Assembly (NCBI RefSeq): GCF_003003355.1
Contig: NZ_PVTQ01000002.1
Span: 248,001-312,000 of the forward strand
Source: Donghicola tyrosinivorans
Lineage (GTDB): Bacteria > Pseudomonadota > Alphaproteobacteria > Rhodobacterales > Rhodobacteraceae
DNA length: 64,000 nucleotides
Direction of reading: 5' to 3'
The position numbers and the translations under genes were made by a program. The notes beneath the pieces are model-generated. The model worked only from the letters and a program-made list of their open reading frames with translations, was not told the DNA's origin and did no database searches. This document shows positions 1-64,000 of the stretch, piece after piece. Numbering within the stretch: position 1 is the stretch's first letter; each line of letters opens with the position of its first letter.

Positions 1-2
1 AA

Positions 3-293
3 GGCACACTACAGGTCCCGGATCTGGTGTTCGTTGACTATAATCTGGGCGAGATGACCGGTGATGAGTTTATCCGCGAAATGCGTAACCTGTCCGGCGA
101 CGTTTCGGGCGCAGGTGTGGTCCTGTTCTCGGGACTGGATGAATTCTCGTTTTTGGAAATTCTCGAACAGGTGGAAGTCGATGGTTTCCTCATGAAGGAT
201 GACCTGAGCCGTGAAAAATTGTTCATGGTCATCAAAGTCGCTGCACGCAGCGCGCAGGCTGTGCGTATGGCAGCGCGGGTCGGGGCGGCATAG
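3..293 (+). CDS. Response regulator receiver-domain protein (5' end outside window)
   Basis: This frame is open to the left edge, so the N-terminus is missing. What remains is the second half of a CheY-like receiver domain: PDLVFVDYNL contains the phospho-acceptor Asp, LFSG the conserved Ser/Thr position, and GFLMKDD the conserved Lys. The protein stops about 20 residues after the receiver fold with no DNA-binding or enzymatic output domain, so it looks like a stand-alone receiver or one whose output domain is N-terminal. The partner kinase is probably outside the window. It converges on the LysR gene with a 32-base gap. Confidence 0.8.
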   Translation, partial: GTLQVPDLVFVDYNLGEMTGDEFIREMRNLSGDVSGAGVVLFSGLDEFSFLEILEQVEVDGFLMKDDLSREKLFMVIKVAARSAQAVRMAARVGAA

Positions 294-325
294 TCCCCGG
301 CCTTTTGCGCTGCCTTTCCCTTGGT

Positions 326-1204
326 TCAATCGCCGACAGGTTCTGGATAGGGCAGGGTAACGTTGGCCGGAATAACCAGCTGTTCGTTCTGCATCTTGAA
401 TGCGGTTGAGACCCATTCAATGGCCAGTTGAACCACGCTATCATTGCGTCGGGTGCCATGGAAATAAGCCCAGACCGGATGCGAGACAGGTTCGAACTGG
501 GTTAAGAGGCGCAAACCCCGTTGGCGCACTGCAAAGTCTTCGGTCAGTGTCGCAGCGAAGGGCAGCTTCTGGATAACATCTGCACAGAGCATTCCATCAT
601 TCAGAACCATCTGCTCCGGGCCCATCACGGAGGCAACTTCTTCCTGTTGCGGATCTAGCGGCGGACAGTTCTCTAATCTGATCCAGCTTTTCAGATTGTT
701 TTGGTGGGCGGCACCGCACCAGACAGCGGTTTTGACCGCGCCAACGCGTCGCTGCACAAGGTTACCTTCACCGAACTGAGTGGTGGTGATGAAGACGTCT
801 GTTTCCCCAAAGCCAAGGCTGGCCGTACCAAAACGCAGGGTGAACACCACGTTAGGTATGGTTTCAAAAAGACTGGAGACCGCGCCCATCACGCGGGACT
901 GCCGGATGACGCTATCACAGTTGATCCGCAACTCTCGTGGTGCGGTATCATCGTTGTTCTCTGTTTCCAGTTTTTGCAGAACTTCTTCGGTTTGGTTGGC
1001 CAGATCGGCCAGCGCATTGGCGAAGGAAGTCGGTTTCCACTTTTGTCCCTCTTTGGTGAAAAGAGGTGCGCCAAGTTCCTCTGAGAGGCCGTGAATCCGA
1101 CGCGAGACCGTGGCTACGTTGGTTTTAAGCGCATTTGCGGCACCGGACATGGTGCCATAGCGCTTTAAAGCCAAACAGTATTTCAGATCATCCCAATTGT
1201 GCAT
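326..1204 (-). CDS. LysR family transcriptional regulator
   Basis: The 292-residue protein has an N-terminal winged helix-turn-helix (about residues 4-62; MSGAANAL and VATVSRRI form the HTH) followed by a degenerate substrate-binding effector region. The length is normal for LysR regulators. The DNA-binding half is clear, while the C-terminal half is less typical and gives no hint of the inducer. It is transcribed away from dut across a 286-base spacer, and no obvious target operon lies beside it. Confidence 0.85.
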   Translation of the reverse strand: MHNWDDLKYCLALKRYGTMSGAANALKTNVATVSRRIHGLSEELGAPLFTKEGQKWKPTSFANALADLANQTEEVLQKLETENNDDTAPRELRINCDSVIRQSRVMGAVSSLFETIPNVVFTLRFGTASLGFGETDVFITTTQFGEGNLVQRRVGAVKTAVWCGAAHQNNLKSWIRLENCPPLDPQQEEVASVMGPEQMVLNDGMLCADVIQKLPFAATLTEDFAVRQRGLRLLTQFEPVSHPVWAYFHGTRRNDSVVQLAIEWVSTAFKMQNEQLVIPANVTLPYPEPVGD

Positions 1205-1490
1205 AATATCTCACAAGTGCTGTTTGGTTTCAGGGCGATCGGGGAAAACATGGCCGCATGAGTGAGAGGGCCAAAAGCACTGGGGACAAGGTAAACGAGA
1301 TACGCCCATAAGGTGTACCCTAGAGTAAATCTTGAGTATGTCTAACACAATATCAAAGGGCCGTGGTGCGGGATAGTCAGGTATTCCCTGTGCCCGCCAA
1401 TATTCGAGCCAGGCATATCCCGACGGTTCCGCTTGTAGTCGCCGCGTGGAACGCTAGGCTCTGCTCCATCATTTTCAGCTAGGAGAGCTT
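1205..1490. other. Intergenic spacer between lysR-type gene and dut
   Basis: This 286-base divergent spacer is one of the longest in the window. I see no RNA gene, repeat or convincing small ORF in it. A good ribosome-binding site (AGGAGAG) lies immediately before the dut start. The region must hold the promoters of both flanking genes, but I could not place them with confidence. Confidence 0.6.
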
Positions 1491-1970
1491 ATGACGCTTT
1501 CGTCGTTCACCCCCGGGATCGAGGTTAAGGTTCTTGATCAAAGACTTCATGATTGGGGCCTGCCGAAATACCAGAGCGACATGGCCGCAGCGGTTGATCT
1601 GCACGCCTGTATCGACGCGCCTTTGCACGTGAAGCCCCAAGAGGCAGCTGTTCTGGTTCCCTCGGGGATCGCGCTGTTCATGAATAATGCCCATGTGGCT
1701 GCGATGATCCTGCCGCGCTCGGGGTTAGGGCACAAGAAGGGTTTGGTAATGGGGAATTCGGTGGGCTTGATCGATCCCGATTACACCGCCCAGATCTACG
1801 TCAGCGTCTGGAACCGCAATCCGTCGGGCGATGCGATTGTGATCGACCCAGGTGAGCGGATTGCGCAAATGATCTTTGTGCCTGTGGTGCGGCCGCAATT
1901 GGCAGTGGTTGACGAATTTTCGGGCCAGACCGCCCGTGGCGGTGGTGGCTTCGGTTCGACCGGCACCTGA
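1491..1970 (+). CDS. dut: Deoxyuridine 5'-triphosphate nucleotidohydrolase (dUTPase)
   Basis: Hydrolyses dUTP to dUMP and pyrophosphate, keeping uracil out of DNA and feeding thymidylate synthesis. All five trimeric dUTPase motifs are visible in 159 residues: AAAVDLHA (about 32-39), PRSGLGHKKG (75-84), GLIDPDYTAQI (92-102, with the catalytic Asp region), PGERIAQM (120-127) and the C-terminal RGGGGFGSTG arm (149-158). The length is typical for the homotrimeric family. The start ATG follows AGGAGAG by a normal spacing. It is followed after 14 bases by the ThiF-like gene. Confidence 0.97.
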   Translation: MTLSSFTPGIEVKVLDQRLHDWGLPKYQSDMAAAVDLHACIDAPLHVKPQEAAVLVPSGIALFMNNAHVAAMILPRSGLGHKKGLVMGNSVGLIDPDYTAQIYVSVWNRNPSGDAIVIDPGERIAQMIFVPVVRPQLAVVDEFSGQTARGGGGFGSTGT

Positions 1971-1984
1971 GAAAGGGACAAGGG

Positions 1985-3037
1985 ATGACGCTGTTTCTAG
2001 GCTTGGCGGCGATGATCTGGGGGATCGGGCGACTGATGAGGATGCCTTCGGGCACTCGTTGGGGGCTGATTGCCTTGCTTTATGTGGCGATTGTGCTGGC
2101 GCATCTGGTGATGCCGGAAGGGGCTGGCGTGCGCGTGGCATTTGGCGGGGACGCCAAGCCGTGGCTGATTGTAGGCGTGCTGCTGGCCACCGCGTTGACC
2201 TACCGCGTGGGCCTGCGCAAACTGCGCGCTGCCGCTGCCATGCGGGCCGTCGCCCCGGAGCCGCCCCGCGAGGGCAGTTTTTCTCCGGTCGAGTTGGAGC
2301 GCTATGCGCGCCATATCTTTCTGCGCGAGATTGGCGGCTCGGGGCAGAACGCCCTGCGTGATGCAAAAGTGCTGGTGATCGGGGCAGGCGGGCTTGGCAG
2401 TCCGGTGCTGCTATATCTGGCCGGTGCGGGTGTCGGGACCATTGGTGTGATCGATGCGGATGTGGTCGATAACAGCAACCTGCAGCGGCAGGTTCTGCAC
2501 AGCGACAATGACATCGGCCGTCCCAAGGTGCAGTCAGCGGTGGACCGGATGATCGGTTTGAACCCCTTTGTCACCGTGCGCCCTTACAACCAGCGCTTCT
2601 CGCGGGCCAATGCCGAAGCTTTGATCGCCGAATATGATCTGGTTCTGGATGGGACGGATAACTTTGAAACCCGTTATCTGGTGAATGAAATCTGCGTCAA
2701 ACTGGGCAAACCGCTAATCTCTGGCGCGCTAAGTCAATGGGAGGGGCAGGTCAGCCTCTTTGATCCGGCGAACGGCACCCCATGTTATCAATGTATCTTC
2801 CCCGAGGCCCCCGCCGCCCATCTGGCCCCCTCATGCGCCGAGGCCGGTGTGGTTGGGCCGCTGCCGGGGATCATCGGCTCGATCATGGCGACCGAGGCGG
2901 TGAAGCACATCACGGGTGCGGGCCAGACGTTGCGCGGGCGGATGCTGATCCACGACGCGCTCTACGCCGAGACCCGCAACATTACACTGAAGCCGCGCGG
3001 GGATTGTCCCGTTTGCGGCGCCGAGAAGGACGTTTGA
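1985..3037 (+). CDS. Membrane-anchored ThiF/MoeB/HesA family adenylyltransferase
   Basis: Residues 1-85 hold about three hydrophobic helices (roughly 2-14, 25-42, 58-74). From about 100 a standard E1-like MoeB/ThiF domain follows: the GAGGLG nucleotide-binding motif at 133-138, the NLQRQ stretch at 165-169, CYQC and a C-terminal CPVC that together can bind zinc, and CAEAGVVGPLPG, which includes the region of the MoeB/ThiF catalytic Cys. Such enzymes adenylate the C-terminus of a ubiquitin-like sulfur carrier (MoaD, ThiS) for molybdopterin or thiamine synthesis. No carrier gene lies nearby, so the substrate is open. The membrane anchor is unusual compared with soluble E. coli MoeB. It sits 14 bases after dut and abuts the M3 peptidase start. 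Confidence 0.88.
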   Translation: MTLFLGLAAMIWGIGRLMRMPSGTRWGLIALLYVAIVLAHLVMPEGAGVRVAFGGDAKPWLIVGVLLATALTYRVGLRKLRAAAAMRAVAPEPPREGSFSPVELERYARHIFLREIGGSGQNALRDAKVLVIGAGGLGSPVLLYLAGAGVGTIGVIDADVVDNSNLQRQVLHSDNDIGRPKVQSAVDRMIGLNPFVTVRPYNQRFSRANAEALIAEYDLVLDGTDNFETRYLVNEICVKLGKPLISGALSQWEGQVSLFDPANGTPCYQCIFPEAPAAHLAPSCAEAGVVGPLPGIIGSIMATEAVKHITGAGQTLRGRMLIHDALYAETRNITLKPRGDCPVCGAEKDV

Positions 3038-5047
3038 ATGACCACCGCTTTGATCCAACCCTGGGACGGCCCGCTGGGGTTGCCCCGTTTCGACGCCATC
3101 AGCGACGCCGATTTCGCCCCTGCGTTTGAGCAGGCGCTGGCCAGCCATAAGGCCGAGATCGAGGCAATCGCCGCGAACCCCGAACCCGCGACCTTTGAAA
3201 ACACCATTCTGGCGCAAGAGCATTCGGGCGAGGAACTCGATCGGGTGCTGTCGGTGTTCTACAATGTGGCGGGCAGCGACTCGAACCCTGTGCGGCAAGA
3301 ATTGCAGCGTGATTTCGCACCCCGTCTGTCGGCCCATTTCAGTGATATCAACAGCAATAAGGCGCTGTTTGCTCGGGTCGAGGCCCTGTGGAACAGCCGT
3401 GACAGCCTTGATCTGGATGAACAGGACGCCCGTCTGCTGTACCTCAGCTATCGCGGGTTCGTTCGCTCCGGTGCGGCGCTGGATGGGGATGAGGCCGCGC
3501 GGATGCGTGAGGTGATGTCGCGCCTGTCGACCCTTGGCACCCAGTTCACTCAGAACCTGCTGGCCGATGAGGCAGGCTGGAAGATGGAGCTGTCTGAAGG
3601 CGATCTGGATGGTCTGCCCGATTTCCTGACCTCTGCCGCGCGCCGCGCGGGCGAGGGTAAGCCGGTGATCACGACCTCGCGGTCTCTGATCGTGCCGTTC
3701 CTGCAATTCAGCCCCAATCGTTCTTTGCGCGAAAAGGCCTACAAGGCTTGGGCAGCCCGTGGTGCGATGGGCGGCGAAACCGACAACCGCGAGATCGCCA
3801 ATGAAACCCTGAAGCTGCGCGATGAACGGGCCAAGCTGCTTGGCTATGACACTTTTGCGGCGTTCAAGCTGGAAACCGAGATGGCTGGCACCCCCGATCG
3901 TGTGCGTGAGCTGTTGATGCAGGTGTGGGAGCCCGCCAAGGCGCAGGCGAACGCAGATGCCGAGGTTCTGACCGCCATGATGCGGGACGACGGGATTAAT
4001 GGTGATCTTGAGGCATGGGACTGGCGCTATTACGCGGAAAAGCGGCGTCAGGCGGAACATGCTTTGGATGAGGCAAAGTTAAAGCCTTATTTCCAGCTAG
4101 ATAAGATGATTGAGGCGGCGTTCGATTGCTCGACCCGTTTGTTCGGGCTGGCCTTCAAAGAGATCGACGTACCGCTGTACCACGCTGATGCGAGGGCATG
4201 GGAAGTGACCCGTGACGGCGCTTTGGTCGCGGTGTTCATCGGTGACTATTTTGCACGGCCCTCCAAGCGGTCGGGCGCGTGGTGCAGCGCTTTCCGCAGC
4301 CAGTCGGACTACCCCGTCAAGGCGCATCCCATCGTGGTGAACGTCTGCAACTTTGCGCAGCCCGATGAGGGTCAGCCTGCGCTTTTGTCCTATGATGATG
4401 CGCGGACCCTGTTTCATGAATTCGGCCACGCTTTGCACCAGATGTTGTCTGATGTGCGCTATGGCAGCATGTCGGGCACATCGGTGGCGCGGGACTTTGT
4501 GGAACTGCCAAGCCAGCTTTATGAGCATTGGCTGGAAGTGCCTGAAGTTCTGGCCAAATTCGCAGTTCATGCCGAAACCGGCGAGCCGATGCCGCAAGAG
4601 ATGGCTGATGCGGTTCTGGGGGCGGCGAATTTTGATATGGGGTTCCAGACGGTGGAATATCTGGGCTCGGCTCTGGTCGATCTGGCGTTCCACGATGGCG
4701 CTGCGCCCGAGGATGCTATGGCAGCGCAAGAGGCTGTTTTGGCGGACCTTGGCATGCCCAAGGCCATCGGGATGCGCCATGCAACGCCGCACTTTGCCCA
4801 TGTCTTTTCGGGCGACGGATATTCCAGCGGCTATTACAGCTACATGTGGTCCGAGGTGATGGATGCTGACGCGTTTGAGGCCTTCAGAGAGGCGGGCGGC
4901 GCGTTCGACCCCGAAACGGCGAAAAGCCTAGAGGCGAACATCCTGTCGATGGGCGGCTCTCGCCCCGCGGATGAGCTTTATACCGCGTTCCGTGGCCGCT
5001 TGCCTGGTGTTGAGGCCCTGCTGAAAGGGCGCGGGCTGGCCGCCTGA
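3038..5047 (+). CDS. M3 family metallopeptidase (oligopeptidase A / dipeptidyl carboxypeptidase type)
   Basis: A 669-residue cytoplasmic zinc oligopeptidase with no signal peptide, of normal length for the Dcp/PrlC family. The zinc motif HEFGH is at residues 460-464 within LFHEFGHALH, and the C-terminal SGYYSYMWSEVMDADAF stretch is characteristic of the family. It probably degrades short peptides released by proteases. Choosing between OpdA (prlC) and Dcp is not possible from motifs alone. The start ATG directly follows the stop of the ThiF-like gene, suggesting co-transcription with dut and that gene. A strong hairpin follows. Confidence 0.93.
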   Translation: MTTALIQPWDGPLGLPRFDAISDADFAPAFEQALASHKAEIEAIAANPEPATFENTILAQEHSGEELDRVLSVFYNVAGSDSNPVRQELQRDFAPRLSAHFSDINSNKALFARVEALWNSRDSLDLDEQDARLLYLSYRGFVRSGAALDGDEAARMREVMSRLSTLGTQFTQNLLADEAGWKMELSEGDLDGLPDFLTSAARRAGEGKPVITTSRSLIVPFLQFSPNRSLREKAYKAWAARGAMGGETDNREIANETLKLRDERAKLLGYDTFAAFKLETEMAGTPDRVRELLMQVWEPAKAQANADAEVLTAMMRDDGINGDLEAWDWRYYAEKRRQAEHALDEAKLKPYFQLDKMIEAAFDCSTRLFGLAFKEIDVPLYHADARAWEVTRDGALVAVFIGDYFARPSKRSGAWCSAFRSQSDYPVKAHPIVVNVCNFAQPDEGQPALLSYDDARTLFHEFGHALHQMLSDVRYGSMSGTSVARDFVELPSQLYEHWLEVPEVLAKFAVHAETGEPMPQEMADAVLGAANFDMGFQTVEYLGSALVDLAFHDGAAPEDAMAAQEAVLADLGMPKAIGMRHATPHFAHVFSGDGYSSGYYSYMWSEVMDADAFEAFREAGGAFDPETAKSLEANILSMGGSRPADELYTAFRGRLPGVEALLKGRGLAA

Positions 5048-5075
5048 ACGCTTGCAGGTACAGCCTGAAATGAAT

Positions 5076-5105
5076 GGGGCGCCCGATCTTGGGCGCCCCT
5101 TTTTG
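5076..5105. terminator. Bidirectional intrinsic terminator between M3 peptidase and kpsE-like gene
   Basis: GGGGCGCCC (5076-5084) pairs with GGGCGCCCC (5091-5099) around a six-base loop and is followed by TTTTTG. It lies between two converging genes and can serve both. Confidence 0.85.
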
Positions 5106-5107
5106 CT

Positions 5108-6688
5108 TTAGCTGGTGACCTGTTCGCGCAGGATCGAGGCCGTGAGCGAGATCATCAGGTAGATCCCCGCGAAGGCCAGAAAGCTGACCAGCGTATTTTC
5201 GAACGAACGGGGATAACTGGGTTCATCGGGTGCGACCGGCTCAACGCCGCGGGCCATGTAGCGGGTTTGGCGGCTTGCCTCTAGCTGCGAGGTCGCAAGG
5301 TTTTGCAGGGCCGCTTGCAACATCATATCGCGCGTTGTGAGGTCCAGCTGCGCCAGCTGGATTTTCGATGAAATGGCAGCCAGCGAATCCTCGCCTTGGG
5401 TGGCGTTGTTCATCCGGCCTTGTAGGTCAGCGATCGCGTCTTCCAGTCGGCGTATGTCGCCGCGCACACCGTCCACGCGGCTTTGGTTCGGGCGGGCGTT
5501 GTCCAGTAGGGCCTGAAGCTGGATTTCTTTTTCTTGCAGTTCGGTTTCCCGCGTTGTGATTTGGCCCCGCAGCCCCGAGATAACGCCTTCGGGGTCCACA
5601 ATTGCGGCTTCTTGTTGCAGCGCGACCAAGGCCATCTGTGCTTCGCGGCGCTTTTGTTCTGCCTCGGTCAGAGACTTTCGGGCTTCGCTCAACTGGTCTT
5701 CGCGCTTGCGCAGGGTCTGGGTGTCAACGCGTTCTTCGGCATAGCGGATCAGCGCCTCGGAAAAGGATTTGCTGGTCTCGGGATCAACGGCGATCACCTC
5801 AAGGCCCATGACGCCTTCGGTCGGGTCATAGCCGATCAGAACCTTGCGCTTGTAAAGCGTATAGGCCTCTTCGTTGGTGGCATCGGCAGAAAGGCGCAGC
5901 AGCGGGTCGATCCACGGCTGCTGGAAATGCGCTTTGAAGCCTTCTTCGGCGTCCAGCCGCAGCATCGCTTCGCGCGATTGCAGGTAGCGCTGGACGGCCA
6001 CAGCCTCGGTGTTGGCGCCAAGGCCGCCGGAAATCATCGAACCCAGACCACCGGATTCACCACCCGAATCCGCGCTCTGGATGCTGAAATCCGATGAAGT
6101 CGCGTATTGGGGCGTGGCCATCTTGTAGAAGTACCAGCCGCAAATCGCGGTCGGCAGCAGCACGAAAAAGGCCAGACGGACCAGCAGCATCGCTGTTTTC
6201 CGCTGACGGCGGCGGGCAATGTCTTTTTGGATTTCGCCGATTTCGCGGGCGCGGCGGATTGCGGGGCTTTCGCTATCGTCGGCCAGTTCGGTGCTGGGAA
6301 GGGTCTTTTTGACAGGCACGGTCTGGGGCAGCTGCGCGGGCTTTTCTTCGGGCGCGTCATTGTCCGCCACCACCAACTCTAATGAGGCTGATTTCTGGAA
6401 CGGATCAATCCCGCGTTTGCGCAATTGGCGCACGGCATCGAAATCTGAGGTCGCGGGGACGTCATGTTTTTGGGCGACGCGGCGGGCCAGTCGCAATTGG
6501 CGGCCAGTCAGCCCCTCTTTGCGGATGGCGTCGATTCCATTGTCGATCTCCATCTCTGTGCCCGAGGTCACTTCGCCGGTCATGGCGGTTTGATCCTCTG
6601 CCGTGGCCGCTTGCGAGGTCATCGGGACCCCACGGGTCATAGGCTCGGGGCGGATGCGGAATTTCTTAGCTTTTGGTTTCGTAGTCAT
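5108..6688 (-). CDS. Capsule polysaccharide export inner-membrane protein, KpsE/BexC/CtrB type
   Basis: 526 residues from the chosen ATG. The order is a long charged cytoplasmic N-terminal region (1-165), one membrane helix (about 165-187), a periplasmic region whose centre (about 300-450) is rich in Glu/Gln heptads and reads as coiled coil, then a second membrane helix close to the C-terminus (about 495-515). This is the architecture of the polysaccharide co-polymerase that links an ABC exporter to the outer-membrane channel. The longer open frame upstream is rejected because this ATG overlaps the 3' end of the KpsT-like gene by 23 bases, a normal coupled arrangement. The N-terminal extension is longer than in E. 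coli KpsE. No KpsM, KpsD or glycosyltransferase lies nearby. Confidence 0.85.
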   Translation of the reverse strand: MTTKPKAKKFRIRPEPMTRGVPMTSQAATAEDQTAMTGEVTSGTEMEIDNGIDAIRKEGLTGRQLRLARRVAQKHDVPATSDFDAVRQLRKRGIDPFQKSASLELVVADNDAPEEKPAQLPQTVPVKKTLPSTELADDSESPAIRRAREIGEIQKDIARRRQRKTAMLLVRLAFFVLLPTAICGWYFYKMATPQYATSSDFSIQSADSGGESGGLGSMISGGLGANTEAVAVQRYLQSREAMLRLDAEEGFKAHFQQPWIDPLLRLSADATNEEAYTLYKRKVLIGYDPTEGVMGLEVIAVDPETSKSFSEALIRYAEERVDTQTLRKREDQLSEARKSLTEAEQKRREAQMALVALQQEAAIVDPEGVISGLRGQITTRETELQEKEIQLQALLDNARPNQSRVDGVRGDIRRLEDAIADLQGRMNNATQGEDSLAAISSKIQLAQLDLTTRDMMLQAALQNLATSQLEASRQTRYMARGVEPVAPDEPSYPRSFENTLVSFLAFAGIYLMISLTASILREQVTS

Positions 6689-7325
6689 AAAGCTGCTTCG
6701 CTTCCTCAAGAGTGTCGAACATGTGGAGTTGCCCATCCATGAGAACGGCAGCCTTGCGGCAGTATTTCTCAAGGGTTTCCGGCTGGTGCGAGACGATCAC
6801 GATGGTGGTCGTGCGCAATCGCTCGCGCAGCAGATCGGCGGCCTTCCGGTTGAATTCCACGTCGGTGGTCGAGGGCATCCCCTCATCGATCAGATAGATG
6901 TCGAAATCCAGTGCCAGCAACAGCGAAAACGTAAATCTGGATTTCATACCAGAGGAATAGGTGCCCAAAGGCTGGTCAAAATATTCCTCAAGACCGCAGA
7001 GCCAGCGGCAGAACGCCTCGACATAATCGGGGTCCAGACCGTAGAGGCGGGCAATGTAGCGGGCGTTTTCCATCGCGGATAGGCGACCGATCACACCGCC
7101 CATAAATCCCAGCGGGAAAGAGATCCGGCAATCGCGGATGATCTCACCTTCGTCGGGTTTTTCCAGCCCTGCCATCATGTTGACGACAGTGGTTTTCCCC
7201 GTACCATTAGGCGCAAGAATTCCCAGCGACTCTCCGAGGTCAACACGGAAAGATGCGCGGTCCAGGATGACCTTGTGCTGCGTTCCGGTCCAGAACGACT
7301 TGCTGACATTTCGGAATTCCAGCAT
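6666..7325 (-). CDS. Capsule polysaccharide ABC transporter ATP-binding protein, KpsT type
   Basis: 219 residues, the length of KpsT. Walker A is APNGTGKTT, the signature is YSSGMKSR in place of LSGGQ (typical of polysaccharide exporters), Walker B is IYLIDEGM and the H-loop is IVIVSHQ. It would energise export of a capsular or similar polysaccharide across the inner membrane. Its 3' end overlaps the KpsE-like gene. The permease partner is absent on both sides, as the upstream gene is a divergent DNA glycosylase. The permease must be elsewhere in the genome or lost. Confidence 0.9.
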   Translation of the reverse strand: MLEFRNVSKSFWTGTQHKVILDRASFRVDLGESLGILAPNGTGKTTVVNMMAGLEKPDEGEIIRDCRISFPLGFMGGVIGRLSAMENARYIARLYGLDPDYVEAFCRWLCGLEEYFDQPLGTYSSGMKSRFTFSLLLALDFDIYLIDEGMPSTTDVEFNRKAADLLRERLRTTTIVIVSHQPETLEKYCRKAAVLMDGQLHMFDTLEEAKQLYDYETKS

Positions 7326-7403
7326 GCCTTGCCTCAGGTGGTGTGATCTTCACTGTCACGGATTGGGGTTAACTTAAAACTAACCGCTAAATTTGCAGGA
7401 ATT

Positions 7404-8051
7404 ATGTCCAAATTCAGCAACAAAGCACAAGATGAGTTGGACGAAATCCTGTCACAGATCCGAGACTGCAGGATTTGTGCCGATCGCTTTGCCAAAACCG
7501 CCACAAAGCACGATCCAAGGCCGGTTTTGTGGATGCGTGACACGGCGCGTTTGCTGATTGCGGGGCAAGCGCCGGGGGCAAGGGTCCACGAAAGCGGCCA
7601 GCCCTTCACTGACCCGTCAGGGGATCGTCTGCGCGATTGGCTGGGGCTGGAAGAGGACAGGTTTTATGATCGCGACAAGGTGGCGATTGTACCGATGGCC
7701 TTTTGCTTTCCGGGCTATAACGCGAAGGGGGCCGATTTGCCGCCGCCCTCGGTCTGCGCCCGAACGTGGCACAAGGAAATTATCTCGGCGCTTCCGAAGG
7801 TTAGATTTACAATTCTGGTCGGCGGCTATGCCCAGAAATGGCACTTGGGCACTTCATTGCCGGTATCGGAAGCCGTGGCGGACTGGCGCAGATATGTGGA
7901 TCAGGGCGTCATGCCCTTGCCTCATCCGTCCTGGCGCAATACCGGATGGTTGAAACGAAACCCCTGGTTCGAGTCGGACGTGCTGCCGGTCCTGCGTGCC
8001 AAGGTGAAAGAGGTTCTAGATGACACAGATGACACCGGACACGCCGCTTGA
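7404..8051 (+). CDS. Uracil-DNA glycosylase family protein (Fe-S type)
   Basis: A 215-residue member of the uracil-DNA glycosylase superfamily (COG1573-like). Motif A is GQAPGARVHESG (about 54-65) and motif B is PHPSWR near residue 175. Four cysteines, C22, C25, C101 and C118, have a CxxC...C-N16-C pattern like the four ligands of the Fe4S4 cluster in family 4/5 glycosylases. It probably excises uracil or a related lesion from DNA. The catalytic Glu of family 4 motif A (GEAPG) is Gln here, so activity could differ. It is divergent from the KpsT gene. The next gene starts inside its 3' end. Confidence 0.8.
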   Translation: MSKFSNKAQDELDEILSQIRDCRICADRFAKTATKHDPRPVLWMRDTARLLIAGQAPGARVHESGQPFTDPSGDRLRDWLGLEEDRFYDRDKVAIVPMAFCFPGYNAKGADLPPPSVCARTWHKEIISALPKVRFTILVGGYAQKWHLGTSLPVSEAVADWRRYVDQGVMPLPHPSWRNTGWLKRNPWFESDVLPVLRAKVKEVLDDTDDTGHAA

Positions 8052-8817
8052 TCACGCCCATGCCGCAATGGAGGCCGCGCCCGAAGACAGCGCGGCGCGT
8101 CTGCGGTTCTACGATGTGCTCTCCGGCTCTGAGGTCTATCTGCTGCTGGAAGAAGAACCCGAGGGCGACACGATCAAACCCCGTCTCTTTCCCGTTGAGG
8201 ACCAGACTTTCGCGCTGGTCTTCGACACTGAGGCCCGATTGGCCCATTTCGCCGAAGGCGAGGCGCCCTATGCCGCCCTTTCGGGCCGCGTTCTGGCCCA
8301 GATGCTGGACGGGCAGGGGATTGGCCTTGGGGTGAACCTGACCGTCGCCCCGTCCGAAATGCTGCTGCCCCCTGATGCGGTGTCATGGCTAACCGAGACA
8401 CTGTCCTCGGCGCCTGATGAGACTGAGGCCCGCATCGAAGAGGTGCAGCCCCCGCGCGGCTTGCCTGAAAATCTGTTGGTGTCGCTGGATGCCCGCCTTG
8501 CTTCGGCCGCCGGTCTGGCGAAATTCGCCTATCTGGTGGCGGTGAAATATGAGGGCGGCGCACAGGGGCATATGCTGGGTGTTGTCGATCCTGTGCCGGG
8601 CGCCGAGCCTGCCATCGCCCGTGCTGTCCATGCGGCGCTGACCTTTTCAGGTATTGAGGCCGGCATGATCGATGTCGCCTTCTTCCGCCCCTCTGATCCG
8701 GTGTCGGCACAATTGGCCAAGGTCGGCCTGCGCTTTGACCTGCCCGAGCCCGAAAAGCGTGAAATCCCCGGCTCGGCCCCCGGTATGGACCCCACCAAGC
8801 CACCGAAACTGCGCTAA
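8020..8817 (+). CDS. SseB family protein
   Basis: 265 residues, soluble and acidic. The first 130 residues match the SseB N-terminal type (LRFYDVLSGSEVYLLLEE, then FALVFDTEARLAHFAE, then VAPSEMLLPP). SseB-type domains are widespread and their biochemical role is poorly defined. The gene overlaps the glycosylase by 32 bases, so the two are probably co-translated. A second in-frame ATG nine bases on (8029) is an alternative start. Confidence 0.75.
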   Translation: MTQMTPDTPLDHAHAAMEAAPEDSAARLRFYDVLSGSEVYLLLEEEPEGDTIKPRLFPVEDQTFALVFDTEARLAHFAEGEAPYAALSGRVLAQMLDGQGIGLGVNLTVAPSEMLLPPDAVSWLTETLSSAPDETEARIEEVQPPRGLPENLLVSLDARLASAAGLAKFAYLVAVKYEGGAQGHMLGVVDPVPGAEPAIARAVHAALTFSGIEAGMIDVAFFRPSDPVSAQLAKVGLRFDLPEPEKREIPGSAPGMDPTKPPKLR

Positions 8818-8821
8818 GGCG

Positions 8822-9223
8822 CTATTCCCACCAAGGGTCGATGGCGGCTATGTCGTCATCGCTCCAGCCCAGATGATGGGCCATTTCGTGGACGGTGATA
8901 TGGGCCACCAGTTCCTCTAGCGACACATTCCTCCGATCAAGTAACTCTGCCTCAATGGCCGCCCGATAGAGGTGGATTTCCGCAGGCCCATAAGGGCCGC
9001 CGTCAAAGCTGCGCTCTGTCAGGGGCACGCCGCTATATAGGCCGGTCAATTCTAGCGGATCACTCATGCCAAAGTCCGCCAGCACATCGCGGGGCGCATG
9101 CTCCATTACCAATAGGGTGATCTCACGTGCCGCCGCTTGGAACGCGGCAGGCAAGCGTTCCAGTGTCCGTTGGGCGATTTTTTCGATTTCGGGGCTGCGC
9201 ACAGGCTCTGTCATAAGGCTCAT
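8822..9223 (-). CDS. Zincin-like metallopeptidase family protein
   Basis: 133 residues with a C-terminal HEMAHHLGWSDDD motif, the signature of a short proteobacterial zincin family (PF06262 type) with an HExxHxxG-like zinc site. Small soluble proteins of this family are usually annotated as possible metallopeptidases; no substrate is established. It converges with the SseB-like gene and is divergent from gltX. Minus-strand start ATG at 9223; a second in-frame ATG lies three codons downstream. Confidence 0.8.
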   Translation of the reverse strand: MSLMTEPVRSPEIEKIAQRTLERLPAAFQAAAREITLLVMEHAPRDVLADFGMSDPLELTGLYSGVPLTERSFDGGPYGPAEIHLYRAAIEAELLDRRNVSLEELVAHITVHEMAHHLGWSDDDIAAIDPWWE

Positions 9224-9274
9224 ATGGACATTTTCGCGCCTCTATGAAAGAGGTCGGGGCAACAGGAGAACGCT

Positions 9275-10609
9275 ATGACGACCACCCGTTTCGCCCCTTC
9301 GCCCACCGGTTACATTCACGTGGGCAACCTGCGCACTGCGCTGATGAACTATCTGATCGCCCGCAAAGCCGGCGGTACCTTCATCCTGCGCATCGACGAC
9401 ACCGACCCCGAGCGGTCCAAGCAGGAATACGTCGATGCCATCAAGCAGGATCTGGAATGGCTTGGCCTGACCTGGGACAAGGTCGAACGCCAGTCCGAAC
9501 GTCTGGACCGCTATGAAGACGCTGCCACCAAACTGCGCGAGATGGGCCGTTTCTACGAATGCTTCGAGACCCCGACCGAGTTGGACCTCAAGCGCAAGAA
9601 ACAGCTCAACATGGGCAAGCCTCCGGTTTATGACCGCGCGGCCCTGAACCTCTCCGACGCGGAAAAGGAAAAGCTGCGGGCCGAGCGTGGCAACGGCCAC
9701 TGGCGCTTCAAGCTGGATCAGCAGCGCATCGAATGGACCGATGGCATCCTTGGCGATCTGTCGATTGACGCAGCTTCGGTCTCGGACCCCGTTCTGATCC
9801 GCGGCGATGGTCAGGTGCTCTACACGCTGGCCTCTGTGGTTGATGACACCGATATGGGCGTGACCCATGTGGTGCGCGGCTCGGACCACGTGACCAACAC
9901 CGCCACCCAGATCCAGATGATCCAAGCGCTTGGCTTCACCCCGCCGTCCTTCGCGCATCACTCGCTGCTGACCGGCCCGCAGGGCGAGGCACTGTCCAAG
10001 CGTCTTGGCGTGCTGTCGATCCGCGACCTGCGCGCCGCGGGCGTTCAGCCTATGGCGCTTTTGTCGCTGATGGCCCGCCTCGGCTCGTCCGATCCGGTGG
10101 AACTGCGCAGCGACATGTCCGAACTGATCGAGGGCTTTGACATCAACCGCTTCGGTTCGGCCCCGACCAAATTCGACAGCAACGATCTCTTCCCGCTGAC
10201 CGCCCGCATCAACGGTGCGAAGGCTTACGCAGAGGTTGCCGGACAGATCACCGCTCTGGGTGTGCCTGCGGATAAGGCCGAACTCTTCTGGACCGTCACC
10301 CGTGAAAACATCACCACCCTTGCTGACCTCGAAGGTTGGTGGACCCTCTTCCGCGACGGCGCCGATCCGGTGGTCGAGGACGAAGACCGTGCCTTCATCG
10401 AAGAGGCAATGACCTTGCTGCCCGAAGGTGACTTTGACGCGCAAACATGGTCCGACTGGACCTCGGCGGTCAAAGAAAAGACCGGCCGCAAAGGCAAAGG
10501 CCTTTTCATGCCGCTCCGCCGCGCCGTCACCGGCCAAAGCAGCGGCCCCGATATGGGCAACGTCATGCAGCTGCTGCAAGTCGTCAAAGCCCGCGGCTTC
10601 AAAGCATAA
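9275..10609 (+). CDS. gltX: Glutamyl-tRNA synthetase
   Basis: Class I aminoacyl-tRNA synthetase that charges tRNA with glutamate. Residues 3-15 (TRFAPSPTGYIHV) carry the HIGH-like motif as HVGN, and the KMSKS loop appears as LSKR at 240-243. The 444 residues fit bacterial GluRS. Alphaproteobacteria often have two GluRS copies, one of which favours tRNA-Gln for the amidotransferase route; I cannot tell which this is. The ribosome-binding site is ACAGGAGAA. A strong terminator follows. Confidence 0.95.
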   Translation: MTTTRFAPSPTGYIHVGNLRTALMNYLIARKAGGTFILRIDDTDPERSKQEYVDAIKQDLEWLGLTWDKVERQSERLDRYEDAATKLREMGRFYECFETPTELDLKRKKQLNMGKPPVYDRAALNLSDAEKEKLRAERGNGHWRFKLDQQRIEWTDGILGDLSIDAASVSDPVLIRGDGQVLYTLASVVDDTDMGVTHVVRGSDHVTNTATQIQMIQALGFTPPSFAHHSLLTGPQGEALSKRLGVLSIRDLRAAGVQPMALLSLMARLGSSDPVELRSDMSELIEGFDINRFGSAPTKFDSNDLFPLTARINGAKAYAEVAGQITALGVPADKAELFWTVTRENITTLADLEGWWTLFRDGADPVVEDEDRAFIEEAMTLLPEGDFDAQTWSDWTSAVKEKTGRKGKGLFMPLRRAVTGQSSGPDMGNVMQLLQVVKARGFKA

Positions 10610-10615
10610 AATAGA

Positions 10616-10647
10616 AAAACCGCCAGCCTTCAAAAGCTGGCGGTTTT
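10616..10647 (+). terminator. Intrinsic terminator after gltX
   Basis: AAAACCGCCAGC (10616-10627) pairs perfectly with GCTGGCGGTTTT (10636-10647), with an eight-base loop and a T-tract within the stem end. It begins seven bases after the gltX stop. Confidence 0.9.
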
Positions 10648-10713
10648 GCTTTCAGCTTGGTGAAAATACCTCGGGGGTGAATTGGCCGTACTCCAAGAGG
10701 GGGCAGCGCCCCC

Positions 10714-11274
10714 TTACCGCACCGGTACAATCCCCATTGCGGCCAGACGGTCATCCACAAACCCGCGCTCAGACGCAGATAAAACGCGATGGCGGGGATA
10801 GTCTGGCGCGGCGCGATCATCCTTGATCGGTGCGTCCCAACCGTCCGTGGTGTCAAAGAACCGGTGCGCCCCGTCTTCACCGAATTCCACCAGATAGCCC
10901 TGAACCACCACATCCAGATAACTCAGCAGGATCGGGTGCCGCAGGTCGGGCACTTCCAGCCGCTCGGGCACGCTGTAAATCGCGATCTCCACCGGACGCG
11001 TGACAGGATGTGAGACCTGATGTGTGGCGGAAAGGCGGTCATAGCCGGTTTCCCGCGCATCCAATGCCTGCCAATCGCCATTTGGCACATGGGCGATCAG
11101 CCCCTCGATCTCGGTCTGCGCGCAAGGCACAGCCGTCAAGAACGGCGAGGGGTGCAGGTCGGTGTGACGCCACATCCGCCGCCAACCACGGGCTTTTGCG
11201 CGGTGGGCGTCCTCGTAGATGTGGGTCGTGCGGTTTACAAGGCTGCCATAGCCGAAGAAGAAGGGATCAGTCAT
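10714..11274 (-). CDS. Gamma-glutamylcyclotransferase-fold protein
   Basis: 186 residues. FGYGSLVN near the N-terminus is the substrate loop of the AIG2/GGCT fold, and LDARETGYDR (about 72-81) contains the likely catalytic Glu. Proteins of this fold release 5-oxoproline from gamma-glutamyl compounds; the true substrate of this one is not known. It differs clearly from the ChaC protein at 61290, so the window has two separate branches of the fold. It lies alone between gltX and trxC, on the opposite strand. Confidence 0.75.
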   Translation of the reverse strand: MTDPFFFGYGSLVNRTTHIYEDAHRAKARGWRRMWRHTDLHPSPFLTAVPCAQTEIEGLIAHVPNGDWQALDARETGYDRLSATHQVSHPVTRPVEIAIYSVPERLEVPDLRHPILLSYLDVVVQGYLVEFGEDGAHRFFDTTDGWDAPIKDDRAAPDYPRHRVLSASERGFVDDRLAAMGIVPVR

Positions 11275-11378
11275 AGGGATGATCTGATCATTCGGCAGGG
11301 TTTCGTCAATCCCTCCCTCTTGATCCTTGCGGATCGGCTCCCGATATATGCGTTAAGTTGAATTTGTATGAGGCTCCT

Positions 11379-11813
11379 ATGTCCAACGATGACCGCCTGA
11401 CCTGTCTTGACTGCGGCACGCCCAACCGCGTCCCGTCCGAGAAACTGGACCAGTCCCCCAAATGCGGTGTATGCGGCGCCAAGCTGGTGACCGACAAAGT
11501 GGCCGAGATTGACCCCGCCACCCTGACCAAAGCGTCAAAAGACACCACGCTGCCCCTCGTGGTGGATTTCTGGGCCCCTTGGTGCGGACCTTGCCGCGCG
11601 ATGGCACCTCAGTTCGCTAGCGCGGCGAAGTCTATGCAGGGCAAGGTGCGCTTTGCCAAGCTGAACACGGAACAGCATCCGTCTGCCTCGAACCGCTACG
11701 GCATTCGTGGCATTCCCGCGATGATCGCCTTCAAGAAGGGCAAAGAGGCAGGACGCCGTGTGGGCGCGCTGCCTCAGGCCGGGATTGTGCAATTCGCCCA
11801 ATCCATCAAGTGA
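11379..11813 (+). CDS. trxC: Thioredoxin 2 (TrxC type)
   Basis: 144 residues. An N-terminal zinc ribbon (C9, C12, C29, C32) precedes a thioredoxin domain with FWAPWCGPCRAMAP, the redox pair being C69 and C72. The zinc ribbon plus WCGPC defines TrxC, a cytoplasmic disulfide reductase often induced by oxidative stress. A TTG 21 bases upstream would add seven residues. I prefer the ATG because the family starts just before the first zinc cysteine and GAGG lies upstream. It converges on the permease with no gap. Confidence 0.93.
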   Translation: MSNDDRLTCLDCGTPNRVPSEKLDQSPKCGVCGAKLVTDKVAEIDPATLTKASKDTTLPLVVDFWAPWCGPCRAMAPQFASAAKSMQGKVRFAKLNTEQHPSASNRYGIRGIPAMIAFKKGKEAGRRVGALPQAGIVQFAQSIK

Positions 11814-14330
11814 TCAGTCCTTGGCCCGCAACACGCGGGCCGGACGCACCCGCAAGGACCGCCACGCGCTAGCAAAGCCCGCCGCCAGATTGGCAAGAAT
11901 ACCGCCCAGAACGATCAGGATGGCCGAGCTCCACGTGATGGTGAAATCGGTCTCCATCACAAAGATGCTGACTGCCCAACCGGCGGTGATGCCTGCGATC
12001 AGGGCAACCAGACCCGCAGCCGCACCCATGATCATGGAGCGGATGGCAAAGCTGGACAGGATACGCGCCCGCGTCGCGCCAAGGGTCTTCAGCACGGCTG
12101 CCTCATAGGTCCGGCCAGGCTCGCCCGCGGCCGAGGCCCCCAGCAGCACCAGAAAGCCCGTCAGCAAGGTCATGCCCGCCCCGTAGGAGGCCGCAGCGGC
12201 GATGCTTTTTAGTACCTCTGCCACGCGCTCGACCGCGTCGCGGACGCGGATGGCGGTGATGTTGGGGTAGGCGGTGGCCAGATCCCGCAGGATCTGCGCC
12301 TCGTTCTCGGTGTCCGAATAGACGGTCGCAATATGGGTATGCGGCGCACCGCGCAGGGCAGCGGGGTTCATGGTTAGCACAAACCCGATGCCTGCGTTCG
12401 AGAAATCCACCTGCCGAAAGCTGGTGATCGTCCCTTTGATGTCCCGCCCCAGCACGTTGATGGTCAGCGTGTCCCCAAGCTTCAAGCCGATTTCTTCGGC
12501 CTCTTCGGCGGCAAAAGAAATCTGTGGCGGGCCATCATAGCCTTCGGGCCAGTATTCCCCTTCGGTGATGATGGTACGTTCGGGCAGCTTGTCGGCGTAG
12601 GTGATGCCACGATCCCCGCGCACGACCCAATGGTCGGGGGCGACCTCCAAAGCAGGGACATCGTTGATCTGGGTCACGACGCCGCGCAGCATCGGGGCGG
12701 TATCTACTTTGGTCACGCTGGGATCGGTTTCGACCCGCTGCAAGAAGCCGTCTAGCTGGTCGGTCTGGATATCAACGAAGAAATAACTGGGGGCACGTTC
12801 CGGCAGGTCACGGGCAATGGCGTAGCGCAGGTTGCCGTCGATCTGCCCTACAGCGGCCAGCACCGAGAGGCCAAGACCCAAGGACAACACGACCGAAGTC
12901 GCCTCTTGCCGTGGACCGCCAATTGCCGCCAGCGCCCAACGCAGGGCGGGTAGGCCGTGGGCGTGGCGGGACAGGCGGCGGGACAGGGCGATGATGCCCT
13001 TTGCCGCGCCGAACAGCACTAGCAGAGCGGCGGCAATGCCAAGGGCTGTCCAAAGCGTCAGCGTCGGCGCGTCAGAGAATGACACAGCCGTGCCTACCAA
13101 CAGCGCCACCAATAGGGCGGTGGCGATCAGATAGGCTGGTCGGGGCCAAGCGCCTTTGCCGCCCAATGCATCACGAAACAGGGTCGCGGGGCGGATCGCC
13201 TCGGTCCGTGCCAGCGGGATCAGGGTGAATAGAAGGGCTGTCAGAATGCCGTAGATCGCAGCCTCGATCAGCGGCATGGGGTAGATGGCGAATTCGGCCG
13301 GAATGGGTAGGCTGGCGGTGATCAAGGGGGCCAGCGCCAAGGGCAGACCTGCGCCGATTATCAGCCCTAGCGCGATACCTATTACCGCGATGGCCATGAC
13401 CTGAAGGAAATAGCTTTGAAAGATCGTGCTACGTGTTGCGCCCAAGGTTTTCAGGGTCGCGATTACGCCGGTTTTCCGTTGCAGATAGGCCTGCACAGCC
13501 GCCGATACGCCCACGCCGCCCACTGCCAGACCTGAGAGGCCGACGATCACAAGGAATGATCCCAAACGGTTCACAAACCTTTCGACCCCCGGTGCGCCGT
13601 TGCGGGAATCGCGCCAGCGGATGCCCGAGGCCGAGAAGACATCGCGGGCCTCTTGCTCGGTCACTTCAAGGTCGGCGGTGTCGGGCAGATCAAGGCGGTA
13701 CTTGGTTTCAAACAACGTTCCCGGCCCCAAAAGGCCCGAGGTTGCCAGATCCACGCTGCGCACCAACGTTCTGGGCCCAAGGGAGAACCCTGCGCCCGCG
13801 TCATCGGGTTCACGGGTGATGATGGCCGAGAGGGTGAAATCCTGTGATCCAAGGCGGAAGGTGTCCCCAGCCACTAGCCCCAAACGGTCTGCCAGCGCCT
13901 TGGCCATCACCCCACCGGGCAGGCTGCCGTTACCGTCCAGCGCCTGATCCAACGGCATGCTGGGGTCCAATTGCATGGTGCCGATCAGCGGGTAGAGGTC
14001 ATCCACAGCCTTCACCTGCGTCAGGGCGCGTTCGTCCCCGACCACAGCCATTGAGCGGAAATCGACCACCTCTGATACCCGCAGGGCGGTCTCGGTCATC
14101 CACGCCAACTCGTCCTCATTGGCGTAGCGGTAGGTTAGCTCAATCTCGGCGTCGCCCCCTAGCAGGGCTGCACCTTCACGGTCCAAACCTGCCTGAATCG
14201 CGCTGCGGACAGTGCCGACGCCCGCGATGGCGGCGACCCCAAGGGCAAGGCAGGCAAGAAAGATGTAAAAGCCCCGAAGGCCGGCGCGCAGTTCGCGGCG
14301 GGCCAGACGGGCGGCGGTTGTAAGGCTCAT
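11814..14330 (-). CDS. FtsX-like ABC transporter permease (YbbP type)
   Basis: 838 residues. There is an N-terminal membrane helix (about 21-40), a large periplasmic domain, three helices at about 255-380, further helices at about 395-450, a second periplasmic part, and a C-terminal FtsX block of three helices. This doubled MacB/FtsX layout is that of YbbP. With the ATPase encoded just upstream (4-base overlap) it forms an exporter next to the divergent tesA gene, an arrangement also found in E. coli. The substrate is unknown; lipids or envelope components are often proposed. Confidence 0.88.
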   Translation of the reverse strand: MSLTTAARLARRELRAGLRGFYIFLACLALGVAAIAGVGTVRSAIQAGLDREGAALLGGDAEIELTYRYANEDELAWMTETALRVSEVVDFRSMAVVGDERALTQVKAVDDLYPLIGTMQLDPSMPLDQALDGNGSLPGGVMAKALADRLGLVAGDTFRLGSQDFTLSAIITREPDDAGAGFSLGPRTLVRSVDLATSGLLGPGTLFETKYRLDLPDTADLEVTEQEARDVFSASGIRWRDSRNGAPGVERFVNRLGSFLVIVGLSGLAVGGVGVSAAVQAYLQRKTGVIATLKTLGATRSTIFQSYFLQVMAIAVIGIALGLIIGAGLPLALAPLITASLPIPAEFAIYPMPLIEAAIYGILTALLFTLIPLARTEAIRPATLFRDALGGKGAWPRPAYLIATALLVALLVGTAVSFSDAPTLTLWTALGIAAALLVLFGAAKGIIALSRRLSRHAHGLPALRWALAAIGGPRQEATSVVLSLGLGLSVLAAVGQIDGNLRYAIARDLPERAPSYFFVDIQTDQLDGFLQRVETDPSVTKVDTAPMLRGVVTQINDVPALEVAPDHWVVRGDRGITYADKLPERTIITEGEYWPEGYDGPPQISFAAEEAEEIGLKLGDTLTINVLGRDIKGTITSFRQVDFSNAGIGFVLTMNPAALRGAPHTHIATVYSDTENEAQILRDLATAYPNITAIRVRDAVERVAEVLKSIAAAASYGAGMTLLTGFLVLLGASAAGEPGRTYEAAVLKTLGATRARILSSFAIRSMIMGAAAGLVALIAGITAGWAVSIFVMETDFTITWSSAILIVLGGILANLAAGFASAWRSLRVRPARVLRAKD

Positions 14331-15022
14331 ACAGTGGCCTCCGGTGCCAGTATTTCACCGTCGGTCAGCCGGATTTGCCGGTCACACCGCTGCGCCATTT
14401 CGGGGGCGTGGGTGACCATGATCAGCGTGGACCCGTGCCGGTCGCGCAGATCGAAGATGAGGCGGATGATCGCCTCGCCATTCTCGCCGTCCAGATTGCC
14501 TGTGGGCTCATCTGCCAGAAGGATCGCAGGGCGGGGTGCGGCGGCGCGGGCGAGGGCGACGCGCTGCTGCTCGCCCCCTGACATTTGGCTGGGATAATGG
14601 TCCATGCGGTGCCCAAGCCCCACGGCCTCTAGTTCAGCGCGGGCGCGTTCCATCGCGTCTTTGTGGCCTGCCAGTTCTAGCGGAGTGGCGACGTTCTCTA
14701 GCGCCGTCATGGTCGGGATCAGGTGAAACGACTGAAAGACCACGCCCATATTCTCGCGTCGGAAGCGGGCCAGTTCATCCTCATTCATCGCGGTCAGGTC
14801 GTGCCCCAATGCGATGACTGAGCCTTCGGTTGCCATCTCTAGCCCGCCCATCAACATCAGCAGCGATGACTTGCCGGATCCCGACTGACCGACCAGCGCT
14901 AGACTTTCGCCGCGTTCAACATCCAACGTGATCCCTCGCAGGATATTGACGGGACCGGCATTGCCATCAAGGGTGAGACCTGCTTTTTGAAGAGAAAGCA
15001 CGGAGGCAGTTGAAGCGGTCAT
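14327..15022 (-). CDS. ABC transporter ATP-binding protein (YbbA/LolD type)
   Basis: 231 residues from the chosen start. Walker A GQSGSGKSS, Q-loop VFQSFHLIPTMT, signature MSGGEQQRV, Walker B ILLADEPTGNLD and H-loop MVTHAPEM match the LolD/MacB subfamily. The longer open frame upstream is rejected because this ATG fits the family start and lies at the divergent start of tesA. The ATG-GTA type 4-base overlap with the permease shows translational coupling. Confidence 0.92.
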   Translation of the reverse strand: MTASTASVLSLQKAGLTLDGNAGPVNILRGITLDVERGESLALVGQSGSGKSSLLMLMGGLEMATEGSVIALGHDLTAMNEDELARFRRENMGVVFQSFHLIPTMTALENVATPLELAGHKDAMERARAELEAVGLGHRMDHYPSQMSGGEQQRVALARAAAPRPAILLADEPTGNLDGENGEAIIRLIFDLRDRHGSTLIMVTHAPEMAQRCDRQIRLTDGEILAPEATV

Positions 15023-15710
15023 GGGCGGCACATTCCTTTTTTCGTCAATCTTTTCATATGGGAGCCAAGGCGCGCGCAGCAAGGCGTTGGCGCTGGTTCT
15101 TGCCCTTGGGGCTGTACCTGCGTGGGCTGAGCCGATCACGATTGCGGCATTGGGTGATAGTTTGACCCAAGGCTATGGGTTGCCACAGGGGCAAGGTCTG
15201 GTGCCGCAGTTGCAAGGCTGGCTGGACGGGCAGGGGGCCGAGGTGACCGTTCTGAACGCTGGTGTGTCCGGTGACACCACCGCGGGCGGGTTGGCACGCG
15301 TGGCGTGGACCCTGACCGATGATGTGGATGCGATGATCGTCACACTTGGGGGCAACGATCTGTTGCGGGGGATCGATCCGGCAGCGGCGCGGGCCAATCT
15401 GGCCGGTATCCTGCAAGAGGCGCAGGCCCGCGATGTGGATGTTCTATTGGTCGGGATGGATGCGCCGCCGAATTATGGCGCAGACTATGAGCAGGCGTTT
15501 GAAGCGATCTATCCGGAGCTTGCGCAGGAATATCACACGCTGCTCTTCCCGAACTTTTTCCAAGGGTTGCTGGATCATGGCGCAACGCCAGCGGATGCCG
15601 GAGGCTACATGCAGCCTGACGGCATCCACCCGAATGCCGAAGGAGTGGCTCTGATCGTCGAGGCCATTGGACCCAGCGTTTTGGAACTGGCCCAGAAAGC
15701 TGCGCCCTAA
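15021..15710 (+). CDS. tesA: Periplasmic SGNH-family arylesterase / lysophospholipase (TesA type)
   Basis: An SGNH/GDSL hydrolase. Block I is ALGDSLTQGYG (nucleophile Ser), block II is GVSGDTTAGG, block III is GGNDLLRG, and block V is DGIHPNAEG (catalytic Asp-x-x-His). A cleavable signal ends at VPAWA-EP. The first ATG gives a 36-residue leader with an odd, hydrophobic n-region, and it overlaps the start codon of the divergent ATPase gene (CATG). An in-frame TTG just before the ALVLALG stretch would give a more ordinary signal peptide, so the exact start is uncertain. It hydrolyses esters or lysophospholipids in the periplasm. Confidence 0.88.
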   Translation: MGGTFLFSSIFSYGSQGARSKALALVLALGAVPAWAEPITIAALGDSLTQGYGLPQGQGLVPQLQGWLDGQGAEVTVLNAGVSGDTTAGGLARVAWTLTDDVDAMIVTLGGNDLLRGIDPAAARANLAGILQEAQARDVDVLLVGMDAPPNYGADYEQAFEAIYPELAQEYHTLLFPNFFQGLLDHGATPADAGGYMQPDGIHPNAEGVALIVEAIGPSVLELAQKAAP

Positions 15711-15719
15711 GGCGAAGGG

Positions 15720-16124
15720 TTATTTGCCTTCGGGCGCTTTGGGCTTGGCGGCGATCGATCCGCGCGGACGCACGGGTGCGATGCCTTGGGCAGTCCAAGC
15801 CACGCCTGCGCGGGCGATGCGGGTGTTGTCCCACGTGTCAAAGACCAGCGTGAACCCGTCTGCGGTTATATCTTCGCAACGGATGTTGAAACGCAGGTTC
15901 TCCGATTGCGAACTGTCGATTCCCGACAGGGCAGCGGTCACGGCAGGCGGTGCGGCGAAGGGAATGTCAAAGGTCATCTCGACACGGACATGACGGGCGC
16001 CATCGCCCGACCACATGTATTCATTGGTATCTACGTGGTTGAACAGCTCATCCTGCGCCGAGATGATCTGGAACGAGCCGGGAAGCGAAACGGTTTGTTG
16101 TACAAATCGGGTCGGAGCAAGCAT
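15720..16124 (-). CDS. H-type lectin domain protein
   Basis: 134 residues. The central segment (about 38-112) with VEMTFDIPFAAPPAVTAALS, NLRFNIRCEDIT and FDTWDNTRIARAGVAW resembles the H-type lectin fold, a small beta-sandwich that binds galactose-type sugars in discoidins and snail agglutinins. There is no signal peptide. Such stand-alone domains are found in roseobacters, but their ligand and role are unknown. It converges on tesA and lies upstream of ettA's terminator on the same strand. Confidence 0.75.
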   Translation of the reverse strand: MLAPTRFVQQTVSLPGSFQIISAQDELFNHVDTNEYMWSGDGARHVRVEMTFDIPFAAPPAVTAALSGIDSSQSENLRFNIRCEDITADGFTLVFDTWDNTRIARAGVAWTAQGIAPVRPRGSIAAKPKAPEGK

Positions 16125-16207
16125 GGGAACCTCTTATACACCAGACAATTAAAACGCGCTTAAGACAATGTTAACTTTATTGATCCGCATTGGTGACGCA
16201 AGCGAAA

Positions 16208-16243
16208 CGCCCCCGCCGATCGGAAAGTTGATCGACGGGGGCG
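16208..16243 (-). terminator. Hairpin downstream of ettA
   Basis: CGCCCCCG (16208-16215) pairs with CGGGGGCG (16236-16243), extended by CGATC/GATCG inside. Read on the minus strand it comes 25 bases after the ettA stop, followed by a weak T-rich stretch. Confidence 0.65.
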
Positions 16244-16268
16244 CTGAATTTAGCACAGTTGCTGTAGA

Positions 16269-17936
16269 TTAACGGCTGAATTTCTTGTGCTTGATACGCT
16301 TGGGCTCCATCGCGTCGGGGCCAAGGCGGCGTTTCTTGTCTTCTTCATAGTCCTCGAAGTTGCCTTCGAACCATTCCACATGGGCTTCGCCTTCGAAGGC
16401 AAGGATGTGGGTACAGATACGGTCAAGGAAGAAACGGTCGTGCGAGATGACAACCGCACAGCCCGCGAAATCAACCAGAGCGTCTTCCAAGGCACGCAGG
16501 GTTTCTACGTCCAAGTCGTTGGTCGGTTCGTCGAGCAGCAGCACGTTGCCGCCTTCCTTCAGCAGTCGGGCCATGTGGACGCGGTTGCGTTCACCACCCG
16601 ACAGCAGGCCGACTTTTTTCTGCTGGTCGCCGCCCTTGAAGTTGAAGGACGAACAGTAGGCGCGGCTGTTAACCTGCGCGTCACCCAGTTCGATCAGTTC
16701 TGCGCCGCCCGAGATGGCCTCCCATACGGTGTCATTGGCGTTCAGGTCATCGCGCGACTGATCCACGTAGGACAGTTTCACGGTGTCGCCGTATTCGACC
16801 GAGCCGCTGTCAGGCTGTTCCTGACCGGTTAGCATCTTGAAAAGGGTCGATTTACCGGCGCCGTTGGGGCCGATCACACCGACAATACCGCCCGGCGGCA
16901 GCGAGAAGTTCAGACCCTCGACCAGCAGCTTATCACCATAGGCCTTTTGCAGGTTCTCGACCTCGATAACCTTCGAGCCCAGACGCGGGCCGTTCGGGAT
17001 AACGATCTGGGCGCGGCCGACCTTTTCGCGTTCGGATTGGCTGGCCATTTCGTTGTAGGCAGCGATACGGGCTTTGGATTTCGCCTGACGGGCTTTCTGG
17101 CCCTGACGCATCCATTCAAGTTCGCGCTCCAGCGTTTTCTGCTTGGCTTTGTCTTCGCGGGCTTCCTGCTCAAGACGCTTGGCTTTCTGTTCAAGCCAAG
17201 CCGAGTAGTTGCCCTCGTAGGGGATGCCGCGGCCACGGTCGAGCTCAAGGATCCAGCCGGTGATGTCATCCAGGAAGTAACGGTCGTGGGTGACGCAGAG
17301 GATGGTGCCTTTGTAGTCGATCAGGTGCTGTTGCAGCCACGCGATGGTTTCCGCATCAAGGTGGTTGGTCGGTTCGTCGAGCAGCAGCATCTCGGGCGCT
17401 TCCAGCAGCAGCTTGCACAGCGCCACGCGGCGCTTTTCACCGCCGGACAGTTTGGACACATCCGCATCATCGGGCGGGCAGCGCAACGCTTCCATCGCCA
17501 CGTCGATCTGGCTGTCCAGTTCCCACAGGTTTTCCGCGTCGATCTGGTCCTGCAGCTGGGTCATCTCTTCCATCAGCTCGTCCGAGTAATCCTCGGCGAT
17601 CTGCATGGCGATTTCGTTGAAGCGGTCGATCTTGCCCTTCTTTTCAGCAACGGCCAGCATGACGTTGTCACGAACGTTCAGTGTCTCGTCCAGCTGAGGT
17701 TCCTGCGGCAGGTAGCCAACGCGGGCACCTTGGGCTGCCCAAGCCTCGCCGCTGAAATCCTTGTCGATGCCGGCCATGATGCGCAGCAGGGTCGATTTAC
17801 CGGCACCGTTGACGCCGACCACACCGATCTTGACGCCGGGCAGGAACGACAGACGGATGTTTTCGAAACATTTCTTGCCGCCGGGATAGGTCTTGGACAC
17901 ACCGTCCATGTGATAGACGTATTGATAGGATGCCAT
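16269..17936 (-). CDS. ettA: Energy-dependent translational throttle protein EttA (ABC-F ATPase)
   Basis: 555 residues with two ABC ATPase domains and no membrane segment. The first has GVNGAGKST, KLSGGEKRR and MLLLDEPTNHLD; the second has GPNGAGKST, LLSGGERNR and VLLLDEPTNDLD. The start MASYQYVYHM and the linker ELEWMRQGQKARQAKSKAR are typical of EttA, which binds the ribosomal E site and gates the first peptide bonds according to ATP level. The chosen ATG has AAGGAGC upstream; a longer frame upstream is unlikely to be translated. Confidence 0.95.
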   Translation of the reverse strand: MASYQYVYHMDGVSKTYPGGKKCFENIRLSFLPGVKIGVVGVNGAGKSTLLRIMAGIDKDFSGEAWAAQGARVGYLPQEPQLDETLNVRDNVMLAVAEKKGKIDRFNEIAMQIAEDYSDELMEEMTQLQDQIDAENLWELDSQIDVAMEALRCPPDDADVSKLSGGEKRRVALCKLLLEAPEMLLLDEPTNHLDAETIAWLQQHLIDYKGTILCVTHDRYFLDDITGWILELDRGRGIPYEGNYSAWLEQKAKRLEQEAREDKAKQKTLERELEWMRQGQKARQAKSKARIAAYNEMASQSEREKVGRAQIVIPNGPRLGSKVIEVENLQKAYGDKLLVEGLNFSLPPGGIVGVIGPNGAGKSTLFKMLTGQEQPDSGSVEYGDTVKLSYVDQSRDDLNANDTVWEAISGGAELIELGDAQVNSRAYCSSFNFKGGDQQKKVGLLSGGERNRVHMARLLKEGGNVLLLDEPTNDLDVETLRALEDALVDFAGCAVVISHDRFFLDRICTHILAFEGEAHVEWFEGNFEDYEEDKKRRLGPDAMEPKRIKHKKFSR

Positions 17937-18075
17937 GCGCGTCCGCTCCTTGCAGATATCTGGATGATTTGGGGGCGAGTCATAGCCAAGGGGCAGGGCG
18001 GGGGCAATCATGGATCGCGCCTTGAGACGGGGCTTTTGCCGTTGTTACGGGCCGTAAAACCTGAGATGGGCTGTC

Positions 18076-18106
18076 TTGACAGTGTATCGGGTTGTCACCT
18101 TTATGT
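18076..18106 (+). promoter_or_regulatory. Candidate sigma70-type promoter for nadD
   Basis: A perfect TTGACA at 18076-18081 is followed, 18-19 bases on, by TTTATGT. The predicted transcription start lies near 18113, leaving a leader of about 18 bases before the nadD ATG. The -10 element is imperfect. Confidence 0.45.
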
Positions 18107-18130
18107 GATGGTTTCACGACGGGAACGGGT

Positions 18131-18748
18131 ATGCCGCATCACCTGCCACATGCACGCGCTGGCCAGATTGTTGGTCTGCTGGGGGGATCGTTTGATCCGC
18201 CCCATGAAGGGCATGTGCATATCACCCGTGAAGCGATCAAGCGTTTCGGGCTGGGGCAGGTCTGGTGGCTGGTCAGTCCGGGCAATCCGCTAAAGGCCGA
18301 AGGCCCCGCCGATCTGGACCGCCGTATGCGCGCGTGCCGCGATTTGCTGGACGATTCGCGCGTTATCGTGACGGATGTCGAGCGGCACATCGGCACACGC
18401 TACACTGCGCAAACCCTTGAAGGACTGCAAAAACTCTATCCGGGTGTGCGGTTCGTCTGGCTGATGGGCGCGGACAATCTGGCCTCGTTCCACCGGTGGG
18501 ATCGTTGGCGGGATATCATGCGGATGGTGCCGATCGGGGTCATCGCCCGCCCCGGTGATCGGATGTCCGCCCGCTTTAGCAAGGCCGCCCGTGTGTTCCG
18601 TCGGGATCGTCTGAAAAGTAGCCACAGCCTTGAACTGGCCCGAGGTCCCGCGCCGCGCTGGTGCTTTGTGAATATCCCCCTTCGCCGCGAAAGCTCGACC
18701 GCGCTGCGGGCCAGCGGCGCGTGGCGCAAAGGCGCAAGCGCGGAATAG
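18131..18748 (+). CDS. nadD: Nicotinate-nucleotide adenylyltransferase
   Basis: Transfers AMP from ATP to nicotinate mononucleotide in NAD synthesis. GGSFDPPHEGHVHI near the N-terminus is the nucleotidyltransferase (T/H)xGH signature, MGADNLASFHRW is typical of NadD, and RRESSTALR is the C-terminal SSTxIR-like motif. 205 residues is normal. An upstream GTG would add 13 residues; the ATG at 18131 follows GGGAACGGG and fits the family better. Confidence 0.92.
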   Translation: MPHHLPHARAGQIVGLLGGSFDPPHEGHVHITREAIKRFGLGQVWWLVSPGNPLKAEGPADLDRRMRACRDLLDDSRVIVTDVERHIGTRYTAQTLEGLQKLYPGVRFVWLMGADNLASFHRWDRWRDIMRMVPIGVIARPGDRMSARFSKAARVFRRDRLKSSHSLELARGPAPRWCFVNIPLRRESSTALRASGAWRKGASAE

Positions 18749-18817
18749 GACTTTGCAAGCGGCCTCTCGGCTTGCTACCCATGCTGGATATTCTTGTAAG
18801 CAAGTTTCAAGGTTTCC

Positions 18818-20317
18818 ATGCTTACCCGTCGATTTTTTCTAGCCGCTCTTGGCTCTGCTGCGTTGCCTGTGGGGCAGGGGATGGCGGCTGGTCTGACCCA
18901 GTCCTTGCGTCCTGTGGCCCGTGGGACCACGGCCGAGGTTGCACCTGTTGCAAAGCAAGCCCCTACTGTGGCCAAGCTGATTGCCGAGACTCGGTTCAGC
19001 GGTGATCTGGCCTTTGCCGTCTGCGATGCGAAAACCGGCGAAATTCTGGAACAGCAAGAGGTTGCGGGACATCTGCCGCCCGCAAGTGTCGCCAAGTCTG
19101 TGACGGCCCTTTATGCGTTGCATCATCTGGGACCGGCCTATCGGTTCCGCACCCGAGTTCTGGCAACCGCGCCTGTTGTGGGCGGGGTGCTGGAAGGTGA
19201 TCTTGTGCTGGCCGGCGGCGGAGATCCGACACTGGACACCGACGGGCTGGCTGCCTTGGCGCAAGAGGTCAAAGCCTCGGGCCTACGAGAGGTAAAGGGG
19301 CAGTTTCTGGTTTGGGGGGATGCGGTTCTGCCGCATACCCAGATCGACACCGAGCAAAGCCCTGAGGCGGGGTATAATCCCGCGATTTGCGGGCTGAACC
19401 TGAACTACAACCGCGTTCATTTCGAATGGCGCAAGGCTGGCGCAAAATACGACATCACCATGGATGCGCGGTCCGAGAAATACCGGCCCGATGTGCATAT
19501 GGCGACGATGAAGATCGTGTCCCGTGACGTGCCTGTGTTTACCTACGCCAACTCTGAAGCCAGCGACGACTGGACCGTCGCGCAGGGCGCTTTGGGCAAT
19601 TCAGGCGCGCGTTGGTTGCCCGTGCGCAAGCCCGCGCTTTATGCGGGCGAGGTTTTTGCCGGATTCATGCGTGCGAACGGTATTGCAGTGAAAGCGCCCG
19701 CGATCACCCGAACCGAGCCGACAGGCGCGGTGTTGGGCCAGCACCGGTCCGAAGCCTTGTCCGATGTCTTGCGCGGGATGTTGAAATACTCGACCAACCT
19801 GACCGCCGAGATCATGGGCCTTGCCGCGTCAGAGCGGCGTTTGGGGGCCAAGGTCTCGATGCGCGTTTCAGCTGCCGAGATGAGCTTTTGGGCCGCTGAT
19901 CAACTAGGGCTGGAAGGGGCGCTGTTTGTAGACCACTCGGGTCTAGGCGGCGACAGCCGTGTTCCTGCGGCGGGTCTGGCCAAGGCGCTGTCAGGGCTGA
20001 CGCGGGAAGGGCTGCTGCCCGATTTGTTGAAAAACATCCCGATCAAAAAGATGGATGGCGCACCGGATAAGACCCATCCGGTCAAGGTGGTGGCCAAGAC
20101 GGGAACACTGAACTTTGTCAGCGGCCTTGCGGGCTATGCGACGACCAGCAAGGGCCGTCAGCTAAGCTTTGCCATTTTCAGCGGTGATCTGGACCGCCGT
20201 GATGCCTTGGGACCGGATGAGCGGGACCGTCCCCCCGGCGGGCGCACGTGGAACACGCGCGCCAAGCAGTTACAGCAGGCGCTGATCCTGCGGTGGGATA
20301 CCCTTTACGACGCTTAA
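18818..20317 (+). CDS. dacB: D-alanyl-D-alanine carboxypeptidase/endopeptidase (PBP4, DacB type)
   Basis: A 499-residue periplasmic class C penicillin-binding protein that trims or cleaves peptidoglycan cross-links. A Tat-like or Sec signal begins MLTRRFFLAALGSAAL. The SxxK motif is S90-V-A-K93, SxN is in KYSTNLTAE, and the KTG box is VAKTGTLN. A long insert between SxxK and SxN is typical of DacB. The stop overlaps the 3' end of the converging TerB-like gene by four bases. Confidence 0.93.
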   Translation: MLTRRFFLAALGSAALPVGQGMAAGLTQSLRPVARGTTAEVAPVAKQAPTVAKLIAETRFSGDLAFAVCDAKTGEILEQQEVAGHLPPASVAKSVTALYALHHLGPAYRFRTRVLATAPVVGGVLEGDLVLAGGGDPTLDTDGLAALAQEVKASGLREVKGQFLVWGDAVLPHTQIDTEQSPEAGYNPAICGLNLNYNRVHFEWRKAGAKYDITMDARSEKYRPDVHMATMKIVSRDVPVFTYANSEASDDWTVAQGALGNSGARWLPVRKPALYAGEVFAGFMRANGIAVKAPAITRTEPTGAVLGQHRSEALSDVLRGMLKYSTNLTAEIMGLAASERRLGAKVSMRVSAAEMSFWAADQLGLEGALFVDHSGLGGDSRVPAAGLAKALSGLTREGLLPDLLKNIPIKKMDGAPDKTHPVKVVAKTGTLNFVSGLAGYATTSKGRQLSFAIFSGDLDRRDALGPDERDRPPGGRTWNTRAKQLQQALILRWDTLYDA

Positions 20318-20745
20318 AGCGTGATGTGACGGGCGCGGGCACCGCGCTCGATCGCGGCGGCGTGCAGGCGGTCGATGTTCAGCTCATAGCGCATCTCTTC
20401 CAGCATCCGCAGCTCCGGCTCATAGAGGTGCCCGTCAGCGGCGGCCACATCGCAAGCCAGCGCGTAGGCGGTTTCATTCAGACGCTCGGGCAGGGCGTCG
20501 CGGATCAAGCCGAACAATGCGTCCAGACCGTCCTCTTCTGCGAACAGGTCATAGACCAGATTCGAGACCTTGCTGATCCGGTCAACGTCGTATTCACCGA
20601 ACACAGGCAGCATGTTTACGGCGTTCTGGATCTCGACCAGTTCGGCGGTGCGCATATTCTCGTCGCTGGCGGAAATGGCGACCATCAGGGCCACGAGGCA
20701 GTCTTGCGGGCTCAGCGGGGTGGTCTGGTCTTCGGACACGGGCAT
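20314..20745 (-). CDS. TerB family protein
   Basis: 143 residues, all-helical and acidic. Segments such as CLVALMVAISASDENMRTAEL and ACDVAAADGHLYEPELRMLEEM show the paired acidic-rich helices of the TerB (DjlA N-terminal) family. The fold is linked to tellurite resistance in Ter operons, but stand-alone copies in alphaproteobacteria have no proven role. It is divergent from lysS and converges with dacB. Confidence 0.75.
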   Translation of the reverse strand: MPVSEDQTTPLSPQDCLVALMVAISASDENMRTAELVEIQNAVNMLPVFGEYDVDRISKVSNLVYDLFAEEDGLDALFGLIRDALPERLNETAYALACDVAAADGHLYEPELRMLEEMRYELNIDRLHAAAIERGARARHITL

Positions 20746-20862
20746 TAGATCCTTTTATGGTGCAGCCTTGCGCCATCAGATTATTGACGCCCACCAAGGG
20801 TCGCAATAGGGAGAGCACGACTTGCACGGCACATAGCCGTGAGAGAAAACGGAGAAACTGAC

Positions 20863-22440
20863 ATGTCTGAATTGCGCGAAGCCGCACTGCGTTCGAAAGC
20901 CTGGCCCTTTGAAGAAGCGCGCCGGCTGTTGAAACGCTATGAAAAGGCGCCGCCCGAGAAGGGATATGTTCTGTTTGAGACCGGCTATGGTCCCTCGGGT
21001 CTGCCGCACATCGGGACGTTTGGCGAGGTTGCCCGTACCACGATGATCCGCCGCGCCTTTGAGGTGATCAGCGATATCCCGACCCGTCTGATCTGTTTCT
21101 CGGACGACATGGACGGCATGCGCAAGGTGCCCGAAAACGTGCCGAACCAGGAACTGCTGTACGCGAACATCCAAAAGCCGCTGACCGCAGTGCCGGACCC
21201 GTTCGAGGAATTCGACAGCTTTGGTGCGCACAACAACGCCATGCTGCGTCGCTTCCTTGATACCTTCGGGTTCGAGTACGAATTCTATTCGGCCACCGAG
21301 TTCTACAAGTCGGGCCAGTTTGACGCGATCCTGCTGCGTGCTGCCGAGAAATATGATGATCTGATGAAGATCATGCTGAAATCCCTGCGCGAAGAGCGTG
21401 CGGCGACCTATTCGATCTTCCTGCCGATCCACCCCGAGACCGGCCGCGTTCTGTACGTCCCCATGAAGAACGTGGATGCGGTGAACGGCACCGTCACCTT
21501 TGATGATGAGGACGGCAAGGAATGGACCCTGCCTGTCACTGGCGGCAACGTGAAGCTGCAGTGGAAGCCTGACTTCGGCGCCCGTTGGGCCGCGCTGGAT
21601 GTGGACTTTGAGATGTACGGCAAGGACCACAGCACCAACACGCCGATCTACGACGGCATCTGCCGCACTTTGGGCGTTCGCCCACCGGAGCATTTCACTT
21701 ATGAGCTGTTCCTTGACCAGAACGGCGAGAAAATCTCGAAGTCCAAAGGCAACGGTCTGTCGATCGATGAATGGCTGACCTATGCCTCGACCGAGAGCCT
21801 GTCGTACTTCATGTACCAAAAGCCCAAGACTGCGAAGCGGATGCACTTTGACGTGATCCCCAAGGCGATGGACGAATATCACCAGCAGCTGCGTGCCTAT
21901 CCGGATCAGACGCCGGATCAGCAGGTGAACAACCCTGTCTACCACATCCATGGTGGCGACGTTCCCGAATCGAAGATGGTTGTGCCGTTCTCGATGCTGC
22001 TGAACCTTGCGTCGGCGGCGGGTGCGCAGGACACCGATGCGATGTGGGGCTTTATCCGCCGCTATGCACAGGACGCGACGCCTGAAACCCATCCCGATCT
22101 GGATGCGGCGGCGGGTTTTGCTGTGCGCTATTACAATGACTTCGTGAAGCCCGGTAAAACCTTCCGTGCGCCCACGGATCAGGAACGTGCCGCGCTGGAA
22201 GATCTGCTGGGTCGCCTGAAAGCCTATGAAGGCGCGATGGACGCGGAAGAACTGCAAAGCCTCGTGTTTGCGGTCGGCAAGGACCACAACTTCGAGAACC
22301 TGCGCGACTGGTTCAAAGCCATCTACGAGGTGCTGCTTGGCGCCAGCCAAGGCCCTCGTTTCGGCGGCTTTATCGCCCTTTATGGTCTGGCCGAGACCTG
22401 CGCCCTGATCGAAGAGGGTCTGGCCGGTAACCTCGGCTAA
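20863..22440 (+). CDS. lysS: Lysyl-tRNA synthetase, class I
   Basis: 525 residues. [10 protein letters not shown] (HIGT at 49-52) and KISKSKG (290-296) are the class I HIGH and KMSKS motifs, so this is the archaeal-type class I LysRS rather than the usual bacterial class II enzyme. Class I LysRS is regular in several alphaproteobacterial families. The start [10 protein letters not shown] has CGGAGA upstream. A longer frame using an upstream GTG is rejected. It is divergent from the TerB-like gene. Confidence 0.95.
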
Positions 22441-22495
22441 CTGGAAACGCGCTTCTCGCGCGCTAGGTCGTGTCTTCAGGTAAGGAGACACGGCC

Positions 22496-22894
22496 ATGAA
22501 GCATCTACTTCTGGCAGTGGCGCTTTGGTTGAGTTTTGCCCTTGGCGCGACTGCACAAGACACAGACATCCGCAGCACGATCCGTCAGCAGCTTGACGCC
22601 TTCGAGGCCGAGGATGTGGAACAAGCGTTCCAATTCGCTAGCCCCACCATCAAAAACGTGTTCCGAACGCCCCAGATGTTTGGCCACATGGTCCAGCATG
22701 GCTATCCGATGGTCTGGAAACCCGGCCCCGTGGTCTTTCTAAGTCTGGAAGAGCGAGAAGGTCGTCTGTTCCAGAACGTCATGATCGAGGACCGCTCGGG
22801 CCGTACCCATCTACTGGAATACAAGATGCTGCAGGTGGATGGCGTCTGGCAGATCGATGGGGTGCGCCTGCTGAATATTGGGACGGTTGCCTGA
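22496..22894 (+). CDS. DUF4864 domain protein, secreted
   Basis: 132 residues with a clean signal peptide (MKHLLLAVALWLSFALGATA-QD). The mature part (about 110 residues) resembles the DUF4864 family, with an NTF2-like feel: IRQQLDAFEAEDVEQAFQFASP, PMVWKPG and a C-terminal WQIDGVRLL. The function is unknown. It follows lysS by 55 bases with its own AAGGAG ribosome-binding site. Confidence 0.75.
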   Translation: MKHLLLAVALWLSFALGATAQDTDIRSTIRQQLDAFEAEDVEQAFQFASPTIKNVFRTPQMFGHMVQHGYPMVWKPGPVVFLSLEEREGRLFQNVMIEDRSGRTHLLEYKMLQVDGVWQIDGVRLLNIGTVA

Positions 22895-22993
22895 GGGGGA
22901 CCGTACGCACCTCGAAGACCCCGTTAACGATCCGTTGATACTTCCCTTTGCCGATGCGCGCAGGCGGCGCGCGATGCGGTGAAGGGAAACAAC

Positions 22994-25285
22994 ATGACGA
23001 TTGCATATACCGATCCAGCGGCGCTGAAGCCGAGTGCGTTTGAGGCGGGACTTCATCTGTGGTCCGGCGGCGATGGCACCAGCTCTAGCGCGGGTCTGGA
23101 CGGGGTGACTGGCGCTGTCGTGGTCACGGGGGATGGCGACTTTGGCAGCTGTCTTGAGCTGGTCAAAACCCAGAGCACCCAGTCGGTGCGCTGGTTTACC
23201 CAGTCGGAATTACAAAATGGCCAGTACCTGCGCATTCGCGTCAGCCTTAAGGCGCTGTCGGGTAGCTTGCCAACCGTGCGCGCGGCGGCAACGCCTGTGG
23301 ATGGCAGTGGCGATGTGGTGGCCGGCCTGACCACCTACGGGCCGGAAAAGACCTTTGATGGCTATGGCAGCGTCATTGAGGTGTCGGCTATCATTGGCGG
23401 CGGCTCGCGCGACGGGGTTGATCTGGCGTGGGGGCAGGCGGCCCAAGCGGGGCATTTCGGCTTTGATCTGACCGGCAGCAATGGCGGCGTGCTGCGCATC
23501 GACGATGTGGTGATCGAGGATGTGACCGCCCTGTTCCTGCCCCAGATGGTCGGCACTGTGGACGTGCGCGATTATGGCGCTGTTGGCGATGGTATCACCG
23601 ATGACAGCGCGGCCTTTGCGGCGGCGGATGCGGCGGCAAACGGGCTGGAAGTTCTGGTGCCAGAAGGCACTTACCGCCTGGAAAGCGATGTGACGTTTGA
23701 AAACGCTGTTCGTTTTGCCGGGCATCTGTCCATGCCGGTCGAGGCCAAACTGGTTCTGCAAAAGAACTACGATCTTCGCAGCTACATGGATGCATTCGCG
23801 GATGAGGCAGAGGCTTTTGGCAAGGCCTTCCAAGCGCTGCTGAACAACGGTACCCATGACACGCTGGATATGTGCGGGCGTCGCGTGCAGTTGGATGAAC
23901 CGCTGGATGTTCAGGCGATGGCGCCTAACAAAGAGACCTACGCCACCCGCCGCGTTGTCCGGAACGGTCAGTTCGAGGCCAAGAATAGCAGCGGCTGGGA
24001 TGACACCGTGGTCACGTCGCGTGCGACCTACAATCCCGCCAGCGCCTATTATCTGAGCGATGTTGAGAATGTGGCCAACATCCCGGTAGGTGCGCTGGTC
24101 GAAGGTGTCGGCGTGGGCCGCGAGGTCTATGTGCGCAGCGTCGATGTGGCGGCGGGCAGCGTCCGTATCAGCAGCCCGCTATATGACGCCGAAGGTACCC
24201 AAATCTTCACCTTCCGCCGCTTTAAATACCTGCTCGATCTCAGCGGATTCTCGAACCTTGCCAAATTCGGCCTCTCGGATATCGAGTTCCGCTGCAACGG
24301 GCGTTCCAGCGGCCTGATGATCGCGCCTGCGGGCATCGGTATGCATATCCGTGACTGCGTGTTCACGCGCCCCAAGGATCGCGGGCTGTCCTCGCCCGGC
24401 GAGGGGTGTCAGGGCATGATGGTGGACCGTTGCGTTTTCCTGTCTGACGAAAGCCCCAAGCTGGTGCAAGAGCGGACCAGCATCGCAATGAACGCCACCG
24501 GCAACGATGTGAAAATCCGCGATGGGCGCTTTGTGCACTTCAAGCACTCGATGGTGCTGGCTGGTGCGGGGAACCTGATCTCGGGCAACCACTGGTTTCA
24601 GGGGGACAGCGCCAGCAATGGCATTCGTGCGGCGGGTCTGATTATCAGCCAGACCAATTGTAAGACGACGATCACCGGCAACTACATCGACAACAACTAC
24701 ATCCTCTGGGCCAACGAACACGATCAATATCCTGATCAATCGAACGAGTTTTCCTTTGGCGGGCTGACGGTGAACGGCAATATTTTTACGGTGAACGATG
24801 TTTCGGACGCGTTCCGGTTCATGATCGTGCGCCCTCATGGTGAGGGGCATTTCCTGAGTGGGGTGTCGATCGGGAACAACGTCTTTCGTGCGTTGAACGG
24901 GAATATCCAGCGGGTCGACGATGTGGACACCACCTATGCCGAGCTGAACTGGGGCCGGACCTACAATGTGATGGTCGTGGGGAACGTGTTTAACGCGGTC
25001 GAGGATCAAATCCGTAATCCGCTGGTGATCAAGCACAGCCAGAACACGGCAGCGGGCACGTGGACTGTGGGTTTGGGGGCTAACCTGCCGTTCCGCGCCA
25101 CTGCCCGCACGGTCGAGGCCGTCTATCCCGAAGGCCCGCTGCAGGATGATGCAGGTACCACCCGCTGGCCTCTGTCCTACGCTGAGGTCGAACAAGGCAG
25201 CAGCGGCAGCGATGTGACCGTGCATTGGGAGACCCCCGTGAAAGGGCGTGTCACCGTTACTGCGCGGATCGACAATCCGATCTGA
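22994..25285 (+). CDS. GH28-related right-handed beta-helix protein; possible GTA head-spike homologue
   Basis: 763 residues from the ATG at 22994. Residues 1-190 form an N-terminal beta-rich region (AFEAGLHLWSGGDGT, then VRIDDV-like strands). DVRDYGAVGDGITDD (about 193-207) is the entry motif of pectate-lyase-type beta-helices, followed by many short strand repeats with GNYIDNN, GNIFTVND and GNNVFRALNG turns. There is no signal peptide, unlike a secreted polysaccharide lyase. The N-terminus and overall design match a Rhodobacteraceae family that I associate with gene transfer agent head-spike or tailspike proteins. That link is from memory and is an inference; a capsule-binding or cell-surface role is also possible. 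It converges with the sulfotransferase gene. Confidence 0.7.
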   Translation: MTIAYTDPAALKPSAFEAGLHLWSGGDGTSSSAGLDGVTGAVVVTGDGDFGSCLELVKTQSTQSVRWFTQSELQNGQYLRIRVSLKALSGSLPTVRAAATPVDGSGDVVAGLTTYGPEKTFDGYGSVIEVSAIIGGGSRDGVDLAWGQAAQAGHFGFDLTGSNGGVLRIDDVVIEDVTALFLPQMVGTVDVRDYGAVGDGITDDSAAFAAADAAANGLEVLVPEGTYRLESDVTFENAVRFAGHLSMPVEAKLVLQKNYDLRSYMDAFADEAEAFGKAFQALLNNGTHDTLDMCGRRVQLDEPLDVQAMAPNKETYATRRVVRNGQFEAKNSSGWDDTVVTSRATYNPASAYYLSDVENVANIPVGALVEGVGVGREVYVRSVDVAAGSVRISSPLYDAEGTQIFTFRRFKYLLDLSGFSNLAKFGLSDIEFRCNGRSSGLMIAPAGIGMHIRDCVFTRPKDRGLSSPGEGCQGMMVDRCVFLSDESPKLVQERTSIAMNATGNDVKIRDGRFVHFKHSMVLAGAGNLISGNHWFQGDSASNGIRAAGLIISQTNCKTTITGNYIDNNYILWANEHDQYPDQSNEFSFGGLTVNGNIFTVNDVSDAFRFMIVRPHGEGHFLSGVSIGNNVFRALNGNIQRVDDVDTTYAELNWGRTYNVMVVGNVFNAVEDQIRNPLVIKHSQNTAAGTWTVGLGANLPFRATARTVEAVYPEGPLQDDAGTTRWPLSYAEVEQGSSGSDVTVHWETPVKGRVTVTARIDNPI

Positions 25286-26185
25286 TCACGCAGTTAGTAA
25301 CGCGTAACGGGCCTGCCAGGCCTCTGGCAGCCGTCCAAGATATTCTTGGGCGGCTTCATATTGGGGTAGAAGTTCCTGAAAAATGCGCTGCTGAAGGGAC
25401 TTGGGCATCTTCAAACGGCGACCTTCATGGTGACGTGTTTCGGTATCGGGGGATACGAAATCAATGTCTAGAAATCTGCAAAGACGCGCGATCCCGTCAC
25501 CGTCAAAGAGGTCTTCATAGAATAGTACCAGTACCTTATCAGACGGTAAAACCTCGAGTTTTCCCAGAGCTTTTGCGTAATCCCCTCTTGCAAGCAGTTC
25601 GGGAATTTTGCCCTCAAGCGCCTGTTCCGCGATGGCAAGTGCGGTCTCTTGGAACGAATCGTCCTCTTTCATCTGGCGGTCGGCGTTCATCCTAACGTGG
25701 CTCCAGAAGCGGGAAACAGGGTCCCGCATCAGATAGACGAACCGCACATCTTCGGTGACCGATACCATTCGTGCCATCATCTGGCGGGTGCAAAGTGCGT
25801 AGGACGGGGTGATGTCCGCGACCAGCGGTTGGTCTGTCCGGTCTTCGTTGAGGTAGGTCCAATAGGCGCGGTCATCGTCGTCGGGGCCACTCATGACTTC
25901 TAGCCAGTCGACGGCGTCTTTGAACCGTTCGAACACCTTGTTCTTCAACCCGCCCTTTGCTTTGCGGTGGCGCCGTTCCAAGCGGGTGGCCTGATCGCTA
26001 AGGCGCAATGCGGCCTGACGGCGGCGGTCCGGTGCCAGCGAGTCAAAGTAATGCAATTCCTTACGGGTGCGCACATGGCACTGGGGATGGTCCGCCAGAT
26101 ATTGGTACAGCCAAGTTGTCCCGGATTTCGTCGATCCAAGGCCAAGAAGAAGGGTCGGGGAAACAGTCATCTGGGCATCCGTCAT
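25286..26185 (-). CDS. Sulfotransferase family protein
   Basis: 299 residues. GLGSTKSGTTWLYQYL near the N-terminus is the 5'-phosphosulfate loop for PAPS, and VYLMRDPVSRFWSHVRM (about 143-159) is the 3'-phosphate motif. It probably transfers sulfate from PAPS to a carbohydrate or other acceptor. The start MTDAQMTVSP was chosen over a longer frame that begins with unlikely sequence; an ATG five codons later is an alternative. It abuts the 3' end of the converging beta-helix gene. Confidence 0.85.
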   Translation of the reverse strand: MTDAQMTVSPTLLLGLGSTKSGTTWLYQYLADHPQCHVRTRKELHYFDSLAPDRRRQAALRLSDQATRLERRHRKAKGGLKNKVFERFKDAVDWLEVMSGPDDDDRAYWTYLNEDRTDQPLVADITPSYALCTRQMMARMVSVTEDVRFVYLMRDPVSRFWSHVRMNADRQMKEDDSFQETALAIAEQALEGKIPELLARGDYAKALGKLEVLPSDKVLVLFYEDLFDGDGIARLCRFLDIDFVSPDTETRHHEGRRLKMPKSLQQRIFQELLPQYEAAQEYLGRLPEAWQARYALLTA

Positions 26186-26226
26186 TCTGTTCACAGGGTA
26201 ACGGATAAGAGCGCAGTTGCAATAAC

Positions 26227-26709
26227 TTAAAGGTAGATCAGAGCAAAGCCGACACACGCAAGACTGACACCCGAGGCGACCGTGCGGATGATGTTCCACA
26301 ACTGCCAACGCTCTGCATAGGCGTGCCAGACTGCATCGGCGCGAGCGGGATTTAGCACAATCGTCATATTCGCCAGTGCCTCATTCATGGGCACGTTCAC
26401 CAGCGCAGTGGGCATGAAGGCTCCGAACACGTAGATCAGAGCGGCGGCTAGAAATAGCCGGCCCGACCGGATGCTGCCCGAGAAATAGGCACCGCTGGCC
26501 ACGGCAATCAGCGAGACCGGCGTCAGGAAGAAAGCAGGGAAGAAGACGATATTGCGGACCGAGGCATTCATGGCATTCATCGCCTTGATCGCCGCGTCAG
26601 GCGACAGCATGTTCAGGCCCCAGATCGTCGAGCAGATCCACGCGTAGAAAAATCCGAAGATTGCGCCGGTCAGCAGAAGGCTAATGACGGCAAAAACGCG
26701 CAGTACCAT
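26227..26709 (-). CDS. DUF1772 / anthrone-oxygenase-like membrane protein
   Basis: 160 residues with four hydrophobic helices (about 4-27, 55-75, 83-102, 140-158). VPMNEAL before a WQLWNIIRT stretch is the recurring pattern of DUF1772 proteins, some of which are related to anthrone oxygenases. No cofactor motif is visible and the role is unknown. It lies upstream of the sulfotransferase gene on the same strand, 41 bases apart. Confidence 0.75.
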   Translation of the reverse strand: MVLRVFAVISLLLTGAIFGFFYAWICSTIWGLNMLSPDAAIKAMNAMNASVRNIVFFPAFFLTPVSLIAVASGAYFSGSIRSGRLFLAAALIYVFGAFMPTALVNVPMNEALANMTIVLNPARADAVWHAYAERWQLWNIIRTVASGVSLACVGFALIYL

Positions 26710-26781
26710 AAAATACCCTTTGGTTGATGTGGTTTCGCATTCTTATACGCTAGGTTTTTAGGAAACAGGCGGCAAAAATAA

Positions 26782-27471
26782 TTAGAAGTCCTGCCATAGG
26801 ATCAGCCGTAAGTTGCCGTTTCCATTGGAAATAGGCGTGGAATAGCCGACCAGCAGATGCCGCCCTTTGAGAAGCTGGATTCCAGTGACCAATTCCAGCT
26901 TTCTTTCGGTCTTCTCGGAGGTCTTATATTCTTGCAGTTGCATATAGGTTTTGGCCCAAGGGGCGGGGCTGACCCCAAGGGTTAGGTTTGACTGGTAGCG
27001 TACCTCTAACCCCTGCCAGACCTGATAGCGCGAGAGGTCATATGTCAGCCAGCCAGAGCCAATCGGGCTAGAAAAACCACGCCCGATGGCAAGGCCTAGG
27101 CGCAGCTCGGCCGGGGGCAGGTCAAGGCCCCAAACGCCTTCATAGAAATAGGTGTAGGTTGTGGGGGCATAGATGATCTGGGCGGTTCCGTTGCTGCGTT
27201 GCGCCAATCCGAAATCCAGCGCGATTTGGGTGCGCCCGAGGGAAAAGGCTTTCGACAGGACCACGGAAATATGACCGGTCGCGTCGTGATTTGCAGAGCC
27301 TTCCGCAATTGCCGTCCAATTCCGCCCCATGCCGAATTCCAGATAGAGGTCGCCGTAACTGTCTTCGGTCGCACTGATCGCGGCAAAGCCGGTTCCCTTT
27401 TCGCGCGACCACGGACCGGCGAAGGTGAGTTGGGGCAGAAAAAGTAGACAGCACAGCAGCACGATACGCAT
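26782..27471 (-). CDS. Putative outer-membrane beta-barrel protein
   Basis: 229 residues with a signal peptide (MRIVLLCCLLFLPQLTFA-GP) and alternating amphipathic strands throughout (WTAIAEGSANH, TQIALDFGLAQR, LRLGLAIGRGF, LEVRYQSNLTLGV). The last residue is Phe in LRLILWQDF, the recognition end for the Bam machinery. No family is recognised. An inverted repeat lies between it and uvrB. Confidence 0.65.
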   Translation of the reverse strand: MRIVLLCCLLFLPQLTFAGPWSREKGTGFAAISATEDSYGDLYLEFGMGRNWTAIAEGSANHDATGHISVVLSKAFSLGRTQIALDFGLAQRSNGTAQIIYAPTTYTYFYEGVWGLDLPPAELRLGLAIGRGFSSPIGSGWLTYDLSRYQVWQGLEVRYQSNLTLGVSPAPWAKTYMQLQEYKTSEKTERKLELVTGIQLLKGRHLLVGYSTPISNGNGNLRLILWQDF

Positions 27472-27493
27472 GGGGCCAAGCTGCTGTGAATTG

Positions 27494-27520
27494 GTTAACG
27501 CCCGATTAACAGGCGTTAAC
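27494..27520. repeat. Inverted repeat between uvrB and outer-membrane protein gene
   Basis: GTTAACGCC (27494-27502) and GGCGTTAAC (27512-27520) form a perfect 9-bp stem around CGATTAACA. No T-tract follows on either strand. It sits 22 bases before the start of the outer-membrane protein gene, where it could be an operator, and 12 bases after the uvrB stop, where it could act as a weak terminator. Confidence 0.5.
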
Positions 27521-27531
27521 GGGGTACTGAA

Positions 27532-29727
27532 TTACCGGCGGCGCTTCACATTGCCGCCACGCTGACCGGCACGGCCTGCGGTGCTACGGCCACGGGATTT
27601 GACGGCCTCTTCCTGCGCGGCCTCAACCGCGGACTGGCGGGCCAGCGGATCGTCGGCAACGGCCAGATCGACAGCCTCCAGACGTTTGATCTCGTCCCTC
27701 AGGCGTGCGGCCTCTTCGAATTCGAGGTTCTCGGCGGCTTTGCGCATATCCGTCCGCAGACCTTCCAGAACGGCTTGCATGTTGCTGCCCTGAAGGCCCT
27801 TGTCGATGGTCGCGGTGACGCGCGACATGTCGGTGTCGCCTTTATAGAGACCGGCCAGAACATCATCGATGTTCTTCTTCACTGTTTCCGGCGTGATCCC
27901 GTGCTTTTCGTTATAGGCGATCTGCTTTTCGCGGCGGCGGTTGGTTTCGGCAATCGCGCGCTCCATGCTGCCGGTCATCCGGTCGGCATACATGATCACC
28001 TTGCCTTCGGCGTTTCGCGCGGCACGGCCAATAGTCTGGATCAGCGAGGTTTCCGAGCGCAGGAAGCCCTCTTTATCCGCGTCCAGAATGGCCACCAGGC
28101 CACATTCGGGAATATCCAGGCCCTCACGTAGCAGGTTGATGCCCACTAGCACGTCAAAGGCCCCAAGGCGCAGGTCGCGCAGGATTTCGATCCGCTCGAT
28201 CGTGTCGATGTCGCTGTGCATGTAGCGCACGCGGATGCCCTGTTCGTGCAGGTATTCGGTCAGGTCTTCGGCCATGCGCTTGGTCAGAACTGTCGCCAGC
28301 GTCCGCATGCCAGCGGCAGCCACCCTGCGGATTTCGTCCAGCAGATCGTCCACCTGCATATCCACGGGGCGGATTTCGACCACAGGGTCCAGAAGGCCGG
28401 TGGGGCGGATGACCTGTTCAGCAAAGACACCGCCCGATTGCTCCATCTCCCACGCGGCGGGGGTGGCGCTGACAAAGATCGACTGGGGACGCATGGCGTC
28501 CCATTCCTCGAACTTCAGGGGGCGGTTGTCCATGCAAGAGGGTAGGCGGAAGCCGTGTTCGGCCAGCGTGAACTTCCGACGGTAGTCGCCCCGATACATA
28601 GCGCCGATCTGCGGCACTGAAACGTGGCTTTCGTCCGCAAACACAATCGCGTTGTCGGGAATGAATTCAAACAGGGTAGGCGGCGGCTCGCCCGGAGCGC
28701 GGCCCGTCAGATAGCGGGAATAGTTCTCGATCCCGTTGCAGACGCCCGTGGCTTCCAACATCTCAAGATCAAAGTTGGTGCGCTGTTCCAGACGCTGCGC
28801 CTCTAGCAGCTTGCCGTCCTTCACCATCAGATCAAGCTGCTGGCGCAGCTCTTTCTTGATGCCGTTGATGGCCTGCTGCATCGTCGGTTTCGGCGTCACG
28901 TAGTGCGAGTTTGCATAGACGCGGATTTTGTCAAAGGTATCCGTCTTTTGACCCGTCAGCGGGTCAAATTCGGTGATCGCCTCTAACTCTTCGCCAAAGA
29001 ACGACATCCGCCAAGCGCGGTCTTCAAGGTGGGCGGGCCACAGTTCCAGCACGTCTCCGCGAACACGGAAGCTGCCGCGCTGAAAAGCTTGGTCATTGCG
29101 CCGGTACTGCTGTGCTATCAGATCCGCGATCACCTGCCGCTGGTCGTACATGCCGCCCACATGCAAGTCCTGCGTCATGGCCCCATATGTCTCGACCGAG
29201 CCGATACCGTAGATACATGAGACCGAGGCCACGATGATCACATCGTCCCGTTCCAGCAGCGCCCGCGTGGCCGAATGGCGCATACGGTCGATCTGCTCGT
29301 TAATCTGGCTCTCTTTTTCGATGTAGGTGTCGCTGCGGGGCACATAGGCCTCGGGCTGGTAGTAGTCGTAGTAGGAAACAAAATATTCGACGGCGTTTTC
29401 AGGGAAAAACCCTTTGAACTCGCCATAGAGCTGCGCGGCCAGCGTCTTGTTGGGCGCAAGGATGATGGCGGGGCGCTGGGTCTCTTCGATGACCTTGGCC
29501 ATCGTAAACGTCTTACCCGTGCCGGTGGCCCCCAACAGCACCTGGTTCTGTTCCCCATCCAGAATGCCACCCTTCAGCTCTTTGATGGCTGTCGGCTGGT
29601 CGCCAGCGGGCTTGAATTGGGTCTGCATGACGAACGCCTTGCCGCCTTCCAGCTTTTCGCGGGCGCGAACATCGGCCCCGTGCGCCAGATTGGAAGGGTC
29701 GGTTTTGTCAGAGTGGGCGTACGGCAT
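27532..29727 (-). CDS. uvrB: Excinuclease ABC subunit B
   Basis: 731 residues. UvrB verifies damage and loads UvrC in nucleotide excision repair. Walker A is [12 protein letters not shown], the beta-hairpin stretch is [12 protein letters not shown], helicase motif II is FADESHVS, motif VI is QTIGRAARN, and the C-terminal UVR domain (about 630-665) has [15 protein letters not shown]. The tail after it is Lys/Arg-rich. The start at 29727 is chosen because the longer frame has no ribosome-binding site. It is divergent from the complex I subunit gene. Confidence 0.96.
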
Positions 29728-29956
29728 CGGGCAGATTCCTTTATCAGCCCCTTCAATGTGGTCCAAAACGGGAACACTTCAACCCCGATTCCCGTGTGCG
29801 GGGCGGGGAATGGGGCGAAAAGGCCTCCGTGTCGCGGGCTATGAAGGGCTCGGCATGATCGACATGGGTGAAAACAGCGCAATTTTCGGAATCCCGCTTG
29901 CCCATTGGCCTGTGATTTTACATATGTCTCCTATCAGGTACCTGTAGGAGGCCCCC

Positions 29957-30268
29957 ATGCGCGCACGCATCTATCGTCCCGCCAAGACCGCTATGTCGTC
30001 TGGCACTGCCAAGACCAAGCAGTGGGTTCTGGAATTTGCACCCGCCAGCGCACGTGAAGTGGATCCCCTGATGGGCTGGACCAGCAGCACCGATACGCAG
30101 GCTCAGGTCAAAATGCGTTTTGACAGCAAAGAGGCCGCGATCGAATATGCCCAAGAGCATGGTATCGAAGCTACCGTGACCGAGCCCAAGACCCGCAAGC
30201 CCAACATCCGCGCCCGCGGCTACGGCGAGAACTTCGCAACAGACCGCCGGACCGCTTGGACCCACTAA
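29957..30268 (+). CDS. NADH dehydrogenase complex I accessory subunit, NDUFS4 type
   Basis: 103 residues. [45 protein letters not shown] and an Arg-rich [11 protein letters not shown] stretch match the ETC complex I subunit conserved region (NDUFS4/AQDQ). This subunit stabilises the peripheral arm of complex I in mitochondria and alphaproteobacteria. GTAGGAGG precedes the ATG at an ideal distance. It is not near the nuo operon, as is usual for this gene. Confidence 0.92.
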
Positions 30269-30409
30269 GTTTGTAGATCGGGGTAAAGTTGTCTCGAAAT
30301 CGGGGCAAAGATTTCGCGGAACCCCAGATTTAGATTTCGGCCTATGTGGCGCACAACATGTTGATGCTGGCCGCGCCGCTGCTGAAATCCCCCGAAACTG
30401 ACTTCCACA

Positions 30410-30430
30410 GGGCGACCCAACCGGTCGCCC
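30410..30430 (+). terminator. Possible terminator upstream of MYG1 gene
   Basis: GGGCGACC (30410-30417) pairs with GGTCGCCC (30423-30430), followed by GTTGTATTT. The T-tract is weak. It lies in the 194-base spacer between the complex I subunit and the MYG1 gene. Confidence 0.4.
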
Positions 30431-30462
30431 GTTGTATTTCCAGACCTGCCAGAGTGCCCATC

Positions 30463-31398
30463 ATGACCATCACCCACCTCGTTACCCACAATGGCGGCTT
30501 TCACGCGGATGAGCTGCTGTCCTCGGTGATCCTGACCCGCCTTTTCCCGCAGGCCGAAGTGGTGCGCACCCGTGACGCCGCTTGGATCACCCCGGGTGAG
30601 GGCAAGATCATCTACGACGTGGGCCGCGATTATGATGCCGAGGCGGGCATCTTTGATCACCACCAGCGCCCCAATCCCGTGCGTGAGGATGACCAGCCCT
30701 ACAGTTCCTTCGGTCTGATCTGGAAGCACTACGGTCTTGAGTACCTGCGCGCCTTGGATATCCCCGAGGCCGATCTGGAAGACATCCACGCCAGCTTTGA
30801 GCAGAGCTTCGTCCTGCCCATTGACCTGATGGACAACGGCGCGATGAACCCCTCAGTTGCGGGGCCGCTGACGTCTCTGACGCTGTCGGTCCTCTTGGAA
30901 AGCCTGAAGCCCGTCTTCGACAACCGCAGCCCCGATGCGGACGACAAAGCCTTTGCTGAGGCCCTGCCGATTGCGCGGGCCTTCGTTGAGGCGTCGATCA
31001 CCAAGAAAGCTGCCAAGCGCCGCGCCGAAGCGATGGTGACCAAAGCCATCGCAGACGCGGGCACCTCGCGCATTCTGGAACTACCCATGGGGATGCCGTT
31101 CCGCTCGGCCATCGAGGTGACGGGCGCAGATCACCTGCTGTTCGTGGTAAACCCCCGCGACACGGATTGGTCCATCGGCGGCATCCGCATCAGTGGTGAC
31201 AGCTTTGAACAACGCGCCGATCTGCCCGCTGCATGGGCTGGCCTCACAGATGAGGCGCTGGAAGAGGCCAGCGGGGTCAAAGGCGCCAAGTTCTGCCACA
31301 ACGGCCTATTCATCGCCGTGGCCAGCACTCGCGAAGCGGCCATGAAGATGGCTGAGCTGGCCGTGGAAGAGGCTGAGCGCACAAGCCCCGCCGCCTGA
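30463..31398 (+). CDS. MYG1 family protein
   Basis: 311 residues from the ATG at 30463. THNGGFHADELLSSVIL and GIFDHHQR are the two N-terminal metal-binding motifs of the MYG1 family, which is related to DHH phosphoesterases and has exonuclease activity in eukaryotes. NGAMNPS and the C-terminal FCHNGLFIAVAST also fit. The bacterial substrate is unknown. A longer upstream frame covers intergenic-like sequence and is rejected. The alpha/beta hydrolase gene follows after 17 bases. Confidence 0.85.
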   Translation: MTITHLVTHNGGFHADELLSSVILTRLFPQAEVVRTRDAAWITPGEGKIIYDVGRDYDAEAGIFDHHQRPNPVREDDQPYSSFGLIWKHYGLEYLRALDIPEADLEDIHASFEQSFVLPIDLMDNGAMNPSVAGPLTSLTLSVLLESLKPVFDNRSPDADDKAFAEALPIARAFVEASITKKAAKRRAEAMVTKAIADAGTSRILELPMGMPFRSAIEVTGADHLLFVVNPRDTDWSIGGIRISGDSFEQRADLPAAWAGLTDEALEEASGVKGAKFCHNGLFIAVASTREAAMKMAELAVEEAERTSPAA

Positions 31399-31415
31399 TC
31401 CCGCAGGAGGGCGAC

Positions 31416-32048
31416 ATGGAGTTTCTGCTGAACGGAGACGAGAAGGGGCGCACAACGATCCTTCTGGCCCACGGTTCTGGCGCGGCGATGGACACCCCTT
31501 GGATGGACATGGTTGCCGAAGGGCTGGATGCCCAAGGCTTCCGCGTTGCCCGTTTCGAGTTCAGCTACATGGCCGCCCGCCGCACGGGCGGCTCGAAACG
31601 CCCGCCTGCCAAGGCCGAGACCTACGCGCCGGAATTTCTGGCGGCCATTGACGCACTTGCCTGCGACGGCCCGCTGATCATCGGCGGCAAAAGCATGGGC
31701 GGCCGCGTGGCCAGCCTGATTGCTCAGGACCTTTATGACGCGGGACGGATCAAGGGCCTCTTGTGCCTCGGCTTCCCGTTCCATCCGCCGAAGAAACCCG
31801 ACACCCGACGGGGCGAGAACCTGGCCCAGATCACCTGTCCCACCCTCATCTGCCAAGGTACCCGCGATCCCTTCGGCACGCGGGAAGAGGTGGCGGGCTA
31901 CGACCTATCCGATGCCGTCACCCTGCACTGGCTGGAAGACGGCGATCATGATCTGAAGCCCCGCAAGCGGGTGACGGGAAAGACGCTTGAGGACTATCTC
32001 TTTGCGGTCGTCGAGCGAACCATGGGTTGGGTGAACTCCAGTCACTGA
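31416..32048 (+). CDS. Alpha/beta hydrolase (TEX30/KANL3-like)
   Basis: 210 residues. The oxyanion-side loop is LLAHGSGAAMDTPWM, the nucleophile elbow is GGKSMGGRV (Ser), the acid is in CQGTRDPFG and the His in LEDGDHDLKPRK. These features match a small conserved bacterial family related to TEX30; no physiological substrate is known. GCAGGAGGGC gives a strong ribosome-binding site. Short spacing to the MYG1 gene suggests one operon. Confidence 0.8.
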   Translation: MEFLLNGDEKGRTTILLAHGSGAAMDTPWMDMVAEGLDAQGFRVARFEFSYMAARRTGGSKRPPAKAETYAPEFLAAIDALACDGPLIIGGKSMGGRVASLIAQDLYDAGRIKGLLCLGFPFHPPKKPDTRRGENLAQITCPTLICQGTRDPFGTREEVAGYDLSDAVTLHWLEDGDHDLKPRKRVTGKTLEDYLFAVVERTMGWVNSSH

Positions 32049-32161
32049 TGAGATTGGTTAATGTTCGTCTGGTGATCATGAGTCACCCATGAATGGGTCA
32101 CCCATACATGTCTCATCGCGTTGGGCGATAATTGTGGCGTAGTCCTTTGTTTCTCCATTGA

Positions 32162-32698
32162 TTATGTCGGGGAACATAATGTCAGAGAGCAGGGCAATGT
32201 CCCCGAAGTGGCTGGTTGAGTTTTCGGGGAATCGCCAATGGAAACCAGATATCCAATCCCATCTTTGCGAACCTCAAGCGTTTTGGGGTGCGCGAAGAAT
32301 GCACCGTCATGGTCCATCGCAAGTACATCAGACATCTTGCGAATGAAGCTATCAATTTCTTCTTGGCCAGAGGGCGTATCGGGCTCTTTAAAAGGCACCC
32401 AGAACCCGCAGAGACCCGCCCCTACCTCCTCAACCAGCGCCAGCCCAGAGAATGGGGTGTTTGAGAGATCAACGATCTGGTCGGCGCTATAGTAGTGTCG
32501 CGTGCTTAAGTTGCGGGTGTGAACTGCGCCTGCTGGTACAGGATCACCAAATCTGAACCCGAAGAAGGTCGAAGGCTGGATTTCCTCGTATGTCCCCTCT
32601 GCACTGAAGAGGTCCGTAAAATCAGCGGACAGTGCATCTGTTGGTATCAATACCGACAGGCCAATGAGTGTGCGGGAAACTGATAAGGAAACAGACAT
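32162..32698 (-). CDS. Secreted protein of unknown family, possibly frameshifted at its 3' end
   Basis: 178 residues from an ATG preceded by GGAGAG, with a likely signal peptide ending near TDALSA. I do not recognise a family. The body reads like a globular protein (FFGFRFGDPVPAGAV, LVEEVGAGLCGFWVPF, FAHPKTLEVRKDG). The last 20 residues are low-quality (Ser/Thr/Pro/Cys-rich), while a neighbouring minus-strand frame stays open past this stop to 32076 and encodes a more protein-like stretch (including HFGDIALLSDIMFPD). One missing base near 32240-32260 would join them into a product of about 205 residues. Base composition is less GC-rich than neighbouring genes, hinting at an accessory origin. 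Confidence 0.5.
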   Translation of the reverse strand: MSVSLSVSRTLIGLSVLIPTDALSADFTDLFSAEGTYEEIQPSTFFGFRFGDPVPAGAVHTRNLSTRHYYSADQIVDLSNTPFSGLALVEEVGAGLCGFWVPFKEPDTPSGQEEIDSFIRKMSDVLAMDHDGAFFAHPKTLEVRKDGIGYLVSIGDSPKTQPATSGTLPCSLTLCSPT

Positions 32699-32866
32699 GG
32701 AAAACTCTCCAGCAGAAAATGAAGTGGTATCCACGTTAGCTGAAGTAAGATGTTAGAAATTCTAAGGAAATATCTGGGCGATTTCTTGGTTGCCGTGAAA
32801 CTTCAAGATGGGTCTGTCTGCGGGCTCCGCCGTCAGAGATTGCGGGACTGATGCGGACAGATTGGC

Positions 32867-32884
32867 GGGTATCAACCGATACCC
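32867..32884. promoter_or_regulatory. Palindromic operator upstream of muconate cycloisomerase (site 1)
   Basis: GGGTATC-AACC-GATACCC is a perfect 7-bp inverted repeat with a four-base centre. TTATAG at 32891-32896 is a plausible -10 element, which would put this site over the -35 region. Two more copies of the same palindrome lie between the dioxygenase and SCP2-like genes. Confidence 0.7.
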
Positions 32885-32958
32885 CGCCCGTTATAGACTA
32901 GAAGCCTCTGCGCGCAGCATGGTGAGGCACACTTGAATGACGCAACGGGAAGAGCCCA

Positions 32959-34107
32959 GTGACCAAGATCGACCGCATCGAGACCAGCATTCTAGAGATC
33001 CCGACCATTCGGGGGCATGTTCTGTCGATGGCCACAATGCGCACGCAGGTAATCGTATTGGTGTCTGTGCGGTTCTCTGACGGCTCTGTCGGGATCGGTG
33101 AAGGCACCACGATTGGGGGCCTCAGTTATTGTCTGGAAAGCCCTGAAAGCATCCAGTCCGCGATTGAAACCTACATTGCTCCCGTTCTTGAAGGGCGCGA
33201 CGCGGATGATGTGAATGGTGCGATCTACCTGATGGATAAGGCCGTGCGCGGGAATGCCATCGCCAAAGCCGCGGTCGAGATTGCCCTTTGGGACGGTTTG
33301 GGCAAGCGTCTTGATGTCTCAGTCGCGACCCTCTTTGGCGGGGCGGTACACAAGCAGTTGCCGGTGGCTTGGACCCTTGCTTCGGGCAATTCTGAGACTG
33401 ACATCGAAGAGGCGCACCAGATGCTGGAGAGCCGCCGTCACAACATCTTCAAGCTAAAGATCGGCAAGCATCCGGTGCGTGATGACGTGGAGCATGTGCG
33501 CCGGATCAAAGAGGCGGTGGGCGATAAGGCCAGCGTTCGCGTGGACGTCAATCAGGCATGGACACTGACCGAGGCCCGTTGGGGCCTGGCTGGTCTTCAG
33601 GATGCGGGGTGTGAGCTGGTCGAACAGCCGATCAGCGTCAAGGACCTGTCTGGCATGACCGAACTGACCCAAGGCTATGAGATCGCCGTTATGGCGGATG
33701 AGGTGCTGAACGGCCCCGAGGATGCCTTTGCCGTCGCGGCGGCCCGTGCGGCCGATGTGTTTGCGGTCAAGGTCGCCCAGTCGGGTGGCTTGAAACGGGC
33801 CAATGAGGTTATCGGCATCGGCCAGTCGGCTGGCATCGGCCTTTATGGCGGGACCATGCTGGAAAGCGGGCTAAGTACGGCGGCAGCGCTGCAACTATTC
33901 GCAACAGTGAACACTCTTGAATGGGGAACCGAGCTGTTCGGGCCGCTGCTGCTTGTCGATGAAATTCTGGCAACGCCTGTGGGCTACAGTGATTTCTGCG
34001 TAGAGGTGCCCACGGGCGCTGGCCTGGGCGTGGCGCTGGATCAGGACAAGGTCGCCTATTATCGCCGTGATCGCAGCCGCAGCGTGTCGGCGCTGGCTGG
34101 CGAATAG
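32959..34107 (+). CDS. catB: Muconate cycloisomerase
   Basis: 382 residues of the enolase superfamily. Catalytic and metal residues line up with Pseudomonas muconate-lactonizing enzyme at a constant offset of two: K165 and K167 (FKLKIG), D196 (RVDVNQ), E222 (VEQP), D247 (MADEVL) and K271 (AVKVAQ). It converts cis,cis-muconate to muconolactone in catechol degradation; chloromuconate activity cannot be excluded. The start is GTG, preceded by GGGAAGAG. The palindromic operator lies about 75 bases upstream. It converges on the LysR gene. Confidence 0.9.
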   Translation: MTKIDRIETSILEIPTIRGHVLSMATMRTQVIVLVSVRFSDGSVGIGEGTTIGGLSYCLESPESIQSAIETYIAPVLEGRDADDVNGAIYLMDKAVRGNAIAKAAVEIALWDGLGKRLDVSVATLFGGAVHKQLPVAWTLASGNSETDIEEAHQMLESRRHNIFKLKIGKHPVRDDVEHVRRIKEAVGDKASVRVDVNQAWTLTEARWGLAGLQDAGCELVEQPISVKDLSGMTELTQGYEIAVMADEVLNGPEDAFAVAAARAADVFAVKVAQSGGLKRANEVIGIGQSAGIGLYGGTMLESGLSTAAALQLFATVNTLEWGTELFGPLLLVDEILATPVGYSDFCVEVPTGAGLGVALDQDKVAYYRRDRSRSVSALAGE

Positions 34108-34134
34108 GCCGGACCTCTGCGCCTGCCGGACCGT

Positions 34135-35025
34135 TTAAAAAGTCTTGCGGGCGACCTTTTGCGAAATCCGGACAAAGTTCTGGACGTGCACGCTTTGATC
34201 ATCCAGCCGGTAATTCACGGACAGCGAGGTTCGTGCGATCTCGGGCTCGATCGCTAGAAAGCGGATGCCGTTGCGCGGGGCATTTCGCACGGATTCCGGC
34301 ACCACACAGATCCCTTCGCCAATTGCCACAAGGCTCAGTGCTGTTTGCAGGTCCATCGTGAACATCCGCAGGGGTGTCGGGTATCCGGCGGCCTCACAGG
34401 CGTTGATCACAACATCTGCGTAACTGGGGCGGGGATATTCGGGATAAAGGATCAGGTGGTGCGCCTTTAGCAGTTCAAGCGGGGCGTGATCGCGTGTGCC
34501 GGTCTCGATTGTATCGGGCAGGGCAAGCACCAGCTTTTCCTGATGTAGTTCTTTGGTGATGAACTCGGGGTCTTTCAGGGCAGGGCGGGCGAAGGCGATG
34601 TCCAGCTCGCGCGAGACCAGCGCTCGATGCAACTGGCTGTTGTTCATGGGGATCAGGCTGAGGTTCACATCGGGGAAATTCGCGCGGAACGATTTCACGA
34701 TGTTCGGCAATATCCCGTAAGTGGCCGAGCCGACAAACCCCACCCGCAGACGCCCTTCGGCCCCTTGTCCCAGCCTGCGGACTTCAAGCCGCGTATCCTC
34801 GATCTGGGCAAAGATGGATTTGGCCCGCACCAGCAGACGTTCGCCCGCTTGCGTCAGGGTCGTGGTGCTGCGTCCACGGTTCAGTAGAACCGCGCCCAGT
34901 TCCTCTTCCAGCTGTTTGATCTGCCGGCTGAGGGGCGGCTGCGCGATGTCCAGCCGTTCGGCGGCGCGGCCAAAGTGCAATTCCTCGGCGACAGCGATGA
35001 AATAGGTCAGATGTTTCAGGTTCAA
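34135..35025 (-). CDS. LysR family regulator of the aromatic cluster (CatM/BenM-like)
   Basis: 296 residues with a clear HTH (HFGRAAERLDIAQPPLSRQIKQLE) and a full effector domain starting at RLRVGFVGSATYG. The N-terminus MNLKHLTYFIAVAEELHF and PPLSRQI resemble the CatM/CatR/CbnR group that responds to muconate. Its position between the cycloisomerase and the dioxygenase supports control of this cluster. The shared palindromes have an even centre, not the usual LysR T-N11-A, so this protein may not be the one binding them. It is transcribed in the same direction as the dioxygenase gene but after a terminator-like hairpin. Confidence 0.85.
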   Translation of the reverse strand: MNLKHLTYFIAVAEELHFGRAAERLDIAQPPLSRQIKQLEEELGAVLLNRGRSTTTLTQAGERLLVRAKSIFAQIEDTRLEVRRLGQGAEGRLRVGFVGSATYGILPNIVKSFRANFPDVNLSLIPMNNSQLHRALVSRELDIAFARPALKDPEFITKELHQEKLVLALPDTIETGTRDHAPLELLKAHHLILYPEYPRPSYADVVINACEAAGYPTPLRMFTMDLQTALSLVAIGEGICVVPESVRNAPRNGIRFLAIEPEIARTSLSVNYRLDDQSVHVQNFVRISQKVARKTF

Positions 35026-35082
35026 GATCGTGTTCCCCTAACGCACTTGATCCGCGCACAATCGCCCGAGCGCGTCCATGAG

Positions 35083-35114
35083 AAAAGGCCCCCATTGTGC
35101 AATGGAGGCCTTTC
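35083..35114 (-). terminator. Intrinsic terminator after the dioxygenase gene
   Basis: AAAGGCC (35084-35090) pairs with GGCCTTT (35107-35113), and CCATTG with CAATGG inside. Read on the minus strand it ends in TTTTCT, 20 bases after the dioxygenase stop. Confidence 0.75.
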
Positions 35115-35133
35115 CAATCAGTTGCTTTGGCAC

Positions 35134-36009
35134 TTACTCGGCGGCCATTTTGGATGCGGCAGCGGCATTTTTCAGAACGAAGTCGAATTCAATGTGCAGC
35201 TTGGTGCCCAGTTCGGGCGCGGCGGGTTTGAACTTGCCGATCAGGCTTTCCTTCACCGCGAACACGCTGTCATCTTCCAGCCAATCGCTGTCGGCGTCAT
35301 AGATCTGGCTGATCAGCTGCTGATAGCCGTCCTTCGAGATGATGAAGTGCATATGTGCAGGGCGGTTCGGGTGGTGGCCCATATAGCGCAGCAACTCGCC
35401 CGCGGTTTCATCATCGGGGATCGGGTAGGGGACAGGACGGACGGCGACAAAGGCGTAATGGCCGTTCTCATCGGTCTCGAACCGACCACGCAGGTTGTAT
35501 TCGGGCTGATCGGGGTCAAGGTTCTCATAGACGCCGTTGGGGGCATCTTCCCAGATGTCCATGGTGACGCCGGCAATGCCGTTGCCCGCCTCATCGCGGA
35601 TGTAGCCTTCGTAGTAGACGGTTTCTTCATCATCGTAGTGCTTCAGAATGACCGAGCCGCCTTTGGGCAGAACCGGCGGGTTCTCACGATAGAATGGCCC
35701 CAGAACGGTGGATTCACTTTCAGAGCCTTCAATTGGGTTGGTCATCATATCGACCAAAACTTCGACCCCTAGAATATCCCCCAGCAGGATGAATTCCTGA
35801 CGGTTCTCGTTGCAGAGCTTACCGGCGCGGGCCAGATAATCGCAGACGGCCAGAAACTCCGAATGCTGAAGCTTCACGTCCTTGATGAAGCCATGCATGT
35901 GCTTGAGCATCGAGACCATAATCTCGCGCTGGCGATCATCGATGTCGCCGTGCTTGCCCAGACTGTTGATGACGACATCGGTAATGTTGTCGATATTCAC
36001 GATACCCAT
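35134..36009 (-). CDS. catA: Intradiol ring-cleavage dioxygenase (catechol or hydroxyquinol 1,2-dioxygenase)
   Basis: 291 residues, with an N-terminal helical dimer-linker domain (1-100) and a catalytic beta-sandwich. The non-heme Fe(III) ligands are Y161 (GVYENLD), Y195 (PVPYPIP), H219 and H221 (RPAHMHF). The neighbouring muconate cycloisomerase argues for catechol as substrate. However, DIWEDAPNGVYENLDPDQPEY and VRPVPYPIP look closer to hydroxyquinol/chlorocatechol-type members than to Acinetobacter CatA, so substrate range is open. It is divergent from the SCP2-like gene across two copies of the cluster's palindrome. Confidence 0.88.
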   Translation of the reverse strand: MGIVNIDNITDVVINSLGKHGDIDDRQREIMVSMLKHMHGFIKDVKLQHSEFLAVCDYLARAGKLCNENRQEFILLGDILGVEVLVDMMTNPIEGSESESTVLGPFYRENPPVLPKGGSVILKHYDDEETVYYEGYIRDEAGNGIAGVTMDIWEDAPNGVYENLDPDQPEYNLRGRFETDENGHYAFVAVRPVPYPIPDDETAGELLRYMGHHPNRPAHMHFIISKDGYQQLISQIYDADSDWLEDDSVFAVKESLIGKFKPAAPELGTKLHIEFDFVLKNAAAASKMAAE

Positions 36010-36110
36010 TTAGCAATCCTCCTCCGAAACGTTGCCGTGGCGAACGTCCTCCGCCGCTCGTGTTGAAGGGGACATTTGACGAAAAGACCGGGCAACCCAA
36101 TGCGCGCAGG

Positions 36111-36126
36111 GGTATCGGGTGATACC
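36111..36126. promoter_or_regulatory. Palindromic operator between dioxygenase and SCP2-like gene (site 2)
   Basis: GGTATC-GGGT-GATACC is a perfect 6-bp inverted repeat identical in its arms to site 1. It lies about 100 bases upstream of the dioxygenase start and about 130 bases upstream of the SCP2-like gene. Confidence 0.7.
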
Positions 36127-36170
36127 GGAAACAAGATGCAACACGCGATTGCTCCATCATAGGTGAAGAA

Positions 36171-36188
36171 GGGTATCAGCCAATACCC
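36171..36188. promoter_or_regulatory. Palindromic operator between dioxygenase and SCP2-like gene (site 3)
   Basis: GGGTATC-AGCC-AATACCC matches site 1 in all but one arm base. Its centre is 61 bases from the centre of site 2, close to six helical turns, which would allow cooperative binding or looping. It is about 70 bases upstream of the SCP2-like start. Confidence 0.7.
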
Positions 36189-36257
36189 TCAGCCCTATCG
36201 CGCGGGAAGCTTTGACTGTGGCACCAAAGGCCCGGACACAGCGAACGGGAGGGTATC

Positions 36258-36638
36258 GTGCTGGAGAAATTTACCTTCATGCAGGCGGAAATCGCGCGCA
36301 GACCGTATCTGCAGCGCCTCGGGGCACTGTTTTCGGAAACCGTGTTGGTGCAGATCGACGATCAGGAATTCTATCTGACCTTTGACAAGGGCCAGCTGGT
36401 GGATCTGGCGCAAGGGATCAGCCGCAAGACGCCTTGGACCTTTGCGATCCGCACCGACGCAGAGGCACTGTCCGAGTTCTGGACCGCACGCCCCAAACCC
36501 GGATTTCACGACATTTTCGGCCTTGTGAAACTGGGCCGTGGCCGGATCGACGGCAACATTCTGACGCTGGTCAAGAACCTGCGTTTCTTCAAAGACGTGA
36601 TGGCCCTGCCGCGCGAAATGCAGGAGGCTGCTCAATGA
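36258..36638 (+). CDS. SCP2-like (sterol-carrier-type) small protein
   Basis: 126 residues with no signal peptide or membrane segment. The pattern LVQIDDQEFYLTFDKGQLVDLAQ and FAIRTDAEALSEFW resembles SCP2-type lipid- or ligand-binding folds. The match is weak. It starts with GTG behind CGGGAGGG and its stop overlaps the ATG of the hydrolase gene (ATGA), so the two are translated together. A ligand-carrier or hydrolase-partner role in aromatic degradation is only a guess. Confidence 0.6.
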   Translation: MLEKFTFMQAEIARRPYLQRLGALFSETVLVQIDDQEFYLTFDKGQLVDLAQGISRKTPWTFAIRTDAEALSEFWTARPKPGFHDIFGLVKLGRGRIDGNILTLVKNLRFFKDVMALPREMQEAAQ

Positions 36639-37468
36639 CCATCGAACCTATTTGCGGCCGCTACCTGACTGTGCAAATCGACGGGACACCCCAGCGCATC
36701 TATTTCGAAGAGGCCGGACAGGGGCGTCCTGTGATCTGCCTGCATACGGCGGGGGCCGACACCCGTCAGTGGCGGCATCTGATGAACACGCCAGAGGTCA
36801 CAGGACGCCATCGCCTGATCGCCTTTGACATGCCGTGGCACGGGAAATCCCTGCCGCCAGAAGGGTTCCAGACGCAAGAATATCTCCTGCAAACGGATGC
36901 TTACATCAAAACCGTGCTGGCTGTGATTGACGGTTTGGGTCTGGAAAATCCGATCCTTGCGGGCTGCTCGATGGGGGGGCGTATCGCGCTGCAACTGGCC
37001 GCGCTGCATCCCGACAAGTTCAGCGGCTTTATCGCGATCGAGGCGTCGGACTTTCAGCCCGCTTGGTATGACATTGACTGGTTCCACCGTCCTGACGCGC
37101 ATGGTGGCGAGATGGGCGCGGCTTTGGTCAGCGCCAATATCTCGCCCTACGCGCCCGAGGCCGAGCGTTGGAATACCCTGTGGATGTTCATGCAAAGCGG
37201 TCCCGGGGTGTTCCGTGGTGATCTGAATTTCTACACCAAGGACGACAGCTTGATTGCCCGTCTGCCGATGATCGATACGGCAAAGACGCCGGTCCATATT
37301 ATCGTCGGCGCCTACGATCTGACCTGCACGCCCGAAGATGCCAAGCGCACTGCCGACCAGATCCCCGGCGCGACGCTGGCGGTGATGGACGAACTAGGCC
37401 ACTTCCCCATGAGCGAGCATCCAGACGGCTTCCTGCCGTTTTTCCGGCACGGCCTTAGCCTGATGTGA
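36635..37468 (+). CDS. Alpha/beta hydrolase of the aromatic cluster (enol-lactonase-like)
   Basis: 277 residues. The oxyanion loop is LHTAGADTRQW, the nucleophile elbow AGCSMGGRIAL, the acid in GAYDLTCTPED and the His in ELGHFPMSEHPD. This is the layout of 3-oxoadipate enol-lactonase (PcaD/CatD) and of ring-cleavage-product hydrolases. In a catechol ortho pathway the enol-lactonase would be expected here, but the sequence could also serve another hydrolysis. The ATG is behind CAGGAGG and overlaps the SCP2-like stop. Confidence 0.78.
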   Translation: MTIEPICGRYLTVQIDGTPQRIYFEEAGQGRPVICLHTAGADTRQWRHLMNTPEVTGRHRLIAFDMPWHGKSLPPEGFQTQEYLLQTDAYIKTVLAVIDGLGLENPILAGCSMGGRIALQLAALHPDKFSGFIAIEASDFQPAWYDIDWFHRPDAHGGEMGAALVSANISPYAPEAERWNTLWMFMQSGPGVFRGDLNFYTKDDSLIARLPMIDTAKTPVHIIVGAYDLTCTPEDAKRTADQIPGATLAVMDELGHFPMSEHPDGFLPFFRHGLSLM

Positions 37469-37501
37469 CAATTGTTGCGGGTAGGGTAGGTCGGACGCGC
37501 G

Positions 37502-38428
37502 TTACTGGCGGGTCAGGAACATGGCCTTGATGCCTTTGGCCTTGGCCAGCGTGCGTCCGGCCTCTTCGCCCAAGACAAGAAAAACGGTCGCCCATGCATC
37601 CGCCATCATGCAAGTTTCTGCCAGCACGGTGACAGAGCACAGGGCGCCCGACACAGGCCCCCCGACGCGGGCGCTCATGGTGTGGCTAAAGCGCTGGCCC
37701 TGAATATCGACCCAGTGGCGATAATCGCCCGAGGTGGCAATTGCGCAGTCTTCCAACTCGACCACGGAATGGATGCCGCGGCTGTCGTAATCGGGTACCT
37801 CGATCCCTACGGGCCAAGGCTGGCCATCTGGCCTGGTGCCGACGCAGCGCAGGTCGCCATCAATGCCGCAGGTCAGGGCTTTGACGCCAAAACGGGCGGC
37901 GGTTCGGACCAGTTCATCCGTGCCAAAGCCCTTGGCGATCCCGCCCAGATCAAAGCGGGCAGGGGCAAGCTTGCGGGCAGATCGGGTCTTGGGGTCCAAT
38001 TCCAGAACGGAATGGGCGGGCTTGGGTTTTGACCCGCGAAGTAGCGCTTCAATGCGCGAGGGATTGGAAGGTTCGGGGCCGAACCCCCAAGCGCTGACCA
38101 GATCGCCCACCGCAATATCAAAGGCCCCGCCAGAGGCGCGCCCCACCTGCAAGGCGCTGTCCAGCACGGTGAACATCTGTGGCGGCACCGGCATCCATTC
38201 GCCAACAGGCGCGCTGTTCAGCCGGTTCAGGGCGCTGTCCGGTTTCCACAGAGACATCTGGTCATCCACCGCATCGACCGCCGCTTGCAGCGCTGCCAGT
38301 AGCGGGTCGCTGTCAGCGGGGCCGTCAAAGTAGGTGACATACCAGTGACTGCCCATGGTCGGGCCGTTCAGGCTGATCCGGTTTGTCTCATCCGGCAGTG
38401 TGGCGGCTTCAGAAGACATCAGCAGCAT
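37502..38428 (-). CDS. apbE: FAD:protein FMN transferase (ApbE)
   Basis: 308 residues. GPTMGSHWYVTY, FDIAVGDLVSAWGFGP, FDLGGIAKGFGTDELV and SGDYRHWVDI are conserved ApbE blocks; MMADAWATVFLVLG carries the Mg-binding Asp. It attaches FMN covalently to Ser/Thr in target proteins outside the cytoplasm. There is no clear signal peptide at either candidate start (38428 or 38419). The start overlaps the reductase stop, and GGAAAG precedes 38428. Its genetic partner DUF2271 has a candidate target motif. Confidence 0.9.
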   Translation of the reverse strand: MLLMSSEAATLPDETNRISLNGPTMGSHWYVTYFDGPADSDPLLAALQAAVDAVDDQMSLWKPDSALNRLNSAPVGEWMPVPPQMFTVLDSALQVGRASGGAFDIAVGDLVSAWGFGPEPSNPSRIEALLRGSKPKPAHSVLELDPKTRSARKLAPARFDLGGIAKGFGTDELVRTAARFGVKALTCGIDGDLRCVGTRPDGQPWPVGIEVPDYDSRGIHSVVELEDCAIATSGDYRHWVDIQGQRFSHTMSARVGGPVSGALCSVTVLAETCMMADAWATVFLVLGEEAGRTLAKAKGIKAMFLTRQ

Positions 38429-40601
38429 AGCGGTTTTCTTTCCGAAGGCTGTCAACGGTCAGGCCAAGGGGCGCAAGGATCTGGTTCAGGGCTTCGGCCA
38501 CGCCGGACCCCATGTTTTGACTGCCACATATCATCACCCGTGCCCCGTCAGTTATCAGTTGTTGCAGGCGGGCGGCGTCATCTAGCAAAGCCTGCTGCAC
38601 ATAGCGCGGGCGCATACCGCGCGACCAAGCTAGCGCGACCGAGGCCACTTGCCCGTGATCCGCCCATTGCGTCAGTTCTTCAGCATAAGGCAGGTCGGCG
38701 CCGGTCGAGCGGCTGCCATAGAACAGATGCACCTGTTGCCCGTTTGCGGCGCGGGCGAAACCGGCTAGCGGGCCGATCCCTGCGCCAGCGCCGATCAGGA
38801 TCAGGGGTTTGTCGTCGCGGGGCACGTGGAAGGCTGGGTTGGGCCGGACTGCGGCCTGTATCTGATCGCCCGGCTTCAGGTCAAAAAGCTGCCCGCTGCA
38901 CAGGCCGCCTGCCTTCTTGCGGACGCAGATCTCAATGAACCCGTCGGCGGTGGCAGAGGCCAGCGAATAGCTGCGCGGGCTGTCCGAGGCTTGGGGCAGA
39001 ACATCCAGCAAATCGCCTGCCTCAAACTGCAGTTTGCCACGGCACCAAAGGCGCTGAGGCAGGCTGCGGTGGGGCAGGGCAAAGCGCAGGATGGCGGTCG
39101 GGGCCTGCACATCCTCGCCATAGACGCGGGATGAGGTCAGCGTTAGCGGTTGCACTTGCACAGGGTCCAGCGCCCCCAGGATATCATTCAGTGCGATGCC
39201 TGCGGCCTGTCCCCATGCGTCTGCCCAAGTGGCAAACTCGGATGTGGATTGGCGGTTGATGCACGTCAGCGCCAGCGTTTGGGGCCAGCCTTTGGCGGTG
39301 ATCGCGTCTGAAACCGTATGGGCATAGCCGCAGAAGGCAGGGTAGCCATCGTCGCCAAAGCCAAGGACGGTTATCGCGGCGCTTGGCGCATCCGCTGCCT
39401 CCAGAGCGGTCAGGAAATCGGCCGCTGTTTCGGGGGCATCGCCGTCGCCATAGGTGGCGGCGAACAGCAAGATATTTTCTGCCCTCTTGTAGGTCTGAGG
39501 GGCGAAATCATTCATCTTGGCCAGATGCACGGATTTGCCTGCTGCATGGGCACATGCGGCAAAGGCGCGGGCAAAACGCCATGTGGTTCCCCCTTCGGAC
39601 CCCACAAGGACCACCACATCCGCCGCTTGTGCGCGGGTTTGCGGCACCTCTGCTTTGCGCGAACGGCCCGACAGCCAGACGAGCAGGCCAGTGCCCGACA
39701 GAACCGGAACCGAAAGGCTGATCAGCCCCAACAGCAGCCCCAGAACCGAGGCACCTTGTCCCGTGTGCAGCAAATGCATCAAGTCCATGACTTTCGAGGA
39801 CATCGGGCGATCGGCCCACGTCAGCATCTGGCCCGTGGCGGGATCGATGTAGCCTGCGCCTGCGTCGGTTTCGACCTGCCAGGCCTGACCGGGAATGCCG
39901 GCGCGGGGCAGGGTGATCTGGCGCAGGCTGTCGCCAGAGATGGCCACAAGGGCAGGCAGTTGGCTCGGGGATGCGGCGGTATCTGTGCTGACGGACATGG
40001 GGAAGGCAGGTTGCGGGCTGCCCTCTTCGATTAGCCCAAGGGTCGAGGCCCCCATCCACAGCCCCGACAAAGAGGACACCAGCAGGCCGATGATCGCAAA
40101 TCGCGCCAGGCGTAAGTGCAGGTTGCCCGCACCATCGCCGAGATCGCGGCTGAAAATCTTGCGCCAGCCGCCAAGCCGACGCGCCGCCAACCACAGACCA
40201 CTGAACCCCAGTGCGATCATCGCGCCGGTGGCGATCAGCACGATGATATGGCCAGTGTCGGATAGCAGCAGCGCACGGTGCAGGTTCTCGAACCACAGCT
40301 CGGTTTGGCTCTGGGTCACAGGGCCCAGAACAGCGCCGGTCGCAGGATCAATCACCTGCTGGACAAAACCATCGGGGCCAAAGGCCACGGCGGTCATGAC
40401 GTTGTTGTCGTTGACCAGAATTTGCTCGACCCCCGGCGCCGATTGCATGACTGCCTCGGCCAGAGCGCCCGCGTTCAGGCGGGCGCTGGTCCGGTCGGCG
40501 TCCAACAGCGGAAAGACTGACAGGATCGTACCCGTCAGGGAAACCACAATCAGGATCAGCGCAAAGCCGATGCCCGCATATCGGTGCAAAGAGCGGAACA
40601 T
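38409..40601 (-). CDS. PepSY-TM / flavodoxin / FAD-NAD(P)H reductase fusion protein
   Basis: 730 residues. The N-terminal 320 are a PepSY-associated membrane module with four helices (about 11-33, 117-137, 167-187, 296-315). Next is a flavodoxin-like FMN domain (VGSEGGTT to about 465), then a CysJ-like FAD and NAD(P)H domain with RSYSLAS, GLCSGQL, LIGAGAGIGPLAGF, YGSR and a terminal CGSQNMGSGV. It should carry electrons from cytosolic NAD(P)H through FAD and FMN to the membrane or periplasm. Gene order DUF2271, this gene, apbE suggests that the final acceptor is the flavinylated DUF2271 protein or a metal complex. Confidence 0.88.
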   Translation of the reverse strand: MFRSLHRYAGIGFALILIVVSLTGTILSVFPLLDADRTSARLNAGALAEAVMQSAPGVEQILVNDNNVMTAVAFGPDGFVQQVIDPATGAVLGPVTQSQTELWFENLHRALLLSDTGHIIVLIATGAMIALGFSGLWLAARRLGGWRKIFSRDLGDGAGNLHLRLARFAIIGLLVSSLSGLWMGASTLGLIEEGSPQPAFPMSVSTDTAASPSQLPALVAISGDSLRQITLPRAGIPGQAWQVETDAGAGYIDPATGQMLTWADRPMSSKVMDLMHLLHTGQGASVLGLLLGLISLSVPVLSGTGLLVWLSGRSRKAEVPQTRAQAADVVVLVGSEGGTTWRFARAFAACAHAAGKSVHLAKMNDFAPQTYKRAENILLFAATYGDGDAPETAADFLTALEAADAPSAAITVLGFGDDGYPAFCGYAHTVSDAITAKGWPQTLALTCINRQSTSEFATWADAWGQAAGIALNDILGALDPVQVQPLTLTSSRVYGEDVQAPTAILRFALPHRSLPQRLWCRGKLQFEAGDLLDVLPQASDSPRSYSLASATADGFIEICVRKKAGGLCSGQLFDLKPGDQIQAAVRPNPAFHVPRDDKPLILIGAGAGIGPLAGFARAANGQQVHLFYGSRSTGADLPYAEELTQWADHGQVASVALAWSRGMRPRYVQQALLDDAARLQQLITDGARVMICGSQNMGSGVAEALNQILAPLGLTVDSLRKENRYAADVF

Positions 40602-40610
40602 GGTCAGACC

Positions 40611-41081
40611 TCACATATCAAAGCTGAACGAGGCCACATATCCGCGACCCGCCGTCGTTTGGCCTGCCGTGCTTTGATCAAGGGGCATGATGATCTCGGC
40701 GGGGCTGTTTGGCATGTGTTCAACGGCGGCGTCCATGCGGATCTGGTAGCCTGCGTTGATCAGAGCGTCCTCAACCTCGACCGAGATTTTCAGGGATTGG
40801 CCCGACCCGACCGACGCGCCGCTAAGGCCCGCGATTTCTGACGATGATCCGCCTGTGCCTGCGTACCATGCCGACAGGTGGTCCCACCAACGGGATTTGC
40901 CCGACGCGATCCACACATGGCGCACGAATTTCCCCTGCGCGTCGGTGATGTAATAGGCCAGATAGGCATCTTCGCCGCCGTAGTTGCGCAGGGTCGTGTT
41001 GATTGTCACCTCGGCGGCATTCGCAAGACCGGGGGCTGTCAGGGCAGTGGTCGCTGCAAGCAAAGAGGACAATAGCTTCAT
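40611..41081 (-). CDS. DUF2271 periplasmic protein, candidate flavinylated electron carrier
   Basis: 156 residues with a signal peptide (MKLLSSLLAATTALTAPGLANA). The mature domain (TINTTLRNYGGEDAYLAYYIT, VRHVWIASGKSRWW, GYQIRMDAAVE) matches DUF2271. SGAS at residues 87-90 resembles the S/T-G-A-S/T sequence modified by ApbE, and lies at the place where DUF2271 proteins usually carry a TGAT/SGAS motif. The chosen ATG has CGGAGA upstream. It is the first gene of the minus-strand operon and is divergent from the two-component system. Confidence 0.82.
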   Translation of the reverse strand: MKLLSSLLAATTALTAPGLANAAEVTINTTLRNYGGEDAYLAYYITDAQGKFVRHVWIASGKSRWWDHLSAWYAGTGGSSSEIAGLSGASVGSGQSLKISVEVEDALINAGYQIRMDAAVEHMPNSPAEIIMPLDQSTAGQTTAGRGYVASFSFDM

Positions 41082-41156
41082 TGGAATTCTCCGTGGCTCG
41101 AAAAGGGCGCGCAAATAGACTTTTACGCCGTCTGCGGTCCCTTCTCTTTGATCTGG

Positions 41157-41173
41157 CTGAAGCGAACCTGAAG
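41157..41173 (-). promoter_or_regulatory. Tandem repeat box facing the DUF2271 operon
   Basis: CTGAAG (41157-41162) is repeated after five bases at 41168-41173; on the minus strand this reads CTTCAG-N5-CTTCAG. An 11-base period of direct hexamers is the usual binding pattern of OmpR-family regulators such as PmrA and QseB. It is 76 bases upstream of the DUF2271 start. Confidence 0.7.
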
Positions 41174-41188
41174 CAGATGCCCAAATGC

Positions 41189-41205
41189 CTTCAGCTTGCC
41201 TTCAG
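41189..41205 (+). promoter_or_regulatory. Tandem repeat box facing the response-regulator gene
   Basis: CTTCAG (41189-41194) is repeated after five bases at 41200-41205. It is the same element as at 41157 in the opposite orientation, 44 bases before the response-regulator ATG, as expected for autoregulation. Confidence 0.7.
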
Positions 41206-41249
41206 GTTCACAGAAGAGTGTAAAGGTTGTGCAGACAGCGGGGGTGAAA

Positions 41250-41909
41250 ATGCGTGTTTTGCTGATCGAGGACGACAATGTGCTGGGTGGCGCAGTGGCG
41301 GACCAGATTCGCGCAGACGGTCACGGCGTGGATCGGGCGGCTCGGCTGGTGGAGGCGCAGGAGGCGCTGGATGCGCAGCCCTTCGATCTGATCTTGCTGG
41401 ATCTGATGCTGCCGGACGGGCGCGGCATTCCGTTTCTGAAAGCCTTGCGGGCGCGGGGCGATGTGACGCCGGTCATCATCCTGACTGCGCTGGATCAAGT
41501 CAGTGACCGGATCGCAGGGCTACAGGCAGGGGCCGATGATTATCTGGTGAAACCTTTTGATCTGGCTGAACTGTCCGCGCGGATCGGCGCGGTCTCGCGC
41601 CGTTATGCGGGCAACCCCAATCCGCTGGTTGAACTCGGGGATATCCAGATTGATCTTGGCGGGCGTGTTGTGACGCAAGCCGGACGGCTGGTTGCCTTGA
41701 CCGCCCGCGAATGGGCGCTGCTTGAGGCATTTGCCAGCCGCCCCACCCAGCTTTTCACCAAAGCGCAGCTGGAAGAGCTGCTGTACAGCTTTGACGACAG
41801 TGTCGGCTCAAACACGATTGAGGTGCACGTCAGCCATTTGCGCAAGAAACTGGGCAAGGGGCTGATCGTGACAGAACGGGGCATGGGTTATCGGTTGGGT
41901 CAGCCATGA
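41250..41909 (+). CDS. OmpR-family response regulator
   Basis: 219 residues. The receiver domain has E7 D8 D9, phospho-acceptor D51 (LLDLMLPDG) and the conserved Lys in DDYLVKPFDL. The C-terminal winged helix includes LTAREWALLEAF and SNTIEVHVSHLRKKL. It resembles the QseB/PmrA/TctD group. A longer frame adds 18 doubtful residues; the ATG at 41250 starts directly at MRVLLIEDD. Its stop overlaps the kinase start by four bases. It probably controls both its own operon and the divergent DUF2271 operon. Confidence 0.93.
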   Translation: MRVLLIEDDNVLGGAVADQIRADGHGVDRAARLVEAQEALDAQPFDLILLDLMLPDGRGIPFLKALRARGDVTPVIILTALDQVSDRIAGLQAGADDYLVKPFDLAELSARIGAVSRRYAGNPNPLVELGDIQIDLGGRVVTQAGRLVALTAREWALLEAFASRPTQLFTKAQLEELLYSFDDSVGSNTIEVHVSHLRKKLGKGLIVTERGMGYRLGQP

Positions 41910-43225
41910 GGCGAACCTTGTCCCTGACCGCCCGCATCGGGATTTTTACCGGCGCACTGGTGACAGTGCTGTGGCTGGTTGCGTCCATCATCACGGTCGG
42001 CAAGCTGTTCCATGAAGTGGATGAGGTTTTTGACCGCGATCTGAAGGCCACTGCCGAGCGTTTGCTGCCGATCATCATTCACAGCCGCGAAGACAAAGAG
42101 GACGACGACGATTATGAGGGCAAAGACCTGCGGCGGATGCAGGCCGAGGCTGATGATACGGTCTTTGTCGCGACCTCTGACCGGCACGGGCTTTTGTTGC
42201 GCTCGGGCGAGGCGGCGGATGTGGATTTCCCGACGGCTGAGGGGTTTTCCCGCGATGACACTTGGCGGTTCTACGTGGATCGTGCGCGACGCGGGGATGT
42301 GACGATAGCGGTGGCGCGGCCTTTGGATGCACGGCGGGCGCTGTATCGGCGGGCCTTGATGGCCTCGCTCTTGCCTTTGCTTGCGGTGGTGCCGCTGGTG
42401 ATCTTTGGCATCTGGTTTGCCGTGCGTCGGGGGCTGCGCCCGCTGGACGGGGTGCGGGATGAATTGGCAAAGCGCGGGCCGATGAATCTGTCGCCTCTGC
42501 CCATGTCCGGTCTGCCGTCCGAATTGGCGCCAGTGGTGGCCTCGGCCAATACACTGATGCAGCGGATTGAGGCAGGCTTTGAAGCCGAACGCAACTTTGC
42601 CGCCAATGCTGCCCATGAGATGCGCACGCCTGTGGCGGGGGCCATCGCTCAGGCGCAGCGGTTACAGGTCGAAAGCCGCGATCCCTCGGTCCGCACCCGC
42701 GCTGCTGAAATTGAGGAAACCCTCAAGCGTCTGAACCGCTATACCAACAAACTGATGCAGATGGCTCGCGCCGAAGGGGCGCGACTGCGGCTGTCAGAGC
42801 AGATGGATTTGCGCCCCGTCGCGCAGATGATTGCCGAGGATTTCACCCGTTCCGAAAAAGCAGGGGACAGGATTGTTCTGGACCTGCCCCATGGGCCGGT
42901 GAACAGCGATCTGGACCCTGATGCCTTCGGGATCGTGTTGCGCAACCTGCTGGAAAACGCCTTGCGTCACGGGGGCGGGGACAAGGTGCATGTGCGCTTG
43001 TCTGATTGTAAAGAATTGTGTGTGTCGAACGCGGGCGCAAACTTGCCCCCCGAACAGATCACCCGCCTGACCCAGCGCTTTTCCCGTGGCGACGGGGCTG
43101 GGGATGGCACGGGGCTGGGGCTGTCGATCGTCAGCATTATTGCCGAGCGTAGCGGGGCGCAGTTCCAGATCACCTCGCCCTTGCCCGATGATACTGACGG
43201 GGTGATGGTGACGTTCCGCTTTTGA
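41906..43225 (+). CDS. Sensor histidine kinase
   Basis: 439 residues. Membrane helices at about 12-33 and 150-173 enclose a periplasmic sensor of about 115 residues. The H-box is FAANAAHEMRTP with H237, the N-box LRNLLENALRHGG and the G-box GDGTGLGLSIV. The sensor contains an acidic run, residues 62-74 (E62, D63, E65, D66-D69, E71, D74), which could bind cations such as iron, as the ExxE motifs of PmrB do. It is translated with the response regulator. Confidence 0.93.
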   Translation: MRRTLSLTARIGIFTGALVTVLWLVASIITVGKLFHEVDEVFDRDLKATAERLLPIIIHSREDKEDDDDYEGKDLRRMQAEADDTVFVATSDRHGLLLRSGEAADVDFPTAEGFSRDDTWRFYVDRARRGDVTIAVARPLDARRALYRRALMASLLPLLAVVPLVIFGIWFAVRRGLRPLDGVRDELAKRGPMNLSPLPMSGLPSELAPVVASANTLMQRIEAGFEAERNFAANAAHEMRTPVAGAIAQAQRLQVESRDPSVRTRAAEIEETLKRLNRYTNKLMQMARAEGARLRLSEQMDLRPVAQMIAEDFTRSEKAGDRIVLDLPHGPVNSDLDPDAFGIVLRNLLENALRHGGGDKVHVRLSDCKELCVSNAGANLPPEQITRLTQRFSRGDGAGDGTGLGLSIVSIIAERSGAQFQITSPLPDDTDGVMVTFRF

Positions 43226-43242
43226 ATGATGCGGGCTGTTTT

Positions 43243-44124
43243 CTAGGCCAGATATTGCCGCGCTGCCTGTTTGATGGCGTGCGTCAGCGGGGCGATGGCT
43301 TCGGCCATCAGACGGCTGAACTGCCAGTAGAGGGCCGAGTCGTAAGGGTGTGCAGGGGCCAGCGGCACAAGGGTTCCGGCCTTCAGGTAGGGTCGGGCCA
43401 GAATTTCGGGGTGCATCGCCCATCCCATTCCCAAAAGGCACGCATCCAGAAAGCCGTGAGTTGATCCGATCCGGTGCTGGCGCAGCGCCGCCCGATGGCA
43501 GCGGCCTTGGGTGAACTGATGCACCCAGTCCTCTTGCAGCTTGTCCTTGTCGGAAAAAACCAGCGTCGGAGCTTGCATTAACGCTGCATCAGTCGGTCCG
43601 TCCGGCATCCAGCGCTGCATATAGGCGGGGCTGGCCGCAGCCACATAGCGCAGGTTCCCCAAGGAGAGCGTGTCGCAACCCTGCACGGGCCGCGCCTGAG
43701 AGGTCACGGCCCCCGCAACCTCGCCCCGCGAAAGCCAATCGCGCGAGGCGTTCTCATCGTCGATGATGGTGTCAAAGAGGAGCCCGTCGCATTGGGCCAA
43801 AGCGGGCAGGAACCACGTGGCCAGACTGTCCGCGTTCACGGCAATCCGGACCGTGGCGGTATCGGGCGGCGTGCCGGTGATCTCGGACCGGACCTGACGT
43901 TCCAGCAGGGCGATGGTGTCATAGTGCTGGATCAGGCGCAGGCCGGTCTCGGTGGCGCGGCAAGGTTGGCCGCGCTGGATCAGGACGGTGCCGACTTGTT
44001 CCTCAAGCGCCTTGATCCGCTGAGAGATCGCGGACTGGCTGACGTGCAGCTGACTGGCGGCCTGATCAAAGGTGCCGCGCCGATGAACGGCGGCCAAAGC
44101 GGCCAGATGGGCAGGGTCGAGCAT
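43243..44124 (-). CDS. LysR regulator of the ArgP/LysG family
   Basis: 293 residues. The N-terminus LDPAHLAALAAVHRRGTFDQAA and the HTH VSQSAISQRIKALEEQVG, followed by VRIAVNADSLATWFLPAL, are the standard ArgP/IciA pattern. It should activate the divergent amino-acid exporter gene in response to lysine or arginine. The ATG at 44124 is preferred over a TTG two codons earlier. The 88-base divergent spacer holds AAACTTCAC and GATCAGTTT arms, a possible binding site. Confidence 0.9.
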   Translation of the reverse strand: MLDPAHLAALAAVHRRGTFDQAASQLHVSQSAISQRIKALEEQVGTVLIQRGQPCRATETGLRLIQHYDTIALLERQVRSEITGTPPDTATVRIAVNADSLATWFLPALAQCDGLLFDTIIDDENASRDWLSRGEVAGAVTSQARPVQGCDTLSLGNLRYVAAASPAYMQRWMPDGPTDAALMQAPTLVFSDKDKLQEDWVHQFTQGRCHRAALRQHRIGSTHGFLDACLLGMGWAMHPEILARPYLKAGTLVPLAPAHPYDSALYWQFSRLMAEAIAPLTHAIKQAARQYLA

Positions 44125-44212
44125 TAGCAAAACTGATCCAAGTGAAGTTTATCTCATTTTACTAATGTACTTGGCGCCGCTACGTCAAAGGCGGAACGGA
44201 TAGGAGAGCCCG
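44125..44212. promoter_or_regulatory. Divergent argP-argO control region
   Basis: This 88-base spacer separates the regulator from its exporter target. Around 44129-44152 the arms AAACT and AAGTTT lie 12 bases apart and could form a LysR-type dyad. The region is AT-richer than its surroundings. Confidence 0.45.
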
Positions 44213-44815
44213 ATGATCGCAACGTTTTTCCAAGGACTTCTGGTGTCGCTGGGGCTGATTGCGGCGATCGGATCGCAAAACGCCTTTGTCTTGCGGCAAG
44301 GGTTGCGGCGCGAACATGTGGGGTGGGTCGTGCTGGCCTGCGCCTTGTCGGATGCCATCCTGATCAGCGCAGGGGTTGCGGGGATGGGGGCGCTGGTTGC
44401 CTCTATGCCGATGTTAGAGCTGGTGATGCGCTGGATCGGCGCGGCTTTCCTCTTCACCTACGGCGCTTTGCGGTTCAAAGCGGCCCTCAAAGGGGGAGAG
44501 GCGCTGGTGCCCGCCGAAGGGCAGGTCACAAGTCTGGCCAAGGTGCTAGCGATCTGCCTGACCCTGACGTGGGCGAACCCCCATGTTTATCTGGATACAG
44601 TCCTGCTGCTTGGAACGATTTCCGCGCAATATGCCCCGCTGCATTGGGTCTTTGGCGCGGGCGCAATGATGGGATCACTGCTGTTCTTCACCGCGCTTGG
44701 GTTTGGTGCGCGTTTGCTGGCGCCGGTGTTCCGTCAGCCGCGTGCATGGGTTGTTCTGGAGATTATCATCGGTTGCACCATGTGGGCCATCGCCTTGGGG
44801 CTGGTGACATCATAG
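44213..44815 (+). CDS. LysE/ArgO family amino-acid exporter
   Basis: 200 residues with six hydrophobic helices. FFQGLLVSLGLIAAIGSQNAFVLRQGL is the highly conserved LysE/ArgO N-terminus, and LTWANPHVYLDTVLLLG in the fourth helix carries the conserved NPxxYLD motif. It exports basic amino acids, probably L-arginine or L-lysine. TAGGAGAG is the ribosome-binding site. The divergent ArgP-type gene is the likely activator. Confidence 0.93.
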   Translation: MIATFFQGLLVSLGLIAAIGSQNAFVLRQGLRREHVGWVVLACALSDAILISAGVAGMGALVASMPMLELVMRWIGAAFLFTYGALRFKAALKGGEALVPAEGQVTSLAKVLAICLTLTWANPHVYLDTVLLLGTISAQYAPLHWVFGAGAMMGSLLFFTALGFGARLLAPVFRQPRAWVVLEIIIGCTMWAIALGLVTS

Positions 44816-44957
44816 TCCTGTGATCTGCATGTAACGCGGGGCTGTTATACCGAATTGCTAGTATACAAACGCGTAAACCCCGTGTAGGGAGGCCCATCAA
44901 AGCCGCTGCCCACAGGTGTTGCAGCGCCACCAATATACAGCCAGAGACTTCCGACAC

Positions 44958-47261
44958 ATGATCCAGATCCTTTCCGAAGCGCTTGCCGAGCGTGGTTATG
45001 ACACTTTGACCGACGTGCAGCAGGCCGTGACCGCAGAAGAACTTGCGGGTCAGGATCTGCTGGTTTCTGCGCAGACCGGCTCGGGTAAAACCGTTGGCTT
45101 TGGTCTGGCGATGGCGCGGGACGTTCTTGCCGAAGACGGCTCGCTTGGGCCGGCGGCTGCGCCTCTGGCACTGGTGATTGCCCCGACCCGCGAACTGGCA
45201 CTTCAGGTCAAGCGCGAGCTGGGTTGGCTCTATGGCAAAGCAGGTGCCCGTCTGGTGTCCTGCGTTGGCGGCATGGACGCCCGTGACGAACGTCGCGCGC
45301 TGGAACGTGGTGCCCACATCGTTGTTGGCACCCCTGGCCGTCTGCGTGACCACCTAGAGCGTGGCGCGCTGGATCTGGAAAGCCTGCAAGTGGCGGTTCT
45401 GGACGAGGCCGACGAGATGCTGGATCTGGGCTTCCGCGAAGATCTGGAGTTCATTCTGGGCGGTGCCCCCGAAGAGCGCCGCACGCTTCTGTTCTCGGCT
45501 ACCGTGCCGCCGATGATCGAAAAGCTGGCCAAGGAATTCCAGCGCGATGCGCAGCGGATCAGCACCACTTCGGGCAAAAAGCAGCACTCGGACATCTCGT
45601 ATCAGGTGATCCGCGTGAACATGAAGGACAGCGAACGCGCGATCTTCAACATGCTGCGCTTCCATGACGCCGAGAACGCGATCATTTTCGCCAACACCCG
45701 TGTCGAGGTCGCCCGTCTGACCTCGCGTCTGGCGAACCGTGGATTTCAGGTGGTTTGTCTATCCGGTGAACTGACCCAGCAAGAGCGGACCAACGCCCTG
45801 CAGGCCATGCGCGATGGTCGTGCGAAGGTTTGTGTGGCAACCGATGTGGCGGCCCGTGGTATCGACCTGCCCAATCTGGAACTGGTGATCCACGCCGATC
45901 TGCCCACCAACACCGAAGCACTGCTGCACCGTTCGGGCCGGACCGGCCGCGCGGGACGCAAGGGTATCTCGGCGCTGATCGCGAACCCCAAGTCGGCCAA
46001 CCGCGCTGAGCGTCTGCTGAAGTGGGCGAAGATCACCGCAGAATGGACCGAGGCCCCCAGCGCCGAAGACATCCAGCGCCGCGACGAAGAGCGTCTGCTG
46101 GCCGATCCGCTGTGGACCGAAGAAACCACGCCCGAGCAGCAGGATTTCGCAACCCGCCTGCTGGAAATGCACAGCGCTGACCAGATCGCGGCAGCTTACC
46201 TGCGCCTTTACCGTGCCCGTCTGTCGGCACCTGAAGAACTTGGTTCGCCCGATGAACGCCCCGAGCGCAAAGAGCGTAAGGAATTCGGCCCCTCGCGCTG
46301 GTTCCGTCTGTCGGTTGGCCGCAATGAGCGTGCCGAGCCCCGCTGGCTGTTGCCGATGGTGTGCCGTTCGGCCAACATCGACAAGACCGTCATCGGTGCG
46401 ATCCGTGTGCGTCAGGACGAAAGCTTCATCGAGATCGCGGAAGCGGCGGCAGATAACTTCCTTGCCTCTCTAGGGGATGCTGCGCAGCTGGAAGACGGCA
46501 TCAAAGTGACTGCCGCTGATGGCCCGCCCGCACCCGAACCGCGCCAGCCCCGTGGCGACGACCGCCGTGGTGATGACCGTCGCGGCGGTGGTCGTGATCG
46601 CGGCCCCCGTGAGGATCGCCCCCGCGGTGACCGTTTCGATCGTCCCAAGCGTGAGGACCGTGGCGACCGCTTTGATCGCCCCAAGCGCGAAGATCGCGGC
46701 GAGCGTCCCCAGCGTGAAGACCGCCCTCAGCGCGATGACCGTCCCAAGCGCGAAGAGCGTGGCCCCAATATGGTCGCTCCCAACCCGAACAAGAGCAGCT
46801 ACAACCCTGCGCCTGTGATGGATGATGACGCGCCCCGCAAACCCCGCGCCAAGAAGGTCTGGGGCGATAAGCCCGAGGGCAAAAAGCCCTACAAGCCTGA
46901 GGGTCGTGGCGATTTCAAAGGCGGTAAGCCTGATGGGAAAAAGTCGTTCGGCAAACCTGACGGCAAAAAGCCCTATGGCAAGTCCGAAGGCGGTTTTGGC
47001 GGCAAGCCCAAGCGTGATGGCGACAAGCCCGGTTACGACAAACCCCGTGGCAAGCCCGCTGGCAAGTTTGGCGATAAGCCCAAGTTTGGCGACAAGCCGA
47101 AATTCGGTGACAAGCCCCGTGGCGATGGTCCCAAAGGCGGCAAACCTGCCCGTTTCAACGCGGCGGATACCAGCAAGCGGATGGACCGCCCCGGTGGCAA
47201 GCGCCCCGCAGCGGGTCCGCGCAAGGGCGGTGACGGGTTCCCCCGTCGGCCCAAAGGCTAA
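44958..47261 (+). CDS. DEAD-box RNA helicase with CsdA/DbpA-type domain and long basic tail
   Basis: 767 residues. Motif I is SAQTGSGKT, Ia APTRELALQ, II DEADEMLD, III LFSAT and VI HRSGRTGRAGRKG. A DbpA/CsdA-like RNA-binding domain (RWFRLSVGRNER to about residue 515) follows. From about 525 to the end is a disordered, highly charged tail of Arg/Asp-rich (DRRGDDRRGGGRDRG) and then Lys/Gly/Pro repeats (KPDGKKPYGK, GDKPKFGDKPKF). It probably remodels RNA in ribosome assembly or cold adaptation, with the tail binding RNA. The ATG at 44958 follows a 142-base leader. Confidence 0.92.
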   Translation: MIQILSEALAERGYDTLTDVQQAVTAEELAGQDLLVSAQTGSGKTVGFGLAMARDVLAEDGSLGPAAAPLALVIAPTRELALQVKRELGWLYGKAGARLVSCVGGMDARDERRALERGAHIVVGTPGRLRDHLERGALDLESLQVAVLDEADEMLDLGFREDLEFILGGAPEERRTLLFSATVPPMIEKLAKEFQRDAQRISTTSGKKQHSDISYQVIRVNMKDSERAIFNMLRFHDAENAIIFANTRVEVARLTSRLANRGFQVVCLSGELTQQERTNALQAMRDGRAKVCVATDVAARGIDLPNLELVIHADLPTNTEALLHRSGRTGRAGRKGISALIANPKSANRAERLLKWAKITAEWTEAPSAEDIQRRDEERLLADPLWTEETTPEQQDFATRLLEMHSADQIAAAYLRLYRARLSAPEELGSPDERPERKERKEFGPSRWFRLSVGRNERAEPRWLLPMVCRSANIDKTVIGAIRVRQDESFIEIAEAAADNFLASLGDAAQLEDGIKVTAADGPPAPEPRQPRGDDRRGDDRRGGGRDRGPREDRPRGDRFDRPKREDRGDRFDRPKREDRGERPQREDRPQRDDRPKREERGPNMVAPNPNKSSYNPAPVMDDDAPRKPRAKKVWGDKPEGKKPYKPEGRGDFKGGKPDGKKSFGKPDGKKPYGKSEGGFGGKPKRDGDKPGYDKPRGKPAGKFGDKPKFGDKPKFGDKPRGDGPKGGKPARFNAADTSKRMDRPGGKRPAAGPRKGGDGFPRRPKG

Positions 47262-47283
47262 GAACTAACAGCGGGGCGCTTGG

Positions 47284-47760
47284 TCAGACGGCCAGCGCCC
47301 CGATCCACATGCCAAGGCCGAACCAAGTGTGTGCGACCAGCCCCAGCCCTCGGCTTTTCCAAGGGGTCGGCGTTTTCGACAGCGCCCATCCCAGTCCCAG
47401 ACCCGGATGCAGCAGGAACCAGCCCGCCGCGATGGTCACCAGCGCATAGATCCACACGGGCACAAAGCTAGGCATTGCCAGCCACGCAGCCCCTGCGATC
47501 ATCGCGAAAAAGATCCCGTAGATCACGCCCACCGCATAGTGGAAGACCCAGCCGATGGTCAGTTCGCCCTGAGCAGGGGTGGCTTGGGCGATGTCGTCGT
47601 GAAAGACTTTGCCTTTCGCCACATGAGCAACCCAGCGGCCCACGAAGGCCCAGTTCGGCAAAGGCGCGCCGGTGATGCGGTTCAGGGCAAGTGCCCACAG
47701 GTCCATCACAATTGTGCCGCCAAGGCCCATCACGATCCCAGCAAATATCAAATACGCCAC
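47284..47760 (-). CDS. DUF2938 family membrane protein
   Basis: 158 residues with four hydrophobic helices. GTIVMDLWALALNRITGAPLPNW, VGRWVAHVAKG and IGWVFHYAVGVIYGIFFA match DUF2938. No function is known for the family. It converges with the helicase gene; an imperfect GC-rich inverted repeat (47272-47302) overlaps its 3' end. Paired ATATAC repeats lie just upstream of its start. Confidence 0.8.
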   Translation of the reverse strand: MAYLIFAGIVMGLGGTIVMDLWALALNRITGAPLPNWAFVGRWVAHVAKGKVFHDDIAQATPAQGELTIGWVFHYAVGVIYGIFFAMIAGAAWLAMPSFVPVWIYALVTIAAGWFLLHPGLGLGWALSKTPTPWKSRGLGLVAHTWFGLGMWIGALAV

Positions 47761-47781
47761 GTGCTGGCCTCCTTTGAATTG

Positions 47782-47796
47782 ATATACTCAATATAC
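47782..47796. repeat. Paired ATATAC repeats upstream of DUF2938 gene
   Basis: ATATAC occurs at 47782-47787 and 47791-47796 in an AT-rich stretch 22 bases before the DUF2938 start; TTGATATACTCAA is also nearly palindromic. It may be an operator or a promoter element. Confidence 0.35.
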
Positions 47797-47949
47797 CTGT
47801 TGCTTAGTCATTTCACGGATTGCCCTTGTTGCAAAGACCAAAGGCTTCAATCTTTAGGGTTGCAATGTAAAGGGCAGACAAACCCCTTTGGACCAGTGTA
47901 GACTCGGTCCGATTTACCCGCTCTGCGGGTTGTGGAGTGGGGAGAATCC

Positions 47950-48990
47950 ATGAAGGCCGTCTTGTTTGAATCCTTTGGTGCGCGTCCTGTGATCGCCAAT
48001 TTGCCGGACCCGTCACCTGATGCGGACGGCGTTGTTTTGCGCGTCATGGCCACGGGGGTGTGCCGCAGCGACTGGCACGGCTGGATGGGGCATGATCCGG
48101 GGATCGAACTGCCGCACGTGCCGGGCCATGAACTGGCAGGGATCATCGAGGCTGTCGGCCCGAATGTCTCCAAATGGAAAGTGGGCGATCGCGTCACGGT
48201 GCCTTTCGTCTGCGGATGCGGCACGTGTTCGGAGTGTCATTCGGGCAACCAGCAGGTCTGCGAAGATCAGACACAACCGGGGTTCAGCCACTGGGGCTCG
48301 TTCGCGGAATATGTGGGACTGCATCAGGCGGACCTGAATCTTGTGGCCCTGCCGGAGACGGTGGATTTCGCAACCGCCGCCTCGCTTGGGTGCCGGTTTG
48401 CCACCTCGTTCCGTGCAGTGGTGGATCAGGGACGCACGGCCCCCGGTGAATGGGTGGCGGTGCATGGCTGTGGCGGCGTCGGTCTGTCGGCCATCATGAT
48501 CGCCAACGCGATTGGCGCGAATGTGGTCGCGGTTGATATCGACGATGCCAAACTTGCGCTGGCCAAAGAGCTTGGCGCAGCAGTCACCATCAATGGCGCG
48601 ACCGAGCCCAAAGTGGCCAAGGCTGTGCTTCAGGCGACAGGGGGCGGGGCGCATGTTTCGATTGATGCCCTTGGCAATCCTGTAACCTGCTTTAACTCTA
48701 TCTCGTGTTTGCGTCGGCGCGGGCGACATGTGCAGGTGGGATTGATGCTGGCAGATCACGCCAAGCCGCAGATCCCCATGTCCCGTGTTATTGCCTATGA
48801 ATTGGAGCTGCGCGGCAGCCACGGAATGCAGGCCCATCGCTATGATGCGATGCTTGCGATGGTTCAATCGGGTAAGCTGTCACCCGAGCGTCTGGTGGGG
48901 CGCGAAATCACATTGGAAGACTCGATCGATGCACTGATCGGTATGGATCGTTTCGAAGGTGTGGGCGCGACAGTGGTGACGAAATTCTAG
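47950..48990 (+). CDS. Zinc-dependent alcohol dehydrogenase family protein
   Basis: 346 residues, medium-chain dehydrogenase. [10 protein letters not shown] and GHELAG supply the catalytic zinc ligands (Cys, His and Glu), and [17 protein letters not shown] supplies the four structural-zinc cysteines. The NAD(P) fold has [10 protein letters not shown] and ends its second strand with VDIDDAK, the Asp favouring NAD. Substrate unknown. The ATG is behind GGGGAGA. It is monocistronic as far as can be seen. Confidence 0.9.
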
Positions 48991-49016
48991 GTGTTTCATT
49001 CGTCGGGGGACGAAAG

Positions 49017-49157
49017 ATGAAGCAAGTTTTAACGATCGGAATTCTGGGCCTGCTTGGTGGGCTGGCGCTGGCCTATGTGGTGCTGACCTACCAAGCCTCT
49101 TTGCAACGGGACGGATCGCTTTCGCGGTCCGCCTTGCCCGCTGCGATAGCCGGTTAA
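49017..49157 (+). CDS. Small single-pass membrane protein (46 residues)
   Basis: ATG at 49017 follows GGGGGACGAAAG and leads to 46 codons and TAA. The product starts MKQVLTIGILGLLGG and has one hydrophobic helix (about 4-25) followed by a polar C-terminal tail (YQASLQRDGSLSRS). No family is recognised. It lies 26 bases after the alcohol dehydrogenase stop. Codon use looks ordinary and the ribosome-binding site is good, so I judge it likely to be translated. Confidence 0.6.
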   Translation: MKQVLTIGILGLLGGLALAYVVLTYQASLQRDGSLSRSALPAAIAG

Positions 49158-49350
49158 GCGTGCGTTAAGCGCATGAAAAGACCTTTGATGCGGCGTGAAC
49201 GCCATTTTCAGGGTCGGGGCTGCTGTCACTTCTTTGTGATGGGGTTATGGGCTGCCCCACAGGTTTTCTCCAACATATTGAGCCTTTTGGGTGAAACCTG
49301 CGTCGCGGGTTCCCTTTCGGGAGGAAATTCTGCGTAAGCTGAAACAAAAC

Positions 49351-49366
49351 TGAACGGTTCGGTTCA
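49351..49366. promoter_or_regulatory. TetR-type operator candidate before the RND efflux operon
   Basis: TGAAC-GGTTCG-GTTCA is a perfect inverted repeat with an internal GAACGGTTC palindrome. This type of sequence is typical of operators bound by AcrR/TetR regulators of RND pumps. It lies 73 bases upstream of the adaptor gene. No tetR gene is adjacent. Confidence 0.6.
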
Positions 49367-49438
49367 CTTTTTTCGTGCAAGATGCGGGATTCTGGCCTAC
49401 CTAATGGCGGAAATGCCCTCCGCCCGAAGGAAGACCCG

Positions 49439-50464
49439 ATGCGCATGATCCCTGTTCTGGCCTTGATTGCCGCGACTTTTGCTGTGCCTGCTATGGCGCA
49501 GGATGTGCCCAAGCCTGTGAAACTGATGACCCTGCAAAGCGGCCCTGCCCATATCGAGCGGCAGTTCTTCGGGCAGGTGGTGGCCAAGCAGACCGTTGAT
49601 TTGGCTTTTCAGGTTGGCGGCCAGCTGCAGCAGTTGACCGCACCGGAAGGGCAGATGATCCGCGAAGGCGAGGTGATCGCTCAGCTGGATTTGCGGGCCT
49701 ACACCCGCGCCCGTGATCAGGCCAAGGTCAATTTGGATAAGGCCCGCCGCGATCTGGAGCGTCTGACCGCCCTGCGCGGCTCAACCGTCAGCGACGTGAC
49801 GATCCGCGATGCGCAGACGCAGGTAGATCTGGCTCAGATCGCCTTGCAGAACGCTGAGGATAGCTTGGATGACGCGACCCTGCGTGCGCCCTTTGATGCA
49901 CTGGTCGCCCGCCGCGAGGTTGCCAATTACACCACTGTCGCCGCAGGCACGCCCATTGTGCTGTTGCACGATGTCTCTGAACTGCGGGTCGAGATTGAGG
50001 TGCCCGAGGTTCTGTTCCGTACGGCAGGCCGTACCGGCGACGTGACCTTTAGCGCCGAGTTTCCCGATGGCGACACCCGCTTCAACCTCTCGCCGCGCGA
50101 GTTTGAGGCCGAAGCCAGTGCCGTGGGTCAGACCTACACGCTGACCCTTGCTTTTGACAAAAATCCCGGCGCGTTTGTGTATCCCGGTGCCTCGCTGACG
50201 GTCTATGCCGCGACCGAGCTTGGCGGCGGTGATGCGGTGTTCCTGCCCGAAACGGCGCTGTCCTTTGACCCCGAAGGCAAGCCCCGCGTGATGGTCTTTA
50301 CGGATGGCACCGTTCGCGCCACGCCGATCACCATGCAGATCACCGACGACGGGCGCATCCAGATGGTCGAAGGCCCCGAAAACGGGACCGAGATCGTCCT
50401 GACCGGCGCATCGCAGTTGCAGGACGGGCAGACGGTCCGCCGCTTTACCCGTATCGGAGAGTAA
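49439..50464 (+). CDS. RND efflux periplasmic adaptor subunit
   Basis: 341 residues with a signal peptide ending VPAMA-QD. The biotinyl-lipoyl-like half motifs (FQVGGQLQQL and DATLRAPFDALVARR), a helical hairpin rich in Ala/Arg/Asp (about 90-150) and the C-terminal barrel mark a membrane fusion protein of the HlyD/AcrA type. It links the inner-membrane pump to an outer-membrane factor, which is not encoded here. The ATG at 49439 is behind GAAGGAAG. The pump gene follows after three bases. Confidence 0.92.
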   Translation: MRMIPVLALIAATFAVPAMAQDVPKPVKLMTLQSGPAHIERQFFGQVVAKQTVDLAFQVGGQLQQLTAPEGQMIREGEVIAQLDLRAYTRARDQAKVNLDKARRDLERLTALRGSTVSDVTIRDAQTQVDLAQIALQNAEDSLDDATLRAPFDALVARREVANYTTVAAGTPIVLLHDVSELRVEIEVPEVLFRTAGRTGDVTFSAEFPDGDTRFNLSPREFEAEASAVGQTYTLTLAFDKNPGAFVYPGASLTVYAATELGGGDAVFLPETALSFDPEGKPRVMVFTDGTVRATPITMQITDDGRIQMVEGPENGTEIVLTGASQLQDGQTVRRFTRIGE

Positions 50465-50467
50465 CCC

Positions 50468-53400
50468 ATGTCCATTGCACGCGCTTCGATCGACCGCGCC
50501 CTTGTGACGTGGATGCTGATCATCGGCTGCCTTCTGGGCGGTATCTGGGGCTTTGCCACCATCGGGCGGCTGGAAGACCCCGCGTTCACCATCAAGAACG
50601 CCGTTATTATCACCCAGTACCCCGGCGCTTCGGCTGAACAAGTGGCCCGAGAGGTCTCGGAACCGCTGGAATCCGCCATCCAGAAGATGGCCGAAGTGGA
50701 AACGATCACCTCGTCCAACAAACCGGGCGTCAGCCGGATCAGCGTCGAAGTGGAAAGCACCTATGACGGGACCGAACTGCCCGCCATCTGGACCAAGCTG
50801 CGCAACCGAGTGAATGATGCGCAGTCCAGCTTGCCTTCTGGCGCGCAGGCGTCGGTGGTCAATGACACCTTCGGGGATGTGTTCGGCCTGTTCTTTGCGG
50901 TCACCACACCCGGTTTCAGTGATGCGGAAACCCATCAGATCGCCAACTATCTGCGCCGTGAAATTCTAGCGGTGGATGGCGTGGCCGATGTGGAACTGGC
51001 CGGTCTGCCGGAAGAGGCGATCTATGTGGCCCCCAAGACGGCGATCACCACCAACCTTGGCGTCGCGCCAGGCGCTTTGGCCGGTGCGATCACCAGTGCC
51101 ACCAGTGTGTCCAGCGCGGGCAGCGTGACCCAGAACGGGCAGGATATCCGGATCGAGGCGCCCGAGGGCTCGAACTCAGTTGATGAGATTGCCAGCCTGA
51201 CCATCGGTGTCGGCGGCGAAGTGATTGACCTGACCGATCTTGCTGATGTGACCCGTGAACGGGTGGCCGAGCCTTCGATGATCATCCGTTATAACGGGCA
51301 GGATGCCTTTACCTTGGGTGTGGCGGGCAAGGCCGATCTGAACATTGTGGACATTGGTCACGCGGTAGATGACCGGATTGCGGCGCTAATGCAGGACGTG
51401 CCTGCGGGCGTGCAGATCCAACCGATCTATCAGCAGCATGTGGTGGTGGAAGAGGCTTCGAACGCGTTTCTGGTCAACCTTGCCATGTCAGTCGCCATCG
51501 TGGTCATCGTGCTGGCGATCTTCATGGGCTGGCGTGCCGCGATCGTGGTGGGCGCGACCCTGCTGTTGACCGTGGTGGGCACCCTGTTTTTCATGTCGGT
51601 CTTCGGGATCGAAATGGAGCGTATCAGCCTTGGCGCCTTGATCATCGCCATGGGGATGCTGGTGGATAACGCCATCGTGGTGGCCGAAGGGATGCAAGGG
51701 GACATGCATCAGGGCAAATCCGCCCGTGATGCCGCCGAGGATGTGGCCAGCAAGACCCAGATCCCGCTGCTTGGGGCGACTGTGATCGGGATCATGGCCT
51801 TTGCGGGCATTGGTCTTTCGCCGGATGCGACGGGGGAATTCCTGTTCTCGCTGTTTGCGGTTATCGGGATTTCTCTGCTGCTAAGCTGGGTGCTGGCGAT
51901 CACCGCCACGCCGCTTCTGGCGCACTATCTGTTCAAGGTGGGCGATCAGGTAGAAGGCGGCGCCTACAACGGCCCGATCTTCCGCGCGTACCGCAACACG
52001 CTGTCGCTGGCGCTGAAGCTACGCTGGTTGGTGATGGCTGGTCTGATCGCGGTGACGGTGGTGTGCTACATCGGCTTTGGTCAGGTAAAGCAGCAATTCT
52101 TCCCCGACAGCAATACACCGCTGTTCTACGTCCATTACAAGATGCCCCAAGGTACCGGCATTCATCGCACCGCTGACGATATGGCGCTGCTGGAAGAGTG
52201 GCTGTCCAAGCGGGACGATGTGGTCTCGGTCAGTACCTTTGTGGGCGGCGGCGCGACGCGATTTATGCTGACCTACGGGCCGGAAGAGGGTCTGAAAAGT
52301 TATGGCCATCTGATCATCCGGACCGAGACGCTGGACGCCATTCCGCCCCTGCGCCAAGAACTTGAGGACTTTGCCCGCAGCACCCTGACCGACGGCGAAT
52401 TCCGCACCCAGCGTTTGGCCTTCGGGCCCGGTGGCGGTGCTCCGATTGAGGCGCGGTTCTCTGGTCCCGATCCGGTGGTTCTGCGCCAACTGGCGCAGCA
52501 GGCGATGGTCGAGATGAAAAAGACCAACCCGCTGGTGCAAGACATGCGTACCGACTGGCGCGAGCGAGAATTGGTACTCAAGCCCGTCTACGCGGATGAG
52601 CGGGCGCAGGCGACGGGCATCTCGCGCGAGGATGTGGCTTCGGCTTTCCTGACCGCGACCGATGGCATCCGTGCGGGCGTCTATCGTGAAGATGATCGCC
52701 TGATCCCGATTATGGTGCGTAACGCTGGCGCAACTGATGAAGGGGCCGCGCATCTGATTGACCAACCAGTCTATTCCAGCGCGGCGCAGGCCTATATCCC
52801 TGTGACACAGCTGATCGACGGGTTTGACTATGAAGCGCAGGACACCCTGCTACAGCGCCGTAACCGCGTGACCACCATCACGGTCGAGGTTGGTCTGCCT
52901 GCCGATACCAACGTCGCTGCGGTCTTCACGCAGGTGCGCCCCGCGATTGAGGCGATCCCACTGCCCGAAGGCTACAAGATGGAGTGGGGCGGCGAGTTTG
53001 AAAGCTCGACCAAGGCGCAGGGCAGCCTTGGCAAGCAGTTGCCCCTGTCGCTGCTGATCATGATCGTCATCTCGATCCTGCTGTTCGGCCAGTTGCGTCA
53101 GCCGCTGATCATCTGGCTGTTGGTACCGATGTCGGTGAACGGGGTGGCACTTGGCCTTCTGGGAACCGGATTGCCGTTCAGCTTTACCGCGCTTTTGGGT
53201 CTGCTGAGCCTTTCGGGGATGCTGATCAAGAACGGGATCGTTCTGGTCGAGGAAATCGATCTGGTCCGCGCCGAGGGTGTGCCCTTCCGGCAGGCGGTGC
53301 TGGATGCGTCGACCTCGCGTCTGCGGCCTGTGGTGCTGGCGGCGGCGACCACCATTCTGGGGATGATCCCGTTGCTGTCTGATGCGTTCTTCGCCTCGAT

Positions 53401-53509
53401 GGCGGTGACGATTATGGGCGGGCTTGGCTTTGCCTCGGTCCTGACCTTGGTCGCGGCACCGGTGCTGTACTACACGTTCTTCCCAAAGGCGCGCCGCGCG
53501 GACGCCTGA
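50468..53509 (+). CDS. RND efflux pump, inner-membrane permease
   Basis: 1013 residues with the 12-helix RND layout: helix 1 at about 11-30, helices 2-6 at about 337-520, helix 7 near 525-545 and helices 8-12 at about 860-1005. The proton relay in helix 4 is GMLVDNAIVV (D400, N401), where AcrB has two Asp residues; the helix 10 Lys is in GMLIKNGIVL. One Asp/Asn replacement occurs in other RND branches. It exports drugs or other amphipathic compounds with the adaptor upstream. No outer-membrane channel gene follows. Confidence 0.95.
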   Translation: MSIARASIDRALVTWMLIIGCLLGGIWGFATIGRLEDPAFTIKNAVIITQYPGASAEQVAREVSEPLESAIQKMAEVETITSSNKPGVSRISVEVESTYDGTELPAIWTKLRNRVNDAQSSLPSGAQASVVNDTFGDVFGLFFAVTTPGFSDAETHQIANYLRREILAVDGVADVELAGLPEEAIYVAPKTAITTNLGVAPGALAGAITSATSVSSAGSVTQNGQDIRIEAPEGSNSVDEIASLTIGVGGEVIDLTDLADVTRERVAEPSMIIRYNGQDAFTLGVAGKADLNIVDIGHAVDDRIAALMQDVPAGVQIQPIYQQHVVVEEASNAFLVNLAMSVAIVVIVLAIFMGWRAAIVVGATLLLTVVGTLFFMSVFGIEMERISLGALIIAMGMLVDNAIVVAEGMQGDMHQGKSARDAAEDVASKTQIPLLGATVIGIMAFAGIGLSPDATGEFLFSLFAVIGISLLLSWVLAITATPLLAHYLFKVGDQVEGGAYNGPIFRAYRNTLSLALKLRWLVMAGLIAVTVVCYIGFGQVKQQFFPDSNTPLFYVHYKMPQGTGIHRTADDMALLEEWLSKRDDVVSVSTFVGGGATRFMLTYGPEEGLKSYGHLIIRTETLDAIPPLRQELEDFARSTLTDGEFRTQRLAFGPGGGAPIEARFSGPDPVVLRQLAQQAMVEMKKTNPLVQDMRTDWRERELVLKPVYADERAQATGISREDVASAFLTATDGIRAGVYREDDRLIPIMVRNAGATDEGAAHLIDQPVYSSAAQAYIPVTQLIDGFDYEAQDTLLQRRNRVTTITVEVGLPADTNVAAVFTQVRPAIEAIPLPEGYKMEWGGEFESSTKAQGSLGKQLPLSLLIMIVISILLFGQLRQPLIIWLLVPMSVNGVALGLLGTGLPFSFTALLGLLSLSGMLIKNGIVLVEEIDLVRAEGVPFRQAVLDASTSRLRPVVLAAATTILGMIPLLSDAFFASMAVTIMGGLGFASVLTLVAAPVLYYTFFPKARRADA

Positions 53510-53529
53510 GGGTAGGTTAACCACAATGG

Positions 53530-53563
53530 CCGCCCCGCTGGTCGCGGGGCGGTCTCTATTCTT
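53530..53563 (+). terminator. Intrinsic terminator after the RND operon
   Basis: CCGCCCCGC (53530-53538) pairs with GCGGGGCGG (53544-53552) around TGGTC, followed by the T-rich TCTCTATTCTT. Confidence 0.8.
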
Positions 53564-53701
53564 GGTGCTGCTGTTGCAACTTCTCAACAGGCGGGTACCC
53601 ATTCGGCTTTTTGCAAACGTCCTTTCGGGAAAAGACTGGAAATCTGAGCTATCGTTTTGGTAGGCTATCCGTGCCTGGGGAGGCAACTGTAGGGATAGCT
53701 G

Positions 53702-54625
53702 ATGCGACAGATGACGATGGCGGTCGCCGCCATGGTTCTGAGTGCCCCCATGGCCGTAGCGCAAGGCTACGAATTTGTGGGCTACGGAAACATCCTTAAC
53801 AACGATTACTACGGCGATGGTCGGGATCGTTGGCAGACGGGTTCGGACCAACTGAGTTTGGTGTGGTCGAACGGCTGGGAAAAGGGATGGAAAGATCAGC
53901 TAACCTCCGGATTTGGCGACACGATAGAGCTGCGCTTTGGCGCCCGTGTTGCGGCCCCTGACAATATCGATATTCCTGCAAATGACGACCGCCGCTATGC
54001 GGGGGTGCTGAGCCTTGGTCTTGTGACCCACATGGCTGTGGCGCAAGATTACCAGATGGTGCTTGGCGCTGGTGTCGAGGCCGTGGGGCCGGGCACTGCA
54101 CTGGATGAATTTCACGCCAAGTTCCACAGCCTGATCGGCAGTGGTGACGCCAGCGCGGCGGTGCGTGACAACCAGATCGGTGACAAGATCACGCCCTATG
54201 CCTCGTTCGAGATGGCGCGAGCGTTCCCCACGGGGGGTAATTCGCGCATTCGTCCATTTGTTGAGGCCCATAGCGGGCTTGAGACACTGGCCCGTGTGGG
54301 TGTTGATTTCCACGTGGGTGATCTGACGCTGAACGGTTTGATGTCCCGCGATTACGTCACTGGCCAGACCTATCAGACCGTGCGCGGGACAGGGACCGGC
54401 TGGACCTTTATCGGCGGCGCGGATGTGGCGAAGGTCGCGCAATCGGTGCTGCTGCCCAGTGATGACTATACCCTGACGCCTGCCCGTGTGCGTGCCCGTG
54501 TGGCGGTGCAATGGGCGGGGAACTATGGGGTGGCGCAGTTCGGGCTGACCTATCTGGGCAAAGAGTTTGAACAGCAAGACAGCGGGCAGGTGCTCGGGTC
54601 TATCAGCTTTAAGTACGACTTCTGA
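53702..54625 (+). CDS. LpxR-family outer-membrane protein (putative lipid A deacylase)
   Basis: 307 residues with a signal peptide ending MAVA-QG and amphipathic strands up to a C-terminal Phe (SISFKYDF). ILNNDYYGDGRDRWQTGSDQLSLVW and the central HAKFHSLIG fit the LpxR (DUF2219) barrel, where Asn, Asp and His residues form the active site that removes 3'-acyloxyacyl chains from lipid A. I cannot align the catalytic residues with certainty, so enzymatic activity is an inference. It stands alone after the RND terminator. Confidence 0.7.
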   Translation: MRQMTMAVAAMVLSAPMAVAQGYEFVGYGNILNNDYYGDGRDRWQTGSDQLSLVWSNGWEKGWKDQLTSGFGDTIELRFGARVAAPDNIDIPANDDRRYAGVLSLGLVTHMAVAQDYQMVLGAGVEAVGPGTALDEFHAKFHSLIGSGDASAAVRDNQIGDKITPYASFEMARAFPTGGNSRIRPFVEAHSGLETLARVGVDFHVGDLTLNGLMSRDYVTGQTYQTVRGTGTGWTFIGGADVAKVAQSVLLPSDDYTLTPARVRARVAVQWAGNYGVAQFGLTYLGKEFEQQDSGQVLGSISFKYDF

Positions 54626-54728
54626 AGACTATGGCTGCGACCCCGAAAACGGGGCGCGGCGTGCTGCATCATAAGCGGCAACAGGTTTTGTGACGCTCCA
54701 GAGCAGGGAGCAAGGTGGGTAACGCAGG

Positions 54729-55778
54729 ATGGGTATTGCAGGCACATTTGTGATCGAGTGGTCGCAGACAGAGATCGACGGCATCAAGGGCGCCGCGTTG
54801 GGCGCCGTAATGGGCGGCAGCAGTTGGCGCTGGGATGGGGATGCCTTGCGCGTGGACGGGCCGAACTCGGTCCTGCCGTTGGTGGATGCCTTGGGCGAAG
54901 ACGCTTTGCGCCGCCGCGCCGCTCCTAAAGCGCAGCGCATCTTGGGGGATGAGGTGATCAAGCGCCCAGATGCAGACCTGCCTGCCACGGCCAGCGGTTG
55001 CCACATCATCATCACCGACGGCCTGCGCAGCCATACCATACAAGTTATTCGCAGCCGCTCTTCCGGTCGGCTTTTGCTGCAAATGAACGGCACCCTGCCG
55101 ATTCCGGGTCATGATTATTGGGTTATCCAGCATGATCTGGAGCGGATCACCCGCCCTGACGGCGAGTTAGAGCAGGGGGGTGTCATTTGCTTCACCGCGG
55201 GCACCATGATCGCCACGCCCTCGGGTCCGCGCCCTGTGCAAAATCTGCGCCCCGGTGATCTGGTTCTGACGCGGGACAACGGCCCGCAGGAAATCCTGTG
55301 GCGCGGGGCGCGCCGGATTTCAGGTGCGCGTATGTTTGTTCTGCCAGAACTGCGCCCCGTGCGCATTCTGGCCCATGCCTTCGGGGAGGACCGGCCCGAC
55401 GGGACGCTGCTTGTGTCGCCCGAGCATCGCTTGCTGGTCTCTGGCTCTGCGGCGCTGAACCTTTTCAACACCGATGAAGTTCTGGTGCAGGCCCGCTTTT
55501 TGCTGAACGACCGGACCATCACCCGAGCGGCCGATCTGCATGAGGTGACCTATATCCACCTGTTGCTGCCCGCCCATGAGATTCTTTGGGCCAACGGTAT
55601 CGAATGCGAGAGCTTTCACCCTGCAACCGCCAGCTTTGGCGCACTGGACCAGAACGATGCAAAGACGCTGGAAGAACTGGTCCCCGGCATTAGCGCGCGG
55701 CCTGAAAACTATGGTCCTTTTGCGCGGCGTAACCTGTCGCCGTCCGAGGCCGCAATCCTGAGTTACGACTCGGTCTAA
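54729..55778 (+). CDS. Hint-domain (intein/hedgehog-like) protein
   Basis: 349 residues. After an N-terminal region of about 155 residues, a Hint domain starts at GVICFTAGTMIATPSGPRPVQNLRPGDLVLTRDNG, where the Cys in ICFTAGT is the splicing-type nucleophile; SPEHRLLVSG carries the block B-like His. This type is common in roseobacters, usually fused to secreted or surface proteins. No signal peptide is seen and no C-extein continues after the domain beyond about 70 residues. Autoprocessing at the Cys is possible. A weak ribosome-binding site precedes the ATG. Confidence 0.82.
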   Translation: MGIAGTFVIEWSQTEIDGIKGAALGAVMGGSSWRWDGDALRVDGPNSVLPLVDALGEDALRRRAAPKAQRILGDEVIKRPDADLPATASGCHIIITDGLRSHTIQVIRSRSSGRLLLQMNGTLPIPGHDYWVIQHDLERITRPDGELEQGGVICFTAGTMIATPSGPRPVQNLRPGDLVLTRDNGPQEILWRGARRISGARMFVLPELRPVRILAHAFGEDRPDGTLLVSPEHRLLVSGSAALNLFNTDEVLVQARFLLNDRTITRAADLHEVTYIHLLLPAHEILWANGIECESFHPATASFGALDQNDAKTLEELVPGISARPENYGPFARRNLSPSEAAILSYDSV

Positions 55779-55957
55779 CGGTCACATCGGGGCAAAGTGC
55801 TGGGAACAGAGTGTTGCACTTATCCCGCGCATTGATACTTAAATTACAACTTTAACGGTTCTTTTGGTTTGAATTTTTCAGCTTGGTAGTGCATGCAGCA
55901 AATCATACCGAGTGGCGTTTTTCATTTTTGGTTTGTTTTTACTAAGGATGATTGTTT

Positions 55958-56329
55958 TTGAAGAATTTAATGATTGCCGGTGCTGCCATCGCTTTTGCAG
56001 GCACTGCTTCGGCTGGTTGTTATGACTTCGCCGAAGCTGGTGAGCCGTTGCCCGTCCTTGAAGTTTGCTTCATCGACATTCAGGGAAACGAGACCTGCAA
56101 GGAAGAAACGGTAGTGGCAGAGTGTCAGGACTTGAACGCTTGGGTTGTTGAATTCCAATCGGGCATGTCGATCACCAGAGAGCTGCCGCCCGCGCCACGC
56201 CATCGTGTGACGTTTGCTGACGCCGATCACAGATGGCAGTTGGATGAAGAGCATTTTGCCTCATGCCAGACGGCGGGCAATGACGCAGGGATCTGCGGTG
56301 TGTTTGAAGGTTTGGGGTACGCGAACTAG
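55958..56329 (+). CDS. Small cysteine-rich secreted protein, unknown family
   Basis: 123 residues from a TTG start nine bases after AAGGA; an ATG four codons later (55970) is an alternative. A signal peptide ends GTASA-GC. The mature part has six or seven cysteines (GCYDF, VCFID, TCKEE, ECQDL, SCQTA, ICGVF), suggesting disulfides in the periplasm or outside. I do not recognise a family. The 180 bases upstream are notably AT-rich for this window. A clear terminator follows. Confidence 0.6.
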   Translation: MKNLMIAGAAIAFAGTASAGCYDFAEAGEPLPVLEVCFIDIQGNETCKEETVVAECQDLNAWVVEFQSGMSITRELPPAPRHRVTFADADHRWQLDEEHFASCQTAGNDAGICGVFEGLGYAN

Positions 56330-56350
56330 GTTCGACCGTATTCCATGTGG

Positions 56351-56381
56351 AAGGGGCGCGTCCGGGGGGAGCGCCCTTTTT
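56351..56381 (+). terminator. Intrinsic terminator after the cysteine-rich protein gene
   Basis: AAGGGGCGC (56351-56359) pairs with GCGCCCTTT (56371-56379), with a T-run reaching 56381. It begins 22 bases after the stop codon. Confidence 0.8.
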
Positions 56382-56449
56382 ATATTGTGCCAAGGGAACT
56401 GGCCGGTGCGAAAGCGGCGTGAAAGCCTGACGGAATCATGTCGGGCCTG

Positions 56450-56477
56450 TTGACTCTGCCGGTGGGCGCTGTATAGG
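56450..56477 (+). promoter_or_regulatory. Sigma70-type promoter for rpsD
   Basis: TTGACT (56450-56455), 16-base spacer, TATAGG (56472-56477). This is the best -35/-10 pair noticed in the window. It gives a leader of about 95 bases before the rpsD GTG. Confidence 0.6.
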
Positions 56478-56576
56478 GGCGGCTCACATTGGTGTTGGTG
56501 GCCCCCGCAAGGGGATGCCTGTCAGGGGAAACCCAGTAGGACAACGCCCTTCATACTCTAACGAAGGAGATCAGCC

Positions 56577-57197
56577 GTGACCAAACGCACGTCTGCCAAG
56601 TACAAAATTGACCGTCGCATGGGCGAAAACATCTGGGGCCGTCCCAAGTCGCCCGTAAACCGTCGTGAATATGGCCCCGGCCAGCACGGCCAGCGCCGTA
56701 AGGGCAAGATGTCGGACTTCGGTCTGCAGCTGCGCGCCAAGCAGAAGCTGAAAGGCTACTACGGCGACCTGACCGAGAAGCAGTTCCGTCGCATCTTCGG
56801 TGACGCAGAGCGTCGTCGTGGTGACACCGGTGAGATCCTGATCGGTCTGCTGGAAAGCCGTCTGGACGCAGTTGTTTACCGTGCCAAGTTCGTTCCCACC
56901 GTCTTCGCTGCACGTCAGTTTGTGAACCACGGTCACGTTCTGGTGAACGGCCAGCGCGTGAACATCCCCTCGTACCGCGTCAAAGAAGGCGACGTCATCG
57001 AGGTTCGCGAGAAGTCGAAGCAGATGGTTGTCCTGCTGGAAGCCGTTCAGTTGGCAGAGCGTGATGTTCCTGACTACATCGACGCGGACCACAGCAAAAT
57101 GACCGCAACCTTCGTTCGTATGCCCGGCCTGTCGGATGTTCCGTACCCCGTCGTCATGGAACCGAACCTGGTTATCGAATACTACGCACAGAACTAA
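56577..57197 (+). CDS. rpsD: 30S ribosomal protein S4
   Basis: 206 residues. [20 protein letters not shown] and [16 protein letters not shown] are typical of S4, which nucleates 30S assembly on 16S rRNA; the S4 RNA-binding fold is at about 94-155 ([24 protein letters not shown]). The start is GTG behind GAAGGAGA. It stands alone, outside the ribosomal-protein alpha operon, as often in alphaproteobacteria, with its own promoter and terminator. Confidence 0.98.
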
Positions 57198-57230
57198 TTC
57201 CACTTCGGAATTGGCTCTACGATCTTCGAA

Positions 57231-57255
57231 CGCCGCCCCTCGGGGCGGCGTTTTG
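57231..57255 (+). terminator. Intrinsic terminator after rpsD
   Basis: CGCCGCCCC (57231-57239) pairs with GGGGCGGCG (57242-57250), followed by TTTTGCGTT. Confidence 0.88.
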
Positions 57256-57362
57256 CGTTGTGATCCTGCGTTGCAGCATGATTTTTCCATGTATAGGGCG
57301 GTTTTGCAGTCTTTTCCCTTCGCGGTTGCCAAGCTATGGAAGGCGCGTTGAAGGAGACAAAG

Positions 57363-58451
57363 ATGACGAAACCCATTCCTCAGCCTGGTATTCTGGACAT
57401 CGCTCTGTATCAGGGCGGCGCTTCCAGCGCGCCGGGCGTGTCCAATGTCGTCAAACTGTCGTCGAACGAAAACCCGTTCGGCCCGTCCGAAGCTGCGGTC
57501 AAGGCCGTGGCGGTCGCTGCGCACCAGATGCATCGCTATCCAGAGATTGATGGCGCATCCCTGCGTGCGGCGCTGGCCGCCCATTACGATCTGGATGCGG
57601 ATCGTATTGCCCTTGGTGTCGGCTCGGATGAGATCCTGTCGAATATCTGCAACGGTTATGCTGGTCCCGGCGATGAGGTCATCTATACCGAGCATGGTTT
57701 TTCCATGTATCGCATCTGTGCCTTGGCTTCTGGCGCGACCCCTGTGGTCGTCCCCGAAAACCAGCGTGTGGTCGATGTGGACAACATTCTGGCGGCCTGC
57801 ACCGACAAGACCCGCGTGATCTTTGTCACCAACCCAGGCAACCCCACTGGCACCTTTATCCCCGTGTCCGAACTGGAGCGTCTGGCCGATGCCATGCCCG
57901 CGCAGGCGGTGCTGGTGATTGACGGCGCCTATGAGGAATACGCCGAAGGCTATGAGGGCGGGGCAGAGCTTGCCGCGTCTCGGCCCAATGTGGTGATGAC
58001 CCGCACTTTCTCGAAGCTGTTCGGTTTGGGCGGCATGCGCGTGGGTTGGGCCTATGCGGATCGGGCGATCATTGATGTGCTGAACCGTCTGCGCAATCCG
58101 TTCAACCTCTCGACCATCGCGATTGAGGCAGCAAAGGCCGCGCTGGCTGACACCGCCCACACCAAGCGCTGCCTGACCGAGAATGCCCGTCTGCGTGCGT
58201 GGCTGTCTGGCGCGCTTGAGGCGCATGGGGTGATGTCCGACCGTTCGGGCGCGAATTTTGTGCTGGCCCGCTTTGATGATGAGGATGAGGCCAACGCCTG
58301 TGAAGATTACCTGCGTAGTCAGGGTCTGCTGGTGCGCCGTGTGGCGGGCTATGGCTTGCCCAATTGTCTGCGGATCACCGTCGGGGACGAACCCTCATGC
58401 CGCCGCGTGGCCCATGCCATCGGTGCCTTCAAAGGGGGCGCCCGCGCATGA
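57363..58451 (+). CDS. hisC: Histidinol-phosphate aminotransferase
   Basis: 362 residues, fold type I PLP enzyme. [33 protein letters not shown] and [16 protein letters not shown] are typical; K218 is the PLP lysine. HisC makes histidinol phosphate from imidazole-acetol phosphate and often also transaminates aromatic precursors. Coupling to the prephenate/arogenate dehydrogenase gene (ATGA overlap) suggests a role in tyrosine and phenylalanine synthesis too. The ATG at 57363 is behind AAGGAGAC. Confidence 0.94.
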
Positions 58452-59368
58452 CCCAAGTCTATGATCGTGTGGCGCTGATCGGCCTTGGCCTGATCGCATC
58501 GTCGATGTTTTGGGCCATCAAGCGTGGTGGTCTGGCGGGCGAAGTGACGGGCTATGCCCGCAGTGCCGAAACCCGCGACAAGGCCCGCGAAATCGGTCTG
58601 TGTGACCGCGTATGTGATACTGCGATTGACGCAGTGAAGGACGCCGATCTGATCGTTCTTTGCGTGCCTGTCGGCGCTATGGGCGCTGTGGCCGAAGAGA
58701 TCGCGCCTTATCTGAAACCAGGCGCGACCGTCAGCGATGTGGGCTCGGTCAAGCAGTCGGTGATCGATGCGGTTGGGCCCCATCTGCCCGATGACGTGCA
58801 TTTCGTGCCCGCGCACCCGCTGGCAGGGACCGAGCATTCTGGGCCGACCTCGGGCTTTGCCGAGCTGTTCGACAACCGCTGGTGCCTTTTGGTGCCGGTT
58901 GAGGGCTCTGATCCGGAAGCGGTGGCGAAGCTGCGTGCGCTTTGGGAAGGCATCGGTGCCAACGTCGAAGAGATGGACGCCGAGCACCACGATCTGGTGC
59001 TGGCCGTGACCAGTCATACGCCGCACCTGATTGCCTACACGATGGTGGGTGTGGCCGACGATCTGCGCCGAGTAACCGATAGCGAAGTTATCAAATACTC
59101 GGCGGCGGGTTTCCGCGACTTTACGCGGATTGCCGCCAGTGACCCCACAATGTGGCGGGATGTGTTCTTGACGAACAAGGACGCGACATTGGAAATTCTC
59201 GGTAGGTTTACTGAGGAATTGTTCGCGCTCCAGCGGGCAATCCGGACTGGAGACGGTGATTTGTTGCACGCCTATTTCACCCGCACCCGCGCGATCCGTC
59301 GCGGCATTCTGCAGGCGGGTCAGGACGTGGACTCTCCGGACTTTGGCCGTGGGAAGGCGAAGAAGTGA
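58448..59368 (+). CDS. Prephenate/arogenate dehydrogenase (TyrA/TyrC type)
   Basis: 306 residues. The N-terminal Rossmann motif is [16 protein letters not shown] (GLGLIG-like, with Ala for the last Gly). VSDVGSVKQ and [13 protein letters not shown] carry the catalytic His, and SHTPHLIAY is also typical. It oxidatively decarboxylates prephenate or arogenate in tyrosine synthesis; with HisC as the aminotransferase both orders are possible. Its ATG overlaps the hisC stop and its TGA overlaps the next GTG. Confidence 0.92.
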
Positions 59369-60240
59369 AAGCAACCCTAGTCGTGTTTCTGGCCTTATTG
59401 GCCAGCACGTCCCTTGCCGCCGAGACGTCTGTGCGTCCGGTGGTGCGCCCCGGTACAGCAGAGGCTTCTGCGACCGAGGCACCTTCTGCTGCGCTCGCTG
59501 TGGTGGCCGAGGCATCCTCTCAGACCATCAAGCGGTTGCGCCCCAAAGCCCGCCCGAAGTCGGTGATCGACAGCGTTGAACGGGTCTTGCCCGAACCCAC
59601 CCAAGAGCAGGTCGCTGAAAAAGCCTCCAAGTTCTCACTCATCCAGTCGTTGCGCCCCTTGGTGCGTCCCAAAGACGTGGTCAAGCAGGGTGAACGCCGT
59701 CAAGCAGCGCTGGCCAAGGGGGCCATCTGTGGCGATCCCGCCATTCAGGGTGAGGCCGTGGGCGCGGTTCCCAGCAAGACCAACGGCTGCGGTATTGATT
59801 CGGCAGTTCGGGTGCGGTCGGTCTCTGGTGTAAAGCTCAGTCAGGCGTCGCTGATGGATTGCGGAACGGCCAAGGCGCTGAAGACTTGGGTCGATAAGGG
59901 CATGAAGCCTGCCGTGAACGGCAAAGGCGGCGGTGTGGCCAAGATCAACATCATGGGTCACTACACCTGCCGTCCGCGCAACAACCAGAAGGGCGCCAAG
60001 ATATCCGAGCATGGCAAAGGCCGCGCCATCGATATAGGGGGCTTTACGCTGGCCGATGGAACCGAGTTCACAGTGCTGAAGCACTGGCGCTCTAAAACCT
60101 TTGGCAAGGTGCTACAGCAGATGCATTCCAAAGCTTGCGGGCCGTTCGGCACGGTTTTAGGGCCGAAGGCGAACCAGTATCACCAAGACCACTTCCACTT
60201 TGACACGGCCCGCTATCGCAGCGGCAGTTACTGCAAGTAA
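59365..60240 (+). CDS. Extensin family protein (putative peptidoglycan metallopeptidase fold)
   Basis: 291 residues starting at GTG, which overlaps the previous stop (GTGA). A signal peptide ends SLAA-ET, followed by a Pro/Arg-rich stretch with repeated RPxxRPK motifs (about 20-110). The C-terminal half holds MGHYTCRPRN, HGKGRAIDIGGF and YHQDHFHFDTA, the His/Asp pattern of the DacB/VanY-like LAS peptidase fold in the bacterial extensin-like family. It probably acts on the cell wall. Its place in an amino-acid operon is unexplained. Confidence 0.85.
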   Translation: MKATLVVFLALLASTSLAAETSVRPVVRPGTAEASATEAPSAALAVVAEASSQTIKRLRPKARPKSVIDSVERVLPEPTQEQVAEKASKFSLIQSLRPLVRPKDVVKQGERRQAALAKGAICGDPAIQGEAVGAVPSKTNGCGIDSAVRVRSVSGVKLSQASLMDCGTAKALKTWVDKGMKPAVNGKGGGVAKINIMGHYTCRPRNNQKGAKISEHGKGRAIDIGGFTLADGTEFTVLKHWRSKTFGKVLQQMHSKACGPFGTVLGPKANQYHQDHFHFDTARYRSGSYCK

Positions 60241-61227
60241 TCAGCGGATCACGATCTGCGGGGCAGGGCCAAGAGGCAGCACCCCAAGGCGCACCATCCC
60301 GCCTTTGAAGGTAAAGGTGGCGTCCAGATCGTCGGTCTTGCCCGAGGCCTGCGCCACCAGATCCAGCACCAGCATCATCTGTTTGGCGGCCTTGGGGGTG
60401 ATCTTGCCCGCCTCAACCGCGGTCTCCAGCATCTGGGGCCAGTTGACGGCGCGCACGGTGATCTCGCCTTCAGGGATGCCGCGCTGGTCCAGCGTCAATT
60501 GACCGGCTGCGTCCAGATGCAAGGGCCCCCAATCCGCGAAGGCTTTTTCGATCTTCAGGGCCGTGATTTGCGGGCGTGCGCCGCGCAAGGCACCACTATT
60601 CCAAGGGGCGTCAAAGGCGACGCGCAGGTCCATCTCAAGCGCGGTCATGGCATCGGGCAGATTTGCCTGAACCTCGGCGGGGAAGGGCGCACGCAGGCCC
60701 TCTAGGCGGGTGAAGAGGTGATAGTTGGCAGTGTTTGCGGGGTCTTTCTCTGCAGCAAAGCGCAGCTTGTCTGCGGACCAAAGACCGCCCTCTGTGTCCA
60801 GCGTGGGGTTCATCCCCTCGGCCAGAAAACGGGCGGGCTGCATTTGGGCCACATCTTCCATGATCAGCGATGCGCGCAGGTCTTCGGCCCCCAAGGTCAC
60901 GGCCCCATAGGGAGTAGCGATGCGCTGGGGTTCGGGCCAATACAGGATCAGGTGGCTGTCGTTATAGACCAGTTGCAGCACCTGAAGGAGGTCTGTGGAC
61001 CACGCCAGCCCGCGCTGCGTATCGGCAAGCGATACATCGGTGAAGGTCGTGTCCAGCCGGTTCGGAAAGCCCGACACCGACAGATCGCTGTATTCGGCCT
61101 GCCAGCCCGCCGCCTGACGCGCGTGGAACCAGCCTTCGATGGCGGCGCGCTGGGATTGTGCCTTCCACAGCCAATGGGCGCTCCAGGCCAGAGCCAGAAC
61201 AAGGGCGATCGCGACAAGACGCTTCAT
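60241..61227 (-). CDS. DUF2125 domain protein
   Basis: 328 residues with an N-terminal membrane anchor or signal (MKRLVAIALVLALAWSAHWLW). The rest is a long series of beta strands (YSDLSVSGFPNRLDTTFTDVSLA, LILYWPEPQRIATPYG) typical of DUF2125, an AsmA-like alphaproteobacterial envelope family of unknown function. A longer frame is rejected; GGAAAGG precedes the ATG at 61227. It is divergent from chaC. Confidence 0.85.
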   Translation of the reverse strand: MKRLVAIALVLALAWSAHWLWKAQSQRAAIEGWFHARQAAGWQAEYSDLSVSGFPNRLDTTFTDVSLADTQRGLAWSTDLLQVLQLVYNDSHLILYWPEPQRIATPYGAVTLGAEDLRASLIMEDVAQMQPARFLAEGMNPTLDTEGGLWSADKLRFAAEKDPANTANYHLFTRLEGLRAPFPAEVQANLPDAMTALEMDLRVAFDAPWNSGALRGARPQITALKIEKAFADWGPLHLDAAGQLTLDQRGIPEGEITVRAVNWPQMLETAVEAGKITPKAAKQMMLVLDLVAQASGKTDDLDATFTFKGGMVRLGVLPLGPAPQIVIR

Positions 61228-61289
61228 GGGGGAACCTTTCCAAATCTGCGGCATCTGTTTACAGATCAGCGCAAAGGAGGACCAGCGCA

Positions 61290-61820
61290 ATGACGATGTG
61301 GGTATTCGGATACGGATCGCTGCTTTGGAACCCCGGCTTTGATGTGGCCGAGTCCCATCTGGCCACGTTGCAAGGCTATGCGCGGTCGTTCTGTATGCTC
61401 TCGGTCACTCATCGGGGGACGTATGAGCGTAACGGTCTGGTGCTGGCGCTGGATGCGCAACCCGATGCCCTGTGCGATGGTCTGGCCCTGCGCGTTCACC
61501 ACGGTGAAGAAGAAAAGGTGCTGGCCTACTTGCGCGAGCGTGAGTTGGTCACCTCGGCCTATCTTGAGCGGCACCTGCCTGTGAACCTGTCCGATGGGCG
61601 CGAGGTTGAGGCGGTGACCTACATCATTGATCCCGAACACCGCCAGTATTGCGGAAAGCTGCCCTTGGAAAAGCAGGCGCAGATGATCGCGAATGCCGTC
61701 GGGATGCGCGGCCCCAATTCCGAATACCTCTATAATACCGCGGCACACCTGCGGCAGATGGGGGTCTCGGACGCGGATTTGAACTGGCTGGAAGGCCGCG
61801 TCCGCGAGATTTTGGGATAA
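61290..61820 (+). CDS. chaC: Glutathione-specific gamma-glutamylcyclotransferase (ChaC type)
   Basis: 176 residues. WVFGYGSLLWNPGF is the substrate loop, CMLSVTHRGTYE is typical of ChaC, and the YLRERELVTSAY segment carries the catalytic Glu. ChaC-type enzymes split glutathione into 5-oxoproline and Cys-Gly. The ATG at 61290 lies behind AAAGGAGG. It is the second GGCT-fold protein in this window. Confidence 0.9.
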   Translation: MTMWVFGYGSLLWNPGFDVAESHLATLQGYARSFCMLSVTHRGTYERNGLVLALDAQPDALCDGLALRVHHGEEEKVLAYLRERELVTSAYLERHLPVNLSDGREVEAVTYIIDPEHRQYCGKLPLEKQAQMIANAVGMRGPNSEYLYNTAAHLRQMGVSDADLNWLEGRVREILG

Positions 61821-61886
61821 AGATTGCGTCTGGCCTACAAGGGCTTATGCTGACCTGAATAGTTAACGGGGCAGGGGGCGTCTCGA

Positions 61887-63116
61887 ATGGCACGCGAGGC
61901 AGAGCCGCATTTTTCGCAGCCGATCCGGCAAATTTTTCTGATGGTTCTGGTGATGGGCCTGACCGGCGCGGGCGGGTTTCTGGCCTACTCGGTCGTTCTG
62001 CCGTTGTTCTTCGCGAACCCTTGGCTGAATGGCGTGATCGCAATGGTCTTTGTGTTCGGCGTCATCGCCTGCTTCTGGCAGGTGGGGCAGCTTATCTCGT
62101 CCGTGCGGTGGATCGAAGGGTTTGCCGCCGACAATCCGGGCCATGAACATACCCGTCCGCCGCGCCTTCTAAAGCCGCTGGCCGCCCTGCTGCGGTCACG
62201 CGGGCGGCGCATGAAGATCAGCTCCAGCTCGGCGCAATCGATTCTGGACAGTCTGGCGACCCGTATCGATGAAGCCCGCGAGATCACCCGCTATGTGGTG
62301 AACCTGCTGATCTTCCTTGGCCTTCTGGGCACATTCTACGGTCTGGCCACCACGGTGCCTGCGGTGGTCGAAACGATCCGCAGCCTTGCCCCCGGTGAAG
62401 GGGACAATGGCGCTGCGATGTTCGGCAAGCTGATGACTGGCCTTGAGGCGCAGCTTGGCGGTATGGGCACGGCGTTTTCCAGCTCGCTTCTAGGTCTGGC
62501 CGGATCGCTGGTCGTCGGTCTGATGGAGCTGTTCGCCGGCCACGGCCAGAACCGTTTCTACCGCGAGCTTGAAGAGTGGCTGACCTCGATCACCCGTCTT
62601 GGCTATGTGGGCGACGGCGACGGTAGCTCGCCCGAGCAATCGGCCATGGTGCAGGTGCTTGAGAATATGGCCGAGCAGATGGAATCCATGCAGGTCGCAC
62701 TGGTGCAGGCCGAAAGTGGTCGCGCAACGCTGGATGGTCAGTTGGAACATCTGGGCCGCACCTTGGACCGGATGACCGACAAGATCGCGCAAGTCGATAA
62801 CAGCGAAATGATCTATGCCCTGCAAAAGGTGGCGTCCGGTCAGGAGCAACTGGTCGAAACGATGCAGGTCGCCATCGGGCAGGGACAGAACCAGAGTTCC
62901 GGCGAAGGCGGCGAATTCGACGCCGAGGCCAAGATGCGCCTGCGCTCGATCGATGTGCAACTGCTGCATATCCTTGAGGATCTGGCCGCTGGCCGTCAGG
63001 AAACCATGGCCGAGCTGCGCACCGATATCGCTGCCTTGACCCGCGCCGTGCAGCGTTTGGGCTCGGCAGATCTCGGGGCGGCAACCCGCCTGCGCCGCCA
63101 CCCCGAAGAGGACTGA
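61887..63116 (+). CDS. ExbB/TolQ/MotA-like proton channel protein
   Basis: 409 residues. Two helices near the N-terminus (about 15-37, 45-67) and a MotA/TolQ/ExbB core with two helices (about 132-155, LLIFLGLLGTFYGLATTVPA, and 200-220, AFSSSLLGLAGSLVVG) are followed by a long C-terminal region (about 250-400) of predicted coiled coil. Such channels turn the proton gradient into motion of a partner with a single helix, encoded next. It resembles the larger ZorA-like and roseobacter biopolymer-transport proteins more than E. coli ExbB. The energised process is unknown. Confidence 0.82.
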   Translation: MAREAEPHFSQPIRQIFLMVLVMGLTGAGGFLAYSVVLPLFFANPWLNGVIAMVFVFGVIACFWQVGQLISSVRWIEGFAADNPGHEHTRPPRLLKPLAALLRSRGRRMKISSSSAQSILDSLATRIDEAREITRYVVNLLIFLGLLGTFYGLATTVPAVVETIRSLAPGEGDNGAAMFGKLMTGLEAQLGGMGTAFSSSLLGLAGSLVVGLMELFAGHGQNRFYRELEEWLTSITRLGYVGDGDGSSPEQSAMVQVLENMAEQMESMQVALVQAESGRATLDGQLEHLGRTLDRMTDKIAQVDNSEMIYALQKVASGQEQLVETMQVAIGQGQNQSSGEGGEFDAEAKMRLRSIDVQLLHILEDLAAGRQETMAELRTDIAALTRAVQRLGSADLGAATRLRRHPEED

Positions 63117-63119
63117 TCC

Positions 63120-64000
63120 ATGGCCCTCTCGCGCCGCACGGGACAACGGTTCCAAAGCTCGATCTGGCCGGGTTTTGTGGATGCGATGACCGGCCTTTTG
63201 CTGGTTCTGATGTTCGTGCTGACCATCTTCATGGTGGTGCAATCGGTCCTGACCGAGACGATCTCGGGGCAGGAAAGCGAATTGGACACCTTGAACCTTG
63301 AGGTCGCGGAACTGGCCCGCGCGCTGGGGCTTTCGCAGACGCGGGCAGATGGGCTTGAGGCCGAGGTTTCCACGCTGAACGCCACACTGGCGGACAACCA
63401 GTCACAGATCGAAAGCCTTTTGGCCCAGACCGCCGCGCAGCAAACGGCCTTGTCCGAGGCGCAGGCAAAGATCACCGGTTTTGAAGCGCAGGTCGCGGCA
63501 CTGATTGCGCAGCGCGATGATGCCCTGTCGAATGTGTCTTCGCTTGAAGGGGAAAAGACCGAACTTTTGACCGCGCAAGAGGCCCTGAATACCGCGCTGG
63601 CGCAGGCCCGCGATGAGATTTCCGCGCAGGAAGAGGCTGCCCGTCTGGCCGCTGCCCGCCGTGAGGCGCTAGAGGCGCTGACCGAGGAATTGCGCACCAA
63701 GAACGCCGAGCAAGCGCAGGCCCTGACTGACGAAGAGGCCGCTCGTCTGGCCGAGGCAGAGGCCGCAAAGGCCCTGCGTGAACGTCTGCAAAACGCTGAC
63801 GCCGAACTGACCGCCATGACACTTGCGCTGGAAGAGCAGCGTAAGCGGGCCGAAGAAACCCTGACCAAACTGGCTGCCGCCGAGGCGGTGCAAAAGGACC
63901 TGAACCAGCAGCTTGCCACAGTCGTTCTGGCCCGCGATGCCTTGCAGCAAGAACTGGCGGGGCTTCAGGCTGACACTCAAGGCGAGGTTCTGAGCCGAGA
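63120..64000 (+). CDS. MotB/OmpA-like coiled-coil membrane protein (3' end outside window)
   Basis: At least 293 residues, open to the right edge. One helix at about 19-41 (GFVDAMTGLLLVLMFVLTIF) with the MotB-type Asp (FVDAMTGLLLV), then a continuous Glu/Ala/Leu coiled coil from about 45 to the end. MotB-like stators usually finish with an OmpA peptidoglycan-binding domain, which would lie outside the window. The ATG is three bases after the ExbB-like stop, so the two form one operon and probably one stator complex. Confidence 0.8.
   Translation, partial: MALSRRTGQRFQSSIWPGFVDAMTGLLLVLMFVLTIFMVVQSVLTETISGQESELDTLNLEVAELARALGLSQTRADGLEAEVSTLNATLADNQSQIESLLAQTAAQQTALSEAQAKITGFEAQVAALIAQRDDALSNVSSLEGEKTELLTAQEALNTALAQARDEISAQEEAARLAAARREALEALTEELRTKNAEQAQALTDEEAARLAEAEAAKALRERLQNADAELTAMTLALEEQRKRAEETLTKLAAAEAVQKDLNQQLATVVLARDALQQELAGLQADTQGEVLSR

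Follow-up and report, generated by a model that had tools for sequence, protein, structure and literature searches.

PepSY-like flavinylation clusters, the closest described systems, have been counted in about 3000 genomes; 2833 of the 3220 clusters include DUF2271, 1077 PepSY-like genes have an NAD-binding domain, and the clusters have been tied to iron via Fur, TonB and VIT1 (PMC8238504). In the same work, a DUF2271 protein expressed together with its ApbE was flavinylated, and the modification was lost upon mutation of the [S/T]GA[S/T] motif (Meheust et al., 2021; PMC8238504). A comparable set in Caulobacter is described as Fur-repressed and uptake-like (PMC3751524). As for control by a sensor, 'two-component' occurs once in the text of PMC8238504, in the title of a reference, and 'histidine kinase' is absent from it; a search of the literature on DUF2271 and a link to a sensor returned no description of such wiring in the accounts retrieved.

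The locus considered here lies in a stretch of 64,000 nucleotides of contig NZ_PVTQ01000002.1 of Donghicola tyrosinivorans, a marine bacterium (hereafter the window, from the first letter of which positions are counted). A first-pass annotation had placed there a flavinylation and transmembrane electron-transfer operon, in which apbE, a PepSY_TM/flavodoxin/FNR fusion and a DUF2271 gene would form one minus-strand unit, divergent from an OmpR-type two-component system. Open reading frames and Pfam matches bear out this layout, with regulator and kinase genes on the plus strand, and the domains and motifs support the proposed function. The apbE gene (37502..38428, minus strand; PF02424, E 6.8e-72) encodes an FAD:protein FMN transferase in which no signal peptide is recognised; its reading frame (37502-38455) opens at a TTG at 38455, and the N-termini of relatives indicate that the ATG at 38428 is probably the start. 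On the same strand, the membrane reductase (38409..40601) combines PepSY_TM (6.6e-33) and Flavodoxin_1 (1.5e-14) with CysJ-like FAD/NAD(P) domains (FAD_binding_6 and NAD_binding_1). The DUF2271 gene (40611..41081, minus strand; PF10029, E 1.2e-28), for which the ATG at 41081 was taken as start in a frame opening at a TTG at 41114, encodes the signal peptide and the SGAS at residues 87-90 that had been reported earlier, the signal being of Sec type as judged by eye. With PF03929 (PepSY_TM) in a flavinylation-associated cluster and a DUF2271 protein with a conserved [S/T]GA[S/T], the enzyme set is of the published class, and as that core has already been described it is not new in itself (PMC8238504).

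The divergent genes encode an OmpR-type response regulator (41250..41909, plus strand, beginning with ATG) and a sensor kinase with HisKA, HATPase_c and 2CSK_N domains (41906..43225, plus strand). Their best matches are the PmrA/QseB and QseC models, in each case below the equivalog cut-offs of NCBIfam: the regulator scores 201.8 bits against PmrA (cut-off 330), and the QseB and QseC scores are 178.3 and 183.9 bits (cut-offs 345 and 475). An Rfam search gave no match. Neither a sigma-70-like promoter nor a terminator was found in the intergenic stretch between the divergent genes, and the missing promoter counts against the reading preferred below.

The locus was compared within a sample of 100 loci, made up of 95 stretches around DUF2271 matches (from genomes of the same family and three others), four named loci and the window; 96 of them have a tblastn match to the DUF2271 query from the window, those outside this number being L170, L093, L172 and L173. 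Two duplicates (L032 of L157 and L035 of L156) were left out of the tree and still stand in the counts of 77, 78, 80 and 96, and near-copies remain in other counts, which is why promoters were also counted as 71 distinct ones. Within the family, 86 of the 394 genomes searched have a DUF2271 match. DUF2271, PepSY and ApbE genes share order and strand in 92/92 loci with all three, contiguity not being part of the count, and the regulator is divergent in 80/80 loci with DUF2271, regulator and kinase matches. All five genes, proposed earlier to travel together, indeed do so in this neighbourhood comparison, being complete in 77 of the 96 loci with DUF2271; contig ends truncate some of the remaining 19. 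Orthologues of the kinase (E <= 1e-80) occur in 77 of 388 genomes, and DUF2271 is found in 70 of these 77 versus 16 of the 311 others (Fisher p 9e-53, a value that ignores kinship and treats the samples of 394 and 388 genomes as one); in eight of the 16, the locus does contain regulator and kinase genes, of a more divergent kind.

Other families of the same class contribute 14 further genomes with DUF2271 matches above cut-off, among whose 14 loci L206 and L207 hold the sensor pair and two others give weak matches (27-32% identity). The sensor genes of Xanthobacter are co-directional, not divergent. DUF2271 is also encoded in 97 plasmid records, 71 of which are typed conjugative and 38 of which come from Pseudosulfitobacter alone; regulator and kinase matches are present in 12/12 plasmid records examined, one of these having been chosen through the regulator and two having no annotation table.

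The 168 bp that separate the divergent start codons contain the motif CTTCAG-N5-CTTCAG on both strands. The left box (41157..41173, minus strand) is oriented to the DUF2271 operon, the right box (41189..41205, plus strand) to the regulator gene, at a distance of 32 bp. In each, two 6-bp half-sites follow one another in the same orientation with 5 bp between them, which is the geometry described for the PmrA box (PMC3973317). The exact motif has three copies in the whole genome, two here and one in a sugar-binding-protein-like ORF. Allowing up to three mismatches, the double operator at this spacing occurs once in the 4.68-Mb genome and its reversed control not at all; single sites with one mismatch number 39, versus 11 for the reversed control. 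A wider regulon in this genome was considered and is not supported, the double operator being unique and the three exact CKTCAG-N5-CKTCAG sites beyond this locus, out of five in total, all lying within ORFs.

The double operator is conserved. One box per strand, 32-33 bp apart, is found at 73 of 78 regulator promoters of relatives, in which 6-mer repeats with a period of 11 number 436, versus 9-51 at other periods. Once identical promoters are removed, 68 of the 71 distinct promoters have the pair, and a chance origin was rejected, as 0/7100 mononucleotide shuffles do. A single box with at most two mismatches is present in 72/78 promoters, versus 121/1560 random 400-bp windows. The loci, 1.21 Mb in all, contain 137 operator pairs. 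Regulator promoters account for 76; another 58 stand no more than 1.1 kb upstream of DUF2271 without being at the regulator promoter, and are spread over 56 loci, of which 49 have a regulator-promoter pair as well. The remaining three are elsewhere, two of them at 1.17-1.24 kb. In 14 examples, the distance from the end of a DUF2271-side pair to the ATG of PepSY_2, an Asp-rich gene or DUF2271 is mostly about 45-51 bp. Such one-way promoters also have the inverted pair, which therefore probably serves two regulator dimers as one unit, as opposed to one box for each direction.

Control of the operon by the sensor finds its best support, at the level of sequence, in operons that are located away from the sensor genes and keep the operator. 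Seven genomes have a DUF2271 locus without an adjoining sensor pair and the kinase elsewhere in the genome, and the operator pair is present at six of these seven DUF2271 operons (L080, L110, L112, L094, L088 and L151). Four are clearly unlinked, all four with the pair: in L080 the kinase is 27 kb away, and in L110, L094 and L112 it is on another contig, 1.3-6.5 kb upstream of the operon being available. A contig break is possible for L088, L151 and L095, the last being the negative, with 426 bp upstream available. The regulator promoters read in such genomes (L225-L228, L237) have the pair in 5/5 cases. As for loci with DUF2271 and neither a sensor pair nor such a kinase, no box was found at one mismatch in L142, L160, L161, L165 and L168, and one weak single box in L146. 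Second DUF2271 copies in genomes with the kinase elsewhere (L154 and L158) have no box pair, L158 having one weak single box; both count against the preferred reading.

His 6, 108, 162 and 279 of the reductase are invariant in 88/88 aligned rows, the window included, and these four residues fit the two-heme core reported for FoxB (PMC11334425). Its C-terminal half is similar to the sulfite reductase flavoprotein CysJ and to P450 reductases, a likeness that suggests NADPH as the electron donor. The reductase was rejected as a flavinylation target in place of DUF2271, no alignment column having [S/T]GA[S/T] in at least 10 of the 88 rows. In DUF2271, by comparison, [S/T]GAS is present in 95 of 96 sequences, the exception being L125, so that the motif pointed out earlier proves conserved among homologues; an alignment of 37 sequences shows no variation at G88, A89 and S90, and Ser90 is the expected FMN site. 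A structural model of the protein (mean pLDDT 87.6) has a beta-rich domain with a short helical insert ahead of the SGAS loop; it has no match in the PDB at E <= 0.001, and phmmer retrieved no relative of solved structure.

The sensor differs from that of most relatives in what surrounds it. Between regulator and DUF2271, 66 of 80 loci have a PepSY_2 match (PF13670 being confirmed on four examples); cytochrome b561-like matches lie in 33/80 of these gaps and ferric-reductase-like ones in 14/80. The window locus has no small secreted PepSY-type protein beside its sensor genes, and one PF13670 copy lies elsewhere in the genome. The periplasmic loop of the window kinase is acidic (SREDKEDDDDYEGKD, about residues 60-74), and this appears to follow a trend: loops count 7-23 Asp and Glu in 11 loci without PepSY_2, versus 4-9 in 65 loci with it, L145 and L147 being the extremes. 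In the tree of 71, the pattern amounts to three changes only (sign test p 0.25), and L156, with seven acidic residues, is an exception to it; the link between loop and PepSY_2 is thus suggestive, a lead and not a proof. The ExxE motif of Fe(II)/Fe(III)-sensing kinases, which in the window loop takes the form REDKE, occurs in 40 of 76 loops, the window counted; being weakly conserved and expected in acidic loops, it says little either way and was not kept as a diagnostic.

The sensor had further been proposed to be dedicated to this gene set. Its control of the operon is backed by the conserved operator; the tie is not a strict one, however, since 7 of the 77 kinase-positive genomes have no DUF2271, from which it follows that the sensor also serves other genes. 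PepSY_2 lies next to the regulator in five of these seven stretches (L229, L230, L231, L233 and L234), the other two being incomplete, and may accordingly be the oldest partner of the sensor.

We assign a probability of about two in three to the reading that the locus encodes a PepSY-type flavinylated electron-transfer system, chromosomal and under the control of a sensor, working as follows. It draws on the genes and their motifs, the conservation of the operator and its presence at unlinked operons, the loop/PepSY_2 pattern and the ApbE without a recognisable signal; from these we infer DNA binding, activation, signal, acceptor, compartment and flavinylation in this species. The regulator would most likely bind the two inverted direct-repeat boxes as dimers, with direct control over its own operon as well as the one made up of DUF2271, reductase and apbE. 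It would probably activate them, since about 45 bp separate the end of the right box from the start codon of the regulator gene. NADPH would give electrons to the FAD and FMN of the reductase; two b hemes would relay them to an FMN covalently bound to DUF2271 at Ser90, and an oxidised metal in the periplasm, Fe(III) most likely, would receive them last. The acidic loop of the kinase would serve to detect a periplasmic cation and would replace the small PepSY_2 protein of most relatives. Overall, we favour a periplasmic reductase that responds to a metal, iron being the likeliest one. The conserved operator and the sensor provide a handle on such systems, as the inducing signal of the operator should point to the electron acceptor.

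The preferred reading is also supported by a link to metals. In the 77 stretches with complete sets, a VIT-family match is found in 30 and a P-type ATPase in 34; VIT also lies near the set on named plasmids, and the P-type ATPase of the Thioclava pLX01 set exceeds the TIGR01525 and TIGR01512 cut-offs. That ATPase, the Asp/His-rich secreted proteins of relatives and the spread on plasmids noted above would fit a metal-stress module, in which excess periplasmic iron or another metal is sensed, then reduced, sequestered by the Asp/His-rich protein and removed by the P-type ATPase and VIT, the window holding a reduced version. The PmrA-type operator points the same way, PmrB being reported to sense excess Fe3+, Al3+ and mild acid (PMC3973317). 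However, such extra genes are absent beside the window set, where eight proteins were scanned and no iron or metal gene was found, and there is no known metal-resistance phenotype. We consider the chances of this module a little short of even. The two VIT-like genes of the same genome are on other contigs; this and the absence of metal genes among the eight scanned proteins count against the preferred reading.

A rival reading, modelled on Caulobacter, is an assimilatory ferric reductase that would serve iron uptake under starvation and for which the sensor would be a second input only. DUF2271/PepSY/ApbE sets are Fur-repressed and iron-responsive in that bacterium (PMC3751524, PMC12004947), and the linkage to VIT is read as assimilation in PMC8238504. 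The locus described here is under a two-component system, though, relatives add P-type ATPases and VIT, and DUF4198 and TonB receptors are missing both from the eight window proteins scanned and from the plasmid gene tables, which are incomplete. Such a role is, on balance, doubtful. Caulobacter nonetheless also counts against the preferred reading, in that repression of its set by Fur and its uptake-like character (PMC3751524) imply that lineages may differ in function.

The frequent PepSY_2 gene leads to another possibility, that the kinase answers outer-membrane damage and not metals. In Vibrio cholerae, the small periplasmic protein DbfQ modulates the kinase DbfS, and the DbfQRS system responds to outer-membrane perturbation, its reporter being unaffected by Fe(II) and Fe(III) (PMC12714742); a PepSY_2 gene stands between regulator and DUF2271 in most loci. 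An envelope-stress sensor is nonetheless unlikely here, the outputs being redox and metal genes and the loops strongly acidic where PepSY_2 is absent. Finally, periplasmic copper reduction in support of heme-copper oxidases, a role suggested for CrpH, a PepSY_TM protein of Bordetella, is highly improbable, CrpH belonging to a PepSY_TM cluster of its own, with DUF2271 and ApbE absent from the main text (PMC13038864), and the plasmid tables naming VIT, not copper genes, beside the set.

The preferred reading, a sensor-controlled periplasmic reductase, encounters a topological problem that is absent from the scheme of the first-pass annotation, namely an ApbE without a recognisable export signal whose presumed substrate is exported. 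The window ApbE and the relatives examined start about 10-30 residues ahead of the conserved core (e.g. MSKMST...), their N-termini showing no Sec, Tat or lipoprotein signal. Across the 76 loci with the sensor, the window counted, no ApbE signal peptide was visible, as assessed by hydropathy and eye only and with overlapping hydropathy ranges (ApbE up to 1.32; the DUF2271 control from 0.98, median 1.85). By eye, twin-arginine-like signals are present on three further ApbEs encoded in this genome. ApbEs mostly seem to be secreted and cytosolic ones exist, for instance for the Klebsiella fumarate reductase (PMC12052999). Export is thus the usual case and not part of the class definition; the window ApbE does not fit it.

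The absence of a signal peptide leaves the usual periplasmic flavinylation unexplained and raises the question of the compartment where the flavin is attached: DUF2271 would be flavinylated either before export or by another ApbE outside. Three gamma-proteobacterial plasmid stretches have no apbE in their annotation, nor does tblastn find one in them, so that an adjacent apbE is dispensable there. A bolder version, which we regard as fairly improbable, holds both that a cytosolic ApbE under a metal-sensing two-component system flavinylates DUF2271 before export and that the acidic loop of the kinase replaces a DbfQ-like PepSY_2. If true, this would be without precedent, within the literature searched, among flavinylated export systems, in having the flavin attached in the cytosol and a metal-sensor module that can be swapped.

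Compared with known systems, the locus combines features of several. The Caulobacter genes CCNA_03155-03159 likewise encode DUF2271, ApbE, an NADPH sulfite reductase-like flavoprotein and a membrane protein and are linked to iron; they differ in being Fur-controlled and in including DUF4198, and a divergent sensor goes unmentioned in the accounts at hand (PMC3751524, PMC12004947). With DbfQRS of Vibrio cholerae and BqsRS/CarRS of Pseudomonas aeruginosa, most relatives share a small secreted PepSY-type protein beside the sensor, the resemblance being one of name, as DbfQ carries Pfam PepSY and the relatives' proteins PepSY_2 (PMC12714742), and many of their sensor loops have ExxE-like acidic sites as in BqsS (PMC12666569); the window differs from these in having no PepSY_2 beside the sensor and a putative flavinylated electron-transfer operon as target. 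PmrAB and QseBC provide the best-scoring models for regulator and kinase, and the half-site spacing is that of the PmrA box (PMC3973317), whereas the scores fall below the equivalog level, the half-site is CKTCAG and not CTTAAG/XTTAAT, the boxes come as inverted pairs 32 bp apart and the target genes are others. Lastly, the PepSY-like flavinylated systems have in common with the window a PepSY_TM reductase with an NAD-binding domain, DUF2271 with [S/T]GA[S/T] and ApbE, all clustered (PMC8238504); the window departs from them by its ApbE without a recognisable signal, by the lack of DUF4198 among the proteins scanned and by a divergent two-component system with a conserved double operator.

In several relatives, the DUF2271 gene is accompanied by a gene for a small, secreted, Asp/His-rich protein, as seen in the fetched loci L111 (6982-7362), L083 (7018-7395), L129 (6028-6381) and L145 (6968-7333). 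A Pfam scan of these four proteins returned no matches. Those of L111, L083 and L129 have a C-terminal tail in common, ..GTVAPPxNGLF...VN, and in L086 this tail follows a PepSY_2 domain within a single protein (6989-7369). The tail is matched in 56 of the 80 gaps compared between the regulator gene and DUF2271. The Asp/His-rich protein adjoining DUF2271 is possibly a periplasmic metal buffer.

An additional double operator (paired inverted CKTCAG-N5-CKTCAG boxes, otherwise known from the regulator promoters) lies at most 1.1 kb upstream of DUF2271 in 56 loci from relatives, L086, L083 and L088 among them; in the 14 examples displayed, it mostly sits about 45-51 bp ahead of an ATG, which belongs to the Asp-rich gene, to PepSY_2 or to DUF2271.

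On one side, the operon is flanked in the window by an ORF resembling, by eye, an intradiol dioxygenase (35134-36009) and by an alpha/beta hydrolase (36632-37468), close in profile comparison to 3-oxoadipate enol-lactonase models; together they perhaps form an aromatic-degradation neighbourhood. At the other end, an ArgP/LysG-type LysR regulator (43243-44130) is divergent from a small membrane protein (44213-44815), whose ORF sequence resembles, by eye, a LysE-type amino-acid exporter.

Elsewhere in the same genome lie three more apbE genes (C11, C32 and C33; loci L178, L177 and L179), each encoding a protein with a twin-arginine-like signal. One adjoins a NosR-like membrane protein and another a multicopper/nitrite-reductase-like gene, both named by eye.

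Outside this genome, Klebsiella, Salmonella and Marinobacter plasmids (L214, L215 and L219) carry the set together with VIT1/CCC1 and a ferric-reductase-like gene, and no apbE adjoins it there.
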